A stretch of DNA of 64,000 bases from Marinilongibacter aquaticus (GTDB lineage Bacteria; Bacteroidota; Bacteroidia; Cytophagales; Spirosomataceae), in NCBI RefSeq assembly GCF_020149935.1, contig NZ_CP083757.1:4571933-4635932 (forward strand), written 5' to 3'. The notes beneath the pieces are model-generated. The model did no database searches. It was not told the DNA's origin and saw nothing but the letters and a program-made list of their open reading frames with translations. The position numbers and the translations under genes were made by a program. Of this stretch, positions 1 to 64,000 are shown piece after piece (position 1 is the first letter of the stretch; each line of letters starts with the position of its first letter).

Positions 1-667
1 CCGATTTTTCGCCTTCCTTTTCAGGAATGGCGGCCAATTGCCGATCTTCTGTCCAATGTTCTCCATCTGTGCTTGTTTCAAAATACAATTGACGAACACC
101 TGAGTATTTGGTGAAAAAATGGAAAAAGCCGTCTTTGGTAAAATGTGGTTGGGGGTAGGTCATTTCTTCTTCAGTAACCTGCACGAAACTGTCTGTAGAA
201 TAGGGAGCGAGGCTCTTGTATTTGAAACCCGGTCTTGCGGTGCCTCTTCCGCTCACAAACACCCAGATAAAGCCTTTGTCGTCTATGCATATTGAGGGGT
301 TGTCATGCGGGTCGTCTACACCTTGTTTGTCGTGCACGATAGTGGGCTTTGAAACCATTCCGGTTGTATGGTCAAATTCGCCGATCATGCAGAGCAAGTG
401 TCGTGCATTTTCGGCACTTGTGCCACCGTACACAAAAAAGGTTTTCTGTACTTCGGGGGCATAAATGGCCAATGGCGTGTGTTTGGCGGTATAGGTGCCA
501 AGTGCTCCCGAATACTTGTCGCCATAGGTGTACTTTTGGTTGAGTTCAAACCATATGGCTTTGTAACCGTTGGCCTTTTTATTGGAAATTTTTTGTGCCG
601 ATAGCGGCAAACAGTTCGCTGAAATAAATAGGGCAAGCGTAAAAAGAGTGTTAAAAATGATTTTCAT
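1..667 (-). CDS. Secreted BNR-repeat (BNR_4-like) protein, 3' end cut by window
   Basis: This is an open frame from an ATG at 667 that runs off the left edge, so only about 222 N-terminal residues are visible. It begins with a signal peptide (hydrophobic residues about 4-18, cleavage probably after LSAQ). The mature part alternates beta-strand stretches with Asp-box-like turns, including a DDPHDNPSICIDDKGFIWVF-type segment near residues 115-135 and the repeat TSTDGEHWTED near residue 205. This is the pattern of BNR_4 family proteins, which are five- to seven-bladed propellers found in Bacteroidota glycan-utilisation loci, often near rhamnosidases or polysaccharide lyases. Catalytic function cannot be judged from this fragment. 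It is divergent from the deacetylase gene at 764 with a 96-bp gap. The family call is fairly good; the substrate is unknown. Confidence 0.7.
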   Translation of the reverse strand, partial: MKIIFNTLFTLALFISANCLPLSAQKISNKKANGYKAIWFELNQKYTYGDKYSGALGTYTAKHTPLAIYAPEVQKTFFVYGGTSAENARHLLCMIGEFDHTTGMVSKPTIVHDKQGVDDPHDNPSICIDDKGFIWVFVSGRGTARPGFKYKSLAPYSTDSFVQVTEEEMTYPQPHFTKDGFFHFFTKYSGVRQLYFETSTDGEHWTEDRQLAAIPEKEGEKS

Positions 668-763
668 ATAGGGTTTTGTGAGTTCAAAATTTGGCTTTGA
701 AATGGAGGTCATTCAAATTTACGGGCCAAACTGGCGTTGATTTAAAGAAAATAAAAAAACAGC

Positions 764-1681
764 ATGTTTAAAACCCTAGGCCTGATAACTTCCATTCTTT
801 TGTTTGCTGGCTCTCTATTTGCTCAGAAAAAATATATGGTCATTACCGTCGATGATTTACCCACAGTGCCTTATGGATTGGACGACGATTTGGAAATCAC
901 GCGGAAATTGGTTTCGCATTTTAAAAAATACGATATACCCGCTATTGGTTTTGTAAACGAAAGTAAACTGTATGAGGAGGGGACACTTTCGCCCGCGAAA
1001 ACGGAATTGTTGGAAATGTGGCTGGATGGCGGACTTGAATTGGGCAACCACACTTTTAGCCACATGGATTACCATAAAAACAGCTTTGATTCTTTTGCAA
1101 AGGAGGTAGAAAAGGGTGAGCAAATCACACCGAAACTAAGCGAATCGAGAGCTATGCCTTGGCGTTATTTTCGCCATCCGTATTTGCATATTGGAGAGAA
1201 TAAGGAGAAGGCCGATTCTTTAAAGACCTTTCTTTTGAGTGAAAATTATATTGAAGCTCCGGTGACAATCGACAATGCGGATTACCTTTTTGCTTTGGCT
1301 TATGCTCGTGCCAAAAGGGCTGGAGACGCAGCAAAAATGCGAAAGATCGGGAGTGATTACGTGAAATATATGGAAGCTGAAACCCAATACCATGAAAGGT
1401 TAAGCGAATTGCTTTTTGAACGGCAGATTTCCCAAATTTTACTTACACACGCCAGTTTGTTGAATGCAGATTATTACGATGAATTGGCCCAGATGTTTCA
1501 AAGAAATGGATACGAATTTACGACTTTGGAGCATGCCTTGGACGACAAAGCCTACACTTCGCAAATAACGGCTTACGGGCGGTACGGCATTTCATGGCTT
1601 CAGCTTTGGCTGCTCAGCAGCGACTTGGACAGAGATATCCTGAAAGAAGAACCGCAAGTGCCGGCATACATTACAGAATAA
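764..1681 (+). CDS. Secreted polysaccharide deacetylase family protein
   Basis: A 305-residue protein with a signal peptide (about 1-20, ending SLFAQ) followed by a NodB-homology fold. The carbohydrate esterase 4 motifs are visible: the catalytic and metal aspartates in TVDDLP (D30/D31), the metal histidines in GNHTFSHMD (H96, H100), an arginine-containing RYFRHPYLH segment near 134-142, and a late LLTHAS histidine near 229. These residues point to a metal-dependent periplasmic N- or O-deacetylase acting on a polysaccharide or peptidoglycan. The insert between about 150 and 220 is longer than in minimal NodB domains, so it may be a divergent member. It is a monocistronic gene, divergent from the BNR-type gene, and ends 2 bp before the convergent DUF1569 gene. 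The substrate is not predictable from sequence. Confidence 0.8.
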   Translation: MFKTLGLITSILLFAGSLFAQKKYMVITVDDLPTVPYGLDDDLEITRKLVSHFKKYDIPAIGFVNESKLYEEGTLSPAKTELLEMWLDGGLELGNHTFSHMDYHKNSFDSFAKEVEKGEQITPKLSESRAMPWRYFRHPYLHIGENKEKADSLKTFLLSENYIEAPVTIDNADYLFALAYARAKRAGDAAKMRKIGSDYVKYMEAETQYHERLSELLFERQISQILLTHASLLNADYYDELAQMFQRNGYEFTTLEHALDDKAYTSQITAYGRYGISWLQLWLLSSDLDRDILKEEPQVPAYITE

Positions 1682-1683
1682 TA

Positions 1684-2145
1684 TTATACGCCAAACTGAC
1701 TCAAGTGATGGTCTAAATGTTTGTAAAACAATGTATTCCATTCGTTTTTGCTCAGCTTGCCAAAAGAATGTGATTCCTTTCCGTCGAAATGGTCTTCGCC
1801 CAGTTTTTGTGTTTCCTCAATGTACCGAATCAAACGGTTTTGTTCCTTTTCAAAATCACGTGTATCGCTGATTACAAAAATGGGGGCCGTACGGGTGTTT
1901 CGTTTATAAGGTTTCGTACCGACAACAACGGGTTTTGCCAACAATTGGATAAACTTTTGCATCAGAAAGTTGGGTTTCGGATATTTTTCAGGTTCGAAAA
2001 CAAGTTCGTAGGCTACGTTGACATGTGCCAGCATTTGGGCCACATTCATCTTGCCCCACTTTGCTTGCTTGTCTGCTTGCAATTGACGAATACGGTCGAT
2101 CATTTCCTGACTGACCTCTTCTGTGAAAATATTCTTAAAGTCCAT
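1684..2145 (-). CDS. DUF1569 / DinB-like protein
   Basis: A 153-residue cytoplasmic protein without a signal peptide. It looks like the DUF1569 family: a DinB-type four-helix bundle with histidines spaced along helices (AQMLAHVNVAYE near 37-48 and a C-terminal YKHLDHHLSQFGV near 141-153). DinB-fold proteins use such histidines for a metal site and many are thiol-dependent enzymes, but no reaction can be assigned here. It is the last gene of the minus-strand operon; its start overlaps the end of uvrC by 11 bp, which implies translational coupling. Whether it contributes to DNA repair is unknown. Confidence 0.75.
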   Translation of the reverse strand: MDFKNIFTEEVSQEMIDRIRQLQADKQAKWGKMNVAQMLAHVNVAYELVFEPEKYPKPNFLMQKFIQLLAKPVVVGTKPYKRNTRTAPIFVISDTRDFEKEQNRLIRYIEETQKLGEDHFDGKESHSFGKLSKNEWNTLFYKHLDHHLSQFGV

Positions 2146-3967
2146 TTTGTTCTTCGTTAATGTTTTCTAAATATTCCCGAATTCTACGGGTTTTATCTTT
2201 GCCAACTACTGAAACAAGTTCTTCTTCGCTTGCCGTTTTCAGGGCTTTGATGGTCTTGAAATGTTTCAATAGCTTGGTTGCGGTGGGCTTTCCGATGCCT
2301 TTGATCGATTCCAAACCACTGACCAAAAATCCTTTGCTGCGGCGGTTGCGGTGATGGGTGATCCCAAACCTGTGAGCTTCATCGCGGGCTCTTTGAATCA
2401 ATTTAAGCGATTCTGATTTCTTATCGATATAGAGCGGTAAAGTATCTTCCGGGAAATAGATTTCTTCCAATCTTTTGGCAATGCCGATAATAGGTATTTT
2501 GCCGTAAAGATGAAGTTCTTTCAATGCTGCAACGGAAGCCGACAATTGGCCTTTGCCTCCGTCGATGATGATCAGATCGGGCAGATCTTCGTTTTCTTCC
2601 ACCAACCGCTTGTATCTCCTAAAAACCACTTCTTTCATGGTGGCGAAATCGTCTGGGCCTTCTACGGTTTTCGGAATAAAGTGGCGGTATTCTTTTTTGG
2701 ATGGCTGGCCGTTTCGGAATAAAACCATTGCCGAAACGGGGTTTGTACCTTGAATATTCGAATTGTCGAAGCATTCTATATGTCGTGGAAGCTCTTTGAG
2801 TTGTAAGTCTTGTTTGAGCTTAATCAAGACGCGATCTCGCCGGTTTGTGGCCCCACTTTTGGCAATCATCTCCCTTTCGGCCTTTTCGTGGCGATAGAAC
2901 ATGATGTTTCGCAAAGTCATGTCTATCAGTTTTTTCTTGTCGCCGATTTTAGGTACCGCAATATTGGCCTTCAGGTCGGTTTCTAATGGAATATTGGTGA
3001 ATATTTCCTTTGCCGTACTTTCGTACTTGTGCCGAATTTCGAAAATTACTTTCTCCAAAACCTCTTCATCGGGTTCCTGAAGCATTTTCTTCACTTCGAA
3101 AGTTTGGGTTTGGGTAACTGTGCCGTTGTTGATTTTCAGATAACAAAAATAGGCCGCGTCTTCATCCGATTGTACGCCAAACACATCGGCATCATCAATC
3201 GAGGCGTTGACTACCGTGGCTTTCGCCTGATAATTCTCCAAAAACTCCAGTTTCTTTTTGTACTCATGGGCTTTTTCAAAGGCCATTTCTTTGGCGGCCC
3301 ATTGCATTTTTTCGAGGAAATAGTTTCTTGCGGGAGTTAGGTTGCCCTTCAAAATATGATGCACCTGATCGATTTCCTTCAAATATTCGGCTTCAGTTTG
3401 TAAATCTTCACAGGGCCCAAGGCAATTGCCAATGTGGTATTCGAGGCAAATTTTGTATTTGCGTTGAGTCACATTTTCTTCCGTGAGTGCATATTTACAG
3501 GTGCGAATGGTATACAATTGGGTGAACATATCGAGCAGAGCGTGCATGGCTTTCACATTCACATAAGGGCCATACATTTTGCCAAGCTTACGGTCTTCGA
3601 TTTTCCGCGTTTTCAATAGGCGGGGAAAACGTTCGTTTGTGACGCAGATGTACGGGTAATTTTTGTCGTCTTTGAGCATGATATTGAACTTCGGCTGCAG
3701 TTCTTTGATCATGTTGTTTTCGAGCAAAAGGGCTTCGTACTCAGAATCAACTACCGTATATTCCAATTTTCGGATGGACATAACCAACCTTTTGGTTTTT
3801 CTGTCAGTGCGATTGAAATTGTAGAAATAGCTGCTGATTCGATTTTTAAGGTTTTTGGCCTTTCCTACATAGATTATCGTTCCTTTTTCATCAAAATATT
3901 TGTAGATGCCCGGTTCATTGGGCAATAGGGGCAGTTGATTTTGATAATCGAATTTTATGGCCGACAT
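2135..3967 (-). CDS. uvrC: Excinuclease ABC subunit C
   Basis: A 610-residue protein of full UvrC length. It makes the dual incision in nucleotide excision repair with UvrA and UvrB. The N-terminus has a GIY-YIG nuclease domain (GIY at 20-22, YVGKAKNLKNR near 33-43) for the 3' cut. A UVR segment that pairs with UvrB lies near 200-240. The C-terminal half has the RNase H-like nuclease for the 5' cut, with aspartates in ECFDNSNIQGT and IIIDGGKGQL, and ends in tandem helix-hairpin-helix motifs (SIKGIGKPTATKLL). All catalytic motifs look intact. It sits 2 bp after the nucleotidyltransferase gene and overlaps DUF1569, so it is transcribed with the unusual peptide-modification-like cassette upstream. 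Confidence 0.97.
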   Translation of the reverse strand: MSAIKFDYQNQLPLLPNEPGIYKYFDEKGTIIYVGKAKNLKNRISSYFYNFNRTDRKTKRLVMSIRKLEYTVVDSEYEALLLENNMIKELQPKFNIMLKDDKNYPYICVTNERFPRLLKTRKIEDRKLGKMYGPYVNVKAMHALLDMFTQLYTIRTCKYALTEENVTQRKYKICLEYHIGNCLGPCEDLQTEAEYLKEIDQVHHILKGNLTPARNYFLEKMQWAAKEMAFEKAHEYKKKLEFLENYQAKATVVNASIDDADVFGVQSDEDAAYFCYLKINNGTVTQTQTFEVKKMLQEPDEEVLEKVIFEIRHKYESTAKEIFTNIPLETDLKANIAVPKIGDKKKLIDMTLRNIMFYRHEKAEREMIAKSGATNRRDRVLIKLKQDLQLKELPRHIECFDNSNIQGTNPVSAMVLFRNGQPSKKEYRHFIPKTVEGPDDFATMKEVVFRRYKRLVEENEDLPDLIIIDGGKGQLSASVAALKELHLYGKIPIIGIAKRLEEIYFPEDTLPLYIDKKSESLKLIQRARDEAHRFGITHHRNRRSKGFLVSGLESIKGIGKPTATKLLKHFKTIKALKTASEEELVSVVGKDKTRRIREYLENINEEQNGL

Positions 3968-3969
3968 GG

Positions 3970-5112
3970 CTATTTCTTGAATGTTCGGTTTAAAGCATAA
4001 GTAAGAACTTTGCTCAAAAAGTTCAAAAACAAATAGTTTTCTGGAAATGTGATCAGTCTTTTCTCTTCGACCGAATTCGGCCGAGTGTAGGCTCTCATGA
4101 AATTTCGTACATATTCAAAAGTGCTAGAAGAAGGATCCTGCGATTTCACAAGAATACGTTCATAGGCGATGCGTTCAAACGTCGTTTTCCAATGTTTTCC
4201 CTTGTTCCAAAATTTCAGCACCAAGTTTGGACAGGTGTGGTTTATTTGACGCTCTATTGATTTTAAGGCTGGGGGGATTTCGATATCCAAAAACGTGTCG
4301 ATCAAATATAAACCGTGCAAAAATTGACGATGAAGCTTAAAGGTTTTCATTTTTTCGATGATTGGTGGCCAATCCCAGTCATTCCCCACCTTTTGCATGA
4401 ATGCACCAAAATCGGCCAGTTCTTTCAATCTGAGCCAAGATTCCTTTCCACCATGATGGTTGAGGAGTGTCCAGAAAATTTGCTCCTCCTTGTCCAATTC
4501 AAATAAGAAATCATCAGGGTACGTATAGGGCAAAAAGTCGTAGCAAAGGCCCCAATGGATATCCAAGTGCAACTGATTTTTTATCATGGAAACTTCATGA
4601 ACAAAATTGTTTTTCAATTGCCCTTGTACTTCTTCCACGGTAATGATTTGGCCATTGAAATAATTGTGAATTTTGTAGTCGAAACTTTCGAGTAGCCGAA
4701 GCGATTCTATAATGTGTTTCTTCGAAATCAAGAGATCCAAATCACCTCCAGCCCGCAAACTCTCTGGATAGAGATAGTCGGAAAAAACGAAACCCTTAAA
4801 TGCCAAAATGGGCAAATTATGTTTATCGAACTCAGCTTTGAGTTTAGCGTATTCGGCTTTGAAACTCAGATCGAAAATGGCTTGCTTCATCCCGAATTGG
4901 CTCAATTCCACCTCATACCTTTCAGGGAATGGAAGGCCATTTTTTTTGAACATGGCATTCAACATGGGCTGCAAGCCATGTAAATCCTGCATTTCGAAAA
5001 ACTTTGGCCAATCAATATGTGCTGCCAAAGTTTTGTCCATTGGCCTTTTTTGGAAATAGGCCTTTAGGACTTCAAGCATCAATCGAACTTCATTATTGGG
5101 CTGCAAACTCAT
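3970..5112 (-). CDS. NTP_transf_5-type nucleotidyltransferase
   Basis: A 380-residue protein resembling the NTP_transf_5 family. The nucleotidyltransferase signature is visible: FKGFVFSDYLYP near 105-115 followed by AGGDLDLLIS, with the GG and paired aspartates at about 122-126. A third acidic residue probably comes from the LHLDIHW segment downstream. Members of this family occur in tailored lasso-peptide clusters (for example beside the HPr-kinase homologue in paeninodin-type clusters) and in capsule loci. Here it directly follows the HPr-kinase-like gene, overlapping it by 20 bp, and precedes uvrC by 2 bp. An alternative ATG 33 bp downstream would remove the overlap. The acceptor is unknown; peptide adenylylation is only a hypothesis. 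Confidence 0.75.
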   Translation of the reverse strand: MSLQPNNEVRLMLEVLKAYFQKRPMDKTLAAHIDWPKFFEMQDLHGLQPMLNAMFKKNGLPFPERYEVELSQFGMKQAIFDLSFKAEYAKLKAEFDKHNLPILAFKGFVFSDYLYPESLRAGGDLDLLISKKHIIESLRLLESFDYKIHNYFNGQIITVEEVQGQLKNNFVHEVSMIKNQLHLDIHWGLCYDFLPYTYPDDFLFELDKEEQIFWTLLNHHGGKESWLRLKELADFGAFMQKVGNDWDWPPIIEKMKTFKLHRQFLHGLYLIDTFLDIEIPPALKSIERQINHTCPNLVLKFWNKGKHWKTTFERIAYERILVKSQDPSSSTFEYVRNFMRAYTRPNSVEEKRLITFPENYLFLNFLSKVLTYALNRTFKK

Positions 5113-5989
5113 CGCAAAACTGTTTTAGGTTTTCGAAGCCATTCGGACGTTTCAAGAAGCGAAGAAATTCGCCTTGAGCCAAAAGACTGCTCCGTTCGAA
5201 ATGAGCTTTCAGGTTTGGGCCCGAAAGTGTTTGATGGGGAAGAGGATAATGCTTCAGCATTTCTGTCGAAGCCTGAATGCGATCGATTTGTGCCGTTTTT
5301 TCATGGTTCAGCATGTGTATTCCAGCCAAAGGGATTGGTGTGTTGGGGAAAGTCTCGAAATGCTGAGAAACCAAAAATTTTTCTTGTCCTTCAAAAGAAG
5401 GGCGTAGTATGGATTCGTCAATTTTCAATCCTTCAACGGTATTTTTCCAAATCTTAAATTGAGGGAAACCGGGGAAAACCTGAATTTGTTTTTCCTCGAA
5501 ATGCAATGCCACTAGGTCATCGGTTAAAATGGGAAAGCCAGCTTGCCAAAATGCGGCGGCCGTGGTCGATTTTCCGGCACCCGGTTCACCAACAAAGACA
5601 TGAGCCCTGTCTTTTATGAAGACGGCACTGCCGTGCAAAAGATATAAACCTTTTTGGAGCAGTGAAATGCCAATTATTTCACTCAGCAGAAATAGTTTTA
5701 GCGTGTGTATGCTGTCGCCCAAATGCGTGTAAACGATCTGGTTGCCTTCCTTAATTTGAGCACGTAACAAGCCCGGCCAATGCACAAAACAGTCTTGTGC
5801 ATTCGAGGCCACTTCCGCCTGCAATCCTTTCCTGAAAACCTTTGATTTATCCCAATCGGTTCGTTCATCTACCAAACCGGAAACAATTTTTATGTCGGGC
5901 GATTCATCCGAAGGGCAAAGCATATCGGAAAAATCCAAATCGCTGGAAACAGTTTGACCGAAAGCTTTGTAATTTTTCTTTATTTCCAT
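5093..5989 (-). CDS. HPr kinase-like P-loop protein of RiPP type
   Basis: A 298-residue protein starting at the ATG at 5989 (MEIKKNYKAF). The frame is open further upstream, but the longer start would overlap the B2 gene by 79 bp; the chosen start overlaps by 10 bp, in line with the rest of the operon. It has a Walker A motif GEPGAGKST at about 134-142 preceded by LLHGSAV, and TDDLVAL at about 156-162, the arrangement of HprK C-terminal kinase domains. It lacks the N-terminal domain of true HPr kinases. Homologues in lasso clusters phosphorylate a serine of the precursor peptide. The PqqD-B2-kinase-nucleotidyltransferase order supports that kind of role here, but no precursor is recognised. 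Confidence 0.8.
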   Translation of the reverse strand: MEIKKNYKAFGQTVSSDLDFSDMLCPSDESPDIKIVSGLVDERTDWDKSKVFRKGLQAEVASNAQDCFVHWPGLLRAQIKEGNQIVYTHLGDSIHTLKLFLLSEIIGISLLQKGLYLLHGSAVFIKDRAHVFVGEPGAGKSTTAAAFWQAGFPILTDDLVALHFEEKQIQVFPGFPQFKIWKNTVEGLKIDESILRPSFEGQEKFLVSQHFETFPNTPIPLAGIHMLNHEKTAQIDRIQASTEMLKHYPLPHQTLSGPNLKAHFERSSLLAQGEFLRFLKRPNGFENLKQFCDEFAAQ

Positions 5990-6396
5990 TCCCAAAGTGG
6001 CAAATAATTGAAGCTGGGCACATCGCCGATTAAGATATCTTCTTGTTTTTCTACCCAAGCGTGGGCGTCCAACTTATCTTTATTTATAGGGTTTATCCCA
6101 ATAACAAGCTTGTATTCGCTGTTGTTCGCGATCATTTTTTTAAAAGTTAGTGCTTGCGGAAGGCAATTGAAAGCTTTTGGGGCCACTAAAGCCGCTCTTT
6201 GAATGGCTTTTTTCAACTTTTCAGCATCGTTGCAATGCAAGCCGCTAGCGGTGTATCTGGAGTAATACTGTTTAAAGGCATTAAATCTCATCCATTTCAA
6301 ACGGATTTTCAAATTGAGCATGGACCGCAAAGCAAACCAGAAAAGCTTTTTTTCTTCTCTGCTCAGCCTATTGTATTTCGACCACCAGTTTCTCAT
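5980..6396 (-). CDS. Lasso peptide biosynthesis B2-like cysteine protease
   Basis: A 138-residue protein of the transglutaminase-like B2 family (Transglut_core3). In lasso-peptide biosynthesis B2 removes the leader peptide held by the PqqD-like B1 protein. The catalytic triad is complete by eye: Cys78 in FNCLPQALT, His112 in DAHAWVE and Asp125 in LIGDVPSF. The length is typical of stand-alone B2. The start ATG at 6396 overlaps the PqqD-like gene by 29 bp and the 3' end overlaps the kinase gene by 10 bp, so translation is probably coupled. No lasso cyclase (asparagine-synthetase-like) gene lies in the operon or elsewhere in the window, so the peptide substrate is unknown. Confidence 0.85.
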   Translation of the reverse strand: MRNWWSKYNRLSREEKKLFWFALRSMLNLKIRLKWMRFNAFKQYYSRYTASGLHCNDAEKLKKAIQRAALVAPKAFNCLPQALTFKKMIANNSEYKLVIGINPINKDKLDAHAWVEKQEDILIGDVPSFNYLPLWEWK

Positions 6397-6637
6397 CCAG
6401 TAAATCTTTGATCAATTCTTCTACATCGGCTAGGCATTCGTCTGTTTCTATTTCGAAATTTTCTGCCACAGCTTCCGCCAATTCGTTCAATGTGCTGGCT
6501 TTGTTTTCCAGTTGGCTCCAAATGAAGCTGCCCACTTCATTTAGATTATAATAAGTGCCTTTTTCGTGGTTTAGTATTACGGATTCTCCAGAAAGGCTGC
6601 TCGAAACTTGATTCTCGCTTAACGTATATTTTTTCAT
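6368..6637 (-). CDS. PqqD family peptide-binding chaperone (B1-like)
   Basis: An 89-residue protein of the PqqD / RiPP recognition element type, a small winged-helix-like fold that binds the leader of a precursor peptide and presents it to modifying enzymes. The family pattern is visible: a beta-hairpin region ESVILNHEKGTYYNLNEVGS (20-39) followed by a helix GSFIWSQLE, and a C-terminal two-helix part that packs DECLADVEELIKDLLDEKLV. Its ATG at 6637 lies 1 bp after the stop of the 46-residue peptide gene, and it overlaps the B2 gene by 29 bp. It is the expected B1 partner of the downstream protease. Confidence 0.85.
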   Translation of the reverse strand: MKKYTLSENQVSSSLSGESVILNHEKGTYYNLNEVGSFIWSQLENKASTLNELAEAVAENFEIETDECLADVEELIKDLLDEKLVVEIQ

Positions 6638-6638
6638 T

Positions 6639-6779
6639 CTACCCTTGGCAGTTAATAATTCCTTTTGTCACTAAATAAGGCAAAATTATGTAAAGCGTCA
6701 CGCCTTTGATAAGGAAAAAGAAAAAACCTGCCCAGCCCAGTTTTTTCAGCCATGCTATAATTTTCTCTTTTCGGTTCAT
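6639..6779 (-). CDS. 46-residue single-pass membrane peptide
   Basis: A small ORF of 46 codons fully supported by context. Its ATG at 6779 overlaps the TGA of the DUF3822 gene in an ATGA arrangement, and its TAG ends 1 bp before the ATG of the PqqD-like gene. The peptide has a basic amphipathic N-terminus (MNRKEKIIAWLKKLGW), one hydrophobic segment of about residues 17-36 containing FFFFLIKG, and a short tail ending INCQG. It contains no serine. It resembles small conserved Bacteroidota membrane peptides with a GFxFFLIKG motif that I recall but cannot name with certainty. It could be a membrane anchor or small subunit, or less likely the substrate of the downstream machinery. It does not look like a classical lasso precursor. 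Confidence 0.7.
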   Translation of the reverse strand: MNRKEKIIAWLKKLGWAGFFFFLIKGVTLYIILPYLVTKGIINCQG

Positions 6780-7567
6780 TGCTGACTAAATATGCTATAA
6801 TATCTATGAAATGGAGTGTCCTGAAAATATTGAGAACGTTTTATTTCATCTTTTGATTCAAGCAAGAGCAAATTGCCGACATAATTTTCCAAAGTACGAA
6901 AAGCCTTCGAATAGGCTGTAACCTCGCCGCACACGCGAACACTCTCGAGCTTGGATTGGGTTTTAAGATAGGCTACTAAGTCTTCGATCCGGGCAAACCA
7001 ATACGAATTGATATGTCTTTTTCCGAACACTAAACTGATGCCATCTTCCTGAAAATAGATATACGTCCAGAAGTTTTGCTGAAGGTCAAATTGCTGTTCG
7101 GCCAGCTTGATCTCCAATTTATCCGCTCCATACAAGTTTTGAAGAAATTGTACGATGCTTTCGTGTCCTGCAAAAACAAAAGTGCCTTCTTTTTCAAAAG
7201 AATGATGAGTTTTTCGTTCGGTTTGGAAAAGGTGTTGGCCAATTCTTTGTGCTTGTTCTTCCGTAATTCGGCTGGGCACAAATGTTTTGTAACTGGCCTG
7301 GCATAAAAGCGTGACTTTCCGCCAAAACCGTACCGATAAAAACTTATGAGATTGTACAGTGGCCTGAACAAAAGCCAATTTGTTTTCTCTGTGCCGAAGC
7401 GAATAATCCTCGAGCCACACAAAATAGCCGCGGCCATTGCGAATGCCAAAGCGAAAGCAGCCATCGCTCAATTCAAATATCAATTCCGCATCGTGTATTT
7501 CGTCTACACCAAAGCGGTCGTCCTGTACTTGGTATTTAGGAGTAATATGTGTCTCTTGTTCAGTCAA
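6776..7567 (-). CDS. DUF3822 family protein, TTG start
   Basis: A 263-residue cytoplasmic protein resembling DUF3822, a family largely confined to Bacteroidota with an actin-like/RNase H-like fold and no assigned reaction. The N-terminal ELIFELSDGCFRFGI strand pair and a later VFGKRHINSYWF region support this. The start must be the TTG at 7567: a stop codon lies two codons upstream in this frame and the next ATG is deep inside the domain. This TTG overlaps the TGA of the NUDIX gene by 8 bp, so coupling may compensate for a weak start. The end overlaps the small membrane peptide gene in an ATGA junction. Confidence 0.75.
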   Translation of the reverse strand: MTEQETHITPKYQVQDDRFGVDEIHDAELIFELSDGCFRFGIRNGRGYFVWLEDYSLRHRENKLAFVQATVQSHKFLSVRFWRKVTLLCQASYKTFVPSRITEEQAQRIGQHLFQTERKTHHSFEKEGTFVFAGHESIVQFLQNLYGADKLEIKLAEQQFDLQQNFWTYIYFQEDGISLVFGKRHINSYWFARIEDLVAYLKTQSKLESVRVCGEVTAYSKAFRTLENYVGNLLLLESKDEIKRSQYFQDTPFHRYYSIFSQQ

Positions 7568-8009
7568 AGTCTAAGTCTTTTGTCAAAAATGTGGGTTTTG
7601 CCAATGGATTTATGATTCTGAATTCTTCTTTCGAAAACCAAGCCAATTCGGCCAGTGTATGCACAGCTTCGGGATCTTCGCCCAGAAGGGCGTTTCCGTG
7701 CACGTGTTTTACTTCGAAATAGAATTCTAAAGCGTGCAAAGGTTTTTGGATAAACTCGTGGACAGTCAATAGATTCCCGCAGCGAACACGCATTCCTGTT
7801 TCTTCGAAAAACTCTCTTTCCACGGCTTCTCTCAAGCCTTCTCCTTTTTCTGGTTCACCGCCCGGTACGTTCCAAAAGTAATTCAATGCACCAATGCCCT
7901 GATGTTTCAGCATCAACAATTTTTTGTCCATAAGCAGGCATCCGCAGGCCCGAATCCGAATGCGGCCGCCGTAGTATGCCTCGATTTTCTTACGGATATT
8001 TTCCGACAT
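7560..8009 (-). CDS. NUDIX hydrolase
   Basis: A 149-residue protein with a complete Nudix box: the glycine of PGGEPEKGEG, then REAVEREFFEETGM (about residues 56-79), giving the GX5EX7REUXEEXGU pattern. It hydrolyses a nucleoside diphosphate linked to another moiety, using the box glutamates to bind Mg2+. The substrate cannot be read from the sequence. The ATG at 8009 is preferred over an in-frame TTG 18 bp upstream because the homologous region begins just after it and a good promoter lies 20 bp upstream. It is the first gene of the nine-gene operon that runs to 1684. Confidence 0.9.
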   Translation of the reverse strand: MSENIRKKIEAYYGGRIRIRACGCLLMDKKLLMLKHQGIGALNYFWNVPGGEPEKGEGLREAVEREFFEETGMRVRCGNLLTVHEFIQKPLHALEFYFEVKHVHGNALLGEDPEAVHTLAELAWFSKEEFRIINPLAKPTFLTKDLDFD

Positions 8010-8035
8010 TATTGGATATGGGCTCAATAATTGAT

Positions 8036-8066
8036 CAAATTTAGTTTATTTCGTTGTCAGACCAAC
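8036..8066 (-). promoter_or_regulatory. Promoter of the NUDIX-to-DUF1569 operon
   Basis: On the minus strand a -7 element TAAATTTG (8036-8043) fully matches the Bacteroidota TAnnTTTG consensus. It is preceded after a 19-bp spacer by GTTG (8063-8066), three of four matches to the -33 TTTG. Transcription would start near 8029 and leave a leader of about 20 nt before the NUDIX ATG. No other convincing promoter was seen inside the operon. Confidence 0.6.
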
Positions 8067-8074
8067 ACATTTCT

Positions 8075-9502
8075 ATGTCAAATACCGCGGTGAAACCTTC
8101 CGATTTATTACTGAAAAAGTTTAAACATGAGCCTACAGATGGGCAGCTTCAGCTTTTCGGATTGATGGACAAGTTTCTGATGGAAAGTGAAGAAGACGAC
8201 CGTTCTGTGTTTGTTTTGAAAGGTTACGCGGGTACGGGGAAAACCACCTTTTTGAGTACGCTGATTAAGGTTTTGCCCAAATTTGGCTGGAAGTCTGTGC
8301 TGTTGGCTCCCACGGGCCGAGCGGCAAAGGTGATGTCGAACTACTCGAAACGGTCTTCGCAAACCATCCACAAGAAAATTTACAAACAAACCGAAAACAG
8401 TTATTCGGGTAATTTTGCGTTCGAACGCCAAAAAAACTTTCATTCGGGTACTTTGTTCATTGTCGATGAGGCCTCTATGATTAGCGATCAACGCGAGTTT
8501 GGAAAAGAGAGCTTACTCAAAGACTTGTTCACTTATGTTTTTGAAGGAGAAGACAACAAATTGATGTTGATTGGTGACGAAGCCCAGTTGCCTCCAGTGG
8601 GCATGAATTTAAGTCCAGCTTTGGACGCCGAGCACGTAGCCAACCAGTTTTATGCCGAAGTGATGAGCCATGAATTGTCTGATGTGACTCGCCAAGTGCA
8701 AGATTCGGGCATATTGAGCAATGCGACTTTGGTGCGGCAGGCCTTGCAAATGGAAAAACCTTCTGTCTGTTTCCAAACCAAAGGTTTCAAAGATATTTAT
8801 CGCATGAACAGCGAGCGGATTGAGGATGGTCTGAAATACGCTTACGATAAGTATGGTCAGGAAAATACCATTGTCATCACGCGTTCGAACAAAAACGCGG
8901 TGCAGTATAATCAGTATATTCGTAACCGTATTCACTATTTGGAACATGAGCTCGAAATCGGTGATTTGCTCATGGTGGTGCGAAATAACTATTCTGTGCT
9001 TACCGAAGATGCAGAAGCCAGTTTTGTGGCCAATGGTGAATTCGTAGAGGTTCGGCACATCGGTCGGGAAGAAGAAATGCATGGCTTTCGTTTTCAACAT
9101 GTCGCCTTGCAAATGGTGGATTATCCCAATGATCCAGAATTTGACACTTTGATTATTTTGGATACACTCAATTCGCATGCACCCAATTTGGGTCGGGAAG
9201 AGAGCAAAGCCCTTTACGAATCGGTGCTGAAAGACTATTATTGGGTAAAATCGAAGCGAGAGCGATCAGAATTATTGGCAAAGGATCAATATTTAAATGC
9301 CTTGCAAGTGAAATACGCCAATGCACTTACTTGTCATAAATCGCAAGGTGGGCAGTGGGATGCCGTGTTCATCGATCAAGGCTATATTCCCAATCAAGAA
9401 ATCGATCACGATTATGTACGTTGGTTGTATACGGCGGTTACCCGCGGTGTGAAAGAGGTGTTTTTGGTTAATTTTAATCCTAAATTTTTTACAGAGTCAT
9501 GA
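8075..9502 (+). CDS. RecD-like/Dda-like ATP-dependent DNA helicase (SF1B)
   Basis: A 475-residue superfamily 1 helicase, using the ATG at 8075. An in-frame TTG at 8054 would add seven residues. The motifs appear in order: Walker A VLKGYAGTGKTT (about 47-58), motif Ia LLAPTGRAAKV, Walker B LFIVDEASMI, motif III LMLIGDEAQLPPVG, and the C-terminal UvrD_C_2-type CHKSQGGQWDAVF with YVRWLYTAVTRG. This is the layout of short RecD2/Dda-type 5'-3' helicases without the RecD2 N-terminal HhH extension. It probably acts in recombination or stalled-fork processing. The stop overlaps the corA start by 4 bp (ATGA). Confidence 0.88.
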   Translation: MSNTAVKPSDLLLKKFKHEPTDGQLQLFGLMDKFLMESEEDDRSVFVLKGYAGTGKTTFLSTLIKVLPKFGWKSVLLAPTGRAAKVMSNYSKRSSQTIHKKIYKQTENSYSGNFAFERQKNFHSGTLFIVDEASMISDQREFGKESLLKDLFTYVFEGEDNKLMLIGDEAQLPPVGMNLSPALDAEHVANQFYAEVMSHELSDVTRQVQDSGILSNATLVRQALQMEKPSVCFQTKGFKDIYRMNSERIEDGLKYAYDKYGQENTIVITRSNKNAVQYNQYIRNRIHYLEHELEIGDLLMVVRNNYSVLTEDAEASFVANGEFVEVRHIGREEEMHGFRFQHVALQMVDYPNDPEFDTLIILDTLNSHAPNLGREESKALYESVLKDYYWVKSKRERSELLAKDQYLNALQVKYANALTCHKSQGGQWDAVFIDQGYIPNQEIDHDYVRWLYTAVTRGVKEVFLVNFNPKFFTES

Positions 9503-10581
9503 AGAAGAAACGGAAGAAGTTCAAGCCGATGAGCATGAAGCCGGGTTCGATTCCTGGGAGTTTGACTTATATCGGAAGGGAGGTTAAGGAAAAAACCAAA
9601 GTACATGCCTGCGTATACGATGAAACTGAAGTGAAACGCATGAATGTGCACCGTTTGGACAGTCTTGGGAATTTGGACCGCCAAGAAAAACTCACGTGGA
9701 TAGACGTAGACGGAGTGCACGATATTGCGGTTGTCGATGAGTTGGGAAAGACTTTCAATTTGCACCCTTTGTTGCTCGAAGATGTGCTCAACACCACACA
9801 AAAGCCGAAGATCGAGTTCTACGAAGAGGAAAATCAACTGTTTGTGGTGCTGAAAATGATGCATTTCGATCAGGAAAACCTCGAGGTGGATTCCGAACAA
9901 ATAAGTATGGTTTTGGGCAGGAATTTCGTGCTTTCTTTTCAAGAATTGGACGATACCGACATTTTTGAAACCATTCATGGCCGCCTGGATAACCCAGCCA
10001 GTCGAATTAGGCGATACAAATCCGACTATTTGCTTTATGCCCTAATCGACCTTATCGTCGATTATTATTTTCTGTTGATCGACCGCCTCAATGGGCATTT
10101 GGAAGATTTGGAAGAATCGGTGCTCGATGATCCGCAAACTGAGCATCAGAATAAAATTTACAGACTGAAAAAGGAAATGTCTTACATGCGGCGAAATGTG
10201 CTTCCTTTACGGGATATGATTCAGGCTTTGATTCGTGAAGATTCTGATTTGGTGGGCAAGCAAGTCAATGTCTATTTACGAGATGTGCTCGACCATGTGG
10301 TGCAGATTTTGGAGACGTTGGACGCTTGCCGCGATTTGGCCGACAACATCATGAACAATTATTATGCTTCGATCAGCAACAAAACCAACGAGGTGATGAA
10401 GACCTTGACGGTCTTTACCGTCATTTTTATGCCGCTCAGTTTCATTGCCGGTTTGTATGGCATGAATTTCGTCAACATGCCCGAATTACAGAATCCGCAC
10501 GGATACTTTTACACCTTGGGCGTAATGGCCGTCATTGCCATCAGCTTGTGGTTTTATTTCAAATGGAGAGATTTTCTTTGA
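9499..10581 (+). CDS. corA: CorA-type magnesium/cobalt transporter
   Basis: A 360-residue CorA family channel. It has an N-terminal alpha/beta cytoplasmic domain, a long helical stalk (about 200-300, rich in coiled-coil-like DLEESVLDDPQTEHQNKIYRL), and two C-terminal membrane helices. The signature YGMNF (GMN at 321-323) sits at the end of the first helix as in all CorA channels. The protein forms a homopentamer in the inner membrane and passes Mg2+ or Co2+. The basic N-terminus (KKKRKKFKP) is longer than usual. It is translationally coupled to the upstream helicase through an ATGA overlap, an association with no obvious functional reason. Confidence 0.93.
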   Translation: MKKKRKKFKPMSMKPGSIPGSLTYIGREVKEKTKVHACVYDETEVKRMNVHRLDSLGNLDRQEKLTWIDVDGVHDIAVVDELGKTFNLHPLLLEDVLNTTQKPKIEFYEEENQLFVVLKMMHFDQENLEVDSEQISMVLGRNFVLSFQELDDTDIFETIHGRLDNPASRIRRYKSDYLLYALIDLIVDYYFLLIDRLNGHLEDLEESVLDDPQTEHQNKIYRLKKEMSYMRRNVLPLRDMIQALIREDSDLVGKQVNVYLRDVLDHVVQILETLDACRDLADNIMNNYYASISNKTNEVMKTLTVFTVIFMPLSFIAGLYGMNFVNMPELQNPHGYFYTLGVMAVIAISLWFYFKWRDFL

Positions 10582-10598
10582 AATTTATCCTGAAAATA

Positions 10599-11483
10599 TC
10601 AGTTCGCTTTTTCCAAGATGTAGACAACCGAACTGGCTTTTTCGGGTTTAAATACGCTGCGTGCAAAAGAAAGGGCTCCTATGCAAAAACCTTTAGCGAG
10701 GCCCAAAGAAGAGCCTTTATATTTTTCACTCAACATCGAAACATAAAAAGAATCGAAGGGTAGGAGGTCCATTTTTTTGACACGGAATCCATACTTTTGA
10801 GCCAAGACAATGACACTCTCAGGACAAAAATGCCAGATGTGCCGAGGCACATCGTATCCCGCCCAAAAGGCGTGATAATATTGAGCATCGAAAGACATGT
10901 AATTCGGCAAAGCCAAGATTAGTTTGCCCTCGCTGTCCAGTAGATCGTAAATGGCCCTGAGGCTTTCGTGCAAGGGGTAAATATGTTCCAATACATGCCA
11001 TAAGGTGACAAAATCAAACTTTTCTTGAATACCCTTGGAAAGTAACACTTCTGGCGAATGAATATTCAATCCAAAGTTTTTGATCGCCTGATTGCGTGTA
11101 TCTTCACTGATTTCTATTCCAACGGTTTTGTAGTTCTTTTTTGCCATGTAATGCAAAAAGTGGCCTGTGCCCGTGCCAATATCGAGCAATCGTTTTCCTG
11201 AGCCCAAAGACCGGATCAGTCGATATTTTCGGCCCAACATGAATTTCCGCACTGCATGATACACGCGGTTGATTAAACCCTTTTTCGTATCTGAGTGCGA
11301 AATGTAATCTGCACTTTGGTAGTAAGGTCCCGCATCAGATTCTTTCGGTGGGTTTTGGGTGAACACCATTCCGCAGGCTTGGCATTGTGCCAAAGCAAAC
11401 ACTTCTTTTGAAATGGAGTGATCATCAACCTTTAGGAAAGCTTGAATATCGGAAGAACCACAAACTGGACAGTTTTCGTGCAT
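10599..11483 (-). CDS. Class I SAM methyltransferase with zinc ribbon
   Basis: A 294-residue protein. The N-terminus carries a four-cysteine zinc ribbon (CPVCGSS at 5-11 and CQACGMVF near 34-41), followed by a Methyltransf_23-like Rossmann domain with motif I RLLDIGTGTGHFL near 97-109 and an acidic strand TVGIEISE. This domain pair is common in Bacteroidota genes near glycosyltransferases, where it is thought to modify glycan or lipid intermediates. Here it lies 66 bp downstream of a GT2 gene on the same strand, which fits. It is convergent with corA, with a 17-bp gap. The substrate is unknown. Confidence 0.82.
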   Translation of the reverse strand: MHENCPVCGSSDIQAFLKVDDHSISKEVFALAQCQACGMVFTQNPPKESDAGPYYQSADYISHSDTKKGLINRVYHAVRKFMLGRKYRLIRSLGSGKRLLDIGTGTGHFLHYMAKKNYKTVGIEISEDTRNQAIKNFGLNIHSPEVLLSKGIQEKFDFVTLWHVLEHIYPLHESLRAIYDLLDSEGKLILALPNYMSFDAQYYHAFWAGYDVPRHIWHFCPESVIVLAQKYGFRVKKMDLLPFDSFYVSMLSEKYKGSSLGLAKGFCIGALSFARSVFKPEKASSVVYILEKAN

Positions 11484-11549
11484 GTTTCTTTTGTGAAAGA
11501 GCTTGCAAAAATAAATGAATGTGATTGGAAACCAATTGGACAGGAGGAT

Positions 11550-12542
11550 TCAATATTTTCTTCCTTTCCAATCAATTTTCCTGTTGAAAATCCAGTAAAG
11601 CAATTGTACGAGCCAAGAGAGCGGCATATAAAGTGAAAAGGCCGCAAAATGTCTACGATAACCACGTATTCGTAAAAGTTTTTCCCATCGACCGATCATA
11701 AAAAAATTTGACACAAAGGGGGCAAAAAACAAAAGCAATGCCCCAGAAAGCGAGAAAAAGGAAAGCGTGATACAAATGGGCAACCAAAGACTTTGAAGCA
11801 GGCCAAACCAAGCCAGCTGACTTCCGCTTTGTACGCCTCCCGTAATCCAGCGGTTCCGTTGTTTCAAAAAATCCTTTGGCGGTATGGTGTAGGCCAGCAC
11901 ATCGTGATTGAAATATTGGATAAAATCAAAACCTTTATCGATGATGGCTTTGTAAAGGGCATAATCTTCGACAATCGAAAAAGGGATTTTCGCATAACCG
12001 CCCGTAGCCCAATAAGCCTCTTTACTCACGGCCATGTTGTTGCCCATTCCCGTACCTTGGATATTCTTCTTTTGAAAACCGTGCATCACAAACAATACGC
12101 TCATCCATTCCATACCCTGCAAGGCGTGCATGAGCGGATCAGATCGCATACCTGTCACACCCACGGCCACACCGAGTTTGGCGTTTTGGATAAAGCCTGA
12201 AACCATGGCATTGATCCAATTTTTGGGCAAAACGATATCGGCATCCGTGAACAGGAAGTACTCGCCTTTGGCCTTTTTGCAGAGCAATTCCAATACACGG
12301 GTTTTGCCTTTCAGGTTGTCGTCGGTTTCTTTATTCGCGAGGTTGAATAGGCGACAGTTTGTACGTTTTTCGGTGAAATCACTTAAAATTTCTAAGGTAT
12401 TGTCTTCCGAATGGTCGTTGGCCAAGAGAATTTCGAAACGTTCTTTCGGATAATCGAGGCTTTCGAGGCTTCGGAGAATGTGCGGAGCATTTTGCTCTTC
12501 ATCCCGAAAAGGAATCAATATGCTGACAAAAGGAAGAATCAT
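11550..12542 (-). CDS. Membrane glycosyltransferase family 2
   Basis: A 330-residue GT2 enzyme with the GT-A nucleotide-sugar domain at the N-terminus (VSILIPFRDEE near 6-16, the DxD-type FTDADIVLP near 97) and the acceptor-side QxxRW motif as KQRNRWITGG near 234. Two to three hydrophobic segments follow (about 250-330), placing the C-terminus in the inner membrane. The QxxRW and membrane helices point to a polysaccharide- or lipid-linked glycan synthase rather than a soluble transferase. It is followed by the zinc-ribbon methyltransferase, so the two may act on the same cell-surface product. Donor and product are not predictable. Confidence 0.83.
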   Translation of the reverse strand: MILPFVSILIPFRDEEQNAPHILRSLESLDYPKERFEILLANDHSEDNTLEILSDFTEKRTNCRLFNLANKETDDNLKGKTRVLELLCKKAKGEYFLFTDADIVLPKNWINAMVSGFIQNAKLGVAVGVTGMRSDPLMHALQGMEWMSVLFVMHGFQKKNIQGTGMGNNMAVSKEAYWATGGYAKIPFSIVEDYALYKAIIDKGFDFIQYFNHDVLAYTIPPKDFLKQRNRWITGGVQSGSQLAWFGLLQSLWLPICITLSFFSLSGALLLFFAPFVSNFFMIGRWEKLLRIRGYRRHFAAFSLYMPLSWLVQLLYWIFNRKIDWKGRKY

Positions 12543-12597
12543 GCTGCAATTTAGGTCAAAAGCAATTTATACGCGACCCGAATTGCTGTCGATTTCT

Positions 12598-13299
12598 TTA
12601 TTCTGTGCAGTTATTGAATTCCATCACGTGCACCGCAAAATCATCCCAATCGCCTTTGCTGCCTATTTTTTCGAGAAGCGACGGGCAAGAAGCAAAGAGG
12701 TCGAGAAAGCCTTTTTTATAGTCTGCTTTACTGAATTTGGAAGCCGTGGTTATTTCTCCATATTGCAAATAATAACTTCTGTCAACGCCTCCAGAAGAAA
12801 TAGGGCCAAAACTGGCTTTTCCAGTTTCTATGGCGTTTGGATCGATGTACACTTTTATTTTGGAATCGAAGCCGGGATTGGCCAATTGCATCATGAGGGT
12901 TTGCGTTTCTTTTCCTGTATTTACCTCTGCATTTTCGAAAAAGCCGTAACCCTCGTTGATCAGGTCTAAATCATAATCTTTGCTCATGTTTGTGGCATTT
13001 TCTAGTTTCAACGAAAATTTGTTCAAGTCATTGACGGGCAAATACATTTCGCTTATTTCTGCGGGCATGTATTCTTTTTCCCCATCGTCGTTTTTGATCA
13101 CGACACTGGAAATGTAGTTTTTCGACCGACCGACTTTATCCACGAAACCTTCGACTTTAGAGCCATCGGCCAAAACAAGATAGGCTGTTTTCTTATGGGA
13201 AAACATTTTGAAACCGGGCAAAAAGCTTTGTGCCGCCATTTCGGAACAAACCAAAAACAATAGACTCGAAGCCAGAATAAATTGCTTAGTTTTCATCAT
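12598..13299 (-). CDS. Secreted protein of unknown function
   Basis: A 233-residue protein starting with a double ATG (13299), with a signal peptide of about residues 1-23 (ending SEMAAQ). I do not recognise the family. The mature part begins with a KKTAYLVLADGSKVEGFVDKVGR strand-turn-strand that resembles small beta-barrel modules, then a YMPAEISEMYLP segment; near the C-terminus are two cysteines (FASCPSL and EFNNC) that could form a disulfide. It is probably periplasmic and mostly beta. It lies 68 bp downstream of the membrane protein gene at 13368 and could be cotranscribed with it. Confidence 0.6.
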   Translation of the reverse strand: MMKTKQFILASSLLFLVCSEMAAQSFLPGFKMFSHKKTAYLVLADGSKVEGFVDKVGRSKNYISSVVIKNDDGEKEYMPAEISEMYLPVNDLNKFSLKLENATNMSKDYDLDLINEGYGFFENAEVNTGKETQTLMMQLANPGFDSKIKVYIDPNAIETGKASFGPISSGGVDRSYYLQYGEITTASKFSKADYKKGFLDLFASCPSLLEKIGSKGDWDDFAVHVMEFNNCTE

Positions 13300-13367
13300 T
13301 TTAGACAGGGTTGGTTTGCACGAATTTAAAGCCTAAGTTGATGAAAGCTAAGTGTTTGGCTAGCTTT

Positions 13368-14015
13368 TTATATTACGGTAGTGCTTGGTTCTTGCGGGCT
13401 GCTTTGTCTCAATTCTACATAGAATTGCGTAAAGGCTGAATAGATAATTGGGATGACCACAAAAATGCCAATCAGAAAGGCGAGTATGCCCAGAATGAAA
13501 AGGCCCATGCTCAAAAGCACCAATAGGAACAGCTTCATTTTGTGGCCGTCCATAATTTCCCAGCTTTTTTTCATGGCGTCGATTGCTGTCATGTTTTTGT
13601 TTTCGGCCAGAATGTAGAAAGTCTGCGAAAGTCCGGTGGCCATGATTATGCCGGGAATGATCAACAATACAAAGCCAATGATGATTACCACCATACACAA
13701 GAAATAGGCGATCGAATTTTGGAGGTAATTTTTCTGAAAACCTTCGAAAATATTCTCAAACCTGGCTTCTTGTCCACGGATTATTTCTAAGAAAAAGCTG
13801 CTTTGTCCCACGTACAAGGCTCCTGCGATAAACAGGATCAAGAAAGAATAGGGGCGGAAGTCCATACGGGTGTGGTCGTCGATAGACCAGCCGTAACGCT
13901 GTGCATTGGGAATTTGGATAAGCAAATTCACTAAAAAAGTGAAAGCGATGGCAATGAGCCATTTTCCGCTTAGTTTGTCGAACCCGGTTCTGATTAAGTC
14001 GATGTTGCTGCTCAT
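13368..14015 (-). CDS. DUF975/YciC-like integral membrane protein
   Basis: A 215-residue membrane protein with about five to six hydrophobic segments, including IAYFLCMVVIIIGFVLLIIPGIIM (near 109-132) and a C-terminal LFLLVLLSMGLFILGILAFLIGIFVVIPIIY stretch. The helix ending LLIIPGI followed by an ALSQTFYILAEN-type segment (here GLSQTFYILAEN), then AIDAMKKSWEIMDGHK, is typical of DUF975/YciC-type proteins, whose function is unknown. Its ATG overlaps the stop of the upstream small membrane protein gene by one base (TAATG), so the two are translated together. Confidence 0.7.
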   Translation of the reverse strand: MSSNIDLIRTGFDKLSGKWLIAIAFTFLVNLLIQIPNAQRYGWSIDDHTRMDFRPYSFLILFIAGALYVGQSSFFLEIIRGQEARFENIFEGFQKNYLQNSIAYFLCMVVIIIGFVLLIIPGIIMATGLSQTFYILAENKNMTAIDAMKKSWEIMDGHKMKLFLLVLLSMGLFILGILAFLIGIFVVIPIIYSAFTQFYVELRQSSPQEPSTTVI

Positions 14016-14488
14016 TAGGACATATGTTTAAGGTTTAGACCGTATAAAATGCAATAAATAATGCCCACTAAACCCATTCCTGCTGCGGCAGCATAGCCGA
14101 CCAATCCTTCATAAATCACAATTGGGGTAATAATCGAGGCTGCGGTACCAAGGATGTAAAGCCAGAATCCTTTTTTGTCTAAACCCCACATCAGAATTGC
14201 TCCGATGAGGGTAAGAAGAGACGAAATGCCATTGGCCAAATTCATTTTTTTGACGTTTTCCACGGTAAGGCTGTCGTGGATAGAATCAAAAACCTCTTCG
14301 ATAATATTGGCTTGTTGACCAGACTCGGCCTGATCTTCTGCCTCATCGGCCAGATCATCGAGTATTTCATTGGTTACACCAACCGCCATTTCGGCGTTGT
14401 TGTAATTGGTAATGGCATTGAAAATAGAAAACCCACTTCCTATAAATGTGGTGATACAAAGAATGGTTAGAAGGGTTGGTCTCGTCAT
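14015..14488 (-). CDS. Small integral membrane protein of unknown function
   Basis: A 157-residue protein with four predicted membrane helices: one at about 5-28, then after an acidic amphipathic stretch (DDLADEAEDQAESGQQ, near 44-59) three more between about 85 and 150. The family is not recognised. It is the first gene of a two-gene unit with the DUF975-like protein (TAATG overlap), which suggests a shared membrane role. The acidic loop between helices 1 and 2 is the only hydrophilic feature of note. Confidence 0.6.
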   Translation of the reverse strand: MTRPTLLTILCITTFIGSGFSIFNAITNYNNAEMAVGVTNEILDDLADEAEDQAESGQQANIIEEVFDSIHDSLTVENVKKMNLANGISSLLTLIGAILMWGLDKKGFWLYILGTAASIITPIVIYEGLVGYAAAAGMGLVGIIYCILYGLNLKHMS

Positions 14489-14578
14489 TTTATGGCTTTA
14501 AATCGTTTTGCGGACTGAAATAACATTATTTTGCTCTTTTATCAAAAGCAAAGCGGATAAATGGTCGCATAGCTTGAT

Positions 14579-14992
14579 TTAGTGGATCAAGTCGGCGACG
14601 GTCATTTTCTCGTAAATCTCTAAATTGGCATCACGCACTTGCCCCATTATCGGGCGTAAGGTACATTCTTCCTCGGTGCGGCAATCTTCACATTGCCCGT
14701 AGAAATTTAAGGAGACACAAAGCAATGGAGCAATGGGGCCGTCGATGATTCGCAATACTTTGGCAAAGGTGATTTCTGAAGGTGGGATTCTCAGGAAATA
14801 CCCGCCACCTTTGCCTTTCTGGCTTCTCAAGAGGCTGTTGTTGCGAAGTTCCAAGAGGATGGCTTCTAAAAACTTTTTGGGTATGTTTTCAGCTTCCGCG
14901 ATCTCCGAGATAAGCGTAGGGCAAGCGTCTTCATATTTTGCCCCGAGGTATTTCAGAGCTTTCAGGGCGTATTTGGCTTTTTTGGAAATCAT
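14579..14992 (-). CDS. Rrf2 family transcriptional regulator
   Basis: A 137-residue Rrf2 protein. An N-terminal winged helix (KYALKALKYLG..., recognition region PKKFLEAILLELRNNSLLRS near 38-57, wing KGKGGGYFL) is followed by a dimerisation helix. Four cysteines at about 92, 101, 104 and 110 lie where IscR, NsrR and RsrR coordinate an Fe-S cluster, so this regulator may sense iron-sulfur status, NO or redox state. No suf or isc genes are nearby. The gene is divergent from the RsmB-like gene with a 113-bp spacer that may hold its operator. Confidence 0.9.
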   Translation of the reverse strand: MISKKAKYALKALKYLGAKYEDACPTLISEIAEAENIPKKFLEAILLELRNNSLLRSQKGKGGGYFLRIPPSEITFAKVLRIIDGPIAPLLCVSLNFYGQCEDCRTEEECTLRPIMGQVRDANLEIYEKMTVADLIH

Positions 14993-15105
14993 ATATCGAA
15001 TCGGTGCTTCTTAGCAAAAGTAAGTATTTTTGCTTTTTAAAAGAGTGTTTTAGCGGACTGGGGACTTACCTTTGGTCCGTATTTTAATAGAATTGTTTCG
15101 AAAAT

Positions 15106-16308
15106 ATGAAAATATATCGTCCCTTGGCAGAGGGTATTGTGCAAAATTTGCTTCTCGTGTTTAATGGCAATCAGCAAGCAGATCGCGTGGTGTCGGAATC
15201 GTTAAAGAGCAACAAGAAATGGGGTTCGCGTGACCGTAATTTTGTGGCCGAGAACACATATGATATTATTCGTTGGTGGCGTTTGTTGAAGTATTCTGCG
15301 GAAATCAATGAAAGGAAAATTACCGATGAAAGCTTGTTTTGGAAAATGTTGGGGACTTGGTTTTTGATCAACGACTATTCATTGCCCGAATGGGAAGAAT
15401 TTGAAGGGCTTGATGCCGTAAAGGTGAAAAACAAGCAAAAGGAGGCTCTTGAAATAAGAAAAGTAAGAGAATCCATTCCAGATTGGTTGGATGAAATTGG
15501 TGAAAATGAAGTGCCCAATTGGGAAGCCGAGATTGGAGCTTTGAATCAGAAGGCCGAGCTGTTTATTCGTGTAAATTCTTTGAAAGTCGAAGTGGAGGCT
15601 CTTCAGGATATGCTGTTGGCCGAAGGCTTGGAAACCGAAACGGTAGAAGGGCTTCCTTGGGCTTTGAAAGTGGTGAAACGTGCCAAATTGGATCATTTAA
15701 AGGCTTATAGGAAAGGTTTTTTCGAGGTGCAAGATGCGGGTAGTCAAAGCATTGCCGAATTCTTGATGGCCACTCCCGGAATGGAGGTTGTAGATGCTTG
15801 TGCGGGAGCGGGTGGAAAGGCTTTGGCTTTGGCGGGTTTTATGGAAAACGAAGGACAGATTTTGGCTCTGGATATTCATGTCAAGAAATTGGATGAGTTG
15901 AAAAAAAGGGCCTTACGCAATGGAGTGGGTATTTTGGAGGTCGAAAAGATTGGCCAGCAAACGGTGCATAAATATCAGTCTCGTTTCGATCGGGTTTTGC
16001 TCGATGTGCCTTGCTCGGGTTTGGGCGTACTGAAAAGAAAGCCCGATACGAAATGGAAATTGAAACCGCAGTTTTTGGAAAATATCAAAGCGACTCAAGC
16101 TCAAATTTTACAGGATTACAGTCGCATGCTGAAACCCAATGGGAAACTGGTGTATGCGACTTGCAGTGTGCTACAAAGTGAAAATCAAGATCAGATTGAG
16201 CATTTTTTGGCCGAAAACCCCGATTTTATTTTGGAAGAAGAACGCTTTCTCAGTCCATCGGAAACGGGCTTTGATGGTTTTTATATGGCTAGACTCAGTA
16301 GGGCCTAG
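15106..16308 (+). CDS. RsmB/NOP2-type RNA (cytosine-C5) methyltransferase
   Basis: A 400-residue protein with an N-terminal NusB-like helical region (about 1-110) and a C-terminal RsmB/NSUN methyltransferase domain. SAM binding is marked by VVDACAGAGGKALALA near 227-242. The two catalytic cysteines of this family are in DVPCSGLGVLKR and VYATCSVLQSEN. Such enzymes make 5-methylcytosine in rRNA (RsmB makes m5C967 of 16S rRNA); the length and NusB-like part are close to RsmB, though the exact site cannot be assigned. It converges with the GH20 gene, with a 4-bp overlap of coding ends. Confidence 0.88.
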   Translation: MKIYRPLAEGIVQNLLLVFNGNQQADRVVSESLKSNKKWGSRDRNFVAENTYDIIRWWRLLKYSAEINERKITDESLFWKMLGTWFLINDYSLPEWEEFEGLDAVKVKNKQKEALEIRKVRESIPDWLDEIGENEVPNWEAEIGALNQKAELFIRVNSLKVEVEALQDMLLAEGLETETVEGLPWALKVVKRAKLDHLKAYRKGFFEVQDAGSQSIAEFLMATPGMEVVDACAGAGGKALALAGFMENEGQILALDIHVKKLDELKKRALRNGVGILEVEKIGQQTVHKYQSRFDRVLLDVPCSGLGVLKRKPDTKWKLKPQFLENIKATQAQILQDYSRMLKPNGKLVYATCSVLQSENQDQIEHFLAENPDFILEEERFLSPSETGFDGFYMARLSRA

Positions 16309-18395
16309 GGTTTAATATGGATACTTTCGTCACGTATCCATGAGCCGCTTGGTGTCTTTTTTACGGGTATAAATACGAACTGCCAATTTTGTTTTGCATA
16401 GGTTTTGGGGATGCAAACAACGATTTCGTTGTGCCCCCTTTTCAAGTTTATTTTACTTGGTGTGCGGCTCCAATAGAATTCTTCGTCAGTGTAGGGGATT
16501 TCATTGGCAGGTTTGTGCCAAGTTGGTTTCAAGTAGCGATTTTGTCCAGCATGTTTCCATTGAGGGCCTTTTAATTTATTTCCGTTGATTTGGACAAATC
16601 CACCATTGGCATCCCATTCTCCATTTTCGGGAATGCCTGCGGATTGCCTGTTTGATCGGGCCGGGCTTTCAAAACCAATTATTGCGTAGTAATCGGCCTT
16701 CATTTCGGTATTTATGACGCTTTTTAAATACACAACCTGCCGGGTGGAGTCGGCCCATTGGTTTTGCCCTAGCCATTCGCCGGGTTTAATCAGTCCCCCT
16801 TTTACTCTTCTTCCAAAAGCTATTTGTTCGATTTGCGTGGTCTCTTTATCGGAATAGGATTTGGGCAGAGACATTTTCCATTCGATATCCGAATGACGCA
16901 CATAAGGGAAAGGCATTTGATTGAAAAAACGAGAGCGGTGCTCGGCCATTCTTTTCTCAAATTGCTGAAAATACTGTGCGGCGGCACTTTCTTTATTGGG
17001 CAAAGTGTGCATGTATTGTTCTGTATATTGCGAGCGACCACGCCAAATGGCTTCACTGTAAGCCAATGCTCCGGGCCAGACAGGATTGTGCAAGAAAATT
17101 TTGGATTTGTCGTCTACGCGAACATCATTCCAACAGCATAGAATACCTCCGAGAGCCCAGGCGTCGCCTTGTTTTTCTCGACACACTTGTTGGAAATAAT
17201 ACCGCTGAACTAACCATTCGGGGCTATCTGCATTCAAATAACCTGCATATGAATCGATATAAGGATTGCGGTTTTGGTGGTGTTTGGATACAATTCTTCC
17301 GTCATCGTACCAAATTTGTTGAATGGTGCCATTCAAGGGTTTTAGGCCGGGGTCCCAAACGACTGCTTTTCGCCCGTGATGGGCAAGCCGAGCTGTCATG
17401 CGTGAAATGAATTCGTCTGGATTTTTGATGCCAATTTCATCCGAACCTATATGGATTACCGGACAATCGTCTTTGGAGATTTCCGCACAAAATTCATCGA
17501 TAAGGTCTTCCAAGATTGCCATGCCTTTTTCAGAAGACATGTGGAATCCGAATGTTTTGTCGAAAAATTGGCTGTGCCCGGGCATATCGAGTTCTGGAAT
17601 TACGCGGATGTGACGTTTTTTTGCAAATCGTATAATTTCACGAATTACCTCAAAACTGTAGCTGCTGTCTGGGTCTCGTCCTGCTCGCCTGAAAGACGGC
17701 TTGTTCAGTTCGGGATACCTTTTGCTTTCTGGCCGCCAAGCGGGGTTGTCCGTCAAGTGCCAATGGAACGTGTTGAATTTGTATTGGGCAAAGCGATCGA
17801 TGGTCTTTTTTAACTCTTCCGCGGACAAGAAATTCCGGCCCGTGTCGAACAGAAAACCACGAAGGGCAAATGCGGGCCAATCGTGTATTTCGCAGGCCGC
17901 AATCCATACTTCGCCTTTATCTTGTTGAATCAGTTGGCGAAGTGTTTGAATGCCATAAAACAATCCTGCTGCTTGCGGAGCCTTTATTTTTATGCCCGAA
18001 TCATCTACGGTTAACCAGTATTCTTCAGCATTTTTGGCAAGGCTGTTGTCGGTCAGGATTTCCAAGACAACAAAGGGCTTTTCGGCTTTACTTACCAATA
18101 ATTCAATCCCGCTTTCGGCGAATAGTCCTTTGATATAGGTGTCAATAAACGGTTCGGATTCGCCTATGCTTTTGAATACAAGAGATTGGTCGAGCGAAAT
18201 GTTTTTTCTGCTCCATGAAACATTTTGTGGGTAAGGGATAAGGGCCACAGGAGCAGCGTTCAATTCGGCCAAAGTCTGTTGTTCTTGCCATATTGGATTC
18301 GACTCTTGTGCATTCGCTCGGTTGGTGACTAAGCACATTAGGACAAGAAAAAGGACGCCAATTGGAAAAAGTATAGGATTGAATATTCTTTTCAT
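16305..18395 (-). CDS. GH20 beta-N-acetylhexosaminidase
   Basis: A 696-residue secreted enzyme from the ATG at 18395 (an in-frame TTG at 18416 adds seven residues). It has a signal peptide (about 1-30, ending NRANAQ), a GH20b-type N-terminal domain, a TIM barrel beginning with FALRGFLFDTGRNFLS and carrying FHWHLTDNPAWR, and the catalytic pair in VIHIGSDEIG (H-x-G-x-D-E; Asp assists the substrate acetamido group, Glu is acid/base). A C-terminal beta-rich domain of about 150 residues follows. It releases terminal GlcNAc or GalNAc in the periplasm or outside the cell. It is monocistronic and divergent from the Gfo/Idh/MocA pair, with a 234-bp spacer in which I found no clear consensus promoter. 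Confidence 0.9.
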   Translation of the reverse strand: MKRIFNPILFPIGVLFLVLMCLVTNRANAQESNPIWQEQQTLAELNAAPVALIPYPQNVSWSRKNISLDQSLVFKSIGESEPFIDTYIKGLFAESGIELLVSKAEKPFVVLEILTDNSLAKNAEEYWLTVDDSGIKIKAPQAAGLFYGIQTLRQLIQQDKGEVWIAACEIHDWPAFALRGFLFDTGRNFLSAEELKKTIDRFAQYKFNTFHWHLTDNPAWRPESKRYPELNKPSFRRAGRDPDSSYSFEVIREIIRFAKKRHIRVIPELDMPGHSQFFDKTFGFHMSSEKGMAILEDLIDEFCAEISKDDCPVIHIGSDEIGIKNPDEFISRMTARLAHHGRKAVVWDPGLKPLNGTIQQIWYDDGRIVSKHHQNRNPYIDSYAGYLNADSPEWLVQRYYFQQVCREKQGDAWALGGILCCWNDVRVDDKSKIFLHNPVWPGALAYSEAIWRGRSQYTEQYMHTLPNKESAAAQYFQQFEKRMAEHRSRFFNQMPFPYVRHSDIEWKMSLPKSYSDKETTQIEQIAFGRRVKGGLIKPGEWLGQNQWADSTRQVVYLKSVINTEMKADYYAIIGFESPARSNRQSAGIPENGEWDANGGFVQINGNKLKGPQWKHAGQNRYLKPTWHKPANEIPYTDEEFYWSRTPSKINLKRGHNEIVVCIPKTYAKQNWQFVFIPVKKTPSGSWIRDESIHIKP

Positions 18396-18629
18396 AGGCT
18401 GCGAATTTCGCTTCAATTTGTAAAGAGTACAAGGAATGAAGGTCGCGAATATTTTGTGACAATTGGAGATAGTCGATTAGCTGTTAAAACAGATAACTGC
18501 GTGATTTGCCCTAAATCTCGATTCTCATATCTACAATTTAGCTTTTGCTCTTCTTTTTTTTTATCTTTTTAGGATTTAGTACGAAATTCAGTAATTTCAT
18601 TGCGGACTAACCTTTAAAATACCCTATTG

Positions 18630-20006
18630 ATGAAAATGAAATCTAAAGGATATAGTCGTAGATCCTTCTTGAAGGGAGCGGCGGCTACATTTGCTTTAAG
18701 TTCACTGGGCGTGCATTCGGCTTTTGCTGGCGGCCCGAAAAAGAAATACCGTGTGGCTCTCGTGGGTACAGGATGGTATGGAAAATCTGATCTTTTCCGA
18801 TTGATCCAAGTGGCTCCTGTCGATGTGGTGGCCCTTTGCGATGTTGATTCAAATCAGTTGAAGAAAGCGGCAGATTTGGTTTCGAAAAGATTGAAAACGG
18901 ACAAAATCCCTAAGCTTTACAAAGATTACAAAAAGCTTTTGGCCGAAAACAAGTTGGATATTTTGATGATCGGCACACCCGATCACTGGCATCCTTTGAT
19001 ATGCATTGATGCGATTAAGGCGGGTTGTCATGTGTTTGTACAAAAGCCGATCAGTATCGACGTGATGGAGGGTGAAGCCATGTTGGCCGCTGCACGAAAA
19101 TACAATAAAGTGGTGCAAGTGGGTACCCAACGCAGAAGCACGCCTTATTTGAAACAAGCGAAAGAAGATATTGTGGAGAAAGGTCTTTTGGGTAAAGTTT
19201 CGCATGCAGAGATTTGCTGCTATTACCACATGCGGAACCGCAACAACCCGGACGAAAAGCCCGTGCCCGATTTCTTGGACTATGATATGTGGGTTGGCCC
19301 TGCACCCAAAAGGCCATATGTGGGTTTACCACACAGGGGTTGGTGGAGAGCTTTCATGGAATACAGCAACGGTATTGTGGGCGATATGTGCGTACATATG
19401 CTCGATGCCGTACGTTGGAATCTCGGACTCGGATGGCCGAAGAAGGTTACATCTTGGGGCGGGGTGTATATTCAAAAAGATTCGCAGGCTACAACTTCGG
19501 ATACACAGCTTGCTTTGTTCGAATTTGACGAGCTCAATGTGGTGTGGACGCACCGGGCATGGGGGCAAGCCGCTGATCCTAAATATCCTTGGTCTTACAA
19601 ATTGTATGGAGATAAGGGCGTGCTCGAGTGCAATACAATGATGTACGACTTCAAACCTTTGGATGGCGGGGAGCCGATTCACCGGGATGTATTCATCGAT
19701 AAAGTAAATTATCCCGAGGATTTGACCGAACAAGACATTGAATTGAATTGTGCTCAAGCCATGCGTGTGCACATGTTGGATTTCCTGTCGGCAATCGAAA
19801 ATGGCGGTCGCCCCGTTGCAGATATCGAACAGGGACACATTTCAACGGCCAGTTGTATTTTGGCGAACCTTTCGATGAAGTTGGGCGGACGCCCATTGGT
19901 CTATGATCCCGAGACGCGTGCTGTAGTCGGTGATCCAGAGGCTACGCAGATGCTCACGAGGCCTTATCGTGCACCGTATGTGCATCCGCATCCCGAACAA
20001 GTATAA
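18630..20006 (+). CDS. Tat-exported Gfo/Idh/MocA family protein, copy 1
   Basis: A 458-residue protein from the ATG at 18630. The N-terminus has a twin-arginine signal (YSRRSFLKGAAATFALSSL) and so is exported folded with its cofactor. The Rossmann domain starts RVALVGTGWYGKSDL and continues GTPDHWHP and FVQKPIS (EKP-like motif, here QKP), typical of NAD(P)-dependent Gfo/Idh/MocA proteins. The C-terminal domain has GDMCVHMLDAVRW. Secreted members in Bacteroidota include GH109-type N-acetylgalactosaminidases and sugar oxidoreductases. The neighbouring GH20 would fit an amino-sugar role, but this is inference. It is followed after 29 bp by a close paralogue. Confidence 0.88.
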   Translation: MKMKSKGYSRRSFLKGAAATFALSSLGVHSAFAGGPKKKYRVALVGTGWYGKSDLFRLIQVAPVDVVALCDVDSNQLKKAADLVSKRLKTDKIPKLYKDYKKLLAENKLDILMIGTPDHWHPLICIDAIKAGCHVFVQKPISIDVMEGEAMLAAARKYNKVVQVGTQRRSTPYLKQAKEDIVEKGLLGKVSHAEICCYYHMRNRNNPDEKPVPDFLDYDMWVGPAPKRPYVGLPHRGWWRAFMEYSNGIVGDMCVHMLDAVRWNLGLGWPKKVTSWGGVYIQKDSQATTSDTQLALFEFDELNVVWTHRAWGQAADPKYPWSYKLYGDKGVLECNTMMYDFKPLDGGEPIHRDVFIDKVNYPEDLTEQDIELNCAQAMRVHMLDFLSAIENGGRPVADIEQGHISTASCILANLSMKLGGRPLVYDPETRAVVGDPEATQMLTRPYRAPYVHPHPEQV

Positions 20007-20035
20007 ATTGAAAACAACCCTAGTGTATAAACAAA

Positions 20036-21400
20036 ATGAATGCAGTAAACAGAAGAAACTTTTTAAAAGGTAGTGCGGCCGCCACTTTGGCCGTGAGTGC
20101 TTTTGGTTTAAAGGCAATGGCCAGGCCAAGTGCTCCTCATTACCGCGTGGCACTGATCGGTACAGGTTGGTATGGCACTTCCGATTTGCTTCGCCTTATT
20201 CAAGTGGCCGATGTGGAGGTCGTTGCTCTGTGCGATGTAGATTCGGAGCAGTTGAGTAAGGCTGGAAAGCGGGTGAGCGAACGCCAGAAATCGAAAAAAG
20301 TGCCGAAACTTTACAAAGAATACAAGAAGTTGTTGGCCGAAACAAAACCCGATCTGGTTTTGGTGGGTACGCCCGACCATTGGCACCCTTTGATTATGAT
20401 TGATGCCGTGAAGTCTGGAGCACACGTATATTGCCAGAAACCCATCAGTGTGGACGTGATCGAGGGTGAAGCCATGGTGGCCGCCGCCAGAAAATACGGT
20501 AAGGTGGTGCAAGTGGGTACGCAGCGTAGAAGTACACCTTTTCTTGTACAAGCGAAAGAAAATATCATTGAAAAAGGGCTTCTTGGAAAAATTTCACATG
20601 TAGAAATTTGCTGTTACTACCATATGCGTAACGGCTCGAACCCTCCTGAACAAGCAATTCCTGCGAATTTGGATTATGAAATGTGGACGGGCCCCGCTCC
20701 GTACAGGCCGTATGATGGTTCGCCGCATATCCGTTGGTGGAGGGCTTTCAAAGAATATGGCAATGGAATTATGGGCGATATGTGTGTACATATGCTCGAT
20801 GCCGTTCGCTGGTGTTTGGATTTGGACTGGCCGAAGAAAATTACGTCGACGGGTGGAATTTATGTTCAAAAGGATGCCAAGTCGAACATTTCGGATACCC
20901 AAGTAGCCAATTTCGAGTTTGATGAAATGAATGTCGTTTGGACTCATCGAACTTGGGGGGCTCCATCCAACGACGCTTACCCTTGGTCTTATATTTTCTA
21001 CGGCGATAAGGGTACATTGAGATGCAGTACACAGCAATATGATTTCACGCCTGTGGGCGATGGCGAGAAAATTCACGGTGAGCCTATTATCGATGGAAAA
21101 ACTTATCCGGAAGATATGGATGAAGAAAGAATCGAAATTCATGCGGCCAATGCGAACCGTGCTCATTTGCGAAATTTCGTGGATGCGATCGAGAACAATA
21201 CACTTCCGGTGGCCGATATTTTGCAGGGACACATTTCAACGGCCTCGTGTATCATTGCCAACATATCGATGGAATTGGGCGGAAGGCCTTTGGTATATGA
21301 CCCGAAAAGCATGACGATTGTGGGTGATCACGAAGCCACTCAGTTGCTGAACAGGCCGTATAGGGCTCCATATGTTCACCCTTTGCCCAGCAATGTATAG
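20036..21400 (+). CDS. Tat-exported Gfo/Idh/MocA family protein, copy 2
   Basis: A 454-residue paralogue of the preceding gene, clearly similar along its whole length (shared RVALIGTGWYGTSDLLRLIQ, GTPDHWHPL, YCQKPISVDVIEGEAM, VQVGTQRRSTPFL and the identical C-terminal RPYRAPYVHP). It also carries a twin-arginine signal (VNRRNFLKGSAAATLAVSAF). The pair arose by tandem duplication and is cotranscribed; a strong terminator follows at 21440. Differences cluster in the Asn-Pro loop near 200-212 and in the C-terminal domain, so the copies may act on different sugars or form a hetero-oligomer. Confidence 0.88.
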   Translation: MNAVNRRNFLKGSAAATLAVSAFGLKAMARPSAPHYRVALIGTGWYGTSDLLRLIQVADVEVVALCDVDSEQLSKAGKRVSERQKSKKVPKLYKEYKKLLAETKPDLVLVGTPDHWHPLIMIDAVKSGAHVYCQKPISVDVIEGEAMVAAARKYGKVVQVGTQRRSTPFLVQAKENIIEKGLLGKISHVEICCYYHMRNGSNPPEQAIPANLDYEMWTGPAPYRPYDGSPHIRWWRAFKEYGNGIMGDMCVHMLDAVRWCLDLDWPKKITSTGGIYVQKDAKSNISDTQVANFEFDEMNVVWTHRTWGAPSNDAYPWSYIFYGDKGTLRCSTQQYDFTPVGDGEKIHGEPIIDGKTYPEDMDEERIEIHAANANRAHLRNFVDAIENNTLPVADILQGHISTASCIIANISMELGGRPLVYDPKSMTIVGDHEATQLLNRPYRAPYVHPLPSNV

Positions 21401-21439
21401 ATTTAAAGAAGCTTTTGTTTGATTTTCTTTATGAAGAGG

Positions 21440-21469
21440 AAGCACCGTGCGAGCGGTGCTTTTTCTTTT
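21440..21469 (+). terminator. Intrinsic terminator after the Gfo/Idh/MocA pair
   Basis: An eight-base-pair stem AAGCACCG / CGGTGCTT (21440-21447 and 21454-21461) with a six-base loop is followed by a T-rich tract TTTTCTTTT. It lies 40 bp after the second stop codon and separates this operon from the receptor gene at 21589. Confidence 0.85.
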
Positions 21470-21588
21470 GAACTTATGCTCGAATCGAGTGGATTTAGTC
21501 TAAATTTCAAGTTTTTCCGTTTAAATTATTCCGTCAAGTTCCAAAATTTGCCGATTTGGACTTACTTTGTTCTAAGTTTATCTATAAT

Positions 21589-22956
21589 ATGAAAACTTGG
21601 CTAATCTTAACTTTACCTTTACTATTTACATTATGCAGTTGTTCCAAATACCATTCCTTTACCAAATACTATGCAGTTAAGGGAGAAGCTTCCCAAGAAA
21701 TAAAGGACATATCGCCCGATTTATTTACCGAAAATCCGGAGATTGTAGACAATGGTTTAGACAATGGCGTATACTGGTTGATGGTTCCCCAAAGCAGGGT
21801 AAGAGCCATGACTGTGTATGAATTCCCTTCTCCGCACCTCACGCATGTGAAGTGTTATCAGAATGGGAAAGAGGTGGTGGCTATGCCCAATACACGATAC
21901 AGTTCGTTCTTGATCGGGCAATCGGGCGACATGCTCTTTTTTCGCATAGATTGCAAGCTCGAAGCCTACATTCCGTTGAAAGTGTATGACCTGAACGAAT
22001 TTTCGGGCGAAGAAACGAAACAGTTTTTACTCACCGGTTTGTATTTCGGTTTGGCTTTGGCTGTCATTCTTTTCAATCTGTCTTTTTTCTTCCTTTTCAA
22101 GGAACGGACATTCCTTTTGTACTCGTTTTTCGGCCTTTCGATCAACCTCTCGCTCTTGTATTCCGATTCTATTTTCAATTTCTTTTTCGGGATGGGCTCT
22201 TTCGATCATTTGGAAATGATTTTGCATCCGCTTACGGCTTCGATGGGAAGTTTATTTGCAAGTCAATACCTCAATTTATCCGAAAATTTCAAAAGAGGTT
22301 GCCAAATTGGCTTGGGCCTCAATATCATCATGTTGGCCTTGGTGCCTTTCTATTTTTATTCTTTGGACTATCATTTGTTCGCTGTCATTGAGTCTTTGGT
22401 TATGGGTATTCTCAGCTTTTATTGGCTGTGTGGCCTGATCAATTTGCAAAGGGCAGCTTATGCTCCATATTTTGCTTTGGCCTATATACAAATTCTCTTT
22501 TTTGCGGTAAATTATTATATCTCAAAAATCGCGGGATTGTCGACATTGGCTGTTTCTGAAAATATGCTGAAGATCGGCGGTGTGTTCGAAATGGCTTTGC
22601 TCACATATTCGGTGTTTTTCAGGATGCAATTGATCAAAGACGACAATACCGAAATGAAGCGTATGATCATGGAATTTACGCAAGAAGGGGGGCATAAAAT
22701 AAAGCCGGAAGAGGTAGATGACGAAAGGGATGTGGACAAGGAAGAGCAGAGTGAGCAAGAAGAGTCGCTTATGGATACGCTAAGCAACAGAGAAATTGAA
22801 ATTATCCGTTTGATTCAGGCGGGGAAATCGAATAAAGAAATTGCGGAAGAGATATATCTTTCGGTCAATACGGTCAAATACCATATCAAGAAAATTTTCG
22901 AAAAACTGGAAGTGTCGTCTCGGCACGAAGTGCGGAAGAAATCGACTTTCGACTGA
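21589..22956 (+). CDS. 7TMR-DISM receptor fused to LuxR-type HTH
   Basis: A 455-residue protein from the ATG at 21589 (MKTWLILTLPLL); the longer frame adds 11 residues but no better start. It has a lipoprotein-like signal (LLFTLCSCSK), a periplasmic 7TMR-DISMED2-like sensor (about 25-150), seven membrane helices between about 160 and 365, an acidic cytoplasmic linker (about 375-395, EEVDDERDVDKEEQSEQEE), and a C-terminal GerE/LuxR helix-turn-helix (LSNREIEIIRLIQAGKSNKEI ... SVNTVKYHIKKIFEKLEVSSR). It would read an extracellular, possibly carbohydrate, ligand and regulate DNA directly from the membrane with no kinase or phosphorelay. Targets are unknown; the repeat-rich gap downstream is an attractive candidate. 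Confidence 0.85.
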   Translation: MKTWLILTLPLLFTLCSCSKYHSFTKYYAVKGEASQEIKDISPDLFTENPEIVDNGLDNGVYWLMVPQSRVRAMTVYEFPSPHLTHVKCYQNGKEVVAMPNTRYSSFLIGQSGDMLFFRIDCKLEAYIPLKVYDLNEFSGEETKQFLLTGLYFGLALAVILFNLSFFFLFKERTFLLYSFFGLSINLSLLYSDSIFNFFFGMGSFDHLEMILHPLTASMGSLFASQYLNLSENFKRGCQIGLGLNIIMLALVPFYFYSLDYHLFAVIESLVMGILSFYWLCGLINLQRAAYAPYFALAYIQILFFAVNYYISKIAGLSTLAVSENMLKIGGVFEMALLTYSVFFRMQLIKDDNTEMKRMIMEFTQEGGHKIKPEEVDDERDVDKEEQSEQEESLMDTLSNREIEIIRLIQAGKSNKEIAEEIYLSVNTVKYHIKKIFEKLEVSSRHEVRKKSTFD

Positions 22957-23007
22957 TCGCTGATTTCCAGCAGAAGCTCATCCAGTATTAGCAAGAGATT
23001 AATCGCG

Positions 23008-23046
23008 GTAAAAAAAGAACAGGGCTCGGTCATGCCAAGCCCTGTC
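23008..23046 (-). terminator. Intrinsic terminator of a minus-strand small transcript
   Basis: On the minus strand an eight-pair stem ACAGGGCT / AGCCCTGT (23019-23026 with 23038-23045), extended by two more pairs, is followed by TTCTTTTTTT. There is no T tract on the plus-strand side, so it does not serve the receptor gene ending at 22956. The nearest minus-strand gene upstream ends 480 bp away, which suggests a separate small transcript. Confidence 0.75.
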
Positions 23047-23065
23047 TAGCCAAAGTTTCTGTAGA

Positions 23066-23146
23066 TTAGTCTTTGTTTGAACACTTGTTTTCATGGCTAA
23101 AATGATGAGCTTTAAAATGTCTTTCCTCCAAGAAATACCTCATCAT
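23066..23146 (-). CDS. Predicted 26-residue peptide ORF
   Basis: A 26-codon ORF starting with two ATGs and ending in TAA. The peptide starts MMRYFLEERHFKAHHFSHE and ends NKCSNKD; it is charged, histidine-rich (four His) and has one Cys. It has no membrane segment or signal. A purine-rich GAAGGAAG lies about 5 nt upstream of the first ATG, unusual in this phylum. A promoter lies upstream and a terminator 20 nt downstream. It could be a regulatory peptide, a leader peptide, or a chance ORF within a small RNA; the sequence alone cannot decide. Confidence 0.4.
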   Translation of the reverse strand: MMRYFLEERHFKAHHFSHENKCSNKD

Positions 23147-23191
23147 TCAATGCTTCCTTCGAAGTATGAAAAACTTCGTTTTACCGTATTA

Positions 23192-23225
23192 CAAAGTTAA
23201 GCCGATGCATATTTTATTTGGGAAA
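23192..23225 (-). promoter_or_regulatory. Promoter of the small transcript
   Basis: A minus-strand TAACTTTG (23192-23199) is an exact match to the -7 consensus TAnnTTTG. A TTTC (23222-23225) about 22 bp upstream is a weaker -33 candidate. The start would fall near 23185, giving a 40-nt leader before the 26-codon ORF and a transcript of about 175 nt. Confidence 0.5.
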
Positions 23226-23228
23226 TGA

Positions 23229-23280
23229 GGGTATAGTTTGTGGGTAGTTTTCGGGTAGTGTGGCGGGTAGTTTCGGGTAG
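23229..23280 (-). repeat. GGGTAG direct repeats upstream of the small-transcript promoter
   Basis: Four copies of GGGTAG lie at 23242, 23253, 23265 and 23275 (10-12 bp apart, close to one helical turn), plus a degenerate GGGTATAG at 23229. On the minus strand they sit just upstream of the -33 region, where activator sites are expected. Helical phasing suggests cooperative binding on one DNA face. The regulator is unknown. Confidence 0.5.
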
Positions 23281-23425
23281 AAGTCTACTTTTAAGACCAT
23301 TGGAGGTGGACTTTCCACTTTTTGGGCAATCTTTTTAGTCGATTTTCGTTCGCAAAATTTTGTTCGGATATTCAAAGAAATTAAGAATAATATGCATGTT
23401 TTTTTTCTTGCATATCATGCCTTGG

Positions 23426-23458
23426 AGAAGCTTCTTTTATCAGAAGGCTTCTTGTTTT
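23426..23458 (+). terminator. Possible plus-strand terminator
   Basis: An AGAAGC / GCTTCT stem (23426-23431 with 23447-23452) with an inner TTCT/AGAA extension is followed by TGTTTT. The T tract is short. It lies 470 bp beyond the receptor gene and just past the end of the convergent kinase gene, so it might stop read-through from the left. Confidence 0.35.
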
Positions 23459-23522
23459 AATGCAATTGAAGTTTGTAGGATTTGGGGCTATCTTCAAAAG
23501 TAAATAGCCCCGGTGTGTTGTC

Positions 23523-24866
23523 TTAATCTTTAGGATTGCTTTCGAAAAGCTTGAAGGAAATCAAGTTCTCGGGCAGGCTGTTTGGGTTCCAGAATTGATG
23601 AAGAATCAAGGCTGCTCCCAGTGCGGAAGCCTGAGGGACAAGGGCCGCATACACTTTCGCTTCGGGAAAGGCTTTTGACAAAAGGTGCATGAAAATTGGA
23701 TTCTGACTAAAACCTCCATCGACAAAAAGGAGTGGTGTTTCCTTTTCTTGGAGCACAAGTTTGGTCGACACGATTTGCTGTGCCACAATTTGAGCCATCA
23801 AGGCTTGATAAGCCAATGGATAGGTGGCATATTGGGATAGATTTAAGGGCTCAAATTCACCCAAATTCACTTCTGGGAGCATCCAATCGAGTTCATTGTT
23901 GAATTCGATTTTTTTGTAATAATCCAAAGGCTTTTTAAAATGATCGGCCAAACGCTTTGTTTCTTCTTCATGAAAATGGCCCGCAAAAAGACGGGAAGCC
24001 TTTACGGGCTTGCCTTCGAATGAAAGAAAATTAAGGCAATCTTTCTTCAGCTCATCGGCTGCTATGGGGGCATTGTTGAAGGGGTTTAGGCTAATGCACC
24101 AAGTACCTGTCGAAATAAGTACAAAGGGCTTTTTGATTCCTTTCAAGTACGGGATTAAAGCAGAAGAGCTGTCGTGTAGGCCAACACCAATTTTAAGATT
24201 TAAACCTTGCCATTCGCAGTTTTCTATGTGGTCGGCATCCACAATTGGAGCGAGTTTTTGCGAAAGGCCTTCATCAAATACCCATTGGTGGTAATTGTTT
24301 TTTGCAAAATTCCACAATTGCGTATGGCAGCCGATGCTTGTGAGGTCGGAAAAGGCCCGTTTGCTAAAAGCCGCACTGAGAAACTGAGGCAAATGCAGGG
24401 CAAAATGCATATCGGCAAACTGCCTTTTTTGTTTTTTTATGGCATATAAACTCATTCCCGAATTGAGGCAGGCCAAAGTGGGCGAGGAGGTTTCCAGAGC
24501 AATTTTTTCAGATCCTCCATATTTTGCATAGAAGGCTTTGCTCAAATTTTCGTCCAATGGCTTGAGGTAATTGTAAAGCGGGGCTACAGGGTGAAGCTTT
24601 TCATCCGTAAGCACCCAACTCGCCCCATAAGCCGAGAAATTCAGGGCCTCGATCGTGTATTCGGCATGGGCAGAGGCATCGTCCAGACTTTCATAAAGAA
24701 AGCTTGTAAGGGCTTCGACATCTTCACAGGGGAAACCGTCTTCGTCTTCTGTTTCGGGCAAATTCTTTTGCCTTTCGTATACGATATTGTAGGCAGAATC
24801 GAATAGGAAAAACTTTTTGTTGGTTTTCCCTATATCGAAAATGCCAATTGCTCTTTTCTTATGCAT
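23523..24866 (-). CDS. rhaK: FGGY-family carbohydrate kinase, probable L-rhamnulokinase
   Basis: A 447-residue FGGY kinase. The N-terminal ATP-binding loop is GIFDIGKTNKKFFLFD (8-23), with GVGLHDSSSALIPYL and FVLISTGTWCISLNP in the middle and LLFVDGGFSQNPIFMHLLS near the C-terminus. This is the layout of the kinase found with the RhaI-type isomerase and the fused aldolase in Bacteroidota. It should phosphorylate L-rhamnulose (possibly L-fuculose) in the cytoplasm; the operon context decides for rhamnulose. It is the last gene of a three-gene operon, 6 bp after the isomerase. Confidence 0.82.
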   Translation of the reverse strand: MHKKRAIGIFDIGKTNKKFFLFDSAYNIVYERQKNLPETEDEDGFPCEDVEALTSFLYESLDDASAHAEYTIEALNFSAYGASWVLTDEKLHPVAPLYNYLKPLDENLSKAFYAKYGGSEKIALETSSPTLACLNSGMSLYAIKKQKRQFADMHFALHLPQFLSAAFSKRAFSDLTSIGCHTQLWNFAKNNYHQWVFDEGLSQKLAPIVDADHIENCEWQGLNLKIGVGLHDSSSALIPYLKGIKKPFVLISTGTWCISLNPFNNAPIAADELKKDCLNFLSFEGKPVKASRLFAGHFHEEETKRLADHFKKPLDYYKKIEFNNELDWMLPEVNLGEFEPLNLSQYATYPLAYQALMAQIVAQQIVSTKLVLQEKETPLLFVDGGFSQNPIFMHLLSKAFPEAKVYAALVPQASALGAALILHQFWNPNSLPENLISFKLFESNPKD

Positions 24867-24872
24867 AAGCGA

Positions 24873-26147
24873 TCAAAGGCCGGTAGAAACTGTTTTTTCA
24901 CCACGCTGCCTGATCAGCTTATCGCGAACATCCATTTTGCGGTACAAGCCAATGGGGTTCAGGGCTCCGTCTGCTCTTAAGCGGGCTTCGGCCACCAGTG
25001 CCCTCAAATCTGTGCGAAAAGCATGCTGTAAAATATTTTGTGCCGTTACCACATCGTTGTCTTCCCGAGCTTCTTCCAAAGCTTCGCGGTCTACGAGCAA
25101 GGCTTGTGCGTAAGCCAACTGAATGGCTTCTACGGATTGCATCAGATCTTCGAGAGGGTCCTTCACATTGTGCGAGGCGTCGATCATCCAACTCAAATCC
25201 TTGTGATGCGACATGCCCTTTTCGTCCATTCCAGCTACCAGTTCATTGAAAATCAAGAACAGTTGATAAGGTTTGATACTGCCTGCGGTCAAATCATCGT
25301 CGCCATATTTTGAATCATTGAAATGGAAGCCGCCCAGTTTTTCTTCCATCAATAAAAGACTGACGATTTGCTCGATATTGGCATTGGGCAGGTGATGTCC
25401 CAAATCGACCAAGGTATAAGCTTTAGGCCCCAATTTATTGGCAAAAAGAAGCGATTGTCCCCAATCACCAACGGTCATAGAGTAGAAGTTGGGTTCGAAG
25501 GCTTTGTATTCGACGTAAATTTTCCAATCGTCGGGAAGGGCCTTGTAGATTTCTTCCAAGCTTTGCAATGTGTTTTCGAAAGCCTTTCTGAAATTCAGTT
25601 GACCAGGGAAACATGAGCCGTCGGAAAGCCAAACCGTAAGCGATTTGGAGCCCAGGGCTTCGCCGTGCCGAATGACATCGATATTGTGGTCAATGGCTTG
25701 TTGACGTACCGCTGGATCGACATGCTGCAAAGAGCCAAATTTATACGAAAGTGTTTGGTCTGCCTGATCTTGAAACGTATTCGAGTTCACGGCATCGAAT
25801 GATAAATGCAGCGAATTGGCCAAGGCCTGAATCCCTTTGGCGTCTTCGGGGATATCCCATGGAATATGTAAGGAAATGGCTCCGGAAGATTGGTTCAGTG
25901 CGTGAATCAATCCTATGTCTTCTATTTTTTCTTCCAAAGAACGCGGTTCGCCACCGCCTGAAAAACGGCCGAAACGCGTGCCTCCTGTGCCCAAAGCCCA
26001 AGACGGAATGGCAATTTGAAAGGCCATTAATTTTTCAATAATGCTTTCGGGATTTTCTATTTCTGTACAGGTATAATCAAGTTTGGCCTTGTGTTTTTCG
26101 AGCAAACTGGCATTTTGTTCTTGAATATCTTCTTTTTCTATCTTCAT
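24873..26147 (-). CDS. rhaI: L-rhamnose isomerase, RhaI type
   Basis: A 424-residue TIM-barrel sugar isomerase. The frame is open 103 codons further upstream, but that part is a shadow of the neighbouring gene; the ATG at 26147 (MKIEKEDIQEQ) gives the usual length of about 420-430. Barrel and metal-site motifs include SWALGTGGTRFGRF (near 52-65), VEYKAFEPNFYSMTVGDWG, LVDLGHHLPNANIEQIV and KLGGFHFNDSKYGDDDL, matching the Pseudomonas-type L-rhamnose isomerases rather than E. coli RhaA. It converts L-rhamnose to L-rhamnulose, feeding the kinase downstream. A GC-rich hairpin lies between it and the aldolase gene. Confidence 0.9.
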   Translation of the reverse strand: MKIEKEDIQEQNASLLEKHKAKLDYTCTEIENPESIIEKLMAFQIAIPSWALGTGGTRFGRFSGGGEPRSLEEKIEDIGLIHALNQSSGAISLHIPWDIPEDAKGIQALANSLHLSFDAVNSNTFQDQADQTLSYKFGSLQHVDPAVRQQAIDHNIDVIRHGEALGSKSLTVWLSDGSCFPGQLNFRKAFENTLQSLEEIYKALPDDWKIYVEYKAFEPNFYSMTVGDWGQSLLFANKLGPKAYTLVDLGHHLPNANIEQIVSLLLMEEKLGGFHFNDSKYGDDDLTAGSIKPYQLFLIFNELVAGMDEKGMSHHKDLSWMIDASHNVKDPLEDLMQSVEAIQLAYAQALLVDREALEEAREDNDVVTAQNILQHAFRTDLRALVAEARLRADGALNPIGLYRKMDVRDKLIRQRGEKTVSTGL

Positions 26148-26185
26148 GATCGAGAATTCTTTTAGGTAAGGGATGCATTGTTTAG

Positions 26186-26211
26186 GCCGACTGCCCAAGG
26201 GGGCAGTCGGC
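26186..26211 (-). other. Intercistronic GC-rich stem-loop
   Basis: A perfect 11-bp stem GCCGACTGCCC / GGGCAGTCGGC with a four-base loop sits between the rhaD and rhaI coding regions. No T tract follows on either strand, so it is not an ordinary terminator. It may protect or delimit mRNA segments and set different levels of the two enzymes. Confidence 0.6.
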
Positions 26212-26239
26212 TCACATATTTCACAGTGTTTTGAAGCTA

Positions 26240-28366
26240 TTATCTGTAAAAGCCCATAGCTACGCCACCATCGACATTGATGGCATTTCCTGTCGATTTG
26301 TTCAATAATCCACTGACAAATACAAAGCAGGCATTGGCGATATCTTCGGGCAAAATCACTTCGTTCAGCAAAGTACGCTTGGCATAAAATGCGGGTAACT
26401 CTTCTACCGTAATCCCGTAGGATTTGGCTCGTCCTTCGGCCCAGCCGCCAGCCCAAATGTTGGAATTGGCAATTACGGCATCGGGGTTGACTGTGTTTAC
26501 ACGAATTTTGTCGTTGCCCAGCTCAGCCGCCATTAGACGTGTTAAATGAGCCTGTGCGGCTTTAGCCGAACCGTAACCCGGATTGTTAGGTCCTGCGACA
26601 ACCGCATTTTTCGAGACAACATTGACGATATCTCCGCCAATATCTTGCTTACGCATTAAGGCTATGCCGTATTTCGAAACTAAAAATTGCCCTTTCACAA
26701 GAATGTCGTATAAACGGTCCCACTCTTCTACACTGTGATCGGCAATGGAGCGACTGATACTTATTCCTGCATTGTTAACCACAATATCGACCCCGCCGAA
26801 GGCCAAAGCCGCTTGTTTCATGGCTTCTTTGATACTCTCTTCGTCGGTTACATTGAGTACCACTGAGCTTAGGGCATCCTTGCCATAGCTGGCCACAAAT
26901 TCGTCGTAAGCCGTTTGCAGGCGTTCGGCATTGATGTCGTTCAAGATCACGCAAGCCCCTTCTTCAATGAATTTTTTCGCTGTAGCTTTGCCAATTCCTC
27001 CGGCAGAGCCTGTAATCAAGGCAATTTTGCCCGCCAAGGATTTCGGCTTCGGCATTCGCTGCAATTTGGCTTCTTCCAAAAGCCAATACTCGATATTGAA
27101 AGCTTCTTGTCGGGGAAGGGCTGTATACTCAGATACCGCTTCCGAGCCTTTCATTACATTGATGGCATTGGTGTAGTATTCAGAGGCCAAGCGAGCCGTT
27201 GTTTTGTTTTTGGCAAAAGTGAACATCCCTACACCCGGATACAGAATAACCACAGGGTTTGGATCACGCATGGCAGGAGAATTTGGGTGTTTGCATTGAG
27301 CGTAATACTCGGTGTACATTTCCCTATAGCTTTGGAAAGCAGGCTCCAATTTAGCTTTTATCTTGGCCACTTCTTCCAGATTCTCATTCGGAGCGAGCTC
27401 CAACACAAGAGGCGAAATCTTTGTTCGCAAGAAGTGATCTGGACAAGAAGTACCCATGGGAGCGAGCTTGTCGAGGTCGTTGGAATTGATGAATTCCATT
27501 ACCGCATCCGAATCGGAGAAATGCCCGACCATGTGTTGTGCTGAAGAACAAAAGCCCCGCAAAATAGGAGCAATCTCGGCGGCCTGATTTCTGCGTTCGT
27601 TTTCGGGTAAGCTGTCTATTTTTTGTCCACCGAATACGTTGTCGTAATGTGAACTCAAATATTCGGCACAGGTTTCCACCACTTCGAGCGTATTGATGTA
27701 GCTTTCGTATGCGGTGTCTCCCCATGTGAATAGACCGTGCGAGCCAAGCATGATGCCCCGCAGGCTAATCCCTTTTTCTGCGGCTTGGTTCAGGCAATCG
27801 CGTAATTGCAAGCCAAGGTCGAAACCCGGTCTTTGCCAAGGTACCCAACCCACTTCACCGTTGAAGAGCTCTTCCGTGATTTTCTGGCCATCTTTAGCCG
27901 CGGCAATGGCGATGGCTGCATCGGGATGCAAGTGATCGATGTGCTTGAAAGGCAGAAAGCCATGCAAAGGGGTGTCGATCGATGGTGCTTTGGAGTTCAG
28001 GTCGAAAATACAATGATTGAACAAACCGACCATTTCATCTTCGTGATCGATACCACGGTAAACCTGCTCCAAGTTTCGCAGCTTATCGAGGTAAAGAGCA
28101 GCACTGCCCGCTTTGGTCAAAGTGCCGATGTCGCCACCCGATCCTTTGATCCACATCACATCTGTGTCTTCGCCCGTTAAAGGGTCTTTGTCGGTGATTT
28201 TCACCGATGTGTTTCCTCCGCCGTAATTGGTCAGTCGGAGGTCGGCTCCAAGCATGTTTGAGCGGTAGAGGTAAAGAGCCACTTCATCGCCTTCCAGCGA
28301 TTTCGCCTTTTCCTCGTCCCACAGATAGTTTACGTGCTTGAAATCTTGGATTCTTTTTTTAGACAT
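26240..28366 (-). CDS. rhaD: Bifunctional rhamnulose-1-phosphate aldolase / lactaldehyde dehydrogenase
   Basis: A 708-residue fusion. The N-terminal half (about 1-430) is a class II aldolase-like domain: NYGGGNTSVK, WIKGSGGD, the metal histidines in DTPLHGFLPFKHIDHLHPDA, and MLGSHGLFTWGD. The C-terminal part (about 440-708) is a short-chain dehydrogenase with cofactor loop ITGSAGGIGKA, NNAGISIS and YGSAKAA (catalytic Tyr/Lys). This is the RhaD/RhaE fusion: it splits L-rhamnulose-1-phosphate into dihydroxyacetone phosphate and L-lactaldehyde and oxidises the latter to lactate. It is the first gene of the rhamnose catabolic operon. Confidence 0.92.
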   Translation of the reverse strand: MSKKRIQDFKHVNYLWDEEKAKSLEGDEVALYLYRSNMLGADLRLTNYGGGNTSVKITDKDPLTGEDTDVMWIKGSGGDIGTLTKAGSAALYLDKLRNLEQVYRGIDHEDEMVGLFNHCIFDLNSKAPSIDTPLHGFLPFKHIDHLHPDAAIAIAAAKDGQKITEELFNGEVGWVPWQRPGFDLGLQLRDCLNQAAEKGISLRGIMLGSHGLFTWGDTAYESYINTLEVVETCAEYLSSHYDNVFGGQKIDSLPENERRNQAAEIAPILRGFCSSAQHMVGHFSDSDAVMEFINSNDLDKLAPMGTSCPDHFLRTKISPLVLELAPNENLEEVAKIKAKLEPAFQSYREMYTEYYAQCKHPNSPAMRDPNPVVILYPGVGMFTFAKNKTTARLASEYYTNAINVMKGSEAVSEYTALPRQEAFNIEYWLLEEAKLQRMPKPKSLAGKIALITGSAGGIGKATAKKFIEEGACVILNDINAERLQTAYDEFVASYGKDALSSVVLNVTDEESIKEAMKQAALAFGGVDIVVNNAGISISRSIADHSVEEWDRLYDILVKGQFLVSKYGIALMRKQDIGGDIVNVVSKNAVVAGPNNPGYGSAKAAQAHLTRLMAAELGNDKIRVNTVNPDAVIANSNIWAGGWAEGRAKSYGITVEELPAFYAKRTLLNEVILPEDIANACFVFVSGLLNKSTGNAINVDGGVAMGFYR

Positions 28367-28401
28367 TTTAGTTAGGAGTTATTGATTGTTTTATGGACGC
28401 T

Positions 28402-28433
28402 TAAAGTTAGGCTTATTAAGGCAATTTCGGAAA
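28402..28433 (-). promoter_or_regulatory. Probable promoter of the rhamnose catabolic operon
   Basis: The minus strand has TAACTTTA (28402-28409; seven of eight matches to TAnnTTTG) and TTTC (28430-28433) after a 20-bp spacer. Transcription would begin near 28395, about 30 nt before the rhaD ATG. Confidence 0.4.
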
Positions 28434-28862
28434 GGCTGAAATAAGTATTTAACCCTAAAAAGGGGCTTTTTTGAACGATTCCAAATGGGCAAAAGAATAA
28501 GGCAGAGAGCTACGAAAAAACACGATTTTGCCCACACTAGCTCAAATTTGCAATTGTATGGAAACGGGTGGAAAAACGCATTCGATATGCAGAATATTAT
28601 TCCGAATAAATAAATTTTTCAAAATATACATAAAGTTATTTCCGAAAATTAAGTTATAAATGTCGTTTCGACACTATTAAATTAGTACCATAAAATTGTC
28701 TTATTTTTGCATTTAATGCAATATAGTATGGGAAAATTTATATTTTAATAAAAAGTACATAACTTGCTTTCAGATTACAGCAATTCAACCCAATACCCTA
28801 AACCTTTTCAATGCTCTAATCTCCTTAGTGTATATTCTATTACCTTAAAAAATTTTACAAAG
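28434..28862. other. Divergent regulatory region between rhaD and SusC operons
   Basis: This AT-rich gap has no ORF of note. It holds a short CCCT/AGGG hairpin followed by CTTTTTT at about 28453-28472, an 11-bp palindrome GAATATTATTC near 28592, and the promoter/palindrome listed separately near 28702. It must carry the control elements for both the catabolic and the uptake operons, and a shared rhamnose-responsive regulator is likely, but no regulator gene is adjacent. Confidence 0.4.
28702..28721 (+). promoter_or_regulatory. SusC operon -7 element overlapping a 15-bp palindrome
   Basis: TATTTTTG (28702-28709) exactly fits the -7 consensus; the -33 region is poor, as in activator-dependent promoters. 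Overlapping it is the palindrome TTGCATT-T-AATGCAA (28707-28721), which would cover the transcription start and is a candidate operator. The predicted leader before the SusC ATG would be about 145 nt. Confidence 0.45.
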
Positions 28863-31800
28863 ATGATCTACCTGAACAAGTTCTGGGATAGACGCGGAGC
28901 AGTACTCTTATCCGTTTTTATCCTTTCTTTTTTGGTCAGCATGAACCTGTACGCCCAAGGTGGCACAGTAAAGGGGCATGTATTCTCGGCCAGCGATTCA
29001 TCTCCTCTGACCGGTGTGACAGTCACTGTCAAAGGAACCACCAAAGGGACAATTAGCGACGAAAATGGAGCTTTTGAGCTTCCGGGAGTTTCGTCGGGTG
29101 CCGTTTTGGTTTTTAGTTCAATCGGATATGTCAGTCAAGAAATCAAACTCAATGGCCAGACCGATTTGCGTGTTTCTTTGGAAGACAACGATCAGGCCCT
29201 TAGCGAAGTGGTGGTCGTGGGTTACGGTACGCAAAAGAAATCGAGTGTGACTGGGGCGGTAACCTCGCTAAAAACGAAAGATATTACTTCTTTACCTGTA
29301 ATCAGCCCATCGCAGGCCATGCAAGGGAAAGTGCCGGGGGTGTCTATTGTCAATAACTCCAGTCCAGGACAAGAGCCAACTGTGCGGGTGCGTGGTTACG
29401 GTTCAATTACCTTAAACCCGAATCCGCTTTATGTGGTGGACGGTATTCCGACCACGGGCATGAACAATTTCGATCCCAAAGATATCGAGTCTATGGAGGT
29501 ATTGAAAGATGCTTCGGCTACTGCAATTTACGGTTCCAGAGCGGCCAATGGGGTGATTATCATTACGACAAAGAAAGGATCGAAGAATGGCAAATTGAAT
29601 GTCAGTGCGAGTTCGTATTACGGCACGCAATCGGTATGGAGAAAACTTGATTTGTTGAACCGCGATCAATACATTCAATACGGTACGGCCTTGCTTACAA
29701 ATGCAGGGGGGACCGCTCCGCCACGGTTCTCGGCAATGGACAGCCCTGTGTACGATGGAGCGAGCACCACTTTTGCTCAAACGGATACCGATTGGCAAGA
29801 TGTGATGTTTAGAAATGCAGCGATCAGCAACAATCAAGTGTCTTTAAACGGGGGCAACAATGTATCGAAATTCTATGCTTCTGTGGGTTATTTCAAACAG
29901 GATGGCATTACGCCCTATACAGGATATGACCGGAAATCTTTTCGCGTGAATTCGGAACACGAAGCCACTAAATTTTTGACATTGGGACAAACTTTGGTGA
30001 TGTCATCCGGCTTTACTCAGCAAGAGGCTGGAGCAGGCTCGGGTTCTCGCTCGCTCCTCATGAACATTCTGAGGATGACGCCTTATTTTCCGGTACACGA
30101 CCCGACTTTATTGGGTGGCTTCAGCAGTACCTCAAACGGTTTGGACGGTACCGATCCCGACAACCCGATGCGAATCGTGACTTTGGATCAGCAAGATACC
30201 TATACGAAAGACCTGAAATTAATGGGTACTTTGTATGCTCGCGTGAAACTGACGGATTGGCTTAGTTATCAGTTTACCTTTGGCGGCGATTATTCCAACA
30301 GGAACTATAGCCAATTCTTGCCGATTTATGTAGCCAATGTGTCCAGGCCCAATGCGACAATCAACAAGCAGAACACGCAATATTTCTCTAAAGTGTATAC
30401 CAATATGCTGAGTGCCAAGAAATCTTTTGGCAAGCACGATATCGATTTTACTGGGGTTATCGAAAAGCAGTCGACGAGTGTGAATACGCTGAATGCACAA
30501 GGGAATCGTCCAGATAATAATGTGAAAGAATTGGCCGGAGTATCCTCGCCGACCACCAGCAGCTCGCTTTCGCAAAACAACATCATCTCGTATGTGGGTC
30601 GTTTGAACTATGAATACGATGAAAAATACCTCATCGGCTTGTCTGTTCGTCGCGACGGTTCATCAAAATTTGCACCGGGCAACAAATGGGGTACTTTCCC
30701 TTCGGCCAGTGTAGGTTGGCGAATCAGCGAAGAAAACTTCATGAAATCGATCACGGCGATCAACGAATTGAAAATCAGGGGAAGCTGGGGAAAAGTGGGC
30801 TTCAATTCACTCGGCGATTATGTGTGGCAACCCTTGATTCAGGCCAACAATACGATTTATCCGTTTGGCAACAACACCACCAATTTGGGTTCGTATTTCA
30901 ATCAATTGGGAAATACCGATTTGAGCTGGGAGGTGACGGACATGAAAAACATTGGTTTGGACATGTCTTTGTTCAACAACAAGATTTTCTTCTCTTTGGA
31001 TTTGTATAAACGCAACACCGATGGCTTGATTTTAAGCGTGCCTGTGGCCAATTCATTGGGTTTTGCCAACAGTCCTTTGGCCAATGTGGGCAGCATGATG
31101 AACAAGGGTTTGGAGTTCCAAGGTGGATATAATCATTCTGGAAAAGATTTCAATTGGACATTGAGTGCCACTTTTGATATGACACGCAACGAAGTACTGA
31201 GTTTGGAATCGCCCAATGGAGTAATCAATGCCGGTTTGAATGCCGATTTCGGTGGATTCAACATTACGCGTACAGAAGCTGGTCATCCTATTCAGTCGTT
31301 CTACGGTTGGAAAACGGACGGTATTTTCCAAAGTCAAGAAGAAATCGAAGCCGCCAATGCACTCGATGGCGACCCAACTACAAAGTACCAACCCAATGCT
31401 GAACCCGGCGATATCCGTTTCAAAGATTTGAACAATGACGGAAAAGTCGACGATCAGGATACCGACTATATCGGCAGCTTTATCCCGAAATTCACATACG
31501 GCCTAAACTGGGGCGGGAATTATAAAAACCTTGATTTCTCGATCTTCTTTCAAGGTGTACAAGGAAACAAAATTTACAACGGCACCAAGGTTATTGGACA
31601 AGGCATGCTGCGGCTTTTCAATTCGACAACCGACGTGCTGAATGCCTGGACACCCACGAATACCGACACCGATGTGCCAAGAGCAGTCAATTCAGACCCC
31701 AACCAAAACACCCGCACCAGCGATCGTTTTGTGGAAGACGGTTCGTACCTCAGGCTGAAAACCGTTACCGTGGGCTATACATTGCCCGAAACTTGGACCC

Positions 31801-32006
31801 AGCACATCACAGGAAATTACCTGAACAAAGTGCGTTTCTACATTTCTTCGAACAATTTGTTGACGTTCACAAAGTACACAGGCTACGATCCGGAAGTGGC
31901 TTCAAAAGACCCTACCTCTTCTACGGGTTTGTTGACCAATGGTGTGGATTACGTGCAGTATCCGCAAACGCGTACAGTTTTAGTTGGTGTTAACCTTAAC
32001 TTTTAA
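28863..32006 (+). CDS. SusC/RagA family TonB-linked outer membrane protein
   Basis: A 1047-residue SusC-type transporter from the ATG at 28863 (MIYLNKFWDRRGAVLL); the frame is open 33 codons further upstream but that start would lose the signal peptide position. After the signal (cleavage near LYAQ) come a carboxypeptidase-regulatory-like domain (GTVKGHVFSASDSSPLTGVT...), the SusC box EVVVVGYGTQKK, the plug with VDGIPTTGMNNFDPKDIESMEVLKDASATAIYG, and a beta-barrel ending in VGVNLNF. It imports glycan fragments across the outer membrane with TonB energy, with the SusD-like lid encoded 6 bp downstream. Position beside rhamnose catabolism suggests rhamno-oligosaccharides. Confidence 0.95.
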   Translation: MIYLNKFWDRRGAVLLSVFILSFLVSMNLYAQGGTVKGHVFSASDSSPLTGVTVTVKGTTKGTISDENGAFELPGVSSGAVLVFSSIGYVSQEIKLNGQTDLRVSLEDNDQALSEVVVVGYGTQKKSSVTGAVTSLKTKDITSLPVISPSQAMQGKVPGVSIVNNSSPGQEPTVRVRGYGSITLNPNPLYVVDGIPTTGMNNFDPKDIESMEVLKDASATAIYGSRAANGVIIITTKKGSKNGKLNVSASSYYGTQSVWRKLDLLNRDQYIQYGTALLTNAGGTAPPRFSAMDSPVYDGASTTFAQTDTDWQDVMFRNAAISNNQVSLNGGNNVSKFYASVGYFKQDGITPYTGYDRKSFRVNSEHEATKFLTLGQTLVMSSGFTQQEAGAGSGSRSLLMNILRMTPYFPVHDPTLLGGFSSTSNGLDGTDPDNPMRIVTLDQQDTYTKDLKLMGTLYARVKLTDWLSYQFTFGGDYSNRNYSQFLPIYVANVSRPNATINKQNTQYFSKVYTNMLSAKKSFGKHDIDFTGVIEKQSTSVNTLNAQGNRPDNNVKELAGVSSPTTSSSLSQNNIISYVGRLNYEYDEKYLIGLSVRRDGSSKFAPGNKWGTFPSASVGWRISEENFMKSITAINELKIRGSWGKVGFNSLGDYVWQPLIQANNTIYPFGNNTTNLGSYFNQLGNTDLSWEVTDMKNIGLDMSLFNNKIFFSLDLYKRNTDGLILSVPVANSLGFANSPLANVGSMMNKGLEFQGGYNHSGKDFNWTLSATFDMTRNEVLSLESPNGVINAGLNADFGGFNITRTEAGHPIQSFYGWKTDGIFQSQEEIEAANALDGDPTTKYQPNAEPGDIRFKDLNNDGKVDDQDTDYIGSFIPKFTYGLNWGGNYKNLDFSIFFQGVQGNKIYNGTKVIGQGMLRLFNSTTDVLNAWTPTNTDTDVPRAVNSDPNQNTRTSDRFVEDGSYLRLKTVTVGYTLPETWTQHITGNYLNKVRFYISSNNLLTFTKYTGYDPEVASKDPTSSTGLLTNGVDYVQYPQTRTVLVGVNLNF

Positions 32007-32012
32007 ATCGAC

Positions 32013-33560
32013 ATGTTTTTCAATAAAAAAATAATAATACTCAGCTGTTTCTTGGGTTTGGCCATTTCGTGTAACGACGATGACCTGAATCTGGTGAATC
32101 CCAACGGCGTGACGATAGACCGCTACTTCAACAATGAAGGGGAGCTTAGAGCAGGTGTAAATGCAGTGTATGCTCAAGTGCAATCTTCGAGTTTGGTGGC
32201 GAGAGAATGGTTTTTTACGCACGATCTCCGCAGCGACGACGTGGCTTCGGGCGGTGGACAATTGGAAGCTCCGCGAAATCAAATCCTCATCGGTGTGCAA
32301 GGCTCGGGCAATGCCTTGGTAAACTCGGTGTTCAGCGGTTGGTATCGTGTAATTCATAGAGCCAATACGGTTTTGGCTTCAAGTGATAGGGCCGAAGGCA
32401 TAGACGAAGACGTGAAAAAGAGTTTGCTCGGAGAAGCCTATTTCTTGAGAGGCTGGGCCTATTTCGAGTTGGCTACACTTTTTGGCGATGCGTCAATTTA
32501 TACCACCTATGCTGAATCGATCGATGCGGCTAAGCCTCGAAGCCCGCAAAGCGATGTGTATGCACAAGCTTTGAGCGATTTGGATATGGCCGAGCAAGGA
32601 CTTGTTGCTGTTCGCGAAGGCGACGATTTGGGCCGGGCCACCAAAGGGGCGGCACAGATGTTGAAAGCCCGTGTTTATGCTCAAATGGGTGATTTTGGAA
32701 ATGTGAAAACAGAATTGACAAAATTGATCGATTCGGGTTTGTATAGCCTTACAGATCGTTATTCCGATAATTTCGAAGAAGAAACCGAATTTAATTCAGA
32801 GTCGATATTCGAGGTGGTTTTCGTGAATCAATCGGGTAGCATGAACTGGGGAGCCGATGGCGATGGCATCAACGCGGCTCAAGAAGTAACCATGCGTTCG
32901 CAAGAGTATTCGGCTGTGGGTTGGAGAAACATCATCCCTTCCGACCGCATCATCAATGAGTTCGAATCGACCGATTATGGCGATGAGAAAGACGATCCAC
33001 GTTTTGCCTATACGTTCTGGAGAACAGGCGATATGTTCAACAACGGCAATGATGAAATGACCGACGCTTATCAGCAAGGGAATGCCAGTACATATCACGG
33101 TGAAACGGAAAAAGTCAGTTGGAAAAAGTATTCTGTAATTTACAAAGAGGGATTGACGGCCTACTACTCGGGCATTAATCAAAGAATTATGCGTTATGCC
33201 GATGCCTTGCTGCTTTTGGCAGATGCAGAAAATGAATTGGGCAACAGTGACAGGGCCATCGAATTGATGAACATGGTTCGCGACAGACCCGATGTAATGA
33301 TGCCGCATTACCCGACGGCCAATTTCCCCTGTTCGACTCAGCAAGAAATTCGCGATGCCGTGCAACACGAACGCTCAGTGGAGTTGAGTGGAGAAGAGAT
33401 CAGGAATCAGGATATTGTGCGTTGGAGAAAAAATGGCCAATTGGATAACGAGCCGATCAAATATTTCGAAACCAATAAACAAGAATTTTTACCCCTACCG
33501 ATCACTGAAATAACCAACAACCCTTCCCTTTCGTTTTCTGATCAAAATCCTGGATATTAA
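32013..33560 (+). CDS. SusD/RagB family glycan-binding lipoprotein
   Basis: A 515-residue SusD-like protein with a lipoprotein signal (LSCFLGLAISCNDDD; Cys near 20). The N-terminal SusD_N region has helical TPR-like features (EAYFLRGWAYFELATLFGDA near 141-160, the family hallmark) and the C-terminal RagB/SusD part includes DALLLLADAENELGN and HERSVELSGEEIRNQDIVRW. The usual end NPGY is present. It sits on the cell surface as the lid of the adjacent SusC channel and selects the substrate. It is cotranscribed with SusC (6-bp gap) and with the FG-GAP protein (14-bp gap). Confidence 0.94.
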   Translation: MFFNKKIIILSCFLGLAISCNDDDLNLVNPNGVTIDRYFNNEGELRAGVNAVYAQVQSSSLVAREWFFTHDLRSDDVASGGGQLEAPRNQILIGVQGSGNALVNSVFSGWYRVIHRANTVLASSDRAEGIDEDVKKSLLGEAYFLRGWAYFELATLFGDASIYTTYAESIDAAKPRSPQSDVYAQALSDLDMAEQGLVAVREGDDLGRATKGAAQMLKARVYAQMGDFGNVKTELTKLIDSGLYSLTDRYSDNFEEETEFNSESIFEVVFVNQSGSMNWGADGDGINAAQEVTMRSQEYSAVGWRNIIPSDRIINEFESTDYGDEKDDPRFAYTFWRTGDMFNNGNDEMTDAYQQGNASTYHGETEKVSWKKYSVIYKEGLTAYYSGINQRIMRYADALLLLADAENELGNSDRAIELMNMVRDRPDVMMPHYPTANFPCSTQQEIRDAVQHERSVELSGEEIRNQDIVRWRKNGQLDNEPIKYFETNKQEFLPLPITEITNNPSLSFSDQNPGY

Positions 33561-33574
33561 CTTCGAATGAACCA

Positions 33575-36500
33575 ATGTTTCAAAAGAAAGTGATAAAGTG
33601 GATTTTTATCAGTGCTTTAATTTTCGTTTACGCTTGTAAACCGAGCGTGAAACAATTCGAGAAAGTCAGCTCAGAAGATTCTGGGCTGACTTTCGTCAAT
33701 AAAATCACATCCACACCACAACTGAATGCATTTACTTCCACCAATTTTTACAACGGTGGAGGTGTAGCCTTGGCCGATTTCAATAACGACGGTTTGGAAG
33801 ATGTTTTCTTTACGTCGAATATGGAGAGAAGCAAACTCTTTTTGGCACAGGATCAAAAACTTCATTTTAAGGATTTTACAGCCGAATCGGGTTTGAAAAC
33901 TACAGGTTGGTGCAATGGCGTGGCCACGGTCGATATCAACCAAGACGGCTTGCTCGATATTTATATTTCCAAAGGCATTGTGCCCAATGAGGGCTACAAT
34001 AACCGCAATCAACTGTTTGTGAATAAAGGCATTGAAAACGGAGTGCCTGTATTTGAAGAAGAGGCTGAAAAATACGGTTTGGCCTTTGCGGGATACACCA
34101 CACAGACGGTTTTTCTCGATTACGACAAAGACGGTGATCTCGATGCTTTTTTGCTCAATACTTATCCAGTGGGCTCAAACCTTAATGGCATTCGGCCCAA
34201 AATGGACAATGGGCAAAGTCCATCAACAAACAAGCTTTTTAGAAACGAAGGGGAAGTTGCCGATGGGCAGTATTTCTTTGTCGATGTATCTGAAGAAGCG
34301 GGAATCGTACACGAAGGTTTGGGTTTGGGTGTGGCCGTTTCGGATTTCAACATGGACGGCTGGCCCGATATCTATTGTTCGAATGATTTTCAAAGCGACG
34401 ATAATTTTTACCTCAACAATGGCGACGGCACTTTTCGTTATTTGCACAAAGAGGTTTTGGCACACACTAGCAAATATGGCATGGGCGTTGATGTCGCCGA
34501 TTTAAACAACGATTCGTTTCCCGAAATTTTCCAATTGGATATGTTGCCGGAAGACAATTACCGTCAAAAAATGATGATTTCGGGCAGTGATTTTGAAAAG
34601 AAATTGCTCAGCACGTCACCCGCATTCAACTATTTGCCTCAATACAGCCGAAATACTTTGCAGCTCAACCAAAGCATGAGCAGCAAACCTCAATTCAGCG
34701 AAGTGGGACTGTGGGCTGGTGTAGCGAAAACAGACTGGAGCTGGGCTCCGCTTTTGGCGGATTTCGACAACAACGGTCACAAAGATATGTACATTACAAA
34801 TGGCTATCGCCGGAATGTGACGGACTTGGATTTCATCAAATTCAACCGCAGCATGTCTTCTTTTGGCTCGGCACAAAGCCGAAACGAGCAGATGATGCAG
34901 AAGCTGGATCAGGTGCCTGAAATAAAGCTCTCGAATTATGCTTTTCGTAATTCGGGCGAGTTTCCTTTTGAAAAGGTCAGTGAAAACTGGGGGCTTGACG
35001 AGCCCTCATATTCGAATGGGGCCGCGTATGCAGACCTCGACTTGGATGGCGATTTGGATTTGGTGGTCAATAACATTGACCAAGAAGCCTTTTTGTATGA
35101 AAATAAAAACGCCAATGGTTTTTATCTGAATGTGAAATTGAAGGGGCAAGTGCCCAATTTACAGGCTATTGGAGCAAAAGTGGCCGTTTTTCGAAATGGG
35201 CAGGGGCAGTTTTTGGAGAATTATCCGGTTCGGGCTTACCTCTCGGTGGTGAGTGAAAACTTACATTTCGGTTTTTCGACAGCAGGAAATGTGGACAGTC
35301 TTATCGTGACTTGGCCTGACGACGGGACGCAGAAACTGACCGATGTGCCTTTGGGGCAAAATTTGGTGATCGAGAAAGGCAGCTCATCCGCAAAAAAGTC
35401 TGCGTTTGTGAATGAGGGCCTATTTAGTCTATCAGAAGAAGTCCCGATTCGCTTTACGCATTCGGGAAATACGCAGCAAGATTTCAGTATTTCGCCCACT
35501 TTGCTCGAAATGCGGAATAAACTCGGCGGCAAAATGTGCCTCGCCGACCTGAATAGGGATGGATTGGAAGATGTGTTGATCGGAAAATTGCAACATGGCC
35601 AAAGTGAGTTGCATTTGTTTTATCAACGTGAAGCTGGAGAATTTGAAGAGAAGGTTTTGGTTCTTTCGGCTACTGCGGATATTCAATTTCTGGAGGCTGC
35701 GGACCTTACAGCCGATGGCTTTCCAGAGGTGGTTTTGGGTTTTGGCGAAAATGCTTCCTATGCACTTTCTAAACCGCAAATCTTGAGGAACAATCGTGGA
35801 GAATTTTCAGGTGAATTTGTGGAGTTGCCGGCGGCTATATCTTGTGTTTCGGGTGTATTGCACGATTTCGATCAAGATGGTGATGTCGACATGCTGTTGG
35901 GCGGCGATTGGCCCATTCGTTTTAGTCTTCAGGCGAGGACTTTGTTTTTCTTGGAAAATACAGGAAGTGCAGCTGTTTTTTTGTTTACCGAAAGGAGCGA
36001 TGAAATGCTGGCCGAGCTGAACCTTTCGGGTACGGTGCACGCCATGGACTTGTTTAAAGACGGCAAGCTGGCTTTGGCAGGGCAGGGGCAAGCCCCGACA
36101 ATTTTGGAATTCAATTCTGGGAAGTTTGTCAAAAGAGGGGAAATGCCGAAGCTGAAGGGGAAGTATTACAGTTTGAAATTGGCCGATTTTGACCTTGACG
36201 GAGATGAGGACATTCTTGTAGGAAACGGAGGAACAAACCGCTTGTTTCAAGCATCCGCCGATCAACCGATACGGATATACCGTGGAGATTTCAACAAGGA
36301 TAATTATGAAGACTGGCTTTGTACGTATTGGCAAGGAAATAAGGTGTTTCCCGTACAGGATTTGGGCACCATGGAAAAAATTTTTCCTGCCCTACGGCAA
36401 AGTTACGGCCGATACAGTGATTACGCGAAAGCCAGTTTCGATGAAGTTTTTGGCGATATTGTTGCCAACAACAGTTTTAAACAGGAGATCGAGACCATGT

Positions 36501-36859
36501 ATTCGTATATTTTAAAGAACGATGGCCCTGCCGGTTTCCAGCCTGTAGCTTTGCCCTATACGATAGACATGGGTCCGGTGATGGATTTTTTTGTGGATGA
36601 TTTCAATGCGGATGGCTTTCCAGATTTTGCAATTTCTGGAAATTATTTTGCCAATGATTCAAATCTAGGGCCAATGGATGCCAATGGTATTCAGCTTTTT
36701 TTGGGTGATGGCCAGTGTGGTTTTAAAGCTTTGGTGCCCTGCGAATCGGGTTTGTTTTCGAACCAAGAGGGGCGGAGTTTGAATGGATTAAATGTAGGGG
36801 GGAGGCCATATCTTTTGCAGAGCAATTACAATGGGAACCTTGTGTTTTGGCAAAGATGA
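33575..36859 (+). CDS. FG-GAP/VCBS and ASPIC/UnbV repeat lipoprotein
   Basis: A 1094-residue lipoprotein (signal ending FVYACKPS). It is built of FG-GAP/VCBS-type propeller repeats with calcium-binding-like D-x-D/N-x-D-G loops (ALADFNNDGLEDVFF, DYDKDGDLDAF, DFDLDGDEDILVG, DFNADGFPDFAIS) in at least two blocks, separated by an ASPIC/UnbV domain near 520-600 (IGAKVAVFRNGQGQ...GFSTAGNVDSLIVTWPDDG). Such proteins often accompany SusC/SusD in Bacteroidota and are thought to bind glycans or protein partners on the surface; no enzymatic activity is known for them with certainty. It is the third gene of the uptake operon. Confidence 0.85.
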   Translation: MFQKKVIKWIFISALIFVYACKPSVKQFEKVSSEDSGLTFVNKITSTPQLNAFTSTNFYNGGGVALADFNNDGLEDVFFTSNMERSKLFLAQDQKLHFKDFTAESGLKTTGWCNGVATVDINQDGLLDIYISKGIVPNEGYNNRNQLFVNKGIENGVPVFEEEAEKYGLAFAGYTTQTVFLDYDKDGDLDAFLLNTYPVGSNLNGIRPKMDNGQSPSTNKLFRNEGEVADGQYFFVDVSEEAGIVHEGLGLGVAVSDFNMDGWPDIYCSNDFQSDDNFYLNNGDGTFRYLHKEVLAHTSKYGMGVDVADLNNDSFPEIFQLDMLPEDNYRQKMMISGSDFEKKLLSTSPAFNYLPQYSRNTLQLNQSMSSKPQFSEVGLWAGVAKTDWSWAPLLADFDNNGHKDMYITNGYRRNVTDLDFIKFNRSMSSFGSAQSRNEQMMQKLDQVPEIKLSNYAFRNSGEFPFEKVSENWGLDEPSYSNGAAYADLDLDGDLDLVVNNIDQEAFLYENKNANGFYLNVKLKGQVPNLQAIGAKVAVFRNGQGQFLENYPVRAYLSVVSENLHFGFSTAGNVDSLIVTWPDDGTQKLTDVPLGQNLVIEKGSSSAKKSAFVNEGLFSLSEEVPIRFTHSGNTQQDFSISPTLLEMRNKLGGKMCLADLNRDGLEDVLIGKLQHGQSELHLFYQREAGEFEEKVLVLSATADIQFLEAADLTADGFPEVVLGFGENASYALSKPQILRNNRGEFSGEFVELPAAISCVSGVLHDFDQDGDVDMLLGGDWPIRFSLQARTLFFLENTGSAAVFLFTERSDEMLAELNLSGTVHAMDLFKDGKLALAGQGQAPTILEFNSGKFVKRGEMPKLKGKYYSLKLADFDLDGDEDILVGNGGTNRLFQASADQPIRIYRGDFNKDNYEDWLCTYWQGNKVFPVQDLGTMEKIFPALRQSYGRYSDYAKASFDEVFGDIVANNSFKQEIETMYSYILKNDGPAGFQPVALPYTIDMGPVMDFFVDDFNADGFPDFAISGNYFANDSNLGPMDANGIQLFLGDGQCGFKALVPCESGLFSNQEGRSLNGLNVGGRPYLLQSNYNGNLVFWQR

Positions 36860-36879
36860 TAAGAATCCATGAAGGCCCG

Positions 36880-36982
36880 CGGAGTCCCTGACGGAGACTC
36901 CGATAATGGGAAAATTCCTGACGGATAACCGCTTGACAAATTGATTTTCATTGTACGGTTTCGACTTCGCTCAGCCAGACAG
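36880..36982. repeat. Dispersed-repeat-like intergenic segment
   Basis: Between two convergent genes there is a hairpin CGGAGTC / GACTCCG (36880-36886 with 36896-36902) whose loop CCTGACGGA recurs as a direct copy at 36917-36925, then a segment GGTTTCGACTTCGCTCAGCC at 36957-36976. The latter resembles dispersed repeats I know from Bacteroidota genomes, whose false translation gives FDFAQPD peptides. No T tract makes the hairpin a terminator. Copy number elsewhere in the genome cannot be tested here. Confidence 0.45.
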
Positions 36983-37013
36983 TTCAATTTTATTTGAGCC
37001 TAGTCGGAAAGCC

Positions 37014-39707
37014 TTAATTCAATTCCATTTCAAACGTATAGGTGCCGGACCCCACGTTCAATTCATTTTCAACTGCCCCCATTTCTTTTTCACGAATGCT
37101 TTTGCTGCCTTCAGGGAAACGAACGGTGGCTTGGGTATTGACCGGTACTTTTATTTCCATTTTCATGATTTTGCCCTCGATCTGCCAGGCACTTTTTACT
37201 TTACCGTAGGGGCTCAAGATTTCGCCTTCGGCGTGGCTTAAGTCTCCTCCGGGTTTTGGAGCAATGAGGATGTGTTTGTAACCTGCCCCGCTTCCTTCGT
37301 CGGTATCGATTCCCGCTACATTGCGGTAAATCCAATCGCCTATGGCTCCGTATGCATAATGGTTGAAGGATGTCATGCCGGGATCTTGAAAAGTGCTGTC
37401 GGGCTTCATCGAGTCCCAACGTTCCCAAATGGTCGTGGCTCCATGTGTTTTGATCGGATACAGCCAAGAAGGGTAGCTGTCTTGCAAGAGCAATTTATAG
37501 GCCACTTCATTTTGACCGTATTGGGTCAAAACGGGATTCAAGAATGGTGTGCCCAAAAAACCTGTAGTCAGATGGTAACCGTAATTTTTGATGTTCTCAA
37601 CCAGACGTTTTACGGCTTGCTCTTTTAGGTTTTCGGGATAAAGGTCAAAAGCCAAAGAGAGAATGTAAGCGGTTTGGGTTTGCGAAATCAAACGGCCATT
37701 GGGTGTCATATACTCTTTTTGGAAAGCCGCTTTAATATCCGCCAAAGCTTGGGAATAGAACGCTTTATCTTCACTGTTTCCTAGAATTTGAGCCGTCTTG
37801 CTCATCAATTGAGCATTGTAAGCATAAAATGCCTGAGCCACCAAATGATTGTCGGTTACGGCAGAACGTATGCCCGATGGTCGACCGGATTCATTTTCAC
37901 GGTAACTCAACCAATCGGCAAACTGAAATCCCGTGTCCCAAAGACGATCGGCCGCGGCCGTTTCAACATAATTGAAATAGGCCTTCATGCTTGCATATTG
38001 ATCTTCTAATATTTTTCGATCGCCGTATACCGTATACATGTTGTAAGGAATGATGATGCTCGCATCCGACCAGCCTGCCGCTCCGATTTGAGCACCCAAA
38101 TCTTTGTTGCTTTGCAGTACATTCGGAATCACGAAAGGTACAGCACCATTGGGGAATTGATCGGTTGCAACATCTTTAAGCCATTTGGCAAAAAATGCGT
38201 TTACATCAAAGTTGTAGGCTGCTGTACGCGAAAAAACCTCGGCATCTCCGGTCCAACCCAACCTTTCGTCACGTTGCGGACAGTCGGTAGGTACGTCAAG
38301 GAAATTGCCCCTTTGGCCCCACTGAATGTTTTTCTGCAATTGGTTCACCAAAGGATTCGAACACGTAAAACTGCCCGTTTCCGGCATATCTGAATACAGG
38401 GCATGGGCCGTAAAATCATCTAAATTGATTTCGCTTTCATTTAAACCCGAGAGGGTGACATAACGAAAACCATAGAAAGTGAAGTGCGGCTCGAAATGAA
38501 ATTTACTTTGGCCATCAAGTATAAATGTACTGGTGGCTTTGGCTGTGCGGAGGTTGTCGAAATAAGGATTGCCGAATTTATCGGGCATTTCGAAATGATG
38601 AAGGCGAACGGTTTGACCCTTTTTGCCAGCCAGATCGGCAGAAACCCAACCGACCAAGTTTTGTCCGAAATCTAAAATTAAGTCGCCGTTTGGAGAACGG
38701 TATTTTCGAATCGGTTTAAAGGCCTCGTGTTTTTTGATTGCTTGGTTGATTGACGCATTCAAGTAGTCTTTCGGGTGCTCGAGTAAAGCGACTTTCGACC
38801 AGCCTGCGTCATTGAAATTTGGTGAAGACCAATCTGTTTGAACACGGGCGGCGTCTATGGTTTCACCATGGTAAATTTCGGAATAGAGAATTTCACTTGT
38901 GCTCGCCTTCCAAGAGCCATCCGATACCACTCTTTCGGTTTTCCCATTGGCATATTGAATCTCCAATTGAAGCAAAACCGCAGTTTTTTTTCCATAAAGA
39001 TTGGTTTTGTTTTCCCATGTCAAGGGCGTGCGGTACCATCCGCTACCCAAGCGTACACCTATCGCATTTTTTCCGGAAAGCAGAGCTTCGGTTACTTCGT
39101 ACGATTGATATTGAAGGTGTTTGTTGTAGCTTGTCCAACCGGGAGCCAAGTAGGCGTCGCCAATTCTTTGGCCATTGATTTCGACTTCATAAAGACCCAA
39201 AGCCGAAATATGCAATACCGCTCGGGCTATTTTCTTTTTGCTTTCAAAGGTTTTTCGGAGTAAGGGGCTGATCCCGTTTGCAGTATCGGCTGCAAGGCCA
39301 GACGAAATCCAATTGGCTTCCCACTCATTGGCTTGCAAGTAGGCTGTGGCAAAATGGCTAGTCGACCAATCCGATTGCTGATTGTGGTTATCGTAAGCTT
39401 TGACTTTCAAGTCGTAGTGCGAATTTGAGAGCAAAGGCTCTCCCGCATATTCCACAAAAAGCGATTGCTCTGAGTTTACTTTGCCGCTTTTCCAAACCTG
39501 CTTTTTCCCTTTCCACACTTCAATTTCATAGGCCGTTTGCAAGGTGTTTTTCTGTTCGCTGAGCAATTGCCAACTGAAACGAGGTTTGGGATTGTCGATG
39601 CCTTCGGGAGTATGCAGGCGATCAACTCGCAGGTGGTTTACTTGAAGCGATTGGCCAAAGGCCACAGCCGACAACAGGAAAGGTAAAAGGCTCAGTAATC
39701 TTTTCAT
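37014..39707 (-). CDS. GH78 alpha-L-rhamnosidase
   Basis: An 897-residue secreted enzyme (signal about 1-18, ending VAFGQ). Domain order fits GH78: an N-terminal fibronectin-like Bac_rhamnosid_N-type part (FSWQLLSEQKN...), beta-sandwich carbohydrate-binding domains (VRLGSGWYRTPLTW), an (alpha/alpha)6 barrel with the family motif DVPTDCPQRDERLGWTGDAE (near 450-470) that contains the catalytic acid region, and a C-terminal beta-sandwich. It removes terminal alpha-L-rhamnose from a polysaccharide or glycoside in the periplasm, supplying the rhamnose operon nearby. Its ATG lies about 18 nt after a strong stem-loop/T tract that follows the GH2 gene. Confidence 0.94.
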   Translation of the reverse strand: MKRLLSLLPFLLSAVAFGQSLQVNHLRVDRLHTPEGIDNPKPRFSWQLLSEQKNTLQTAYEIEVWKGKKQVWKSGKVNSEQSLFVEYAGEPLLSNSHYDLKVKAYDNHNQQSDWSTSHFATAYLQANEWEANWISSGLAADTANGISPLLRKTFESKKKIARAVLHISALGLYEVEINGQRIGDAYLAPGWTSYNKHLQYQSYEVTEALLSGKNAIGVRLGSGWYRTPLTWENKTNLYGKKTAVLLQLEIQYANGKTERVVSDGSWKASTSEILYSEIYHGETIDAARVQTDWSSPNFNDAGWSKVALLEHPKDYLNASINQAIKKHEAFKPIRKYRSPNGDLILDFGQNLVGWVSADLAGKKGQTVRLHHFEMPDKFGNPYFDNLRTAKATSTFILDGQSKFHFEPHFTFYGFRYVTLSGLNESEINLDDFTAHALYSDMPETGSFTCSNPLVNQLQKNIQWGQRGNFLDVPTDCPQRDERLGWTGDAEVFSRTAAYNFDVNAFFAKWLKDVATDQFPNGAVPFVIPNVLQSNKDLGAQIGAAGWSDASIIIPYNMYTVYGDRKILEDQYASMKAYFNYVETAAADRLWDTGFQFADWLSYRENESGRPSGIRSAVTDNHLVAQAFYAYNAQLMSKTAQILGNSEDKAFYSQALADIKAAFQKEYMTPNGRLISQTQTAYILSLAFDLYPENLKEQAVKRLVENIKNYGYHLTTGFLGTPFLNPVLTQYGQNEVAYKLLLQDSYPSWLYPIKTHGATTIWERWDSMKPDSTFQDPGMTSFNHYAYGAIGDWIYRNVAGIDTDEGSGAGYKHILIAPKPGGDLSHAEGEILSPYGKVKSAWQIEGKIMKMEIKVPVNTQATVRFPEGSKSIREKEMGAVENELNVGSGTYTFEMELN

Positions 39708-39722
39708 AGCGTTGGTTTAGGG

Positions 39723-39764
39723 GCAAAAGAAAACGACATTGCAGTTTTGATACTGCAATGTCGT
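39723..39764 (-). terminator. Terminator-like hairpin between GH2 and GH78 genes
   Basis: On the minus strand a perfect 12-bp stem ACGACATTGCAG / CTGCAATGTCGT (39733-39744 with 39753-39764, eight-base loop) is followed by TTTTCTTTTG. It lies 65 bp after the GH2 stop and the T tract ends about 18 nt before the GH78 ATG. There is hardly room for a promoter after it, so it may attenuate rather than fully end transcription. Confidence 0.75.
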
Positions 39765-39828
39765 CAATTTATTGGGGCAAACCATCCTGTACTATCTTGA
39801 ATGGTGCATAGTATATGGCTTCAAAATA

Positions 39829-42561
39829 CTATTTGCTCGAGAGGATCAAACTTGGATCGAAGGCATAACGGCCAGATTCCTTCCCGTATACGGCAAGACC
39901 CCCATTGCCTTTCACTTGCAATTTTACATTCAGTTGACCTTGTTTTTGCAAAGACTTGATTTGGCTTTTGCTCAATGGCACTTTGACCAAATAACCGTAG
40001 CTGCCGGCCTCGTCTAAATGATCGTCTTCTTTTTGATAGAACCAGCTCAAAATACCTCTGTGATCGGCTGGATCATCAGCGAGTTTTACATTTTTCACCG
40101 ATTGTCCGTTGATCAGAATGCTCACTTCCGATGGGAAAAGCGTTTCGTCGGTCATGGGGTAAGCATTTTTGTTTTGGCTAGGCTCTGCACGGGCACCGAG
40201 CATATAGTCTTTGTCGGCCAATTGATCCACGGTTTTGTCTTTGGCAAAGAGTTCTTTCGCTCCCAGCTCCAAAAGCAAATATCCCGATTTTGCTTTTTTT
40301 GTAGGCTTGCTGAAGGTGTAGGTGAATTGCCCTTTTCCAGCTCCATCGGCTTTCTTGCCTTCCATGGCCAACCAATTTTTCGAAGACCAGTCGGCAGCCG
40401 TAAAGGCATCGGGAGCGACAGAAAGCACTTCTACATTACCCGGAAGTTTGCTGCCGTCGACAATAAACGAATGGAAATTGTGATGATGTACTTTGCCATT
40501 TTGATCTTTCAAAATCAAAGAAAGTACAAACAGGCCGTCTTTGTCGGGCATAGGCACCTGAAGGCTTTCAAGTTGCTCCTGCATCCAAGGTTTATAGTTG
40601 ATGCTGCGGCTGTACGTTTCGCTTTGCCATTCTTCGCCCAATGAAGTGAGGCCGCGAAGGCTGTATTCTAAACTAAGGGTATTGCCCGGGATTTGTTCGT
40701 CTGTCATCGAAGAAAGAAACAGTGGAACTGTCGCCAGACTTCCTGCCTTCACTTTTTCTGTGATATCTTGTCCGGTAGAAAGGTAAATGAGCGAATGAAA
40801 ATCATTGTCTTTCATGCCCTGCACCAGTTCGTCTAGACCTGTGTATTTTTTGCTGCGGTCGAAACGCCAATAGCCATTCCACTCGTTGATCACATCGTGG
40901 TGCTCGGTGTAAAGCCATCCCGACATTTTTGGATATTTACGAAACACGTTCATCATACGGTGGTAGTCGTAGCTCCAGTCTACATCGCCTGTGCTGCCTT
41001 GGTATCCCCACACGTTTCCGCATTCAGAATTGAGCATGGGTTGCTTGCCTTGGGCAAAGCCTTTTTCAAAATCGAATGTGCTCCCGGGGTAATTGTTTTC
41101 GGTAAGATTGGCCATGAAATTTTCCCATTTGTATCCCGGCAAATATTGGTGCCAAGAGTAGAGGTCGGTTTCTGTATGACCGGCTCCACAGCAAATGGAA
41201 TTGTCTTCTACCAAACGCGTTTGGTCCAAAGACTTGGCCAAATAGTACATAGAAGCGACCCAAAGTTGCGTTTTGGGCAAATACTTGTTTTCTTCTTTGC
41301 CTGTTTCTGGGTTCTTTACAGCGGTACGCAAGCCCCAAGTTTCGTTGAAAACGATCCATGAAAAAATAGCGGGGTGATTGAAATCGCGTTTGATCATTTC
41401 GCGTAGGGTATACTCGGCAGCTTCCTGCATTTTTTCGTCGGGTTCGCCCCAAGAGTTGGGCAAGTCAGACATCACAAGAACACCGAGTTTATCTGCCCAA
41501 TACAGTTTTCTGGGAATATCCACTTTAATGTGTGTACGGATGCCGTTGAGTCCGATGCCCTTGGCAAGCAGAATTTCATTCTTCATGAATTCATCAGAAG
41601 GAAAAGTATAGAAACCCTCGGGATGATACGACTGATCCAATGTGAGTTGAAGGTAAACAGGCTTTTTGTTGATTGTCACGTATGGAATTTCTGTGCCGGG
41701 CAACAAGCCTGTAGAGATTTCGCGGAAACCGAAATAGGATTTCACGGCATCGTCATTGGCCTGCATTTGAACCGTATACAGATAAGGCTTGTCTAAATTC
41801 CATAATGTTGGATTCTTCAAAGTAACGATAGCTTCAAATTTGTCTTGTCCTGCGGGTATTTTGAAGCTATGGCTGCCCTGCTCGGCAATATCGATTTTGA
41901 AATCAGTGCTTTTGGAAAGGTCGCCTTTCAAGTTCAATTCCACTTTCAATTCATTCTTGTCGATATTGGGAATGAAGTGGGCATAATCGATTTCGGTTTT
42001 GCCTACAGCTTCCATGTAGATTGTTTGCCAAATGCCCCGGGCATTGCCGTATCCTTGCTTGCCGTAAAGAGTAAACATTCTTCTGGTGTCGTCTACACGC
42101 ACCACCAAATCTTGCTCTTGGCCGTATTTCAGAAAGGGTGTCAAGTCGAATGAAAAGGGCGTATATCCACCACGGTGCGAGCCCAAGAAATGGCCGTCGA
42201 GCCAAACGCTGGTTTCCCAATCCGAAGCTCCGATTGTCAGGTGAGTATTCTTGTTTTTCCAGCCGGCTGGTACGCTGATTTTACGCGTGTACCAAGCGAT
42301 GTCGGCTTTGTCTTCCACTTCAGAAAGTTTCGAACCCCACGGAAAGGGCACAAGTATTTTTTCGTCGTAAGTATTGGTTTTGTTTTGCCAATCCTGATCG
42401 ATGCCCACATTGTTTTTGTCGAATTTCAATTGCCAGTAGCCATTGAGATTGACCCAATTGTCGCGTTCGAAATCCGGTCTCGGATATTCCGGAAGAGGAA
42501 TCTCCTGAGCTTGAACGCTAAATGCGAGAAGAGAAAAAAGAAAGAAAAGGATTCTTTTCAT
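39829..42561 (-). CDS. GH2 family glycoside hydrolase
   Basis: A 910-residue secreted enzyme from the ATG at 42561 (MKRILFFLFSLLAFSVQAQ is the signal). It has the GH2 architecture: a sugar-binding jelly roll (NLNGYWQLKFDKN..., YTRKISVPAGW, WETSVWLDGHFLGSHRGGY), an immunoglobulin-like domain, and a TIM barrel with acid/base Glu407 in FSWIVFNETWGL and nucleophile Glu513 in PMLNSECGNVWG. A C-terminal region of about 300 residues is extra. Activity could be beta-galactosidase, beta-glucuronidase or another retaining beta-glycosidase; the NSECG nucleophile motif differs from classic LacZ. It is the first of two enzymes in a row and probably removes a beta-linked sugar from the same glycan as the rhamnosidase. 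Confidence 0.88.
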   Translation of the reverse strand: MKRILFFLFSLLAFSVQAQEIPLPEYPRPDFERDNWVNLNGYWQLKFDKNNVGIDQDWQNKTNTYDEKILVPFPWGSKLSEVEDKADIAWYTRKISVPAGWKNKNTHLTIGASDWETSVWLDGHFLGSHRGGYTPFSFDLTPFLKYGQEQDLVVRVDDTRRMFTLYGKQGYGNARGIWQTIYMEAVGKTEIDYAHFIPNIDKNELKVELNLKGDLSKSTDFKIDIAEQGSHSFKIPAGQDKFEAIVTLKNPTLWNLDKPYLYTVQMQANDDAVKSYFGFREISTGLLPGTEIPYVTINKKPVYLQLTLDQSYHPEGFYTFPSDEFMKNEILLAKGIGLNGIRTHIKVDIPRKLYWADKLGVLVMSDLPNSWGEPDEKMQEAAEYTLREMIKRDFNHPAIFSWIVFNETWGLRTAVKNPETGKEENKYLPKTQLWVASMYYLAKSLDQTRLVEDNSICCGAGHTETDLYSWHQYLPGYKWENFMANLTENNYPGSTFDFEKGFAQGKQPMLNSECGNVWGYQGSTGDVDWSYDYHRMMNVFRKYPKMSGWLYTEHHDVINEWNGYWRFDRSKKYTGLDELVQGMKDNDFHSLIYLSTGQDITEKVKAGSLATVPLFLSSMTDEQIPGNTLSLEYSLRGLTSLGEEWQSETYSRSINYKPWMQEQLESLQVPMPDKDGLFVLSLILKDQNGKVHHHNFHSFIVDGSKLPGNVEVLSVAPDAFTAADWSSKNWLAMEGKKADGAGKGQFTYTFSKPTKKAKSGYLLLELGAKELFAKDKTVDQLADKDYMLGARAEPSQNKNAYPMTDETLFPSEVSILINGQSVKNVKLADDPADHRGILSWFYQKEDDHLDEAGSYGYLVKVPLSKSQIKSLQKQGQLNVKLQVKGNGGLAVYGKESGRYAFDPSLILSSK

Positions 42562-42783
42562 AGATCTGGTTTTAAAGGTTTTGTACACAATTGATTTGTC
42601 GAAAATACAAGCTTATTGAAGAAATGGCCTAATGCACTCTTCGAATTGGCACAAAAGATGTGCATTTTGGGATGGAATGTGGCCTCTTTGCTAGAGGTTG
42701 AGCAATAGAGTATGTCTATACGTTTATGGCAAACGATATTTACGTAAATTCACAGTCAATAAAGAACCCTAAATAAGATCGAA

Positions 42784-44055
42784 ATGAAAATGAGCTTGAG
42801 TCTTTTGTTTGCCTTTTTCTGTTTGGCTTGTTCCTCGCAAAAGAAAGAAAATAGTGTGGCCTTTGTGCACGCCCGTATATTGGATGTGGAGCACATGCAG
42901 GTGTGGGAAGATGCCACGCTTTTGGTGAAAGATGGCCGAATCCAAAATCTGGGATTGGCCGAGACCTTGGAAGTTCCTGAGGGAAGCGAGGTGATCGATC
43001 TTAATGGGAAAACTCTCGTGCCGGGTTTGATCAATACCCATGCCCATGTCGGGTATGCGGGTGCGGTGCGTGCTGAAAATTACAGTGCCGAAAATATCCA
43101 GACGCAATTGGAAAAATATGCCGGATATGGCATCACTACCGTGGCGAGTTTGGGCGAAGACCGTGCGGCGGCGGAGGCTTTTCGCCAAGCGAACGACAGT
43201 ACGCTATCTCCGGGTAGAGCAAAATTGTATATAGCTGGAGAAATAATTTATGGCCAAACGGAGGAGGAAGTGCGGGCGAATGTCGATAAGGATGTGCAAC
43301 AAGGTGTGGATTTTATCAAAATTCGGGTAGACAATAACCGCCGTAGGGGCGAGGCTATGCCGGCTGAAATTTACGCGGCCGTAATCGATGAAGCCCATAA
43401 ACAAAACAAAATGCTGGCCGCTCACATGTACGATCTGGATATTGCGAAGGATTTGCTCGATAAAGGTGCCGACTTTTTGGCTCACAGTGTTCGCGATAAG
43501 GAGGTGGATGAGGATTTCATAGTTCTGATCAAAGAAAAGAATGTGGCTTATTGCCCTACGCTTACGCGTGATTTATCCACTTTTGTTTACGGAGAAAGGC
43601 CTGCTTTTTTCGATGATCCGTACTTTTTGAAGGCCGTAAGCCCGAAAGAGGTGGCGACTCTAGAAGAAGCGGGTTTCCAAAAGTCGGTGCGTGAGGGGCA
43701 AGATTATGAAGCGAATCAAGCGGCCTTGAAAATGGCCATGAAAAACCTCAAAATACTCAGCGATTCGGGTGTACGGATTGCTATGGGAACGGACAGTGGA
43801 ATGCCAAACCGTTTTCAAGGCTATTTTGAACATTTGGAGATGGAAATGATGGCTGAAGCCGGTATGTCGAATTGGGCCGTGTTGAAATCGGCTACGCTTG
43901 ATGCCGCCAAAGGTTTACGGCTTCCCGATATTGGTCTTTTGAAAAAGGGGTATTTGGCCGATTTTTTGATCCTGCGGGCCGATCCATTGGAGGATATAAA
44001 AAATTTAAGGGAAATTGAGTCTGTGTGGATTGGCGGTAAGGCTTTGCAGAATTAG
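42784..44055 (+). CDS. Secreted amidohydrolase (imidazolonepropionase-like)
   Basis: A 423-residue lipoprotein-type secreted protein (signal ending FFCLACSSQ). It is a metal-dependent amidohydrolase: PGLINTHAHVG (HxH), FIKIRVDN (possible bridging lysine), LAAHMYD, FLAHSVRDKE (metal histidines) and AMGTDSGMP (catalytic Asp), with a small beta-sandwich formed by the N- and C-terminal strands (LKKGYLADFLILRADPLEDI). Related secreted enzymes are prolidase- or dipeptidase-like. The exact substrate is unknown. The end overlaps the convergent gene by 4 bp. Confidence 0.87.
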   Translation: MKMSLSLLFAFFCLACSSQKKENSVAFVHARILDVEHMQVWEDATLLVKDGRIQNLGLAETLEVPEGSEVIDLNGKTLVPGLINTHAHVGYAGAVRAENYSAENIQTQLEKYAGYGITTVASLGEDRAAAEAFRQANDSTLSPGRAKLYIAGEIIYGQTEEEVRANVDKDVQQGVDFIKIRVDNNRRRGEAMPAEIYAAVIDEAHKQNKMLAAHMYDLDIAKDLLDKGADFLAHSVRDKEVDEDFIVLIKEKNVAYCPTLTRDLSTFVYGERPAFFDDPYFLKAVSPKEVATLEEAGFQKSVREGQDYEANQAALKMAMKNLKILSDSGVRIAMGTDSGMPNRFQGYFEHLEMEMMAEAGMSNWAVLKSATLDAAKGLRLPDIGLLKKGYLADFLILRADPLEDIKNLREIESVWIGGKALQN

Positions 44056-44555
44056 TCGATACGGCGGACTTCTATTTGTTGAAGGGCTTTTACATGCCGA
44101 CGACCGGTTGCGATGTCTTGGGCTGAAATAAGCAAAATGCCTTCTTCACTGTTTTTCATGCTTTTTCCATCGGCCTCGGTCACAAAATAAAATGATTGGC
44201 CTACTGCTGTGTTGAACAGTTCGTTCCACGAAGCCACTACCGCATATCCGTCTGAAGCTTTGAAAACGAAGTAATATTGGCTGAGTATTTTTGGGCTTGG
44301 GCATTGAATTTCTATTTTTTCCAAAAAGGGCAATAAAGGCACGGCTCTGACACCCTGATATTCCTTTCTGAATTCGCCCAAATGATTGCTTACCCTGAAA
44401 TTGCCCAAAGATACAGGTGTTTTTGTGGCGATTTCTTCCCACGAAATTTCGCTTTCAGATTTGACCAATCCAGTGATTTTTACCTTTTGGGTAGGCACTA
44501 TATGCTGCCCGAAAGCGGTGAATGAAAACAGGGAAAGTAGAAGAAATAATTTCAT
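44052..44555 (-). CDS. Periplasmic molybdopterin-oxidoreductase-fold protein
   Basis: A 167-residue secreted protein (signal about 1-16, ending AFGQ). The mature part resembles the Oxidored_molyb (sulfite-oxidase/YedY) fold in short form: VKITGLVKSESEISWEEIA, GVRAVPLLPFLEKI and FKASDGYAVVASWNEL follow the family order. The cysteine that ligates Mo in true enzymes is not evident; the only mature cysteine is in IQCPSP, so cofactor binding is doubtful. It lies just downstream of a ModE-like regulator, with a ModE-box-like palindrome immediately before it, so a link to molybdate or tungstate is likely. It may be a Mo-related binding or sensor protein. Confidence 0.65.
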   Translation of the reverse strand: MKLFLLLSLFSFTAFGQHIVPTQKVKITGLVKSESEISWEEIATKTPVSLGNFRVSNHLGEFRKEYQGVRAVPLLPFLEKIEIQCPSPKILSQYYFVFKASDGYAVVASWNELFNTAVGQSFYFVTEADGKSMKNSEEGILLISAQDIATGRRHVKALQQIEVRRID

Positions 44556-44560
44556 GACAA

Positions 44561-44588
44561 TTCATTATATATTCAAATATATAACGAT
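44561..44588 (-). promoter_or_regulatory. ModE-box-like operator
   Basis: A 20-bp palindrome TTATATATTCAAATATATAA (44565-44584) followed on the right by CGAT. Read as TATATA-N6-TATATAACGAT it closely fits the ModE operator known from Proteobacteria (TATATA-N6-TATA core with CG flanks). The right half is nearly perfect and the left half has one or two changes. It lies between the ModE-like gene and the molybdopterin-fold gene, 9 bp upstream of the latter's start, where bound regulator would block the promoter or early elongation. Confidence 0.6.
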
Positions 44589-44593
44589 TGTTT

Positions 44594-44962
44594 TCATGAA
44601 GCCAAAAATGCTTTCAATTTCTCTTCCAGAGAATTTTGAAACTCGCTGTAAATGTGCTTAAAAGCGGCAATGAGTTCTTTTCCTTCCGCGGTGACGACCG
44701 TGCCGCCGCCTCGCTCTCCACCCGTTTGGGTAATGACCAAAGGTTTTACGGTCTGCTGATTCATGGAAAAAATCATGTCCCAGGCTTTTTTGTACGACAT
44801 GCCCATTTCTTTGGCCGCCTTGCTGATAGAGCCTGTGCGGTCGATTCGTTCCAAAAGCTCCATTCTGCCTGGCCCCAAAAAACGCTCGTTTTCGCTGACG
44901 ATGCGAATAATGCCTTTCATTTCAAGTTTCAGGTCGCTTTTGATTATTTTATGTATTGCCAT
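44594..44962 (-). CDS. Short ModE-like transcriptional regulator (HTH only)
   Basis: A 122-residue regulator from the ATG at 44962, 1 bp after the stop of the PD40 gene; an upstream in-frame start would overlap that gene. It matches the N-terminal winged helix of ModE: FLGPGRMELLERIDRTGSIS, KAAKEMGMSYKKAWDMI (recognition helix) and the wing TQTGGERGGGTVVT. The C-terminal MOP/TOBE molybdate-binding domains of full-length ModE are missing, so it either senses the metal through another protein or acts constitutively. A ModE-box-like palindrome follows its stop codon. Confidence 0.85.
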   Translation of the reverse strand: MAIHKIIKSDLKLEMKGIIRIVSENERFLGPGRMELLERIDRTGSISKAAKEMGMSYKKAWDMIFSMNQQTVKPLVITQTGGERGGGTVVTAEGKELIAAFKHIYSEFQNSLEEKLKAFLAS

Positions 44963-44963
44963 T

Positions 44964-45935
44964 TTAGGGTTTGTTTTCGATGTTAAGGGCATCCAAGCTT
45001 ATGCGATAAATATTTCCCAAACCATTTTCCGTACGGTTGGCCCATTCTTCCAGTTCTTGCACAGTGCGTATTTTCTGTTTTTTGCCTTTGGTTCTTTCAC
45101 TCGAAAAATAGAAGTTTTTTCGCGGCCAGTCGATAAATGGGCAATAATCAAGTTTTTCGGAGTTGATTTGTGGCCCTAGATTTCGGGCTGTTGTCCATTG
45201 CCCTAAATTGTTCTTTTCGCTGATGTAAAGGTCGCTGCCGCCCAAATCGTCTTTTCGCCCAAAGGAGCTGAAAATGAGTGTTTTTTCATCGGGACTGATA
45301 TAGGCGTTGAATTCATAATTTGTTGAATTGACGGCCGAATCCAAAGCGAAGGGTTGCTGATATTGACCGTTTTCAAATTTGGCCAGAAAGATATCTTCTT
45401 TGCCAATTCCCTCTTTTCGCATGGCGGTAAAATACAAATTTCCGTTTTCGCTTACTGAAGGGTAAAATTCGTTGGCAGTTGTATTGATTAAGCTGTCCAA
45501 TGCTTTTGGGGGCGTCCACGTTTGGGCTGTTCTTTCCGTGAACCAAATGTTGTAATCCGCACGAGAAGAATCGCCGTAAATGGGCCTGTTTGATACAAAA
45601 TATAGTCTTTGGTTGTCGGGCGAGAAGAAAGGTTCGATGTCTTGAAACTGCCCAGAAAAGGGCATGATCTCGGCTTCCACCCATTCGCCTTTTACTTTTT
45701 TGATTGAGACAAGAGCCCGTGTGTTTTGTGTGTAATCGCCACGGGTAAATACAATTTCGGTAGCCTCGGCATTGATTGCTATATCTCTTTCGTAAAGGTT
45801 TGTAGAAATGATATTTTCGGCAAACAATTCGGTTGTCGGGCTTTTTGTGTCGAGATCAAGCCTGTATCCGTTTTGCTTTTTACAGCTAAGCGACAAGGTC
45901 AGGGTCGTGATAAAAAGTATATTGAGCCGTTTCAT
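44964..45935 (-). CDS. PD40/TolB-like beta-propeller lipoprotein
   Basis: A 323-residue protein with a lipoprotein signal (ITTLTLSLSCKKQ; Cys near 18). The rest is a WD40-like PD40 propeller with repeated SPDNQRLYFVSNRP, SENGNLYFTAMRK, SPDEKTLIFSSFGRKDDLGGSDLYIS and FYFSSERTKGK segments. Such proteins bind partners at the outer membrane or periplasm and are rarely enzymes. It is the first gene of a short unit with the ModE-like regulator (1-bp gap), which hints at a role in metal or oxyanion uptake, but this is weak. No clear consensus promoter was found upstream. Confidence 0.8.
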   Translation of the reverse strand: MKRLNILFITTLTLSLSCKKQNGYRLDLDTKSPTTELFAENIISTNLYERDIAINAEATEIVFTRGDYTQNTRALVSIKKVKGEWVEAEIMPFSGQFQDIEPFFSPDNQRLYFVSNRPIYGDSSRADYNIWFTERTAQTWTPPKALDSLINTTANEFYPSVSENGNLYFTAMRKEGIGKEDIFLAKFENGQYQQPFALDSAVNSTNYEFNAYISPDEKTLIFSSFGRKDDLGGSDLYISEKNNLGQWTTARNLGPQINSEKLDYCPFIDWPRKNFYFSSERTKGKKQKIRTVQELEEWANRTENGLGNIYRISLDALNIENKP

Positions 45936-46120
45936 TTTTTTTGATTTTCACAATGCAGGTTCCTTTTTCGTTTCAAAGTTGCGTTTTTTTGAAATGGAAT
46001 AGGACTAGATTTTGCGTTCATCGATTGAATATGTAGAAATTTTCTGCAATGCCTATTGGGAAACGTAGTCTTTTTCAGAAATGATAAAATGGGCGGGAAT
46101 GTAAGATGTGCAGGGAACAA

Positions 46121-46152
46121 AATAAAAAGGCCGTTCCAAATTTGGAACGGCC
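46121..46152 (-). terminator. Terminator of the second SusC/SusD operon
   Basis: A perfect palindromic stem GGCCGTTCCAAA / TTTGGAACGGCC (46129-46152) is followed on the minus strand by TTTTTATTTT. It lies about 30 bp after the SusD stop. The plus-strand side has only a weak T tract. Confidence 0.85.
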
Positions 46153-46181
46153 CCTTTCATTGGCTATAAATCGATTTTGGA

Positions 46182-47873
46182 TCAATATCCCGGATTTTGC
46201 ACCAAATATCCTTCCAGGTTCGATGCTCCATCGATGGCCGTTTGTGGAATTGGGAAAATACGTTTTTGCGGGTTACTGTCTGTTTTTTCAGTCCATTGGC
46301 CTTCGTATTTGTTGAAACGGATCATGTCCGTACGACGAAGGAATTCCCAATAGAATTCAAAGCCTCTTTCTCTGAAAAGGATGTCCAAATCCATAGATTT
46401 TAGAGCAGGAGGAGGCGTGGTTGAAGTTCTGGCTGCACGCACAAAATTCACATCGGCCAAGGCTCCGCTGGCGTCGTTGCTTTTACGCAATTTGGCTTCG
46501 GCACGCATCAAATAAATGTCGGCCAAACGCACGATGGAAATATCGGCCATACCGTTGTTACGTCCTGAGTTCGATTCACGGCTGAACTCGTATTTTTCCA
46601 CACGGTAGCCCGTGCTGTAATTGCTGCCTTCAGGCGTGAAATCGATTCTTTCTGTAAATATTACAGGCAAATCTGAACGGTTTCTGTTGGCGTTTGTCAA
46701 AGGACCCACTTTTAGGCGACCGTCTTCGCAACGCAAGAAAACACCGTTTACACGCAACAAACCATATTGCTGACCACGTAGAATGCCGCGGTTGATTTTA
46801 TAATCCGCATCGGCTACACAGGTATCGCTTGAGTTTGAGTAGATCGACATGTTTTCTTGGTAGAAACGCGGATCGCGAGTCGGGTCTTCGGGAGCGTAAG
46901 CTTGCACCCAGCTTTCGTAGAAGTCTGAAGTGATTCCAGGGCCATCGGTTCCGTTTGCACTTGGGTATTCGGGCAAAGGATACTGATCGCCAGAAAGCGA
47001 GAAGTACGACATACGGTTGTGTCCGTTCAAGTCGGGTCTTTGGTCTACGGCAAAAATCAATTCGCTGTTGTCGTGGTTGTCGTTCCCGAAGATGTCGAAG
47101 TAATCATTGGATAGAGCATATTCGCCCGAATCGATTACTTTGTTGCAATATTCTACTACGGCGTCCATGTCTTCGCTGGTAAAGTCGAAAGTATTGGCGT
47201 AGCGGTCGCGGTACACGGCGGCGTTCAGGTGCAAACGAGCCAATAATCCCCAAACTGCGGCTTTGGTCAAGCGGCCAGAACCTACTTCTGCACGGCTTTT
47301 CAATTGCGGTTCAACGGCCAAAAGCTCAGATTTGATATAGTCTGTGGCTTCTTGCCCTCTCAATACCACCGATGTGGTTGAAGGATCGTCTTTCTTGAAA
47401 GCAATACCGTAGGTATCCAACATCATCCAGTTGTAGAAAGCACGCATCCCGCGGGCTTCTGCCAAATAAAGAGTCGAGCTTGGATCTGTATTTTCCGAAA
47501 GTACATTGATGGCCGTTACCGCACGAGAAAGGGCCTGTACGATAGGATTCCAGGTGTTGCGTACGTTTGCAGTATTGCTGTTGTAAGTGTGTTTGTGCAA
47601 CTCCAAATAAATACCGTTATCACCCCAATCCGTTCCTCCACGGTACGGAAGAATGGCTTCGTCGGTAGAGATTTCTTGCAAAGCAAAATAACCAGTATGG
47701 TAATAGATATTCGGCAAAAGGGCGTAGACCGGAGCGATCATGCCATCGGCGGCTTCCTTTTCGGTAAGCGAGGTGCTCAGCGATTCGTCGAGCACTTCTT
47801 CTTTCAAATCTGTACAGGCATTGGCTACCAATAGGCCTGCAATAGAAAGGAGTGTATATAATTTCTTTTTCAT
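46182..47873 (-). CDS. SusD/RagB family nutrient-binding lipoprotein
   Basis: A 563-residue SusD-like protein from the ATG at 47873 (MKKKLYTLLSIAGLLVANAC; lipoprotein Cys20). The family marker AEARGMRAFYNWMMLDTYG (near 118-136) and the C-terminal RLADIYLMRAEAKLRKSND, FRERGFEFYWEFLRRTDMIRF and terminal LVQNPGY are present. It forms the lid on the SusC protein encoded just upstream (15 bp between the SusC stop and this start). The substrate is not given by the sequence; the divergent phosphodiesterase/phosphatase suggests a phosphorylated compound. Confidence 0.94.
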   Translation of the reverse strand: MKKKLYTLLSIAGLLVANACTDLKEEVLDESLSTSLTEKEAADGMIAPVYALLPNIYYHTGYFALQEISTDEAILPYRGGTDWGDNGIYLELHKHTYNSNTANVRNTWNPIVQALSRAVTAINVLSENTDPSSTLYLAEARGMRAFYNWMMLDTYGIAFKKDDPSTTSVVLRGQEATDYIKSELLAVEPQLKSRAEVGSGRLTKAAVWGLLARLHLNAAVYRDRYANTFDFTSEDMDAVVEYCNKVIDSGEYALSNDYFDIFGNDNHDNSELIFAVDQRPDLNGHNRMSYFSLSGDQYPLPEYPSANGTDGPGITSDFYESWVQAYAPEDPTRDPRFYQENMSIYSNSSDTCVADADYKINRGILRGQQYGLLRVNGVFLRCEDGRLKVGPLTNANRNRSDLPVIFTERIDFTPEGSNYSTGYRVEKYEFSRESNSGRNNGMADISIVRLADIYLMRAEAKLRKSNDASGALADVNFVRAARTSTTPPPALKSMDLDILFRERGFEFYWEFLRRTDMIRFNKYEGQWTEKTDSNPQKRIFPIPQTAIDGASNLEGYLVQNPGY

Positions 47874-47888
47874 TGTTCTGTTCAATTT

Positions 47889-50876
47889 TTAAAGTCCAAC
47901 ATTTAGGCCGATAATGAATGATCGGGCTTTCGGGTAGCTTAGGTAATCGATACCGTAAGAAGAAATGCCGTCGATGTTTCGGTTGGTGTTCACATCTGGA
48001 TCATAACCATTGTATTTCGTGATTCTGAAAAGGTTTTGTCCCGTCAAAGAAAGTTTCAGTGTAGGGATGTATTCAGAAATACCCAATTTGGTGGTGTTGA
48101 AATTGTAACCCAAGGCCAAGTTGTTCAAACGGAAGAATGAACCGCTTTTCAAATAGCGAGTCGAAATCGGGGCCGAGTTGTTCAACGATTCGTTCGGGAA
48201 TTCCACGGCTTCTGCAGTAGTGTTCAAACCTTTCGACAAACGCAATTTGTAGAAGTTTGCGTTTGCGGTATTGTCGTATACCTTGTTTCCGGCCACACCG
48301 TTGAAGTTGAAGCTCATGTCGAAGCCTTTGTAGTTGAAAGAGCCGTTGATGTTGTACATCTGTTTCGGCAGGGCTGTTCCAGCGGCAACGCGGTCGTTGT
48401 CGGTAATGATCCCGTCGCCGTCCACATCGCGGTATACGCTTTCTCCGTTTTCATCCAATCCTGTAAATTCTTTCAAGAAGAACGTACCGATGGGTTGTCC
48501 GTTGATGTATCCGTTGATGGTAGCCGAGGTCAAACCAGAACCAGAAGCGGAGCCCGAAGGGATCACACTGTATGGCGAGCCTTTTACGATGTTGTCGATG
48601 AAGGTGATGTTACCGCCAATATCGAAGCTCATGTCTTTCGACAATCTTTGGCGATAAAGTACATCCAATTCCACACCTTGGTTGGTCACTTTCATGTCGT
48701 GCACGTTGGTCCAGTAAGTGCCTGCCGGTTGTACCGGATCTGAAGGAATAACTTCCAAAAGAATGTCGTTCGAAACCTTGTGGAAATAATCGATGGCTCC
48801 ACTCAATCTTCCAGACCAAAGCGAGTAATCGATACCCAAATCGGTTTGCGTAGACACCTCCCATTGGATATCGGGATTGGCCAAACGGGCATAAGTTGTA
48901 CCGGCAGGGTAGTCGTTTCCAGAGCCCAATGGGTAACTGGTCGACGACGACACAGATGAGGTAAAGAGAGCCTGTGTGATTTTCGATGGGATTTCCTGAT
49001 TACCTGTCAAACCGTAACCGGCACGCAATTTCAAATCGTCAAATGGGCTGTTGGCCATGAAGGCTTCTTCCGAGATTCTCCAACCTGCAGAGAAAGAAGG
49101 GAACACCCCGTATTTGTTGTTGGCACCGAATTTAGACGAACCGTCCACACGCACAGTGGCGGTCAACAAATAGCGGTCTTTCAATTGATAGGTGGCTCTT
49201 GAGAAGAACGATTGCAACTCGTTGATGGTCGCATAACCCGAAGGCTTGTTGTTGTTCAAGTCGAGAAGCTGTCCCAATCCCGGATTGTATTGCGGGTCGA
49301 TGCCGTTCACGGGGAAATTGTTGATACTCCATGTACGACCTTGCAAGAAGATTTTCTGGTACGAATGTCCAACCAACGCAGAAAGGTTGTGCAAGCTGTT
49401 CTTGAATGTATAGGTCAAGTAGTTTTCGATCAACCTGTTTGTGTTTTCGGTGTTCGTGTTTTCCAAACGGCCAAGGCGAAGCGGTTGCTCATAAGGCAGA
49501 GATTGGAAATCGCGTTTGGTGTTGGTTACGTCGATACCGAAGTTCAAACGGTAAACCAGACCTTTGGCAAGCGTAAGAGAAGGGGCAATGTTACCCAAGA
49601 TACGGTAAGATTTGGTCATGTCTTGATCCAATTCCAATGTAAGCAAGGGGTTTGTGCCGTCGGCGTATTGGTTGATGCTGCCGTCGCTGTTGTAAGGCTT
49701 ATAAGTAGGATTGGCTACCAAAGCCGATCCGATCATACCTTGAATGGGCGGGCGATTGTTGGTTGTGCTCGAGGCACTGAAATTCACATCCACATTCAGG
49801 CGATCTTTCAAAAGCGATTGGTTCAAGTTCACACGGCCATTGTAGCGGTTCAAGTCGCTGCCTTTCAAAATACCTTGTTGCTTTTGCACGCCAAACGAGC
49901 CGAAGTACTTCAGCTTTTCGGTTCCACCGCTCATGGCCACATTGTGGTTTTGCGTCACAGCCGTTCTGCTGATTTCCTTTTGCCAGTTGGTATTTCCTCC
50001 GTCGTCCACGTAATCTACGTTCAAAGCGGCCATTTGCTTACGGAATTCATCGGCCGTGAATACGTCGATTGGGTTGGCCATGGTCGAAAAGCCCACAGAA
50101 CCCGAATAGCTCAATTTCGAAGTGCCTTCTTTTCCCTTTTTGGTGGTGATCAAAACCACCCCGTTTGCACCACGAGAACCGTAAATGGCTGTAGCTGAGG
50201 CATCTTTTAAGATGTCGATGGATTCGATGTCGGCTGGATTCAAGAAAGCCAAGGGGTTGGTTGCTCCTCCAGCACTTGAGTTGTCAAGGGCAAATCCGTC
50301 GATCACGAAAAGGGGAGTACTGCCTGTACGCACACCTCCTGGCCCGCGAACAGTGATGTTCAATGGGCTGCCTGGTTCGCCGCTCGAAGCGTTGATGTTC
50401 ACACCGGCCACTTTACCCTGAAGCAATTGCTCTGGCGAGTTGATAATCCCTTTGTTGAAATCTTCGCTTTTAATCGATTTGGCCGAACCCGTAATGTCTT
50501 TGGATTGCGTGCTGCCGTAACCGATTACTACCACTTCTTTCAGTGCTGCCGCATTCGACACCAAAGAAACCTCAATTTGGCTGCGGTTGCCCGGAACGAT
50601 CTCCTGGGTTTCGTAGCCAATGAACGCAAATACCAAGACATCGTTGTCGTTGTCGGTATTGATGGAGAAATTCCCATCCACATCTGTAATTACACCTTTT
50701 GTGGTGCCTTTTACAGTCACTGTACAGCCTACGAGGGTTTCCCCTGTGTCGGCGTCTTTTACCGTTCCCGTGATTTCACGGATTACGGTAGATCCATGTG
50801 CATACAACTGTCCTGTGCCGTGAAATACGGGTAGGAGAACAGTGAGCACTACTGCAAAGAGTAGCTTTGTTTTCAT
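47889..50876 (-). CDS. SusC/RagA family TonB-linked outer membrane protein
   Basis: A 995-residue SusC-type transporter with a signal peptide (about 1-26), a carboxypeptidase-regulatory-like domain (ITGTVKDADTGETLVGCTVTVKGTTKGVITDVDG), the SusC box EVVVIGYGSTQSK, the plug (TPLFVIDGFALDN, IESIDILKDASATAIYGSRGANGVV) and a barrel ending IIGLNVGL. The first gene of a two-gene operon with SusD. It is only distantly like the copy at 28863. Promoter elements lie about 24 nt upstream of the ATG. Confidence 0.95.
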   Translation of the reverse strand: MKTKLLFAVVLTVLLPVFHGTGQLYAHGSTVIREITGTVKDADTGETLVGCTVTVKGTTKGVITDVDGNFSINTDNDNDVLVFAFIGYETQEIVPGNRSQIEVSLVSNAAALKEVVVIGYGSTQSKDITGSAKSIKSEDFNKGIINSPEQLLQGKVAGVNINASSGEPGSPLNITVRGPGGVRTGSTPLFVIDGFALDNSSAGGATNPLAFLNPADIESIDILKDASATAIYGSRGANGVVLITTKKGKEGTSKLSYSGSVGFSTMANPIDVFTADEFRKQMAALNVDYVDDGGNTNWQKEISRTAVTQNHNVAMSGGTEKLKYFGSFGVQKQQGILKGSDLNRYNGRVNLNQSLLKDRLNVDVNFSASSTTNNRPPIQGMIGSALVANPTYKPYNSDGSINQYADGTNPLLTLELDQDMTKSYRILGNIAPSLTLAKGLVYRLNFGIDVTNTKRDFQSLPYEQPLRLGRLENTNTENTNRLIENYLTYTFKNSLHNLSALVGHSYQKIFLQGRTWSINNFPVNGIDPQYNPGLGQLLDLNNNKPSGYATINELQSFFSRATYQLKDRYLLTATVRVDGSSKFGANNKYGVFPSFSAGWRISEEAFMANSPFDDLKLRAGYGLTGNQEIPSKITQALFTSSVSSSTSYPLGSGNDYPAGTTYARLANPDIQWEVSTQTDLGIDYSLWSGRLSGAIDYFHKVSNDILLEVIPSDPVQPAGTYWTNVHDMKVTNQGVELDVLYRQRLSKDMSFDIGGNITFIDNIVKGSPYSVIPSGSASGSGLTSATINGYINGQPIGTFFLKEFTGLDENGESVYRDVDGDGIITDNDRVAAGTALPKQMYNINGSFNYKGFDMSFNFNGVAGNKVYDNTANANFYKLRLSKGLNTTAEAVEFPNESLNNSAPISTRYLKSGSFFRLNNLALGYNFNTTKLGISEYIPTLKLSLTGQNLFRITKYNGYDPDVNTNRNIDGISSYGIDYLSYPKARSFIIGLNVGL

Positions 50877-50907
50877 ATTGGACGATTGGTTTTGTTTAAT
50901 TCGGGTT

Positions 50908-50915
50908 CAAAATTA
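50908..50915 (-). promoter_or_regulatory. -7 element of the second SusC operon
   Basis: TAATTTTG on the minus strand is an exact match to TAnnTTTG, about 24 nt from the predicted start of transcription to the ATG. The -33 region (ACTT at a 19-bp spacing) is weak, which suggests dependence on an activator. Confidence 0.45.
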
Positions 50916-51123
50916 GATTGGTGGACCCTTAGGAAGTTATTGTTGTACTAAAGCTTTACAATTTTATAAAAAAGAAGGATGATTATTTTAATTTTATTTA
51001 ATATTCAATTCGCAAGGATTTCCCGAAATGCCTTAGGTTTGTGCAATTCTTAACATTTGAATAATCATACCTTGTCAATATTTTATCATAATTGATTTAC
51101 TTTCGCGAAAATTTTAAAAATAG

Positions 51124-52905
51124 ATGAGAATAGTGCGTGTATCCCTTTTTGTTGTGTCTTTGCTCTTTAGCTTCAATATTTTTGCACAAAAGGTGCATTC
51201 CCATAACGATTATGAACATACGGTTCCTTTTTGGGAAGCCTTTTCGGCCGGTTGCCAATCGATTGAGGCGGATGTGATCCTGAAGAATGCCGAACTTTAT
51301 GTGGCTCACAACCTGCCCGACATCACGGAGGAAATGACTTTGAAAAAGGCTTATCTCGCTCCTTTGGATAAATTGATGCATTCGGAGAAAGTGAAGGCTT
51401 TTGATTTACAGATTTTGATCGATTGTAAAACCGCCGGCATACCTACTTTGCAGCAGATAGTGAAGGATATTGAATCTTTCCCTTCTTTGAGCCATCAAGA
51501 TAATCCGGCGAAAAAGGTGCGTTTCGTAATTTCTGGAAATCGCCCCGCTCCCGAGCAATATAAAGATTACCCCAATTTTATCGGTTTCGATCATCAAAGC
51601 TTAGACGATTTGGCCTCGATTGATTTGAGCAAAGTCGATTTGGTGAGTTTTTCTTTTGGAAGCTTTTCCAAGTGGAACGGCAAGGGACGTTTGGTGCATG
51701 CCGACGAAGACCGCATACGGAAAGTGATCGAAAAAGTGCACGCTTTGGGTAAGCCGATTCGCCTTTGGGCCACACCCGATTCGAAGACAGCTTGGTATAC
51801 AATGAGTCAATTGGGTGTAGATTTTGTGAATACCGACCAACCTTATAAATGTGTGGCCTATGTGAAGAGCCTTGCAGAAAATGTACAGGATTTTGCAGCG
51901 ATGCACGATGTGTATACGCCTAAATTTAAGACGGATGATAGTGCCGTAAAAAACATCATTTTTATGATTGGTGACGGCAACGGTTTGGCCCATATTTCCG
52001 CAGGTTTGTACGCCAACAATGCACAGTTGAATTTAAGCCAATTGAAAAGTATCGGTTTGGTGAAAACCAATTCCGCCGACGATTTGGTGACGGATTCCGC
52101 TGCTGGAGCCACAGCTTTTGCTTCTGGAAAGAAAACCAACAACCGTTACATTGGGATGGGGGCAGACAATGAAAAACTGCCCACACTTTTCGAAATTTTA
52201 GCCCCGCAAGGTTTCAATACTGCTTTGATCACCACGGATGAAATTACTGGAGCCACGCCTTCGGCTTTTTACGGACACGTTTTGGATCGCGACATGAGCG
52301 GCGACTTGGCCAATCAGTTTATGAATAGCAACGTGCGTTACACTGCTGCGGGTGGGGCGAAATATTTTAAGCAAAACAAAGGTGGGCTGAAGATTGTCAC
52401 TGATTTGAATGAAATACGAGCGAACAGTACTCAGCCTCAAGCATACTTCCCGACTGAGGGCGGCCTGCCTTCGATCATTGATGGGCGTGGTCCATTTTTG
52501 CAATCGGCTTTTACTGCGGTTAGCGGAGCTTTGAAAACAGAGCACAAGCCTTTTATACTGATGCTTGAAAACGGGTTTATCGATGGCTCAGGTCATAAAA
52601 ACGATGCAGAAATGTTGATTGCGGAAGAAAAGGATTTCGATAAAACTGTTGGTTTGGCCATGCAATATGTGGATGAAAACCCCGGTACTTTGCTCATTAT
52701 CACTGCCGATCACGAAACGGGAGGTGTGAGTTTGTCGCACGGCAGTGTGCAAGACAGGAAAGTGGATATTCAGTTTGATAGCCACGATCACACGGGAATT
52801 TTGGTGCCAATATTTGCCTATGGACCCGGTGCAGCACATTTTCAAGGGGTATACGAGAATACCGCGGTATTTGAGAAAATATTGAAAGTTTTAGGGAAAA
52901 AATAG
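51124..52905 (+). CDS. Fused PI-PLC/GDPD-like domain and alkaline phosphatase
   Basis: A 593-residue secreted fusion (signal about 1-21, ending NIFAQ). Residues about 22-260 form a phosphodiesterase TIM barrel of the PI-PLC/glycerophosphodiester type: VHSHNDYEHTVPFWEAF, SIEADVILKNAELYVAHN and ILIDCKT, ending DFVNTDQP. Residues about 275-593 are an alkaline phosphatase: FMIGDGNGLAH (metal Asp), nucleophile Ser near 325 in TDSAAGATAFASGKKT, FIDGSGHKND and ITADHETGG. One chain could thus cleave a phosphodiester and then free inorganic phosphate in the periplasm. It is divergent from the SusC/SusD operon (247 bp). A TACTTTCG (51098-51105) may be its -7 element. Confidence 0.87.
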   Translation: MRIVRVSLFVVSLLFSFNIFAQKVHSHNDYEHTVPFWEAFSAGCQSIEADVILKNAELYVAHNLPDITEEMTLKKAYLAPLDKLMHSEKVKAFDLQILIDCKTAGIPTLQQIVKDIESFPSLSHQDNPAKKVRFVISGNRPAPEQYKDYPNFIGFDHQSLDDLASIDLSKVDLVSFSFGSFSKWNGKGRLVHADEDRIRKVIEKVHALGKPIRLWATPDSKTAWYTMSQLGVDFVNTDQPYKCVAYVKSLAENVQDFAAMHDVYTPKFKTDDSAVKNIIFMIGDGNGLAHISAGLYANNAQLNLSQLKSIGLVKTNSADDLVTDSAAGATAFASGKKTNNRYIGMGADNEKLPTLFEILAPQGFNTALITTDEITGATPSAFYGHVLDRDMSGDLANQFMNSNVRYTAAGGAKYFKQNKGGLKIVTDLNEIRANSTQPQAYFPTEGGLPSIIDGRGPFLQSAFTAVSGALKTEHKPFILMLENGFIDGSGHKNDAEMLIAEEKDFDKTVGLAMQYVDENPGTLLIITADHETGGVSLSHGSVQDRKVDIQFDSHDHTGILVPIFAYGPGAAHFQGVYENTAVFEKILKVLGKK

Positions 52906-53018
52906 GAGTGAATTGAGGTGGACGTCCTCGTTTTATAGGCAGACATCTACTTTATATTGTAGATGCAAAGAGCATTGTCGTTTTTGTGTGGCTGTTCAAC
53001 CCTATTTTATTTTTTTAA

Positions 53019-55790
53019 ATGCGAAAAATACTACTTTTCTCCGGCTTGGTACTGGCCGCGTTTTCTTGCACAACAAAGCAAAGCTCTTCCGAAAAACCTG
53101 AAAATAACCGATTTACAGAAGTGGAATTGGCCCGAGGCTTGGACGAGCCGATGGAAATGACCTTCCTGCCTGGGCATAAGGTTTTGATTGTAGAAAGGAA
53201 AGGAGGCATGAAGCTGGTCGATGAAGAAAGTCGCAGCGTTTCTGATGCGGGTTTTGTGCCTGTCAATATCATTTACACCAATAAAGAGGGCAAAACCCGT
53301 GCCGCCGAAGAAGGTTTAATGGGCGTGGTGGCCGATCCAAACTTTGAACAGAACAATTGGATCTACATGTACTACGCCGACCCCGACACCCCGAAACATG
53401 TGTTGGCCCGTTGGGAATTTAAAGACGATTACCTCGTCGACGATTCGAAGAAAATCCTTTTGGAAGTGCCGACCCAGCGTGAAGAATGCTGTCATACCGG
53501 TGGAGGTATGACCTGGGATCCGCAAGGCAATTTGTACCTGACGGTCGGAAACAACACCGTAAACCCGAGAAGTGGAGCTTCCAATTTGAATGAAGCACCA
53601 GGGCACAAAAATGAAGACGACCAAAGAACCGACGGCAACAGCAATGACTTACGTGGGAAAATCTTGCGTATCCATCCGGAGGCAGACGGCAGCTATACCA
53701 TTCCTGAGGGCAATTTGTTTCCTGTGGGCATGGAAAAAACGAGACCTGAAATCTACACCATGGGACACCGTAACCCGTGGAGACCTTCAATTGATACACA
53801 AACCGGCTATTTGTATTGGGGCGAAGTAGGGCCCGATGCGTCAAAAGATTCGATTTGGGGGCCAAAAGGCTACGACGAATTCAATCAAGCGAAAAAGGCC
53901 GGATTTTTCGGTTGGCCCTATTTCATTGCCAACAGCAGACCGTACAATCATTACAACTCCGAAGACGGCACATATGGCGAACCCTTTGATGTAAACCATC
54001 CTGTGAACGAATCGGTCAACAATACCGGACTTCGTGAATTGCCCACACCAGTGGTTCCTGCGTTTATCTATTATCCCTATGGCCCGTCAGAAGAGTTTCC
54101 TTTGGTGGGAACGGCCGGCCGAAGTGCGACAGGTGGCCCGGTATTCAGAGAGGCGGATTTCAAAAACGCCGAGCGGCCTTGGCCTGCATATTTTGAGGGT
54201 AAATGGTTGATTACCGAATTCATGCGTGGTTGGATAATGTCCATCACAATGGATGAAAACGGCGATTATAAATCAATGGAACGTATATTGCCCGATAAGA
54301 ATTTCAGTGGAGCAATTGATATGGATTTTGGTCCTAGTGGCGATTTGTATGTATTGGAATACGGTACCGCTTGGTTCAAAGGCAATGCGAATTCTCGTTT
54401 GGTGAGGTTGGAATACAATGCCGGAAACCGTAAACCAATTGTAGAGGCACAGGCTTCTGTATGGTCTGGTGAATTGCCTTTGCAAGTCGATTTCAGCTCA
54501 GAAGGCACAATGGATTACGACGGCGACAAACTGAAATATACGTGGGAGGTGAAACAAGATGGCCAAAGCAAGGCCAAATTGGACGGAGAAAAGGTATCCT
54601 ACACTTTTGAAGAGCAAGGAGAATACGAAGTGTTGCTTACCGTAGACGATGGCGAAGGGGCAAACAACACCAAAAGCTTGATGATCACAGCTGGAAACAA
54701 AGCCCCAGAGGTGAGTTTGGAAGTAGAGAAAGCAAACAAAAGCTTCTATTTTGGGGAAAAGAATTTGAAATATACCGTGAAGGTAAATGATTTGGAAGAT
54801 GGACAAACTCCAGATCAGATCAAGCCCTATGAAGTGGCGGTGACTTTTGATTACGTGCCCGAAGGCTACGATCCGGTGGCCATGGCGGCCAATCAGGCAT
54901 TGGAAGAACAAACGGCTTCTTTCAATATCGGTAGAAAATTGATTGAGGGCGGAGATTGTATTTCTTGCCACCAGTTCGATAGCAAATCGATTGGGCCAAG
55001 CTACAAAGCAGTCGCCGAGCGTTACCCTGCTTCAGCTGCGAATCGTGAGAAATTGGTGAGCAAAATTATAGAAGGCGGCAGCGGTGTCTGGGGAGAACAC
55101 GGCATGAGTGCCCACCCGGATTTGAGCCGAATCGATGCCTCAAGAATGGTGGATTATATTTTCTCGATGAAAAACGCAAAAGGAACCAATGGTTTGGGAC
55201 TTGAGGGCGTTTTGAACCCGAAAGTGCCAGATTATGAGACCGACGGAGGAAGTTTTGTTTTGCGTGCCGCATATCACGACAAAGGGAACGGCAAAGCCAA
55301 GTCGCTATTCGGAGAGCAATTGTTGGTGTTGCGTACACCTTATTTGATGCCACATCAGGCTGATTTTAAGTCGCATACGGAAGTTTTAACGGCTTCGCAA
55401 AATGCTTTTTATGCTGTGGGCGATGGTGCATCCATTGGCTACAAACAGATCGACCTTTCTGGCTTGGCTGAAATCGTGGTTTATGTGCAGATAAACGAAC
55501 GTTCAGGAGCAAAAGGTGCGAAGGCTGTTTTGCATTTGGATAGTCCTGAAGGCGAGGTATTGGCCACTTCCGACTTCCAAGGCGAAACCCCATCTGTTCG
55601 TTACGGTCCGCCTCCAAAGGGCTTAACAGTAGCCGAATGGAGAAGGCAAAATGCAGGTAAATTGAGTTTGAATTTACCGGAGGGTTTATCTGGAACACAC
55701 GATATTTACATTGAATTCAAAAACGAAAATGCGGAATCGAATGCCTATCTGTGCCGTATTTTGGAACTCGGATTTGGTGAGAAGAAATAA
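53019..55790 (+). CDS. PQQ-type sugar dehydrogenase / PKD / cytochrome c / CBM lipoprotein
   Basis: A 923-residue lipoprotein (signal ending LAAFSCTTKQ). Domain order: a GSDH-like six-bladed propeller (about 33-455; LPGHKVLIVERKGGM, ECCHTGGGMTW, TMGHRNPWRP, WGPKGYDEFN, YVLEYGTAWF); a PKD domain (about 460-555); a class I cytochrome c with CISCH near 647-651 and a later Met ligand region GEHGMSAH; and a C-terminal CBM6-like beta-sandwich (about 745-915). It would oxidise a sugar bound through the CBM and pass electrons to its own haem. The ThuA domain often fused to this set is absent. A separate gene 113 bp after the phosphatase, probably with its own promoter. Confidence 0.88.
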   Translation: MRKILLFSGLVLAAFSCTTKQSSSEKPENNRFTEVELARGLDEPMEMTFLPGHKVLIVERKGGMKLVDEESRSVSDAGFVPVNIIYTNKEGKTRAAEEGLMGVVADPNFEQNNWIYMYYADPDTPKHVLARWEFKDDYLVDDSKKILLEVPTQREECCHTGGGMTWDPQGNLYLTVGNNTVNPRSGASNLNEAPGHKNEDDQRTDGNSNDLRGKILRIHPEADGSYTIPEGNLFPVGMEKTRPEIYTMGHRNPWRPSIDTQTGYLYWGEVGPDASKDSIWGPKGYDEFNQAKKAGFFGWPYFIANSRPYNHYNSEDGTYGEPFDVNHPVNESVNNTGLRELPTPVVPAFIYYPYGPSEEFPLVGTAGRSATGGPVFREADFKNAERPWPAYFEGKWLITEFMRGWIMSITMDENGDYKSMERILPDKNFSGAIDMDFGPSGDLYVLEYGTAWFKGNANSRLVRLEYNAGNRKPIVEAQASVWSGELPLQVDFSSEGTMDYDGDKLKYTWEVKQDGQSKAKLDGEKVSYTFEEQGEYEVLLTVDDGEGANNTKSLMITAGNKAPEVSLEVEKANKSFYFGEKNLKYTVKVNDLEDGQTPDQIKPYEVAVTFDYVPEGYDPVAMAANQALEEQTASFNIGRKLIEGGDCISCHQFDSKSIGPSYKAVAERYPASAANREKLVSKIIEGGSGVWGEHGMSAHPDLSRIDASRMVDYIFSMKNAKGTNGLGLEGVLNPKVPDYETDGGSFVLRAAYHDKGNGKAKSLFGEQLLVLRTPYLMPHQADFKSHTEVLTASQNAFYAVGDGASIGYKQIDLSGLAEIVVYVQINERSGAKGAKAVLHLDSPEGEVLATSDFQGETPSVRYGPPPKGLTVAEWRRQNAGKLSLNLPEGLSGTHDIYIEFKNENAESNAYLCRILELGFGEKK

Positions 55791-55825
55791 ATAAAAGCGG
55801 ATGGTTCATGAAGAACCATCCGCTT
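55785..55825 (-). terminator. Terminator downstream of rlmN
   Basis: A stem of about 13 bp (AAGCGGATGGTTC / GAACCATCCGCTT, 55795-55807 with 55813-55825, five-base loop) is followed on the minus strand by TTATTTATTTC. It lies 25 bp after the rlmN stop and directly after the plus-strand dehydrogenase stop, so it may work in both directions, though the plus-strand side lacks a T tract. Confidence 0.8.
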
Positions 55826-55849
55826 AAAAAAAATCGAAAGAAATTATAT

Positions 55850-56890
55850 CTAATTGTTTTTTATGGCCAATTGCCCGCAAGCCGCGTCGATATCTTTGCC
55901 GCGGCTTCGTCGTATATTGACTGTTACCCCGTTCTTTTCGAGGAATGCCGCAAATTTATCGATGGCTTCAGGATCTGCATTCTGATAATTGGCTTCCGCG
56001 ATGGGGTTGTATTCGATGATGTTCACTTTTGAAGGCACACGTTTGCAGAAATCCAGCAATTGGCGGGCATCTTCAATGGAATCGTTGAAACCGTAGAAAA
56101 CAATGTATTCAAAAGTGATTCGGTTCTGTGTTTTTCTGTAGAAATAATTCAGTGCCTTTTCGAGGTTTTTCAGCGAATTGCTCTCGTTGATTGGCATAAT
56201 CTGATTCCTTTTCTCGTCGTTTGCCGCATGCAAAGAAAGGGCCAAATTGAACTTCACTTCGTCGTTGCCCAATTTTTCGATCATTTTGGCAATTCCCGCC
56301 GTCGATACGGTAATTCGTTTCGGCGACCAGTTCAGTCCGTCTGCTTGGGTGATCCGGTCGATAGACTCAAGCACCGCAGCATAGTTGAGCAAGGGTTCAC
56401 CCATACCCATGTATACGATATTGGTCAATGGGCTCGCGTATTTTTCTTCAGCCAGATTTTTGATTAAAACCACTTGGTCGTAGATTTCTGCTGCTGTCAG
56501 GTTCCTTTTGCGGTCCATATAGCCTGTGGCACAGAATTTACATGTAAGCGAACAGCCCACTTGAGACGAAACACAGGCGGTCATGCGGTCTTCGGTCGGA
56601 ATAAGTACGCCTTCCACCAGATGGGCGTCATGAAGACTAAAGCCCAGTTTGATTGTGCGGTCGTTGCTGATTTGGCTTTGGGCGATTTCTACAGGAAGCA
56701 GGTCGAAGTGCTCTTTCAGCTTTTCACGCAGAGCAAGCGAAAGATTCGACATGTCGTTGAAATGCACGCAGGACTTTTGCCAAAGCCATTCCCATACCTG
56801 CTTTGCCCTGAATTTTTGTTCTTTCTCTGCGAGGAACCAATCTTGAAGTTCGCTGAACTTCAGCTGTCTAATGTCTTTTTTCTTGCCCAT
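55850..56890 (-). CDS. rlmN: Dual-specificity RNA methyltransferase RlmN
   Basis: A 346-residue radical SAM enzyme that makes 2-methyladenosine at position 2503 of 23S rRNA and probably A37 of some tRNAs. The ATG at 56890 (MGKKKDIRQLKFSELQDW) gives the usual length; the longer frame start at 56944 is unlikely. The Fe-S cluster motif CSLTCKFCATG (C-x3-C-x2-C) follows a conserved CVSSQVGCS, and TNIVYMGMGEPLLNY and IRRSRGKDIDAACGQLA are typical. The cysteine in the C-terminal AACGQL is the one that takes part in methyl transfer. Divergent from the protease gene. Confidence 0.96.
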   Translation of the reverse strand: MGKKKDIRQLKFSELQDWFLAEKEQKFRAKQVWEWLWQKSCVHFNDMSNLSLALREKLKEHFDLLPVEIAQSQISNDRTIKLGFSLHDAHLVEGVLIPTEDRMTACVSSQVGCSLTCKFCATGYMDRKRNLTAAEIYDQVVLIKNLAEEKYASPLTNIVYMGMGEPLLNYAAVLESIDRITQADGLNWSPKRITVSTAGIAKMIEKLGNDEVKFNLALSLHAANDEKRNQIMPINESNSLKNLEKALNYFYRKTQNRITFEYIVFYGFNDSIEDARQLLDFCKRVPSKVNIIEYNPIAEANYQNADPEAIDKFAAFLEKNGVTVNIRRSRGKDIDAACGQLAIKNN

Positions 56891-56986
56891 TCGACTGCAA
56901 AATTCTGCAATTCTACATGGATAACCTAAAATAGATATCGACAAAGAAGAATAATTGCGTGAAAAGTATAAATTCGTGTAGAATAC

Positions 56987-58279
56987 ATGAGAAAGTTAAA
57001 AACCATAAGTGTGCTGATTTTACTCCTTTGCGGCTTCAGTCCGTACAGTACAGTGTATGGGCAATTTTTTAAGGGAAAGAAGAGCGTGAAGCCTCAAGCA
57101 GAGAAATTTGGCTATCACCTCATGGGCACCCGAAAAAGTGTACGTATGCCTTTCAAAGTGTATTCCAACCTGATTGTGGTTCAGGCACGAATCGACAATT
57201 CCGATACCCTTAATTTCATTTTGGACACAGGAGTGGGCACCATTCTCATTACCGACCCTGCATTGGCCGACAGCATGGGACTGGAATATGTGCGTGAAAT
57301 GGTTATCACAGGTGCAGGAAAGGATTCTGCCCTTTTAGCCCGCGTATCTGTACGGCACAATTTCAAATTGGAGGGAGTAACCGCTTATCAACAGAATGTT
57401 GTGGTGCTTGATAAGGATATTTTAGATCTTTCATCCTATATGGGTATTCCGATTCACGGTGTTTTTGGGCATGATTTTTTCGAAAATTACGTGGTCGATA
57501 TTGATTACGGAAATCTATACATAACCGTTTACCGTCCCGAGCGTTTTAAGTTTAGACGAAGGTTTGGCAAACGTTTTCCCATTACGGTCACCAACAGTAA
57601 GCCTTTTACCGAAGTGATGAAAATTGAAGAAGAATCGGGCAAGGAAGTGCAGCTCAAGCTTTTATTGGATACGGGAGCAGGACATGCTTTGTTTTTGGAT
57701 GCTTCGGAAGGCGGAATTGAGTTGCCTTCGAAAGTAATTCACGCCAATTTGGGCCGTGGTTTGAACGGTGAAGTGTACGGCAGCATTGGCCGAATACCGA
57801 AAGTGAAAATGGGGAGCATTGAATTGGATGACGTATTGGCTTCTTTTCCCGATTCGACAACTTTTGGCGACAAATTCACCGCTTTTGATATGGATCGCGA
57901 CGGCAGTATCGGCGGCGATTATTTGCGTCGTTTCTCTGTGCTCTTCAATTATCAAAAGGGTTATATGGCCCTGAAACCTATCAAAAGCCGATTTAAAGAG
58001 CCTTTCGAACACGATATGAGTGGGCTGGAAGTGCGAGCGGATAAGGATGACTTGCAAAAATATTATGTGAGTACAGTGTACCCGAATTCGCCTGCGGCTC
58101 TTGCGGGGGTGATTCCGGGGGATGAAATTATGTTTGTCAACAACAGCAGTGTCAAAACATTGACGTTGACTAAAATATACCGCATACTTTCTCAAAAGGA
58201 AGGAAAAGAGGTGCGACTGATCTGCAAAAGAGACGGAGCCTTTTATCTGACCGAAATTGTACTGAAACGCGTGATTTAA
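56987..58279 (+). CDS. Double retropepsin-like aspartyl protease with PDZ domain
   Basis: A 430-residue secreted protein (signal about 1-25). It contains two aspartyl-protease half-domains in one chain: FILDTGVGTILI (Asp80) and LLLDTGAGHALFLD (Asp228). This resembles a pseudo-dimer of retroviral-type proteases, which normally dimerise in trans. A C-terminal PDZ domain (about 360-425; YVSTVYPNSPAALAGVIPGDEIMFVNN) probably recognises protein C-termini. It is a periplasmic endopeptidase candidate with unknown targets. Its TAA overlaps the ATG of the methyltransferase gene (TAATG). Confidence 0.87.
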   Translation: MRKLKTISVLILLLCGFSPYSTVYGQFFKGKKSVKPQAEKFGYHLMGTRKSVRMPFKVYSNLIVVQARIDNSDTLNFILDTGVGTILITDPALADSMGLEYVREMVITGAGKDSALLARVSVRHNFKLEGVTAYQQNVVVLDKDILDLSSYMGIPIHGVFGHDFFENYVVDIDYGNLYITVYRPERFKFRRRFGKRFPITVTNSKPFTEVMKIEEESGKEVQLKLLLDTGAGHALFLDASEGGIELPSKVIHANLGRGLNGEVYGSIGRIPKVKMGSIELDDVLASFPDSTTFGDKFTAFDMDRDGSIGGDYLRRFSVLFNYQKGYMALKPIKSRFKEPFEHDMSGLEVRADKDDLQKYYVSTVYPNSPAALAGVIPGDEIMFVNNSSVKTLTLTKIYRILSQKEGKEVRLICKRDGAFYLTEIVLKRVI

Positions 58280-58920
58280 TGCAAAAAGAATACTTTATTC
58301 CGGCTCTTCGCTTCGGTTTTCTCACACCCATATACGATTGGTTTATTGCCTTTTTCATTCCAGAGAAAAGTTTGAAACAGAAAGCCATTGCTTATTTGGA
58401 AGTACAGGAAGGAGATTGGGTGCTGGATTTTGGCTGTGGCACGGGCACACTTTGCAATTTGATGCTCGAAAGGCACCCCAATGTGCGTTTAATCGGAATC
58501 GATGTTTTTGAAGACATCTTGGCCATTGCCCAAAAAAAGAGGCAAAGGGAATATCAATTGGTGCATTATTTGGGCGGACAGATGCCTTTTGAAACGGACA
58601 ATTTCGATTGTGCGATTTCCACTTGGGTCTTTCATCATTTGAGCAATACGCAGAAAAAAGTAGCTTTGGAAGAACTGTACCGTATATTGAAGCCGGGTGG
58701 CAAATTGTTGATTGCCGATTGGGGAAAACCTGTGGGCCTCATTCAGCAAACGCTTTTTTTTATTGTTTGTTTGGTAGATAATTTCAAGACATTCGCCTTG
58801 CACAAGAAAGGTGGCTTTCCCGAGTTTGTACGAGCTGCAGGATTTCGGGAGGTGGACGAATTGGAAAAGGTTAAAACACTTTTCGGTACGCTCTATTACT
58901 GGCGAATGGAGAAACTTTAA
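58279..58920 (+). CDS. Class I SAM-dependent methyltransferase
   Basis: A 213-residue Methyltransf_11/UbiE-like protein: SAM motif I WVLDFGCGTGTLCNLML (about 48-64), motif II LIGIDVFEDILAIAQKK, and CAISTWVFHHLSNTQKKVALEELYRILKPGGKLLIADWG. A hydrophobic segment (QQTLFFIVCLVDNF) after the core and a cationic end point to a lipid or quinone-like substrate, but this is not certain. It is translationally coupled to the protease gene by a one-base TAATG overlap. A terminator follows. Confidence 0.85.
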   Translation: MQKEYFIPALRFGFLTPIYDWFIAFFIPEKSLKQKAIAYLEVQEGDWVLDFGCGTGTLCNLMLERHPNVRLIGIDVFEDILAIAQKKRQREYQLVHYLGGQMPFETDNFDCAISTWVFHHLSNTQKKVALEELYRILKPGGKLLIADWGKPVGLIQQTLFFIVCLVDNFKTFALHKKGGFPEFVRAAGFREVDELEKVKTLFGTLYYWRMEKL

Positions 58921-59012
58921 GGGAGCATCATCTTGGGCTAACACTTAGTTTATATCCGAATACGACCTTTGGCCTGATACTGATACTATCGACGCATACA
59001 GCAAAGGGGGAA

Positions 59013-59043
59013 AGCACGGGGGTGATGCCTTCGTGTTTTTTTT
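59013..59043 (+). terminator. Intrinsic terminator after the protease-methyltransferase operon
   Basis: An eight-pair stem CACGGGGG / CCTTCGTG (two G-T pairs, loop TGATG; 59015-59035) is followed by eight T residues. It lies 95 bp after the methyltransferase stop and before the convergent glutaminase gene. Confidence 0.8.
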
Positions 59044-59059
59044 GTGCAAAGAGCTTGTT

Positions 59060-59974
59060 TTAGAAAATAGAACTTTCGGTAGCGGTGGTGAACTTTTCCA
59101 GAAAAAGCATACCCATGTGTGAATTCCCTTTTTTATTGAGTCTTGGACTCCACACGGCGATGCTGTATTGACCCGGCAAAACGGCCGCAATTCCACCGCC
59201 GACACCACTTTTCCCGGGTAAGCCTACACGGAAAGAAAACTCGCCCGCTTCGTCGTAAAAACCGCAAAGCTGCATAATGGCGTTCATTCTTTTGGCTTTG
59301 CTTTTATCCAAAATCCGTGAATTGTTCCTTGGATTAGTACCTTCGTTGGCCAAAAACAGAAAGGTTTTGGAAAGCTCGGCACAAGTCATTTTTATGGAAC
59401 ACAGGTGGAAATAGAAGTCCAAAACAGTTTGGATGTCGTTTTCGATATTGCCAAAATCCTTCATTAGGTTAATCAAAGCGGCATTTCGGTAGCTTACGGT
59501 CTTCTCCGATTCCGCAATTTCATTGGAATAGTGAAGTTTGTCGTTGCCGGTAAGTTCGCGGAGGAAAGACAAGAAGGCCGCGTAGGGATCGACATAAGCA
59601 CTGACCAAAATATCGGCAATTACCAAAGCCCCTGCATTGATCATGGGATTTCGGGGAATGCCCTTGTCGGCTTCAAGCTGCAACAAAGAATTGAAGGGTG
59701 TGCCGGGAGGTTCAACCCCTACACGTTGCCAAAGCTTTTCGCCCAACAAATTGAAAGCCATAGTCAGTGAAAGCACCTTCGCGATACTCTGAATTGAAAA
59801 AGGTTCGAGACTGTCGCCAAATGAAGAATCGTGGCCTTTCAGCGTACTCAAATACACACCAAATTTACTGGGATCTACTTCTTTCAAGGCAGGAATGTAC
59901 TGGGCAGTTTGCCCCACGGCATGTTCTGCCTTGATTTCTTCGTATATCGAGCCAAAAAGGGCTTTGTATTTCAT
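59060..59974 (-). CDS. glsA: Glutaminase A
   Basis: A 304-residue beta-lactamase-fold glutaminase that hydrolyses glutamine to glutamate and ammonia. The ATG at 59974 (MKYKALFGSIYEEI) gives the standard length of about 305-310; an upstream in-frame start adds seven residues. Catalytic Ser and Lys are in FSIQSIAKVLSL (S-x-x-K near 60-66); NPMINAGALV and SGVGGGIAAVLPG are family signatures. Cytoplasmic, monocistronic, and shortly downstream of the propeller regulator gene. Adjacent genes give no special metabolic context. Confidence 0.95.
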   Translation of the reverse strand: MKYKALFGSIYEEIKAEHAVGQTAQYIPALKEVDPSKFGVYLSTLKGHDSSFGDSLEPFSIQSIAKVLSLTMAFNLLGEKLWQRVGVEPPGTPFNSLLQLEADKGIPRNPMINAGALVIADILVSAYVDPYAAFLSFLRELTGNDKLHYSNEIAESEKTVSYRNAALINLMKDFGNIENDIQTVLDFYFHLCSIKMTCAELSKTFLFLANEGTNPRNNSRILDKSKAKRMNAIMQLCGFYDEAGEFSFRVGLPGKSGVGGGIAAVLPGQYSIAVWSPRLNKKGNSHMGMLFLEKFTTATESSIF

Positions 59975-60007
59975 CGGTCTCTCGCTTTGGGGCAAACTTA
60001 AGCATTG

Positions 60008-62812
60008 TCAAAGGTTCATCATAAATTCGTTCAGGTTTTCGTGGCTGTCGAGCGAAAGTTTCTTTCTCAGGCGATAGCGTTTCAATTCTACGCTTCTGGG
60101 CGTAATGTTGAGCAATTGTGCAATTTCTTTCGACGACAAGTTCATGCGTAAATAGGCTGCCAAACGCAGATCGCCTTGCGAAAGGCTGGGGAAGCTTTGG
60201 GCCAGTTTTTTCAGAAAAGATTCGTGAACTTGATTGAAATTCGTTTCAAACACTTTCCAATCTTGGCTGTTTGCCAAGTTCGAATCCAGACTTTGGGCTA
60301 TTTTTTTCAGATTGCCTTGGTTTTCCTTTTGTCGGCTAGCTTCTTTGATTCGTTCTTTCAAATTCGTGAGAAACTCGTTTTTTTTGATGAGGTTCATTGT
60401 CGAATTGGCCAGCTCTTCAGATTTTCGAATGACATCGGCTTGCAATTGCTGGTTTCGCACCCTGATTATTTCCTGTTTGACATGGGTTTGATGGGCTTCT
60501 TCCAAGCGAATTTGTTGACGTTGTAAATTGCGAAGATGCAATTGATATGCCCAATAGACGAGTCCTAAAGTCAGCAAAAAATACACAAGCTTGCTCAGCG
60601 TATTCCAATACCAAGGAGCCAAGATTTCAAAATCGAAATGGCTGCTCTGTGGCTCATTGTTGCTTTTCAATTCAAGGCTGTATCGGCCAGGAGGAAGATT
60701 GTAAAACCATTTTTCACTGTTTTTGCTTAAAACCGACCAAGATTTGCTTTGACCGAGCAAACGGTAGCTGTAGAGAATGGGTTCGCCCACATCTTGAGGC
60801 GTGAAAAAGAAACCCAAGGTGTTTTGTTTGTACGATAAATTGATTTTCGGCAAATAACTTGCATTGAAGATTCGCCTTTTTTCTGGAAAGCCTTCCACAA
60901 CCATTTCGCGTATACGGGGTATGGTTTTGCTTTTGTTTTCGCCCCCAAACAGCTCGCTTTGTTCAACTTGAGCAAAGCCATCTTCTAGGCAAAAAAGAAG
61001 ACTTTTTCCTTCGTTAATCGACTCGATGTTCTCCGAGCCTTCTACAAAACGGCGGTTGTCGAAATGAATCAGATAGGTGAATCGACTGCCCGACCATTCA
61101 TACAGATTCCCGTTTTCATCCAATGCCATAAGCGAGGGGCCGAGCTGCGGAAAGAGCTTCACAATAGGGAGAGCACTTTGGAAACGAGTACTTTTTTTAA
61201 ATTCATTTACTTGTGGATCAAAATAAAAAATGCCCTCTCGGGTAGTGACCAAGAGCGTGTCCTGAAACATGCACATGTTGACTTGCGAGCCTATAAAGCG
61301 TTCTTCGGTAAAGGTCAGTTCCTCGCGAATGCGTTTTAGGTTTTGGTCCAGTGTGAGGCGTTTGAGACCGATAAACGGCATATTGACCCAAATGCGGCCA
61401 TTCTTGTCTTCTTCTATTTCCCTCACCGGATTGAGGAAGGTTTCGATGGAATGGTTGAACAGCCATTTTCCGCTTTCATTTTTTCGAAAAAACGAAAGCC
61501 ATGTGTAGGTGCCTTGGAGCAAAAAAGTGGGATTCGACTTGAGTTTTTTCAATGCCCAGCCTCCATTGACATTGGAAATCTTCTGAGCCTCGAGTCCTTC
61601 GATCAGATAGGTGCCCTCGTTGTTTCCGCAAATGAGTTGGTCATCAATTTCATGCAGACTCCAGGTTTGTCCAAACACATTCGATACGGCTTTAAAACTG
61701 AGCATACTGCCAATTTTTGAAGCAAAAAGGCCTTGATTGGTGGCCAAGTACAAGTAACCTTTGGACGAGGCAATGTCGAAAATGGCTCCCAAACGACCAT
61801 CAATGTCTTTGTAATGCCTCACAGGCGAGTTCAGGCGTATTTCGGCGAGGCCATTGTCTAGCCCGAGCCAGAGGTTTCCTTTTTTGTCGAGGCAAATGGA
61901 AAGTACGGTATTGTTGGGCAAACCTTGTTTTTTGTTGATTTCGTAGACAATGTCGCCTTGGGCATTGGTGACAATAAGACCGTTTAACACAGTGCCAAAT
62001 GCATACTGATTGGTCGAAACTCGCACCGCTTTGTTCAACTGGCTGGTGACCAATCGAGCGTTCAGTGTGGTATTGAATACCTCAAAATTGCCCTGAGCGT
62101 AGCGATATATGCCACGGTTGGTGCCAATGAGTAATTCCCCCTTTTTCGGGCCTGCATTGATGGAAATCAGCGTTTTGTCTTTCAAAAAATGTTTGGTGCC
62201 CGCTAAAGAAATCAAGCGGTTTTCGAGCAATTCAAACACTTCGCCATCGATGGTGGGGACGAAAACCTTATCGCCCACTTTTTGAATAAAATGCAAATTG
62301 CCGGGCACTTTTAAGGCTGTGATTTGTCCGTCTTTTTTCAAAATGTACACATAGGCAAAGGATTGAAACAAAATCCCCTGATCCGTTTCTAATATATTCC
62401 AGATGGATTCGTGGTCGAAACTTTGGGCTTCTATCTTTTCACGCAGCGAATGGTATACCAATTTGCCATTGACATTGGCTTTCCAAAGGCCAAATTCGCC
62501 CAAAGCACCGCTGAAAATTCTCCCTTTCGAATCGACAAATACCGAACGCAGCGTTTTGGGTGTTTCATAAAGCCTCCATTGCCCGCCGTCGTATTCCAGC
62601 AAACCTTTTGTATTGGCTATATATAGGAAGCCGTTTTTCTGCGATTGGGCGATTGACCAGTTCTGTCTTTGTGCTTTGTAATGCTCGCGTGTGAAGGTTT
62701 TGATTTCGGGATAACCCAGTGAAGTTTGCGAAAAAAGCAAAGGGCAATGCAAGCCAATCAGAACCAATAGGCTAAAGAAAAAGGGGGCTTTATGACAATT
62801 CTTGAAAAACAT
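60008..62812 (-). CDS. Propeller/Y_Y_Y regulator with LuxR-type HTH
   Basis: A 934-residue membrane regulator. It has a signal segment (about 1-28), a periplasmic two-component-regulator propeller (repeats such as ENKRGNLWLGLDNGLAEI-type, here DKKGNLWLGLDNGLAEIR near 310; about 35-650), a Y_Y_Y domain (about 660-735; YNLPPGRYSLELKSNN), one membrane helix (near 745-765), a long coiled coil (about 770-850) and a C-terminal LuxR/GerE-like HTH (about 870-930; SQGDLRLAAYLRMNLSSKEIAQLL, NITPRSVELKRYRLRKKL). There is no histidine kinase, so it is a one-component relative of hybrid two-component regulators. Divergent from a SusC gene that it probably controls. Confidence 0.88.
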   Translation of the reverse strand: MFFKNCHKAPFFFSLLVLIGLHCPLLFSQTSLGYPEIKTFTREHYKAQRQNWSIAQSQKNGFLYIANTKGLLEYDGGQWRLYETPKTLRSVFVDSKGRIFSGALGEFGLWKANVNGKLVYHSLREKIEAQSFDHESIWNILETDQGILFQSFAYVYILKKDGQITALKVPGNLHFIQKVGDKVFVPTIDGEVFELLENRLISLAGTKHFLKDKTLISINAGPKKGELLIGTNRGIYRYAQGNFEVFNTTLNARLVTSQLNKAVRVSTNQYAFGTVLNGLIVTNAQGDIVYEINKKQGLPNNTVLSICLDKKGNLWLGLDNGLAEIRLNSPVRHYKDIDGRLGAIFDIASSKGYLYLATNQGLFASKIGSMLSFKAVSNVFGQTWSLHEIDDQLICGNNEGTYLIEGLEAQKISNVNGGWALKKLKSNPTFLLQGTYTWLSFFRKNESGKWLFNHSIETFLNPVREIEEDKNGRIWVNMPFIGLKRLTLDQNLKRIREELTFTEERFIGSQVNMCMFQDTLLVTTREGIFYFDPQVNEFKKSTRFQSALPIVKLFPQLGPSLMALDENGNLYEWSGSRFTYLIHFDNRRFVEGSENIESINEGKSLLFCLEDGFAQVEQSELFGGENKSKTIPRIREMVVEGFPEKRRIFNASYLPKINLSYKQNTLGFFFTPQDVGEPILYSYRLLGQSKSWSVLSKNSEKWFYNLPPGRYSLELKSNNEPQSSHFDFEILAPWYWNTLSKLVYFLLTLGLVYWAYQLHLRNLQRQQIRLEEAHQTHVKQEIIRVRNQQLQADVIRKSEELANSTMNLIKKNEFLTNLKERIKEASRQKENQGNLKKIAQSLDSNLANSQDWKVFETNFNQVHESFLKKLAQSFPSLSQGDLRLAAYLRMNLSSKEIAQLLNITPRSVELKRYRLRKKLSLDSHENLNEFMMNL

Positions 62813-62859
62813 TTATTCAGTGTTCAATCGACGGTATAGCAGGTGGATGATGTACCGAT

Positions 62860-62922
62860 ACCACATCAAAAATCAGCATTTTTTAAATAAGAAGGCCATA
62901 TGATGTGGTTTTGATGTGGTGT
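62860..62922 (+). promoter_or_regulatory. GATGTGGT repeats between propeller regulator and SusC
   Basis: Two tandem 11-bp units TGATGTGGTTT and TGATGTGGTGT (62901-62922, exactly one helical turn apart) face an inverted copy ACCACATCAAAA (62860-62871). The spacing is what a dimeric or multimeric HTH regulator would bind. They lie between the divergent regulator and SusC starts and are probably its operator. Confidence 0.5.
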
Positions 62923-63006
62923 GAAATTAGTTTCTGTGTAAGATGAGATCGACTTTTGTGCTCGAAAATTAATATTTATTATCAGATAAATCTAATACAC
63001 ATCTAC

Positions 63007-64000
63007 ATGCGTTCAAAAGTAAAAATGATGCGACCCATACTGGTCGTGTTGGGCTTGTGTTCCCATTTGTTGTCCTTTGCACAGCAGGTTGACGTGAAAG
63101 GGCAGGTAACCGAAGCTCAAATGCCGGAAGGAGTGCCTGGCGTAAGTGTCCAGGTGAAAGGAGGTACCGCGGGTACAATGACGGATATCGAAGGACGGTA
63201 TGCGATTTCTGTTCCGCCAAACGCCACATTGGTTTTTTCTTCAATTGGTTACGAAAGCCAAGAAATTCGGTTGGGTAGCCAAACTACTCTGAATGTGGTT
63301 TTAAACACGGCCGACAATTTGTTGGAGCAAGTGGTGGTGGTTGGTTATGGGGAGCAAAGAAAGGCTGAAGTAACCGGGGCGATCGTGAATGTAAAAGGGG
63401 AAGAGATTTACAAACAGGCTTCGACCAATGCGGTAAGTGCCCTGCAAGGAAAAGTTGCAGGTGTTCAAATTAACAATACGGGAAGGCCGGGCGATTCGCC
63501 ACAAATCCGTATCAGAGGTTTGGGAACCGTATACGGAAATGCCAATCCGCTCTATATCGTGGACGGTGTTTGGTTCGACGACATCAGTTTCTTGAACCCT
63601 GCGGACATTGAGAGCATGAGCATTTTAAAGGATGCTTCGGCTCAGTCTATTTACGGTATCCGTGCGGCCAATGGCGTGGTTTTGGTCACCACACGCAGAG
63701 GCAAGGCCGATCATTCTGTTGTGAGTTACAACGGTTATGTGGGCGTTCAGTCCGTGACCAATCCGGTGAAAATGGCCAATGCCGATGAATACGGCACCTT
63801 GGTCAATGAACTCTCTGTTTTAAATGGCGGACAGCCTTTGGTAAACCAGAGCTATGGTGAAGGCACTTCTTGGGCCGATGAGATTTTGCGAAAAGCTTTC
63901 ATCACCAATCATCAACTTACGCTTTCCGGTGGTTCGCAAAAATCGAATTATTCCTTTTCTCTGGGCTATTTGAACCAGAACGGTATTGTACGCGGCAATG
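63007..64000 (+). CDS. SusC/RagA family outer membrane protein, cut by window end
   Basis: An open frame from the ATG at 63007 that runs off the right edge; 331 residues are visible. It has a signal peptide ending LLSFAQQ, a carboxypeptidase-regulatory-like domain (VDVKGQVTEAQMPEGVPGVSVQVKGG), the SusC box QVVVVGYGEQRK, and the plug domain (ANPLYIVDGVWFDD, IESMSILKDASAQSIYGIRAANGVVLVTT), running into the first barrel strands. It is the start of a third nutrient-uptake operon, divergent from the propeller/LuxR regulator. Expected SusD and enzyme genes lie beyond the window. Confidence 0.92.
   Translation, partial: MRSKVKMMRPILVVLGLCSHLLSFAQQVDVKGQVTEAQMPEGVPGVSVQVKGGTAGTMTDIEGRYAISVPPNATLVFSSIGYESQEIRLGSQTTLNVVLNTADNLLEQVVVVGYGEQRKAEVTGAIVNVKGEEIYKQASTNAVSALQGKVAGVQINNTGRPGDSPQIRIRGLGTVYGNANPLYIVDGVWFDDISFLNPADIESMSILKDASAQSIYGIRAANGVVLVTTRRGKADHSVVSYNGYVGVQSVTNPVKMANADEYGTLVNELSVLNGGQPLVNQSYGEGTSWADEILRKAFITNHQLTLSGGSQKSNYSFSLGYLNQNGIVRGN

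Follow-up and report, generated by a model that had tools for sequence, protein, structure and literature searches.

A lasso-type cassette in the uvrC operon of Marinilongibacter aquaticus as the probable hub of a split peptide pathway coupled to type IX secretion

The window analysed here is a stretch of 64,000 nucleotides from Marinilongibacter aquaticus (NZ_CP083757.1, positions 4,571,933 to 4,635,932). Near its start, genes for a PqqD-like protein, a B2-like peptidase, an HPr-kinase-like protein and an NTP_transf_5 protein overlap one another within an operon, with genes for a NUDIX hydrolase and a DUF3822 protein and a 46-aa ORF upstream and uvrC 2 bp downstream. The features are as follows.

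7560..8027, minus strand: NUDIX hydrolase of the host operon (Pfam, 57.6 bits)
6776..7567, minus strand: DUF3822 protein of the host operon (Pfam, 55.6 bits)
6639..6779, minus strand: 46-aa membrane microprotein with one helix, as inferred from sequence
6368..6637, minus strand: PqqD-like discrete RRE (B1), predicted leader binder (Pfam PqqD, 74 bits)
5980..6396, minus strand: predicted B2-like leader peptidase (Transglut_core3, 52.7 bits; NCBIfam lasso_biosyn_B2, 51.3 bits, cut-off 33)
5093..5989, minus strand: predicted HPr-kinase-like peptide kinase (H...GxPGAGKST...TDDL motif)
3970..5112, minus strand: NTP_transf_5 nucleotidyltransferase-like tailoring enzyme of the PsmN/BsfN type (Pfam, 99.3 bits; GDLDL motif)
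2135..3967, minus strand: uvrC of the host operon, next to which the cassette is inserted (TIGR00194, 499.7 bits)

Profile matches, gene overlaps and the join to uvrC confirm the four-gene cassette that an earlier note had described. The best NCBIfam match of the PqqD-like protein is lasso_PqqD_Bac (66.9 bits, below the cut-off of 80), and the top PDB match of its family profile is the lasso B1 protein TbiB1 (5v1u, E 6e-18). Genome-wide, a single match was obtained for PqqD at E 0.001 and for NTP_transf_5, and a single B2 gene lies over the Pfam cut-off. The kinase gene, whose start ATG overlaps the B2 stop, gives weak HprK-type matches (best TIGR04352, 31 bits, cut-off 200), and its motif agrees with the lasso-kinase motif printed in the accessible part of PMC10368454. 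The resemblance to tailored paeninodin-type lasso enzymes pointed out in that note holds. In this genome B2, kinase and NTP_transf_5 all retain their catalytic motifs. Of the B2 triad, which had been called complete, all 17 homologues share Cys78 and His112, while Asp125 reads E or A in some relatives. The strict kinase pattern is present in 9 of 12 sequences, the other three retaining the P-loop and the Asp pair; the strict NTP_transf_5 pattern is likewise found in 9 of 12, the others reading GDIDM, SDLDL and SDIDL.

Neither a cyclase nor an ORF with a lasso leader occurs within the uvrC operon, and no exporter was found among the operon genes with Pfam and NCBIfam profiles. The 46-aa microprotein was considered as a hidden precursor. 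Of 200 family genomes, 107 encode it; at 24 of 30 inspected loci it is not part of a uvrC-type operon, and L026 has the cassette but no microprotein between DUF3822 and PqqD. It was therefore rejected as a precursor, and is a member of the operon outside the lasso system.

The cassette was then compared among relatives, a B2 homologue being present in 17 of 59 genomes (this one counted). L027, L037 and L038 (uvrC truncated by the contig end) show the full order NUDIX-DUF3822-microprotein-PqqD-B2-kinase-NTP_transf_5-uvrC, and L026 shows it minus the microprotein. In L040 the genes from NUDIX to B2 are in place, together with an additional ORF on the opposite strand, and the contig stops there. 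The gene order goes beyond chance. Composition varies in other places: a kinase was not recognised in the B2 neighbourhood of L035, L039 (a compact cluster), L034 and L041, the L034 genome having one about 14 kb away, and no NTP_transf_5 gene near B2 in L028, L029, L034 and L041. A compact version of the system is found in Spirosoma radiotolerans (L169). A scan of named genomes with three B2 queries gave matches only in Jiulongibacter sediminis and one distant deltaproteobacterial sequence. A search of plasmids with B2 gave none.

The cassette adjoins uvrC in four further genomes and probably in one more, where the contig stops too early to show it, and this could be read as recruitment of the cassette to DNA-damage metabolism, a link that had been raised before. 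This is hardly credible. In a congeneric species (L054) the operon reads NUDIX-DUF3822-microprotein-uvrC, with uvrC directly after the microprotein and no cassette. Other genera carry the same enzymes beside other genes. B2, precursors, lasso-type cyclase and PorU2 are, moreover, all absent together from the genome of that congeneric species (G001). The location in the uvrC operon is likely to be incidental co-transcription.

Four ORFs elsewhere in the genome, at 2.06 and 2.27 Mb and thus more than 2 Mb from the cassette, carry a typical lasso leader, judged by their sequences (Y-17, P-14, L-12, T-2). They are the four matches of the genome to the leader family NF033521, all over its cut-off of 19 bits, and YxxPxL at -17 to -12 together with Thr(-2) is seen in all four. 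In relatives, with the core set to begin at K1, Y-17 and P-14 each occur in 117 of 118 and L, I, V or M at -12 in 118 of 118. The same leader register is printed for bsf-type lasso leaders in the accessible part of PMC10368454. The core K-x-G-S-x-x-D is unusually conserved, being found in 117 of the best 120 relatives, a set ranked by profile similarity, which favours a uniform core, and scanned with Gly3 required. Lys1 is present in all 118 of these best 120 that fit the scan and Asp7 in 117 of the 118. Two insertion variants (P0220, P0234) have Gly1 and an acidic ring residue, Asp or Glu, at position 8 or 9. A ring size of 7 is permitted in lasso peptides (PMC8498205, part accessible), and the first core residues observed are Gly, Cys, Ser and Ala, with Asn newly reported in 2025, according to the accessible part of PMC12670498. 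Lys at core position 1 is out of the ordinary for lasso peptides. Thirteen further genomes of the 59 have leader matches below the cut-off, and eight of these thirteen lack B2.

A genome-wide search, which the earlier note had suggested, also revealed a distant cyclase homologue, L042, at 2.26 Mb (2.265 Mb). Its PP-loop is intact (HLSGGLDSSSV), and its best family is NF033535 at 207 bits, far below the cut-off of 525. The claim that neither cyclase nor typical precursor is present stands for the uvrC locus and fails for the genome as a whole; a processed peptide, one of the options put forward at the time, is supported. With the hub at 4.576 Mb, the precursors at 2.064-2.273 Mb and the cyclase at 2.265 Mb, the genes form no single cluster. 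The result that the earlier note had named as refuting its reading, a lasso cluster elsewhere that uses the cassette proteins, was obtained by half: cyclase and precursors are indeed elsewhere, but the genome has no further B1 or B2 that exceeds the Pfam cut-off. A third Asn_synthase protein of the genome is L044 (440 aa).

Another lasso-cyclase homologue, L043, was first considered as the partner and dropped; its PP-loop is degenerate (LVNDLDSE), and for this reason L043 is treated as a relic at an ancestral site. It stands alone where relatives have an intact cyclase triad, a situation which would suit a reading of the whole cassette as the remnant of a lost lasso cluster. That reading is most improbable, since B2, kinase and NTP_transf_5 keep intact catalytic motifs, a second cyclase with an intact PP-loop and four precursors are present, and in G001 the cassette is cleanly absent (L054) rather than decayed.

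The co-occurrence of the parts was examined across 200 family genomes. Precursors are present in 83 of 85 genomes with a strong B2 and in 3 of 115 without one; the profiles A3, A4, A5 and A9 were built from hits in some of the genomes, which therefore match by construction, and all 68 strong-B2 genomes that fed neither profile also have precursors. The exceptions are G011 and G024, with B2 and no precursor, and G072, G150 (where the contig end truncates B2) and G159, with a precursor and no strong B2. Within one genus 6 genomes have both and 4 neither, within another 26 have both and 8 neither, and none is discordant among those listed; Fisher values for the co-occurrence ignore relatedness. 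Cyclases of at least 300 bits occur in 14 of the 17 B2 genomes (six of the 14 outside the profile) and in none of the 42 others.

These distributions bear on whether the product is a lasso-type ring at all. The precursors might be cut and phosphorylated yet stay linear, with the distant cyclase homologue serving another substrate; in favour of this, cyclase and cassette are transcribed separately, the cyclase does not reach the NCBIfam cut-off, and position 1 is Lys. We consider this improbable, given that Asp7 sits at a permitted ring position in 117 of the 118, that cyclases at or above that score are confined to B2 genomes, and that the cyclase gene directly adjoins precursors in L117, L122, L123, L125 and L165.

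The cyclase forms a triad with a lipoprotein and a homologue of the PorU2 sortase. Of 22 cyclase genes inspected for their neighbours (21 of the 22 at 300 bits or more, G013:C43 being left out, plus the 211-bit L166), 17 have PorU2 at a distance of up to about 6 kb, and the other five lack it in the inspected stretch. The C25 protein beside the cyclase is assigned to PorU2 (NF052324) at 692-927 bits in the five tested, the cut-off being 450, with 713.5 bits in M. aquaticus. Against PorU (NF033707, cut-off 420), scores of 138-192 bits were obtained for four of these proteins, and for the fifth no match is listed. The M. aquaticus protein retains a GHA...GCG stretch, which we take to hold the His-Cys catalytic pair. 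The predicted fold of the triad lipoprotein (pLDDT 87) is mostly strands; the structure matches listed for it are weak, none above a TM-score of 0.39, and we assign it no function. PorU2 was also tested for use as a strict marker but proved more widespread than the system (74 of 115 genomes without strong B2 have it). No paper naming PorU2 together with type IX secretion was found in the literature library searched.

In M. aquaticus, every precursor gene immediately follows one that encodes a predicted secreted protein bearing a distinctive sorting tail, and the finished peptides would therefore probably act together with these surface proteins. A type IX secretion system (T9SS) tail was found on 32 of 41 genes beside precursors vs 10 of 104 control ORFs, the controls including 9 PorU2-type proteins that may themselves bear such tails, and the 41 being 44 precursor-like ORFs less one spurious (L118, 8679-8846) and two neighbourless ones (L115, L236). 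The 41 retain L163, where the core does not fit and the neighbour is a cyclase; in L122 and L230 the neighbour taken is a triad-type lipoprotein (in L230 by sequence ends only), and in L118 the automatic rule took a 93-aa ORF, the 346-aa neighbour falling into the controls. In four genomes searched for the dedicated tail subtype, 12 of 12 strong matches lie 22-110 bp from a precursor and 0 of 18 weak matches within 5 kb of one.

We infer from the sequence data that the cassette is very probably the hub of a split lasso-type pathway, with four distant precursors and a distant cyclase homologue, coupled to the T9SS; this is favoured because its PqqD, B2 and NTP_transf_5 genes are single copies, the four ORFs follow the published lasso leader register, the cyclase homologue has an intact PP-loop, co-occurrence is tight, and T9SS cargo and PorU2 are the neighbours. 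In the proposed sequence of events, the PqqD protein would bind the Y-x-x-P-x-L leader, and B2 would cut after the residue following Thr(-2) to leave the core K1-x-G3-S4-x-x-D7. The kinase could then phosphorylate the core, perhaps at Ser4, NTP_transf_5 would add a further group to it, and the cyclase would close a 7-residue ring between the amine of Lys1 and Asp7. Finally, the product may act at the cell surface with the paired T9SS protein and PorU2.

What the peptide does can be read in two ways. Lasso natural products are usually released, and the peptides may be ordinary secreted signals or antimicrobials, in which case the T9SS neighbour would be no more than their exported companion, for instance a receptor or an immunity factor, while PorU2 would be chemically uninvolved. 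The enzymes match known lasso pathways and PorU2 also occurs widely in genomes without strong B2, and we regard this as a real possibility, if short of probable. Antimicrobial cores are variable, whereas K-x-G-S-x-x-D is nearly fixed across genera, and in the four genomes searched only neighbours of precursors carry the partner's tail subtype. The other reading begins from PorU, which joins cargo to anionic LPS in Porphyromonas. Here the cassette would make a genetically encoded surface anchor: PorU2 would cut the dedicated tail and join the T9SS partner to the free side-chain amine of the invariant Lys1 in a conserved lasso-type macrolactam, a RiPP thus replacing the anionic LPS of PorU. We offer this tentatively and think it rather unlikely as it stands.

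Lasso pathways are usually clustered. In the split pathway favoured here, one hub appears to serve several scattered precursors in trans, and mining by cluster would therefore label the hub an orphan and miss its peptides. The near-fixed core and the pairing with T9SS proteins that bear a sorting-tail subtype of their own suggest that the peptides are parts of a protein-export or anchoring system rather than weapons. PorU2, a putative sortase, gains a candidate partner, and the attachment targets of T9SS sortases outside Porphyromonas become testable with a few small genes.

Several known systems are related to the one described. HPr-rel-A (TIGR04352, TIGR04353) likewise combines an HprK-like kinase with a PqqD-family chaperone, but the scores obtained here are far below both cut-offs (31.1 of 200 and 20 of 35 bits). 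NF033521, the lasso RiPP family leader peptide-containing protein, includes the M. aquaticus precursors, and some relatives are already so named; the family covers the leader alone, and its definition includes neither the fixed core nor the cargo pairing nor the hub in trans. An HPr-like kinase beside lasso B1/B2 is described for PadeK, PsmK and BsfK, and a nucleotidyltransferase as well for PsmN and BsfN, in the accessible parts of PMC9266682 and PMC10368454. The system shares with paeninodin, pseudomycoidin and bsf the YxxPxL leader, Thr(-2) in most precursors and Asp at a lasso ring position. It differs from their clusters in that the genes lie apart on the chromosome and several precursors are encoded in trans, the core is nearly invariant with Lys1, the operon itself is exporter-free, and the precursors are paired with T9SS cargo and the cyclase with PorU2.

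The window is the final 64 kb of a single 4,635,932-base contig. On its minus strand the genes run in the order NUDIX, DUF3822, 46-aa ORF, PqqD, B2, HPr-kinase-like, NTP_transf_5 and uvrC, most of them overlapping. The B2 catalytic residues Cys78 and His112 are present and invariant in 17 of 17 aligned proteins, the HPr-kinase-like protein carries the H-GxPGAGKST-TDDL catalytic motif and NTP_transf_5 the GDLDL motif. This order and the intact motifs confirm the PqqD to NTP_transf_5 cassette (3970-6637) that the earlier note had placed here. The top solved relative of the PqqD family profile is the lasso B1 protein TbiB1 (E 6e-18). PsmN, the pseudomycoidin nucleotidyltransferase, is tied to hexose addition on a phosphorylated serine in PMC9266682, a precedent which sets bounds on what NTP_transf_5 may do here.

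The earlier note had seen neither a cyclase nor a typical precursor and had proposed a genome-wide search for a distant cyclase. Both are indeed missing from the cassette locus, but are found elsewhere in the genome. An Asn_synthase search of the whole genome gave three matches over cut-off. One of them, at locus L042 (606 aa, 2.265 Mb), has an intact PP-loop, and its top NCBIfam match is lasso cyclase (207 bits, cut-off 525). A 41-aa ORF nearby scores 22 bits to the lasso leader family NF033521 (cut-off 19), and the genome holds four ORFs of this type, with low ends at 2,064,211, 2,066,521, 2,268,428 and 2,273,252. Even with the contig taken as a circle, the closest lies more than 2.1 Mb from the cassette. 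PqqD, B2 and NTP_transf_5 each have one match over cut-off in this genome, and the uvrC-operon cassette is therefore the sole candidate found to process the four precursors. The cassette most likely serves as a hub, acting in trans, for a lasso-type pathway whose genes are split, which solves in part the puzzle of a cassette without cyclase or precursor. Even the cyclase-precursor neighbourhood is broken by a respiratory gene: between the cyclase and the closest precursor (2,264,805-2,268,553 of this genome) lie nuoD (424 aa, opposite strand) and a PspC-like gene.

The same note had considered recruitment of the cassette to a DNA-damage role. In a species of the same genus (G001), the operon reads NUDIX-DUF3822-microprotein-uvrC with nothing between and no cassette (locus L054). 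The cassette occupies the same uvrC site in Jiulongibacter sediminis (L026) and at L027, L037 and L038, and at L040 as far as the contig extends; in other genera it is located elsewhere. Since the G001 site is empty and other genera carry the cassette elsewhere, the uvrC operon hosts the cassette and does not define its function, which argues against the DNA-damage role. A kinase was not recognised near B2 at L034, L035, L039 and L041, and neither was NTP_transf_5 at L028, L029, L034 and L041. A protein of about 355 aa adjoins PqqD-B2 in three relatives (L029:7455-8516, L034:9469-10533, L036:9412-10488); Pfam scans of two of these proteins gave no match, and it may be a further tailoring enzyme.

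The 46-aa ORF of the operon was also considered as a part of the system.

Window 6639-6779, minus strand: 46-aa microprotein, probably one-helix, with the conserved motif GWAGFxFFLxKG...PYL (alignment A1)

It was rejected, being present in 107 of 200 family genomes and outside a uvrC-type operon at 24 of 30 inspected loci. It has one match per genome in those 107, at changing loci, and 1269 protein matches in a large collection.

Leader matches over cut-off were obtained in 10 of 59 genomes (this one included), all 10 within the 17 that have B2; matches below cut-off occurred in 13 further genomes, eight of them without B2. A cyclase of at least 300 bits is present in 14 of the 17 B2 genomes, eight of these 14 having contributed sequences to the cyclase profile, and in none of the other 42 (best 189 bits). 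Among 200 family genomes, 85 have a strong B2 match and 8 more have weak or cut matches only. Precursors were found in 83 of the 85 compared to 3 of the 115 others, counts that are uncorrected for relatedness of the genomes. All genomes that contributed precursors are among the 17 contributors to the B2 profile; with these 17 removed, precursors were present in 68 of 68 strong-B2 genomes. Strong B2 without a precursor occurs in G011 and G024, and a precursor without strong B2 in G072, G150 and G159, three genomes from a single genus. Two other genera have both states (6 genomes with both and 4 with neither; 26 and 8), with no discordant genome among those listed. G001 is without B2, precursors, PorU2 and a lasso-type cyclase (best 116 bits) together.

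In this genome each precursor starts 24-28 bp downstream of a gene for a 352-362-aa protein. A type A sorting domain of type IX secretion (E 0.01) was detected in 32 of 41 precursor neighbours, picked by rule. Among 104 further ORFs from these loci, taken as controls, 10 have the domain; this set contains 9 PorU2 matches. A sorting-tail profile built from eight precursor neighbours was searched in four genomes. All 12 strong matches (85-146 bits) lie 22-110 bp from a precursor, while the 18 weak ones (33 bits or less) have no listed precursor within 5 kb. Seven of the 12 belong to the profile itself; the other five (one each in G005 and G019, three in G025) are independent of it and agree. Because strong matches, independent ones included, occur only beside precursors, the precursor-paired proteins own a distinct sorting-tail subtype in these four genomes.

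A C25-family PorU2-type protein is encoded within about 6 kb of the cyclase in 17 of 22 inspected loci; 15 of these 17 encode in addition a lipoprotein (about 220 aa, lipobox cysteine). All five C25 proteins scanned exceed the NCBIfam cut-off for PorU2 (450 bits) with scores of 692-927 bits, and all fall short of the one for PorU. PorU2 (E 1e-50) is present in all 86 genomes with precursors and in all but one of the 85 B2 genomes; of the 115 lacking strong B2, 74 have it too, and so it has further uses. In Spirosoma radiotolerans (L169, L039), PorU2, lipoprotein, cyclase, NTP_transf_5, B2, PqqD, precursor and cargo lie together, with no kinase recognised in this compact cluster. In the lipoprotein family (L042:5154-5810 and relatives; alignment A10), the lipobox Cys and two C-terminal Cys are invariant in 15 aligned. 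The family has 34 protein matches and a predicted fold of mostly strands with no convincing structural match. Two members scanned against Pfam (L157, L042) gave no match, nor did two scanned against NCBIfam.

The precursors share a nearly fixed core. In 23 aligned precursors (A4), the invariant columns are Tyr, Gly and Thr in the leader and Lys, Gly, Ser and Asp in the core. The best 120 of 256 protein-collection matches, ranked by profile likeness so that weaker relatives may be more variable, were scanned for a Thr followed, at set spacings, by Gly, by either Ser or Thr, and by Asn or an acidic residue. The scan was fitted by 118 of the 120; Lys1, which it did not require, is present in 118 of 118 and Asp7 in 117 of 118. 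According to PMC4560394, PorU of P. gingivalis forms a peptide bond between the cargo C-terminus and an amine, and without A-LPS appears to take various amine-containing molecules. As PorU appears able to use amines of various molecules, the invariant Lys amine of the peptide is a plausible acceptor, and ligation of the cargo to it is hypothesized. Literature searches, in which most subscription papers are not searchable, found no paper combining 'PorU2' or 'lasso peptide' with 'type IX secretion'. Four papers mention RiPP, type IX secretion and Bacteroidota together, under titles unrelated to this system, and a single paper, on Streptomyces, contains 'lasso RiPP family leader'.

A further cyclase homologue bears on the history of the pathway.

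L043:5896-7614 (this genome, 3.961 Mb): second lasso-cyclase homologue, PP-loop degenerate (LVNDLDSE)

Neither lipoprotein nor PorU2 lies beside it at L043. Its flanking genes, which from their sequences we take to be accC and a UvrD-type helicase, are those of the intact cyclase-lipoprotein-PorU2 triad at L156, L157 and L158. The core type is DGF/DAF in this genome versus DFG in J. sediminis. From this synteny, the genome seems to have exchanged both its cyclase and its core type while the hub stayed at uvrC. Another lasso-cyclase-like branch (L161, L162, L163) lies beside genes for short secreted proteins that resemble curli genes; PorU2 was not found in the stretch inspected there, and at L163 the cyclase is directly followed by a possible precursor whose core is of another type.

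With the core set to start at Lys, Tyr is at -17 and Pro at -14, each in 117 of 118 relatives. Duan et al. (PMC10368454) show this same register for the leaders of bsf-type lasso peptides, and give Thr(-2) for every lasso precursor reported before theirs. Closure at Asp7 would give a seven-residue ring, which fits the ring sizes of 7-9 in PMC8498205. P0220 and P0234 have one or two additional residues, and their predicted rings have 8 and 9 members with Gly as first residue. The conserved core and the pairing with type IX secretion point to a new variant of the lasso-type pathway with a testable function, and its Lys as first core residue is unusual compared to the known lasso peptides covered in PMC12670498.
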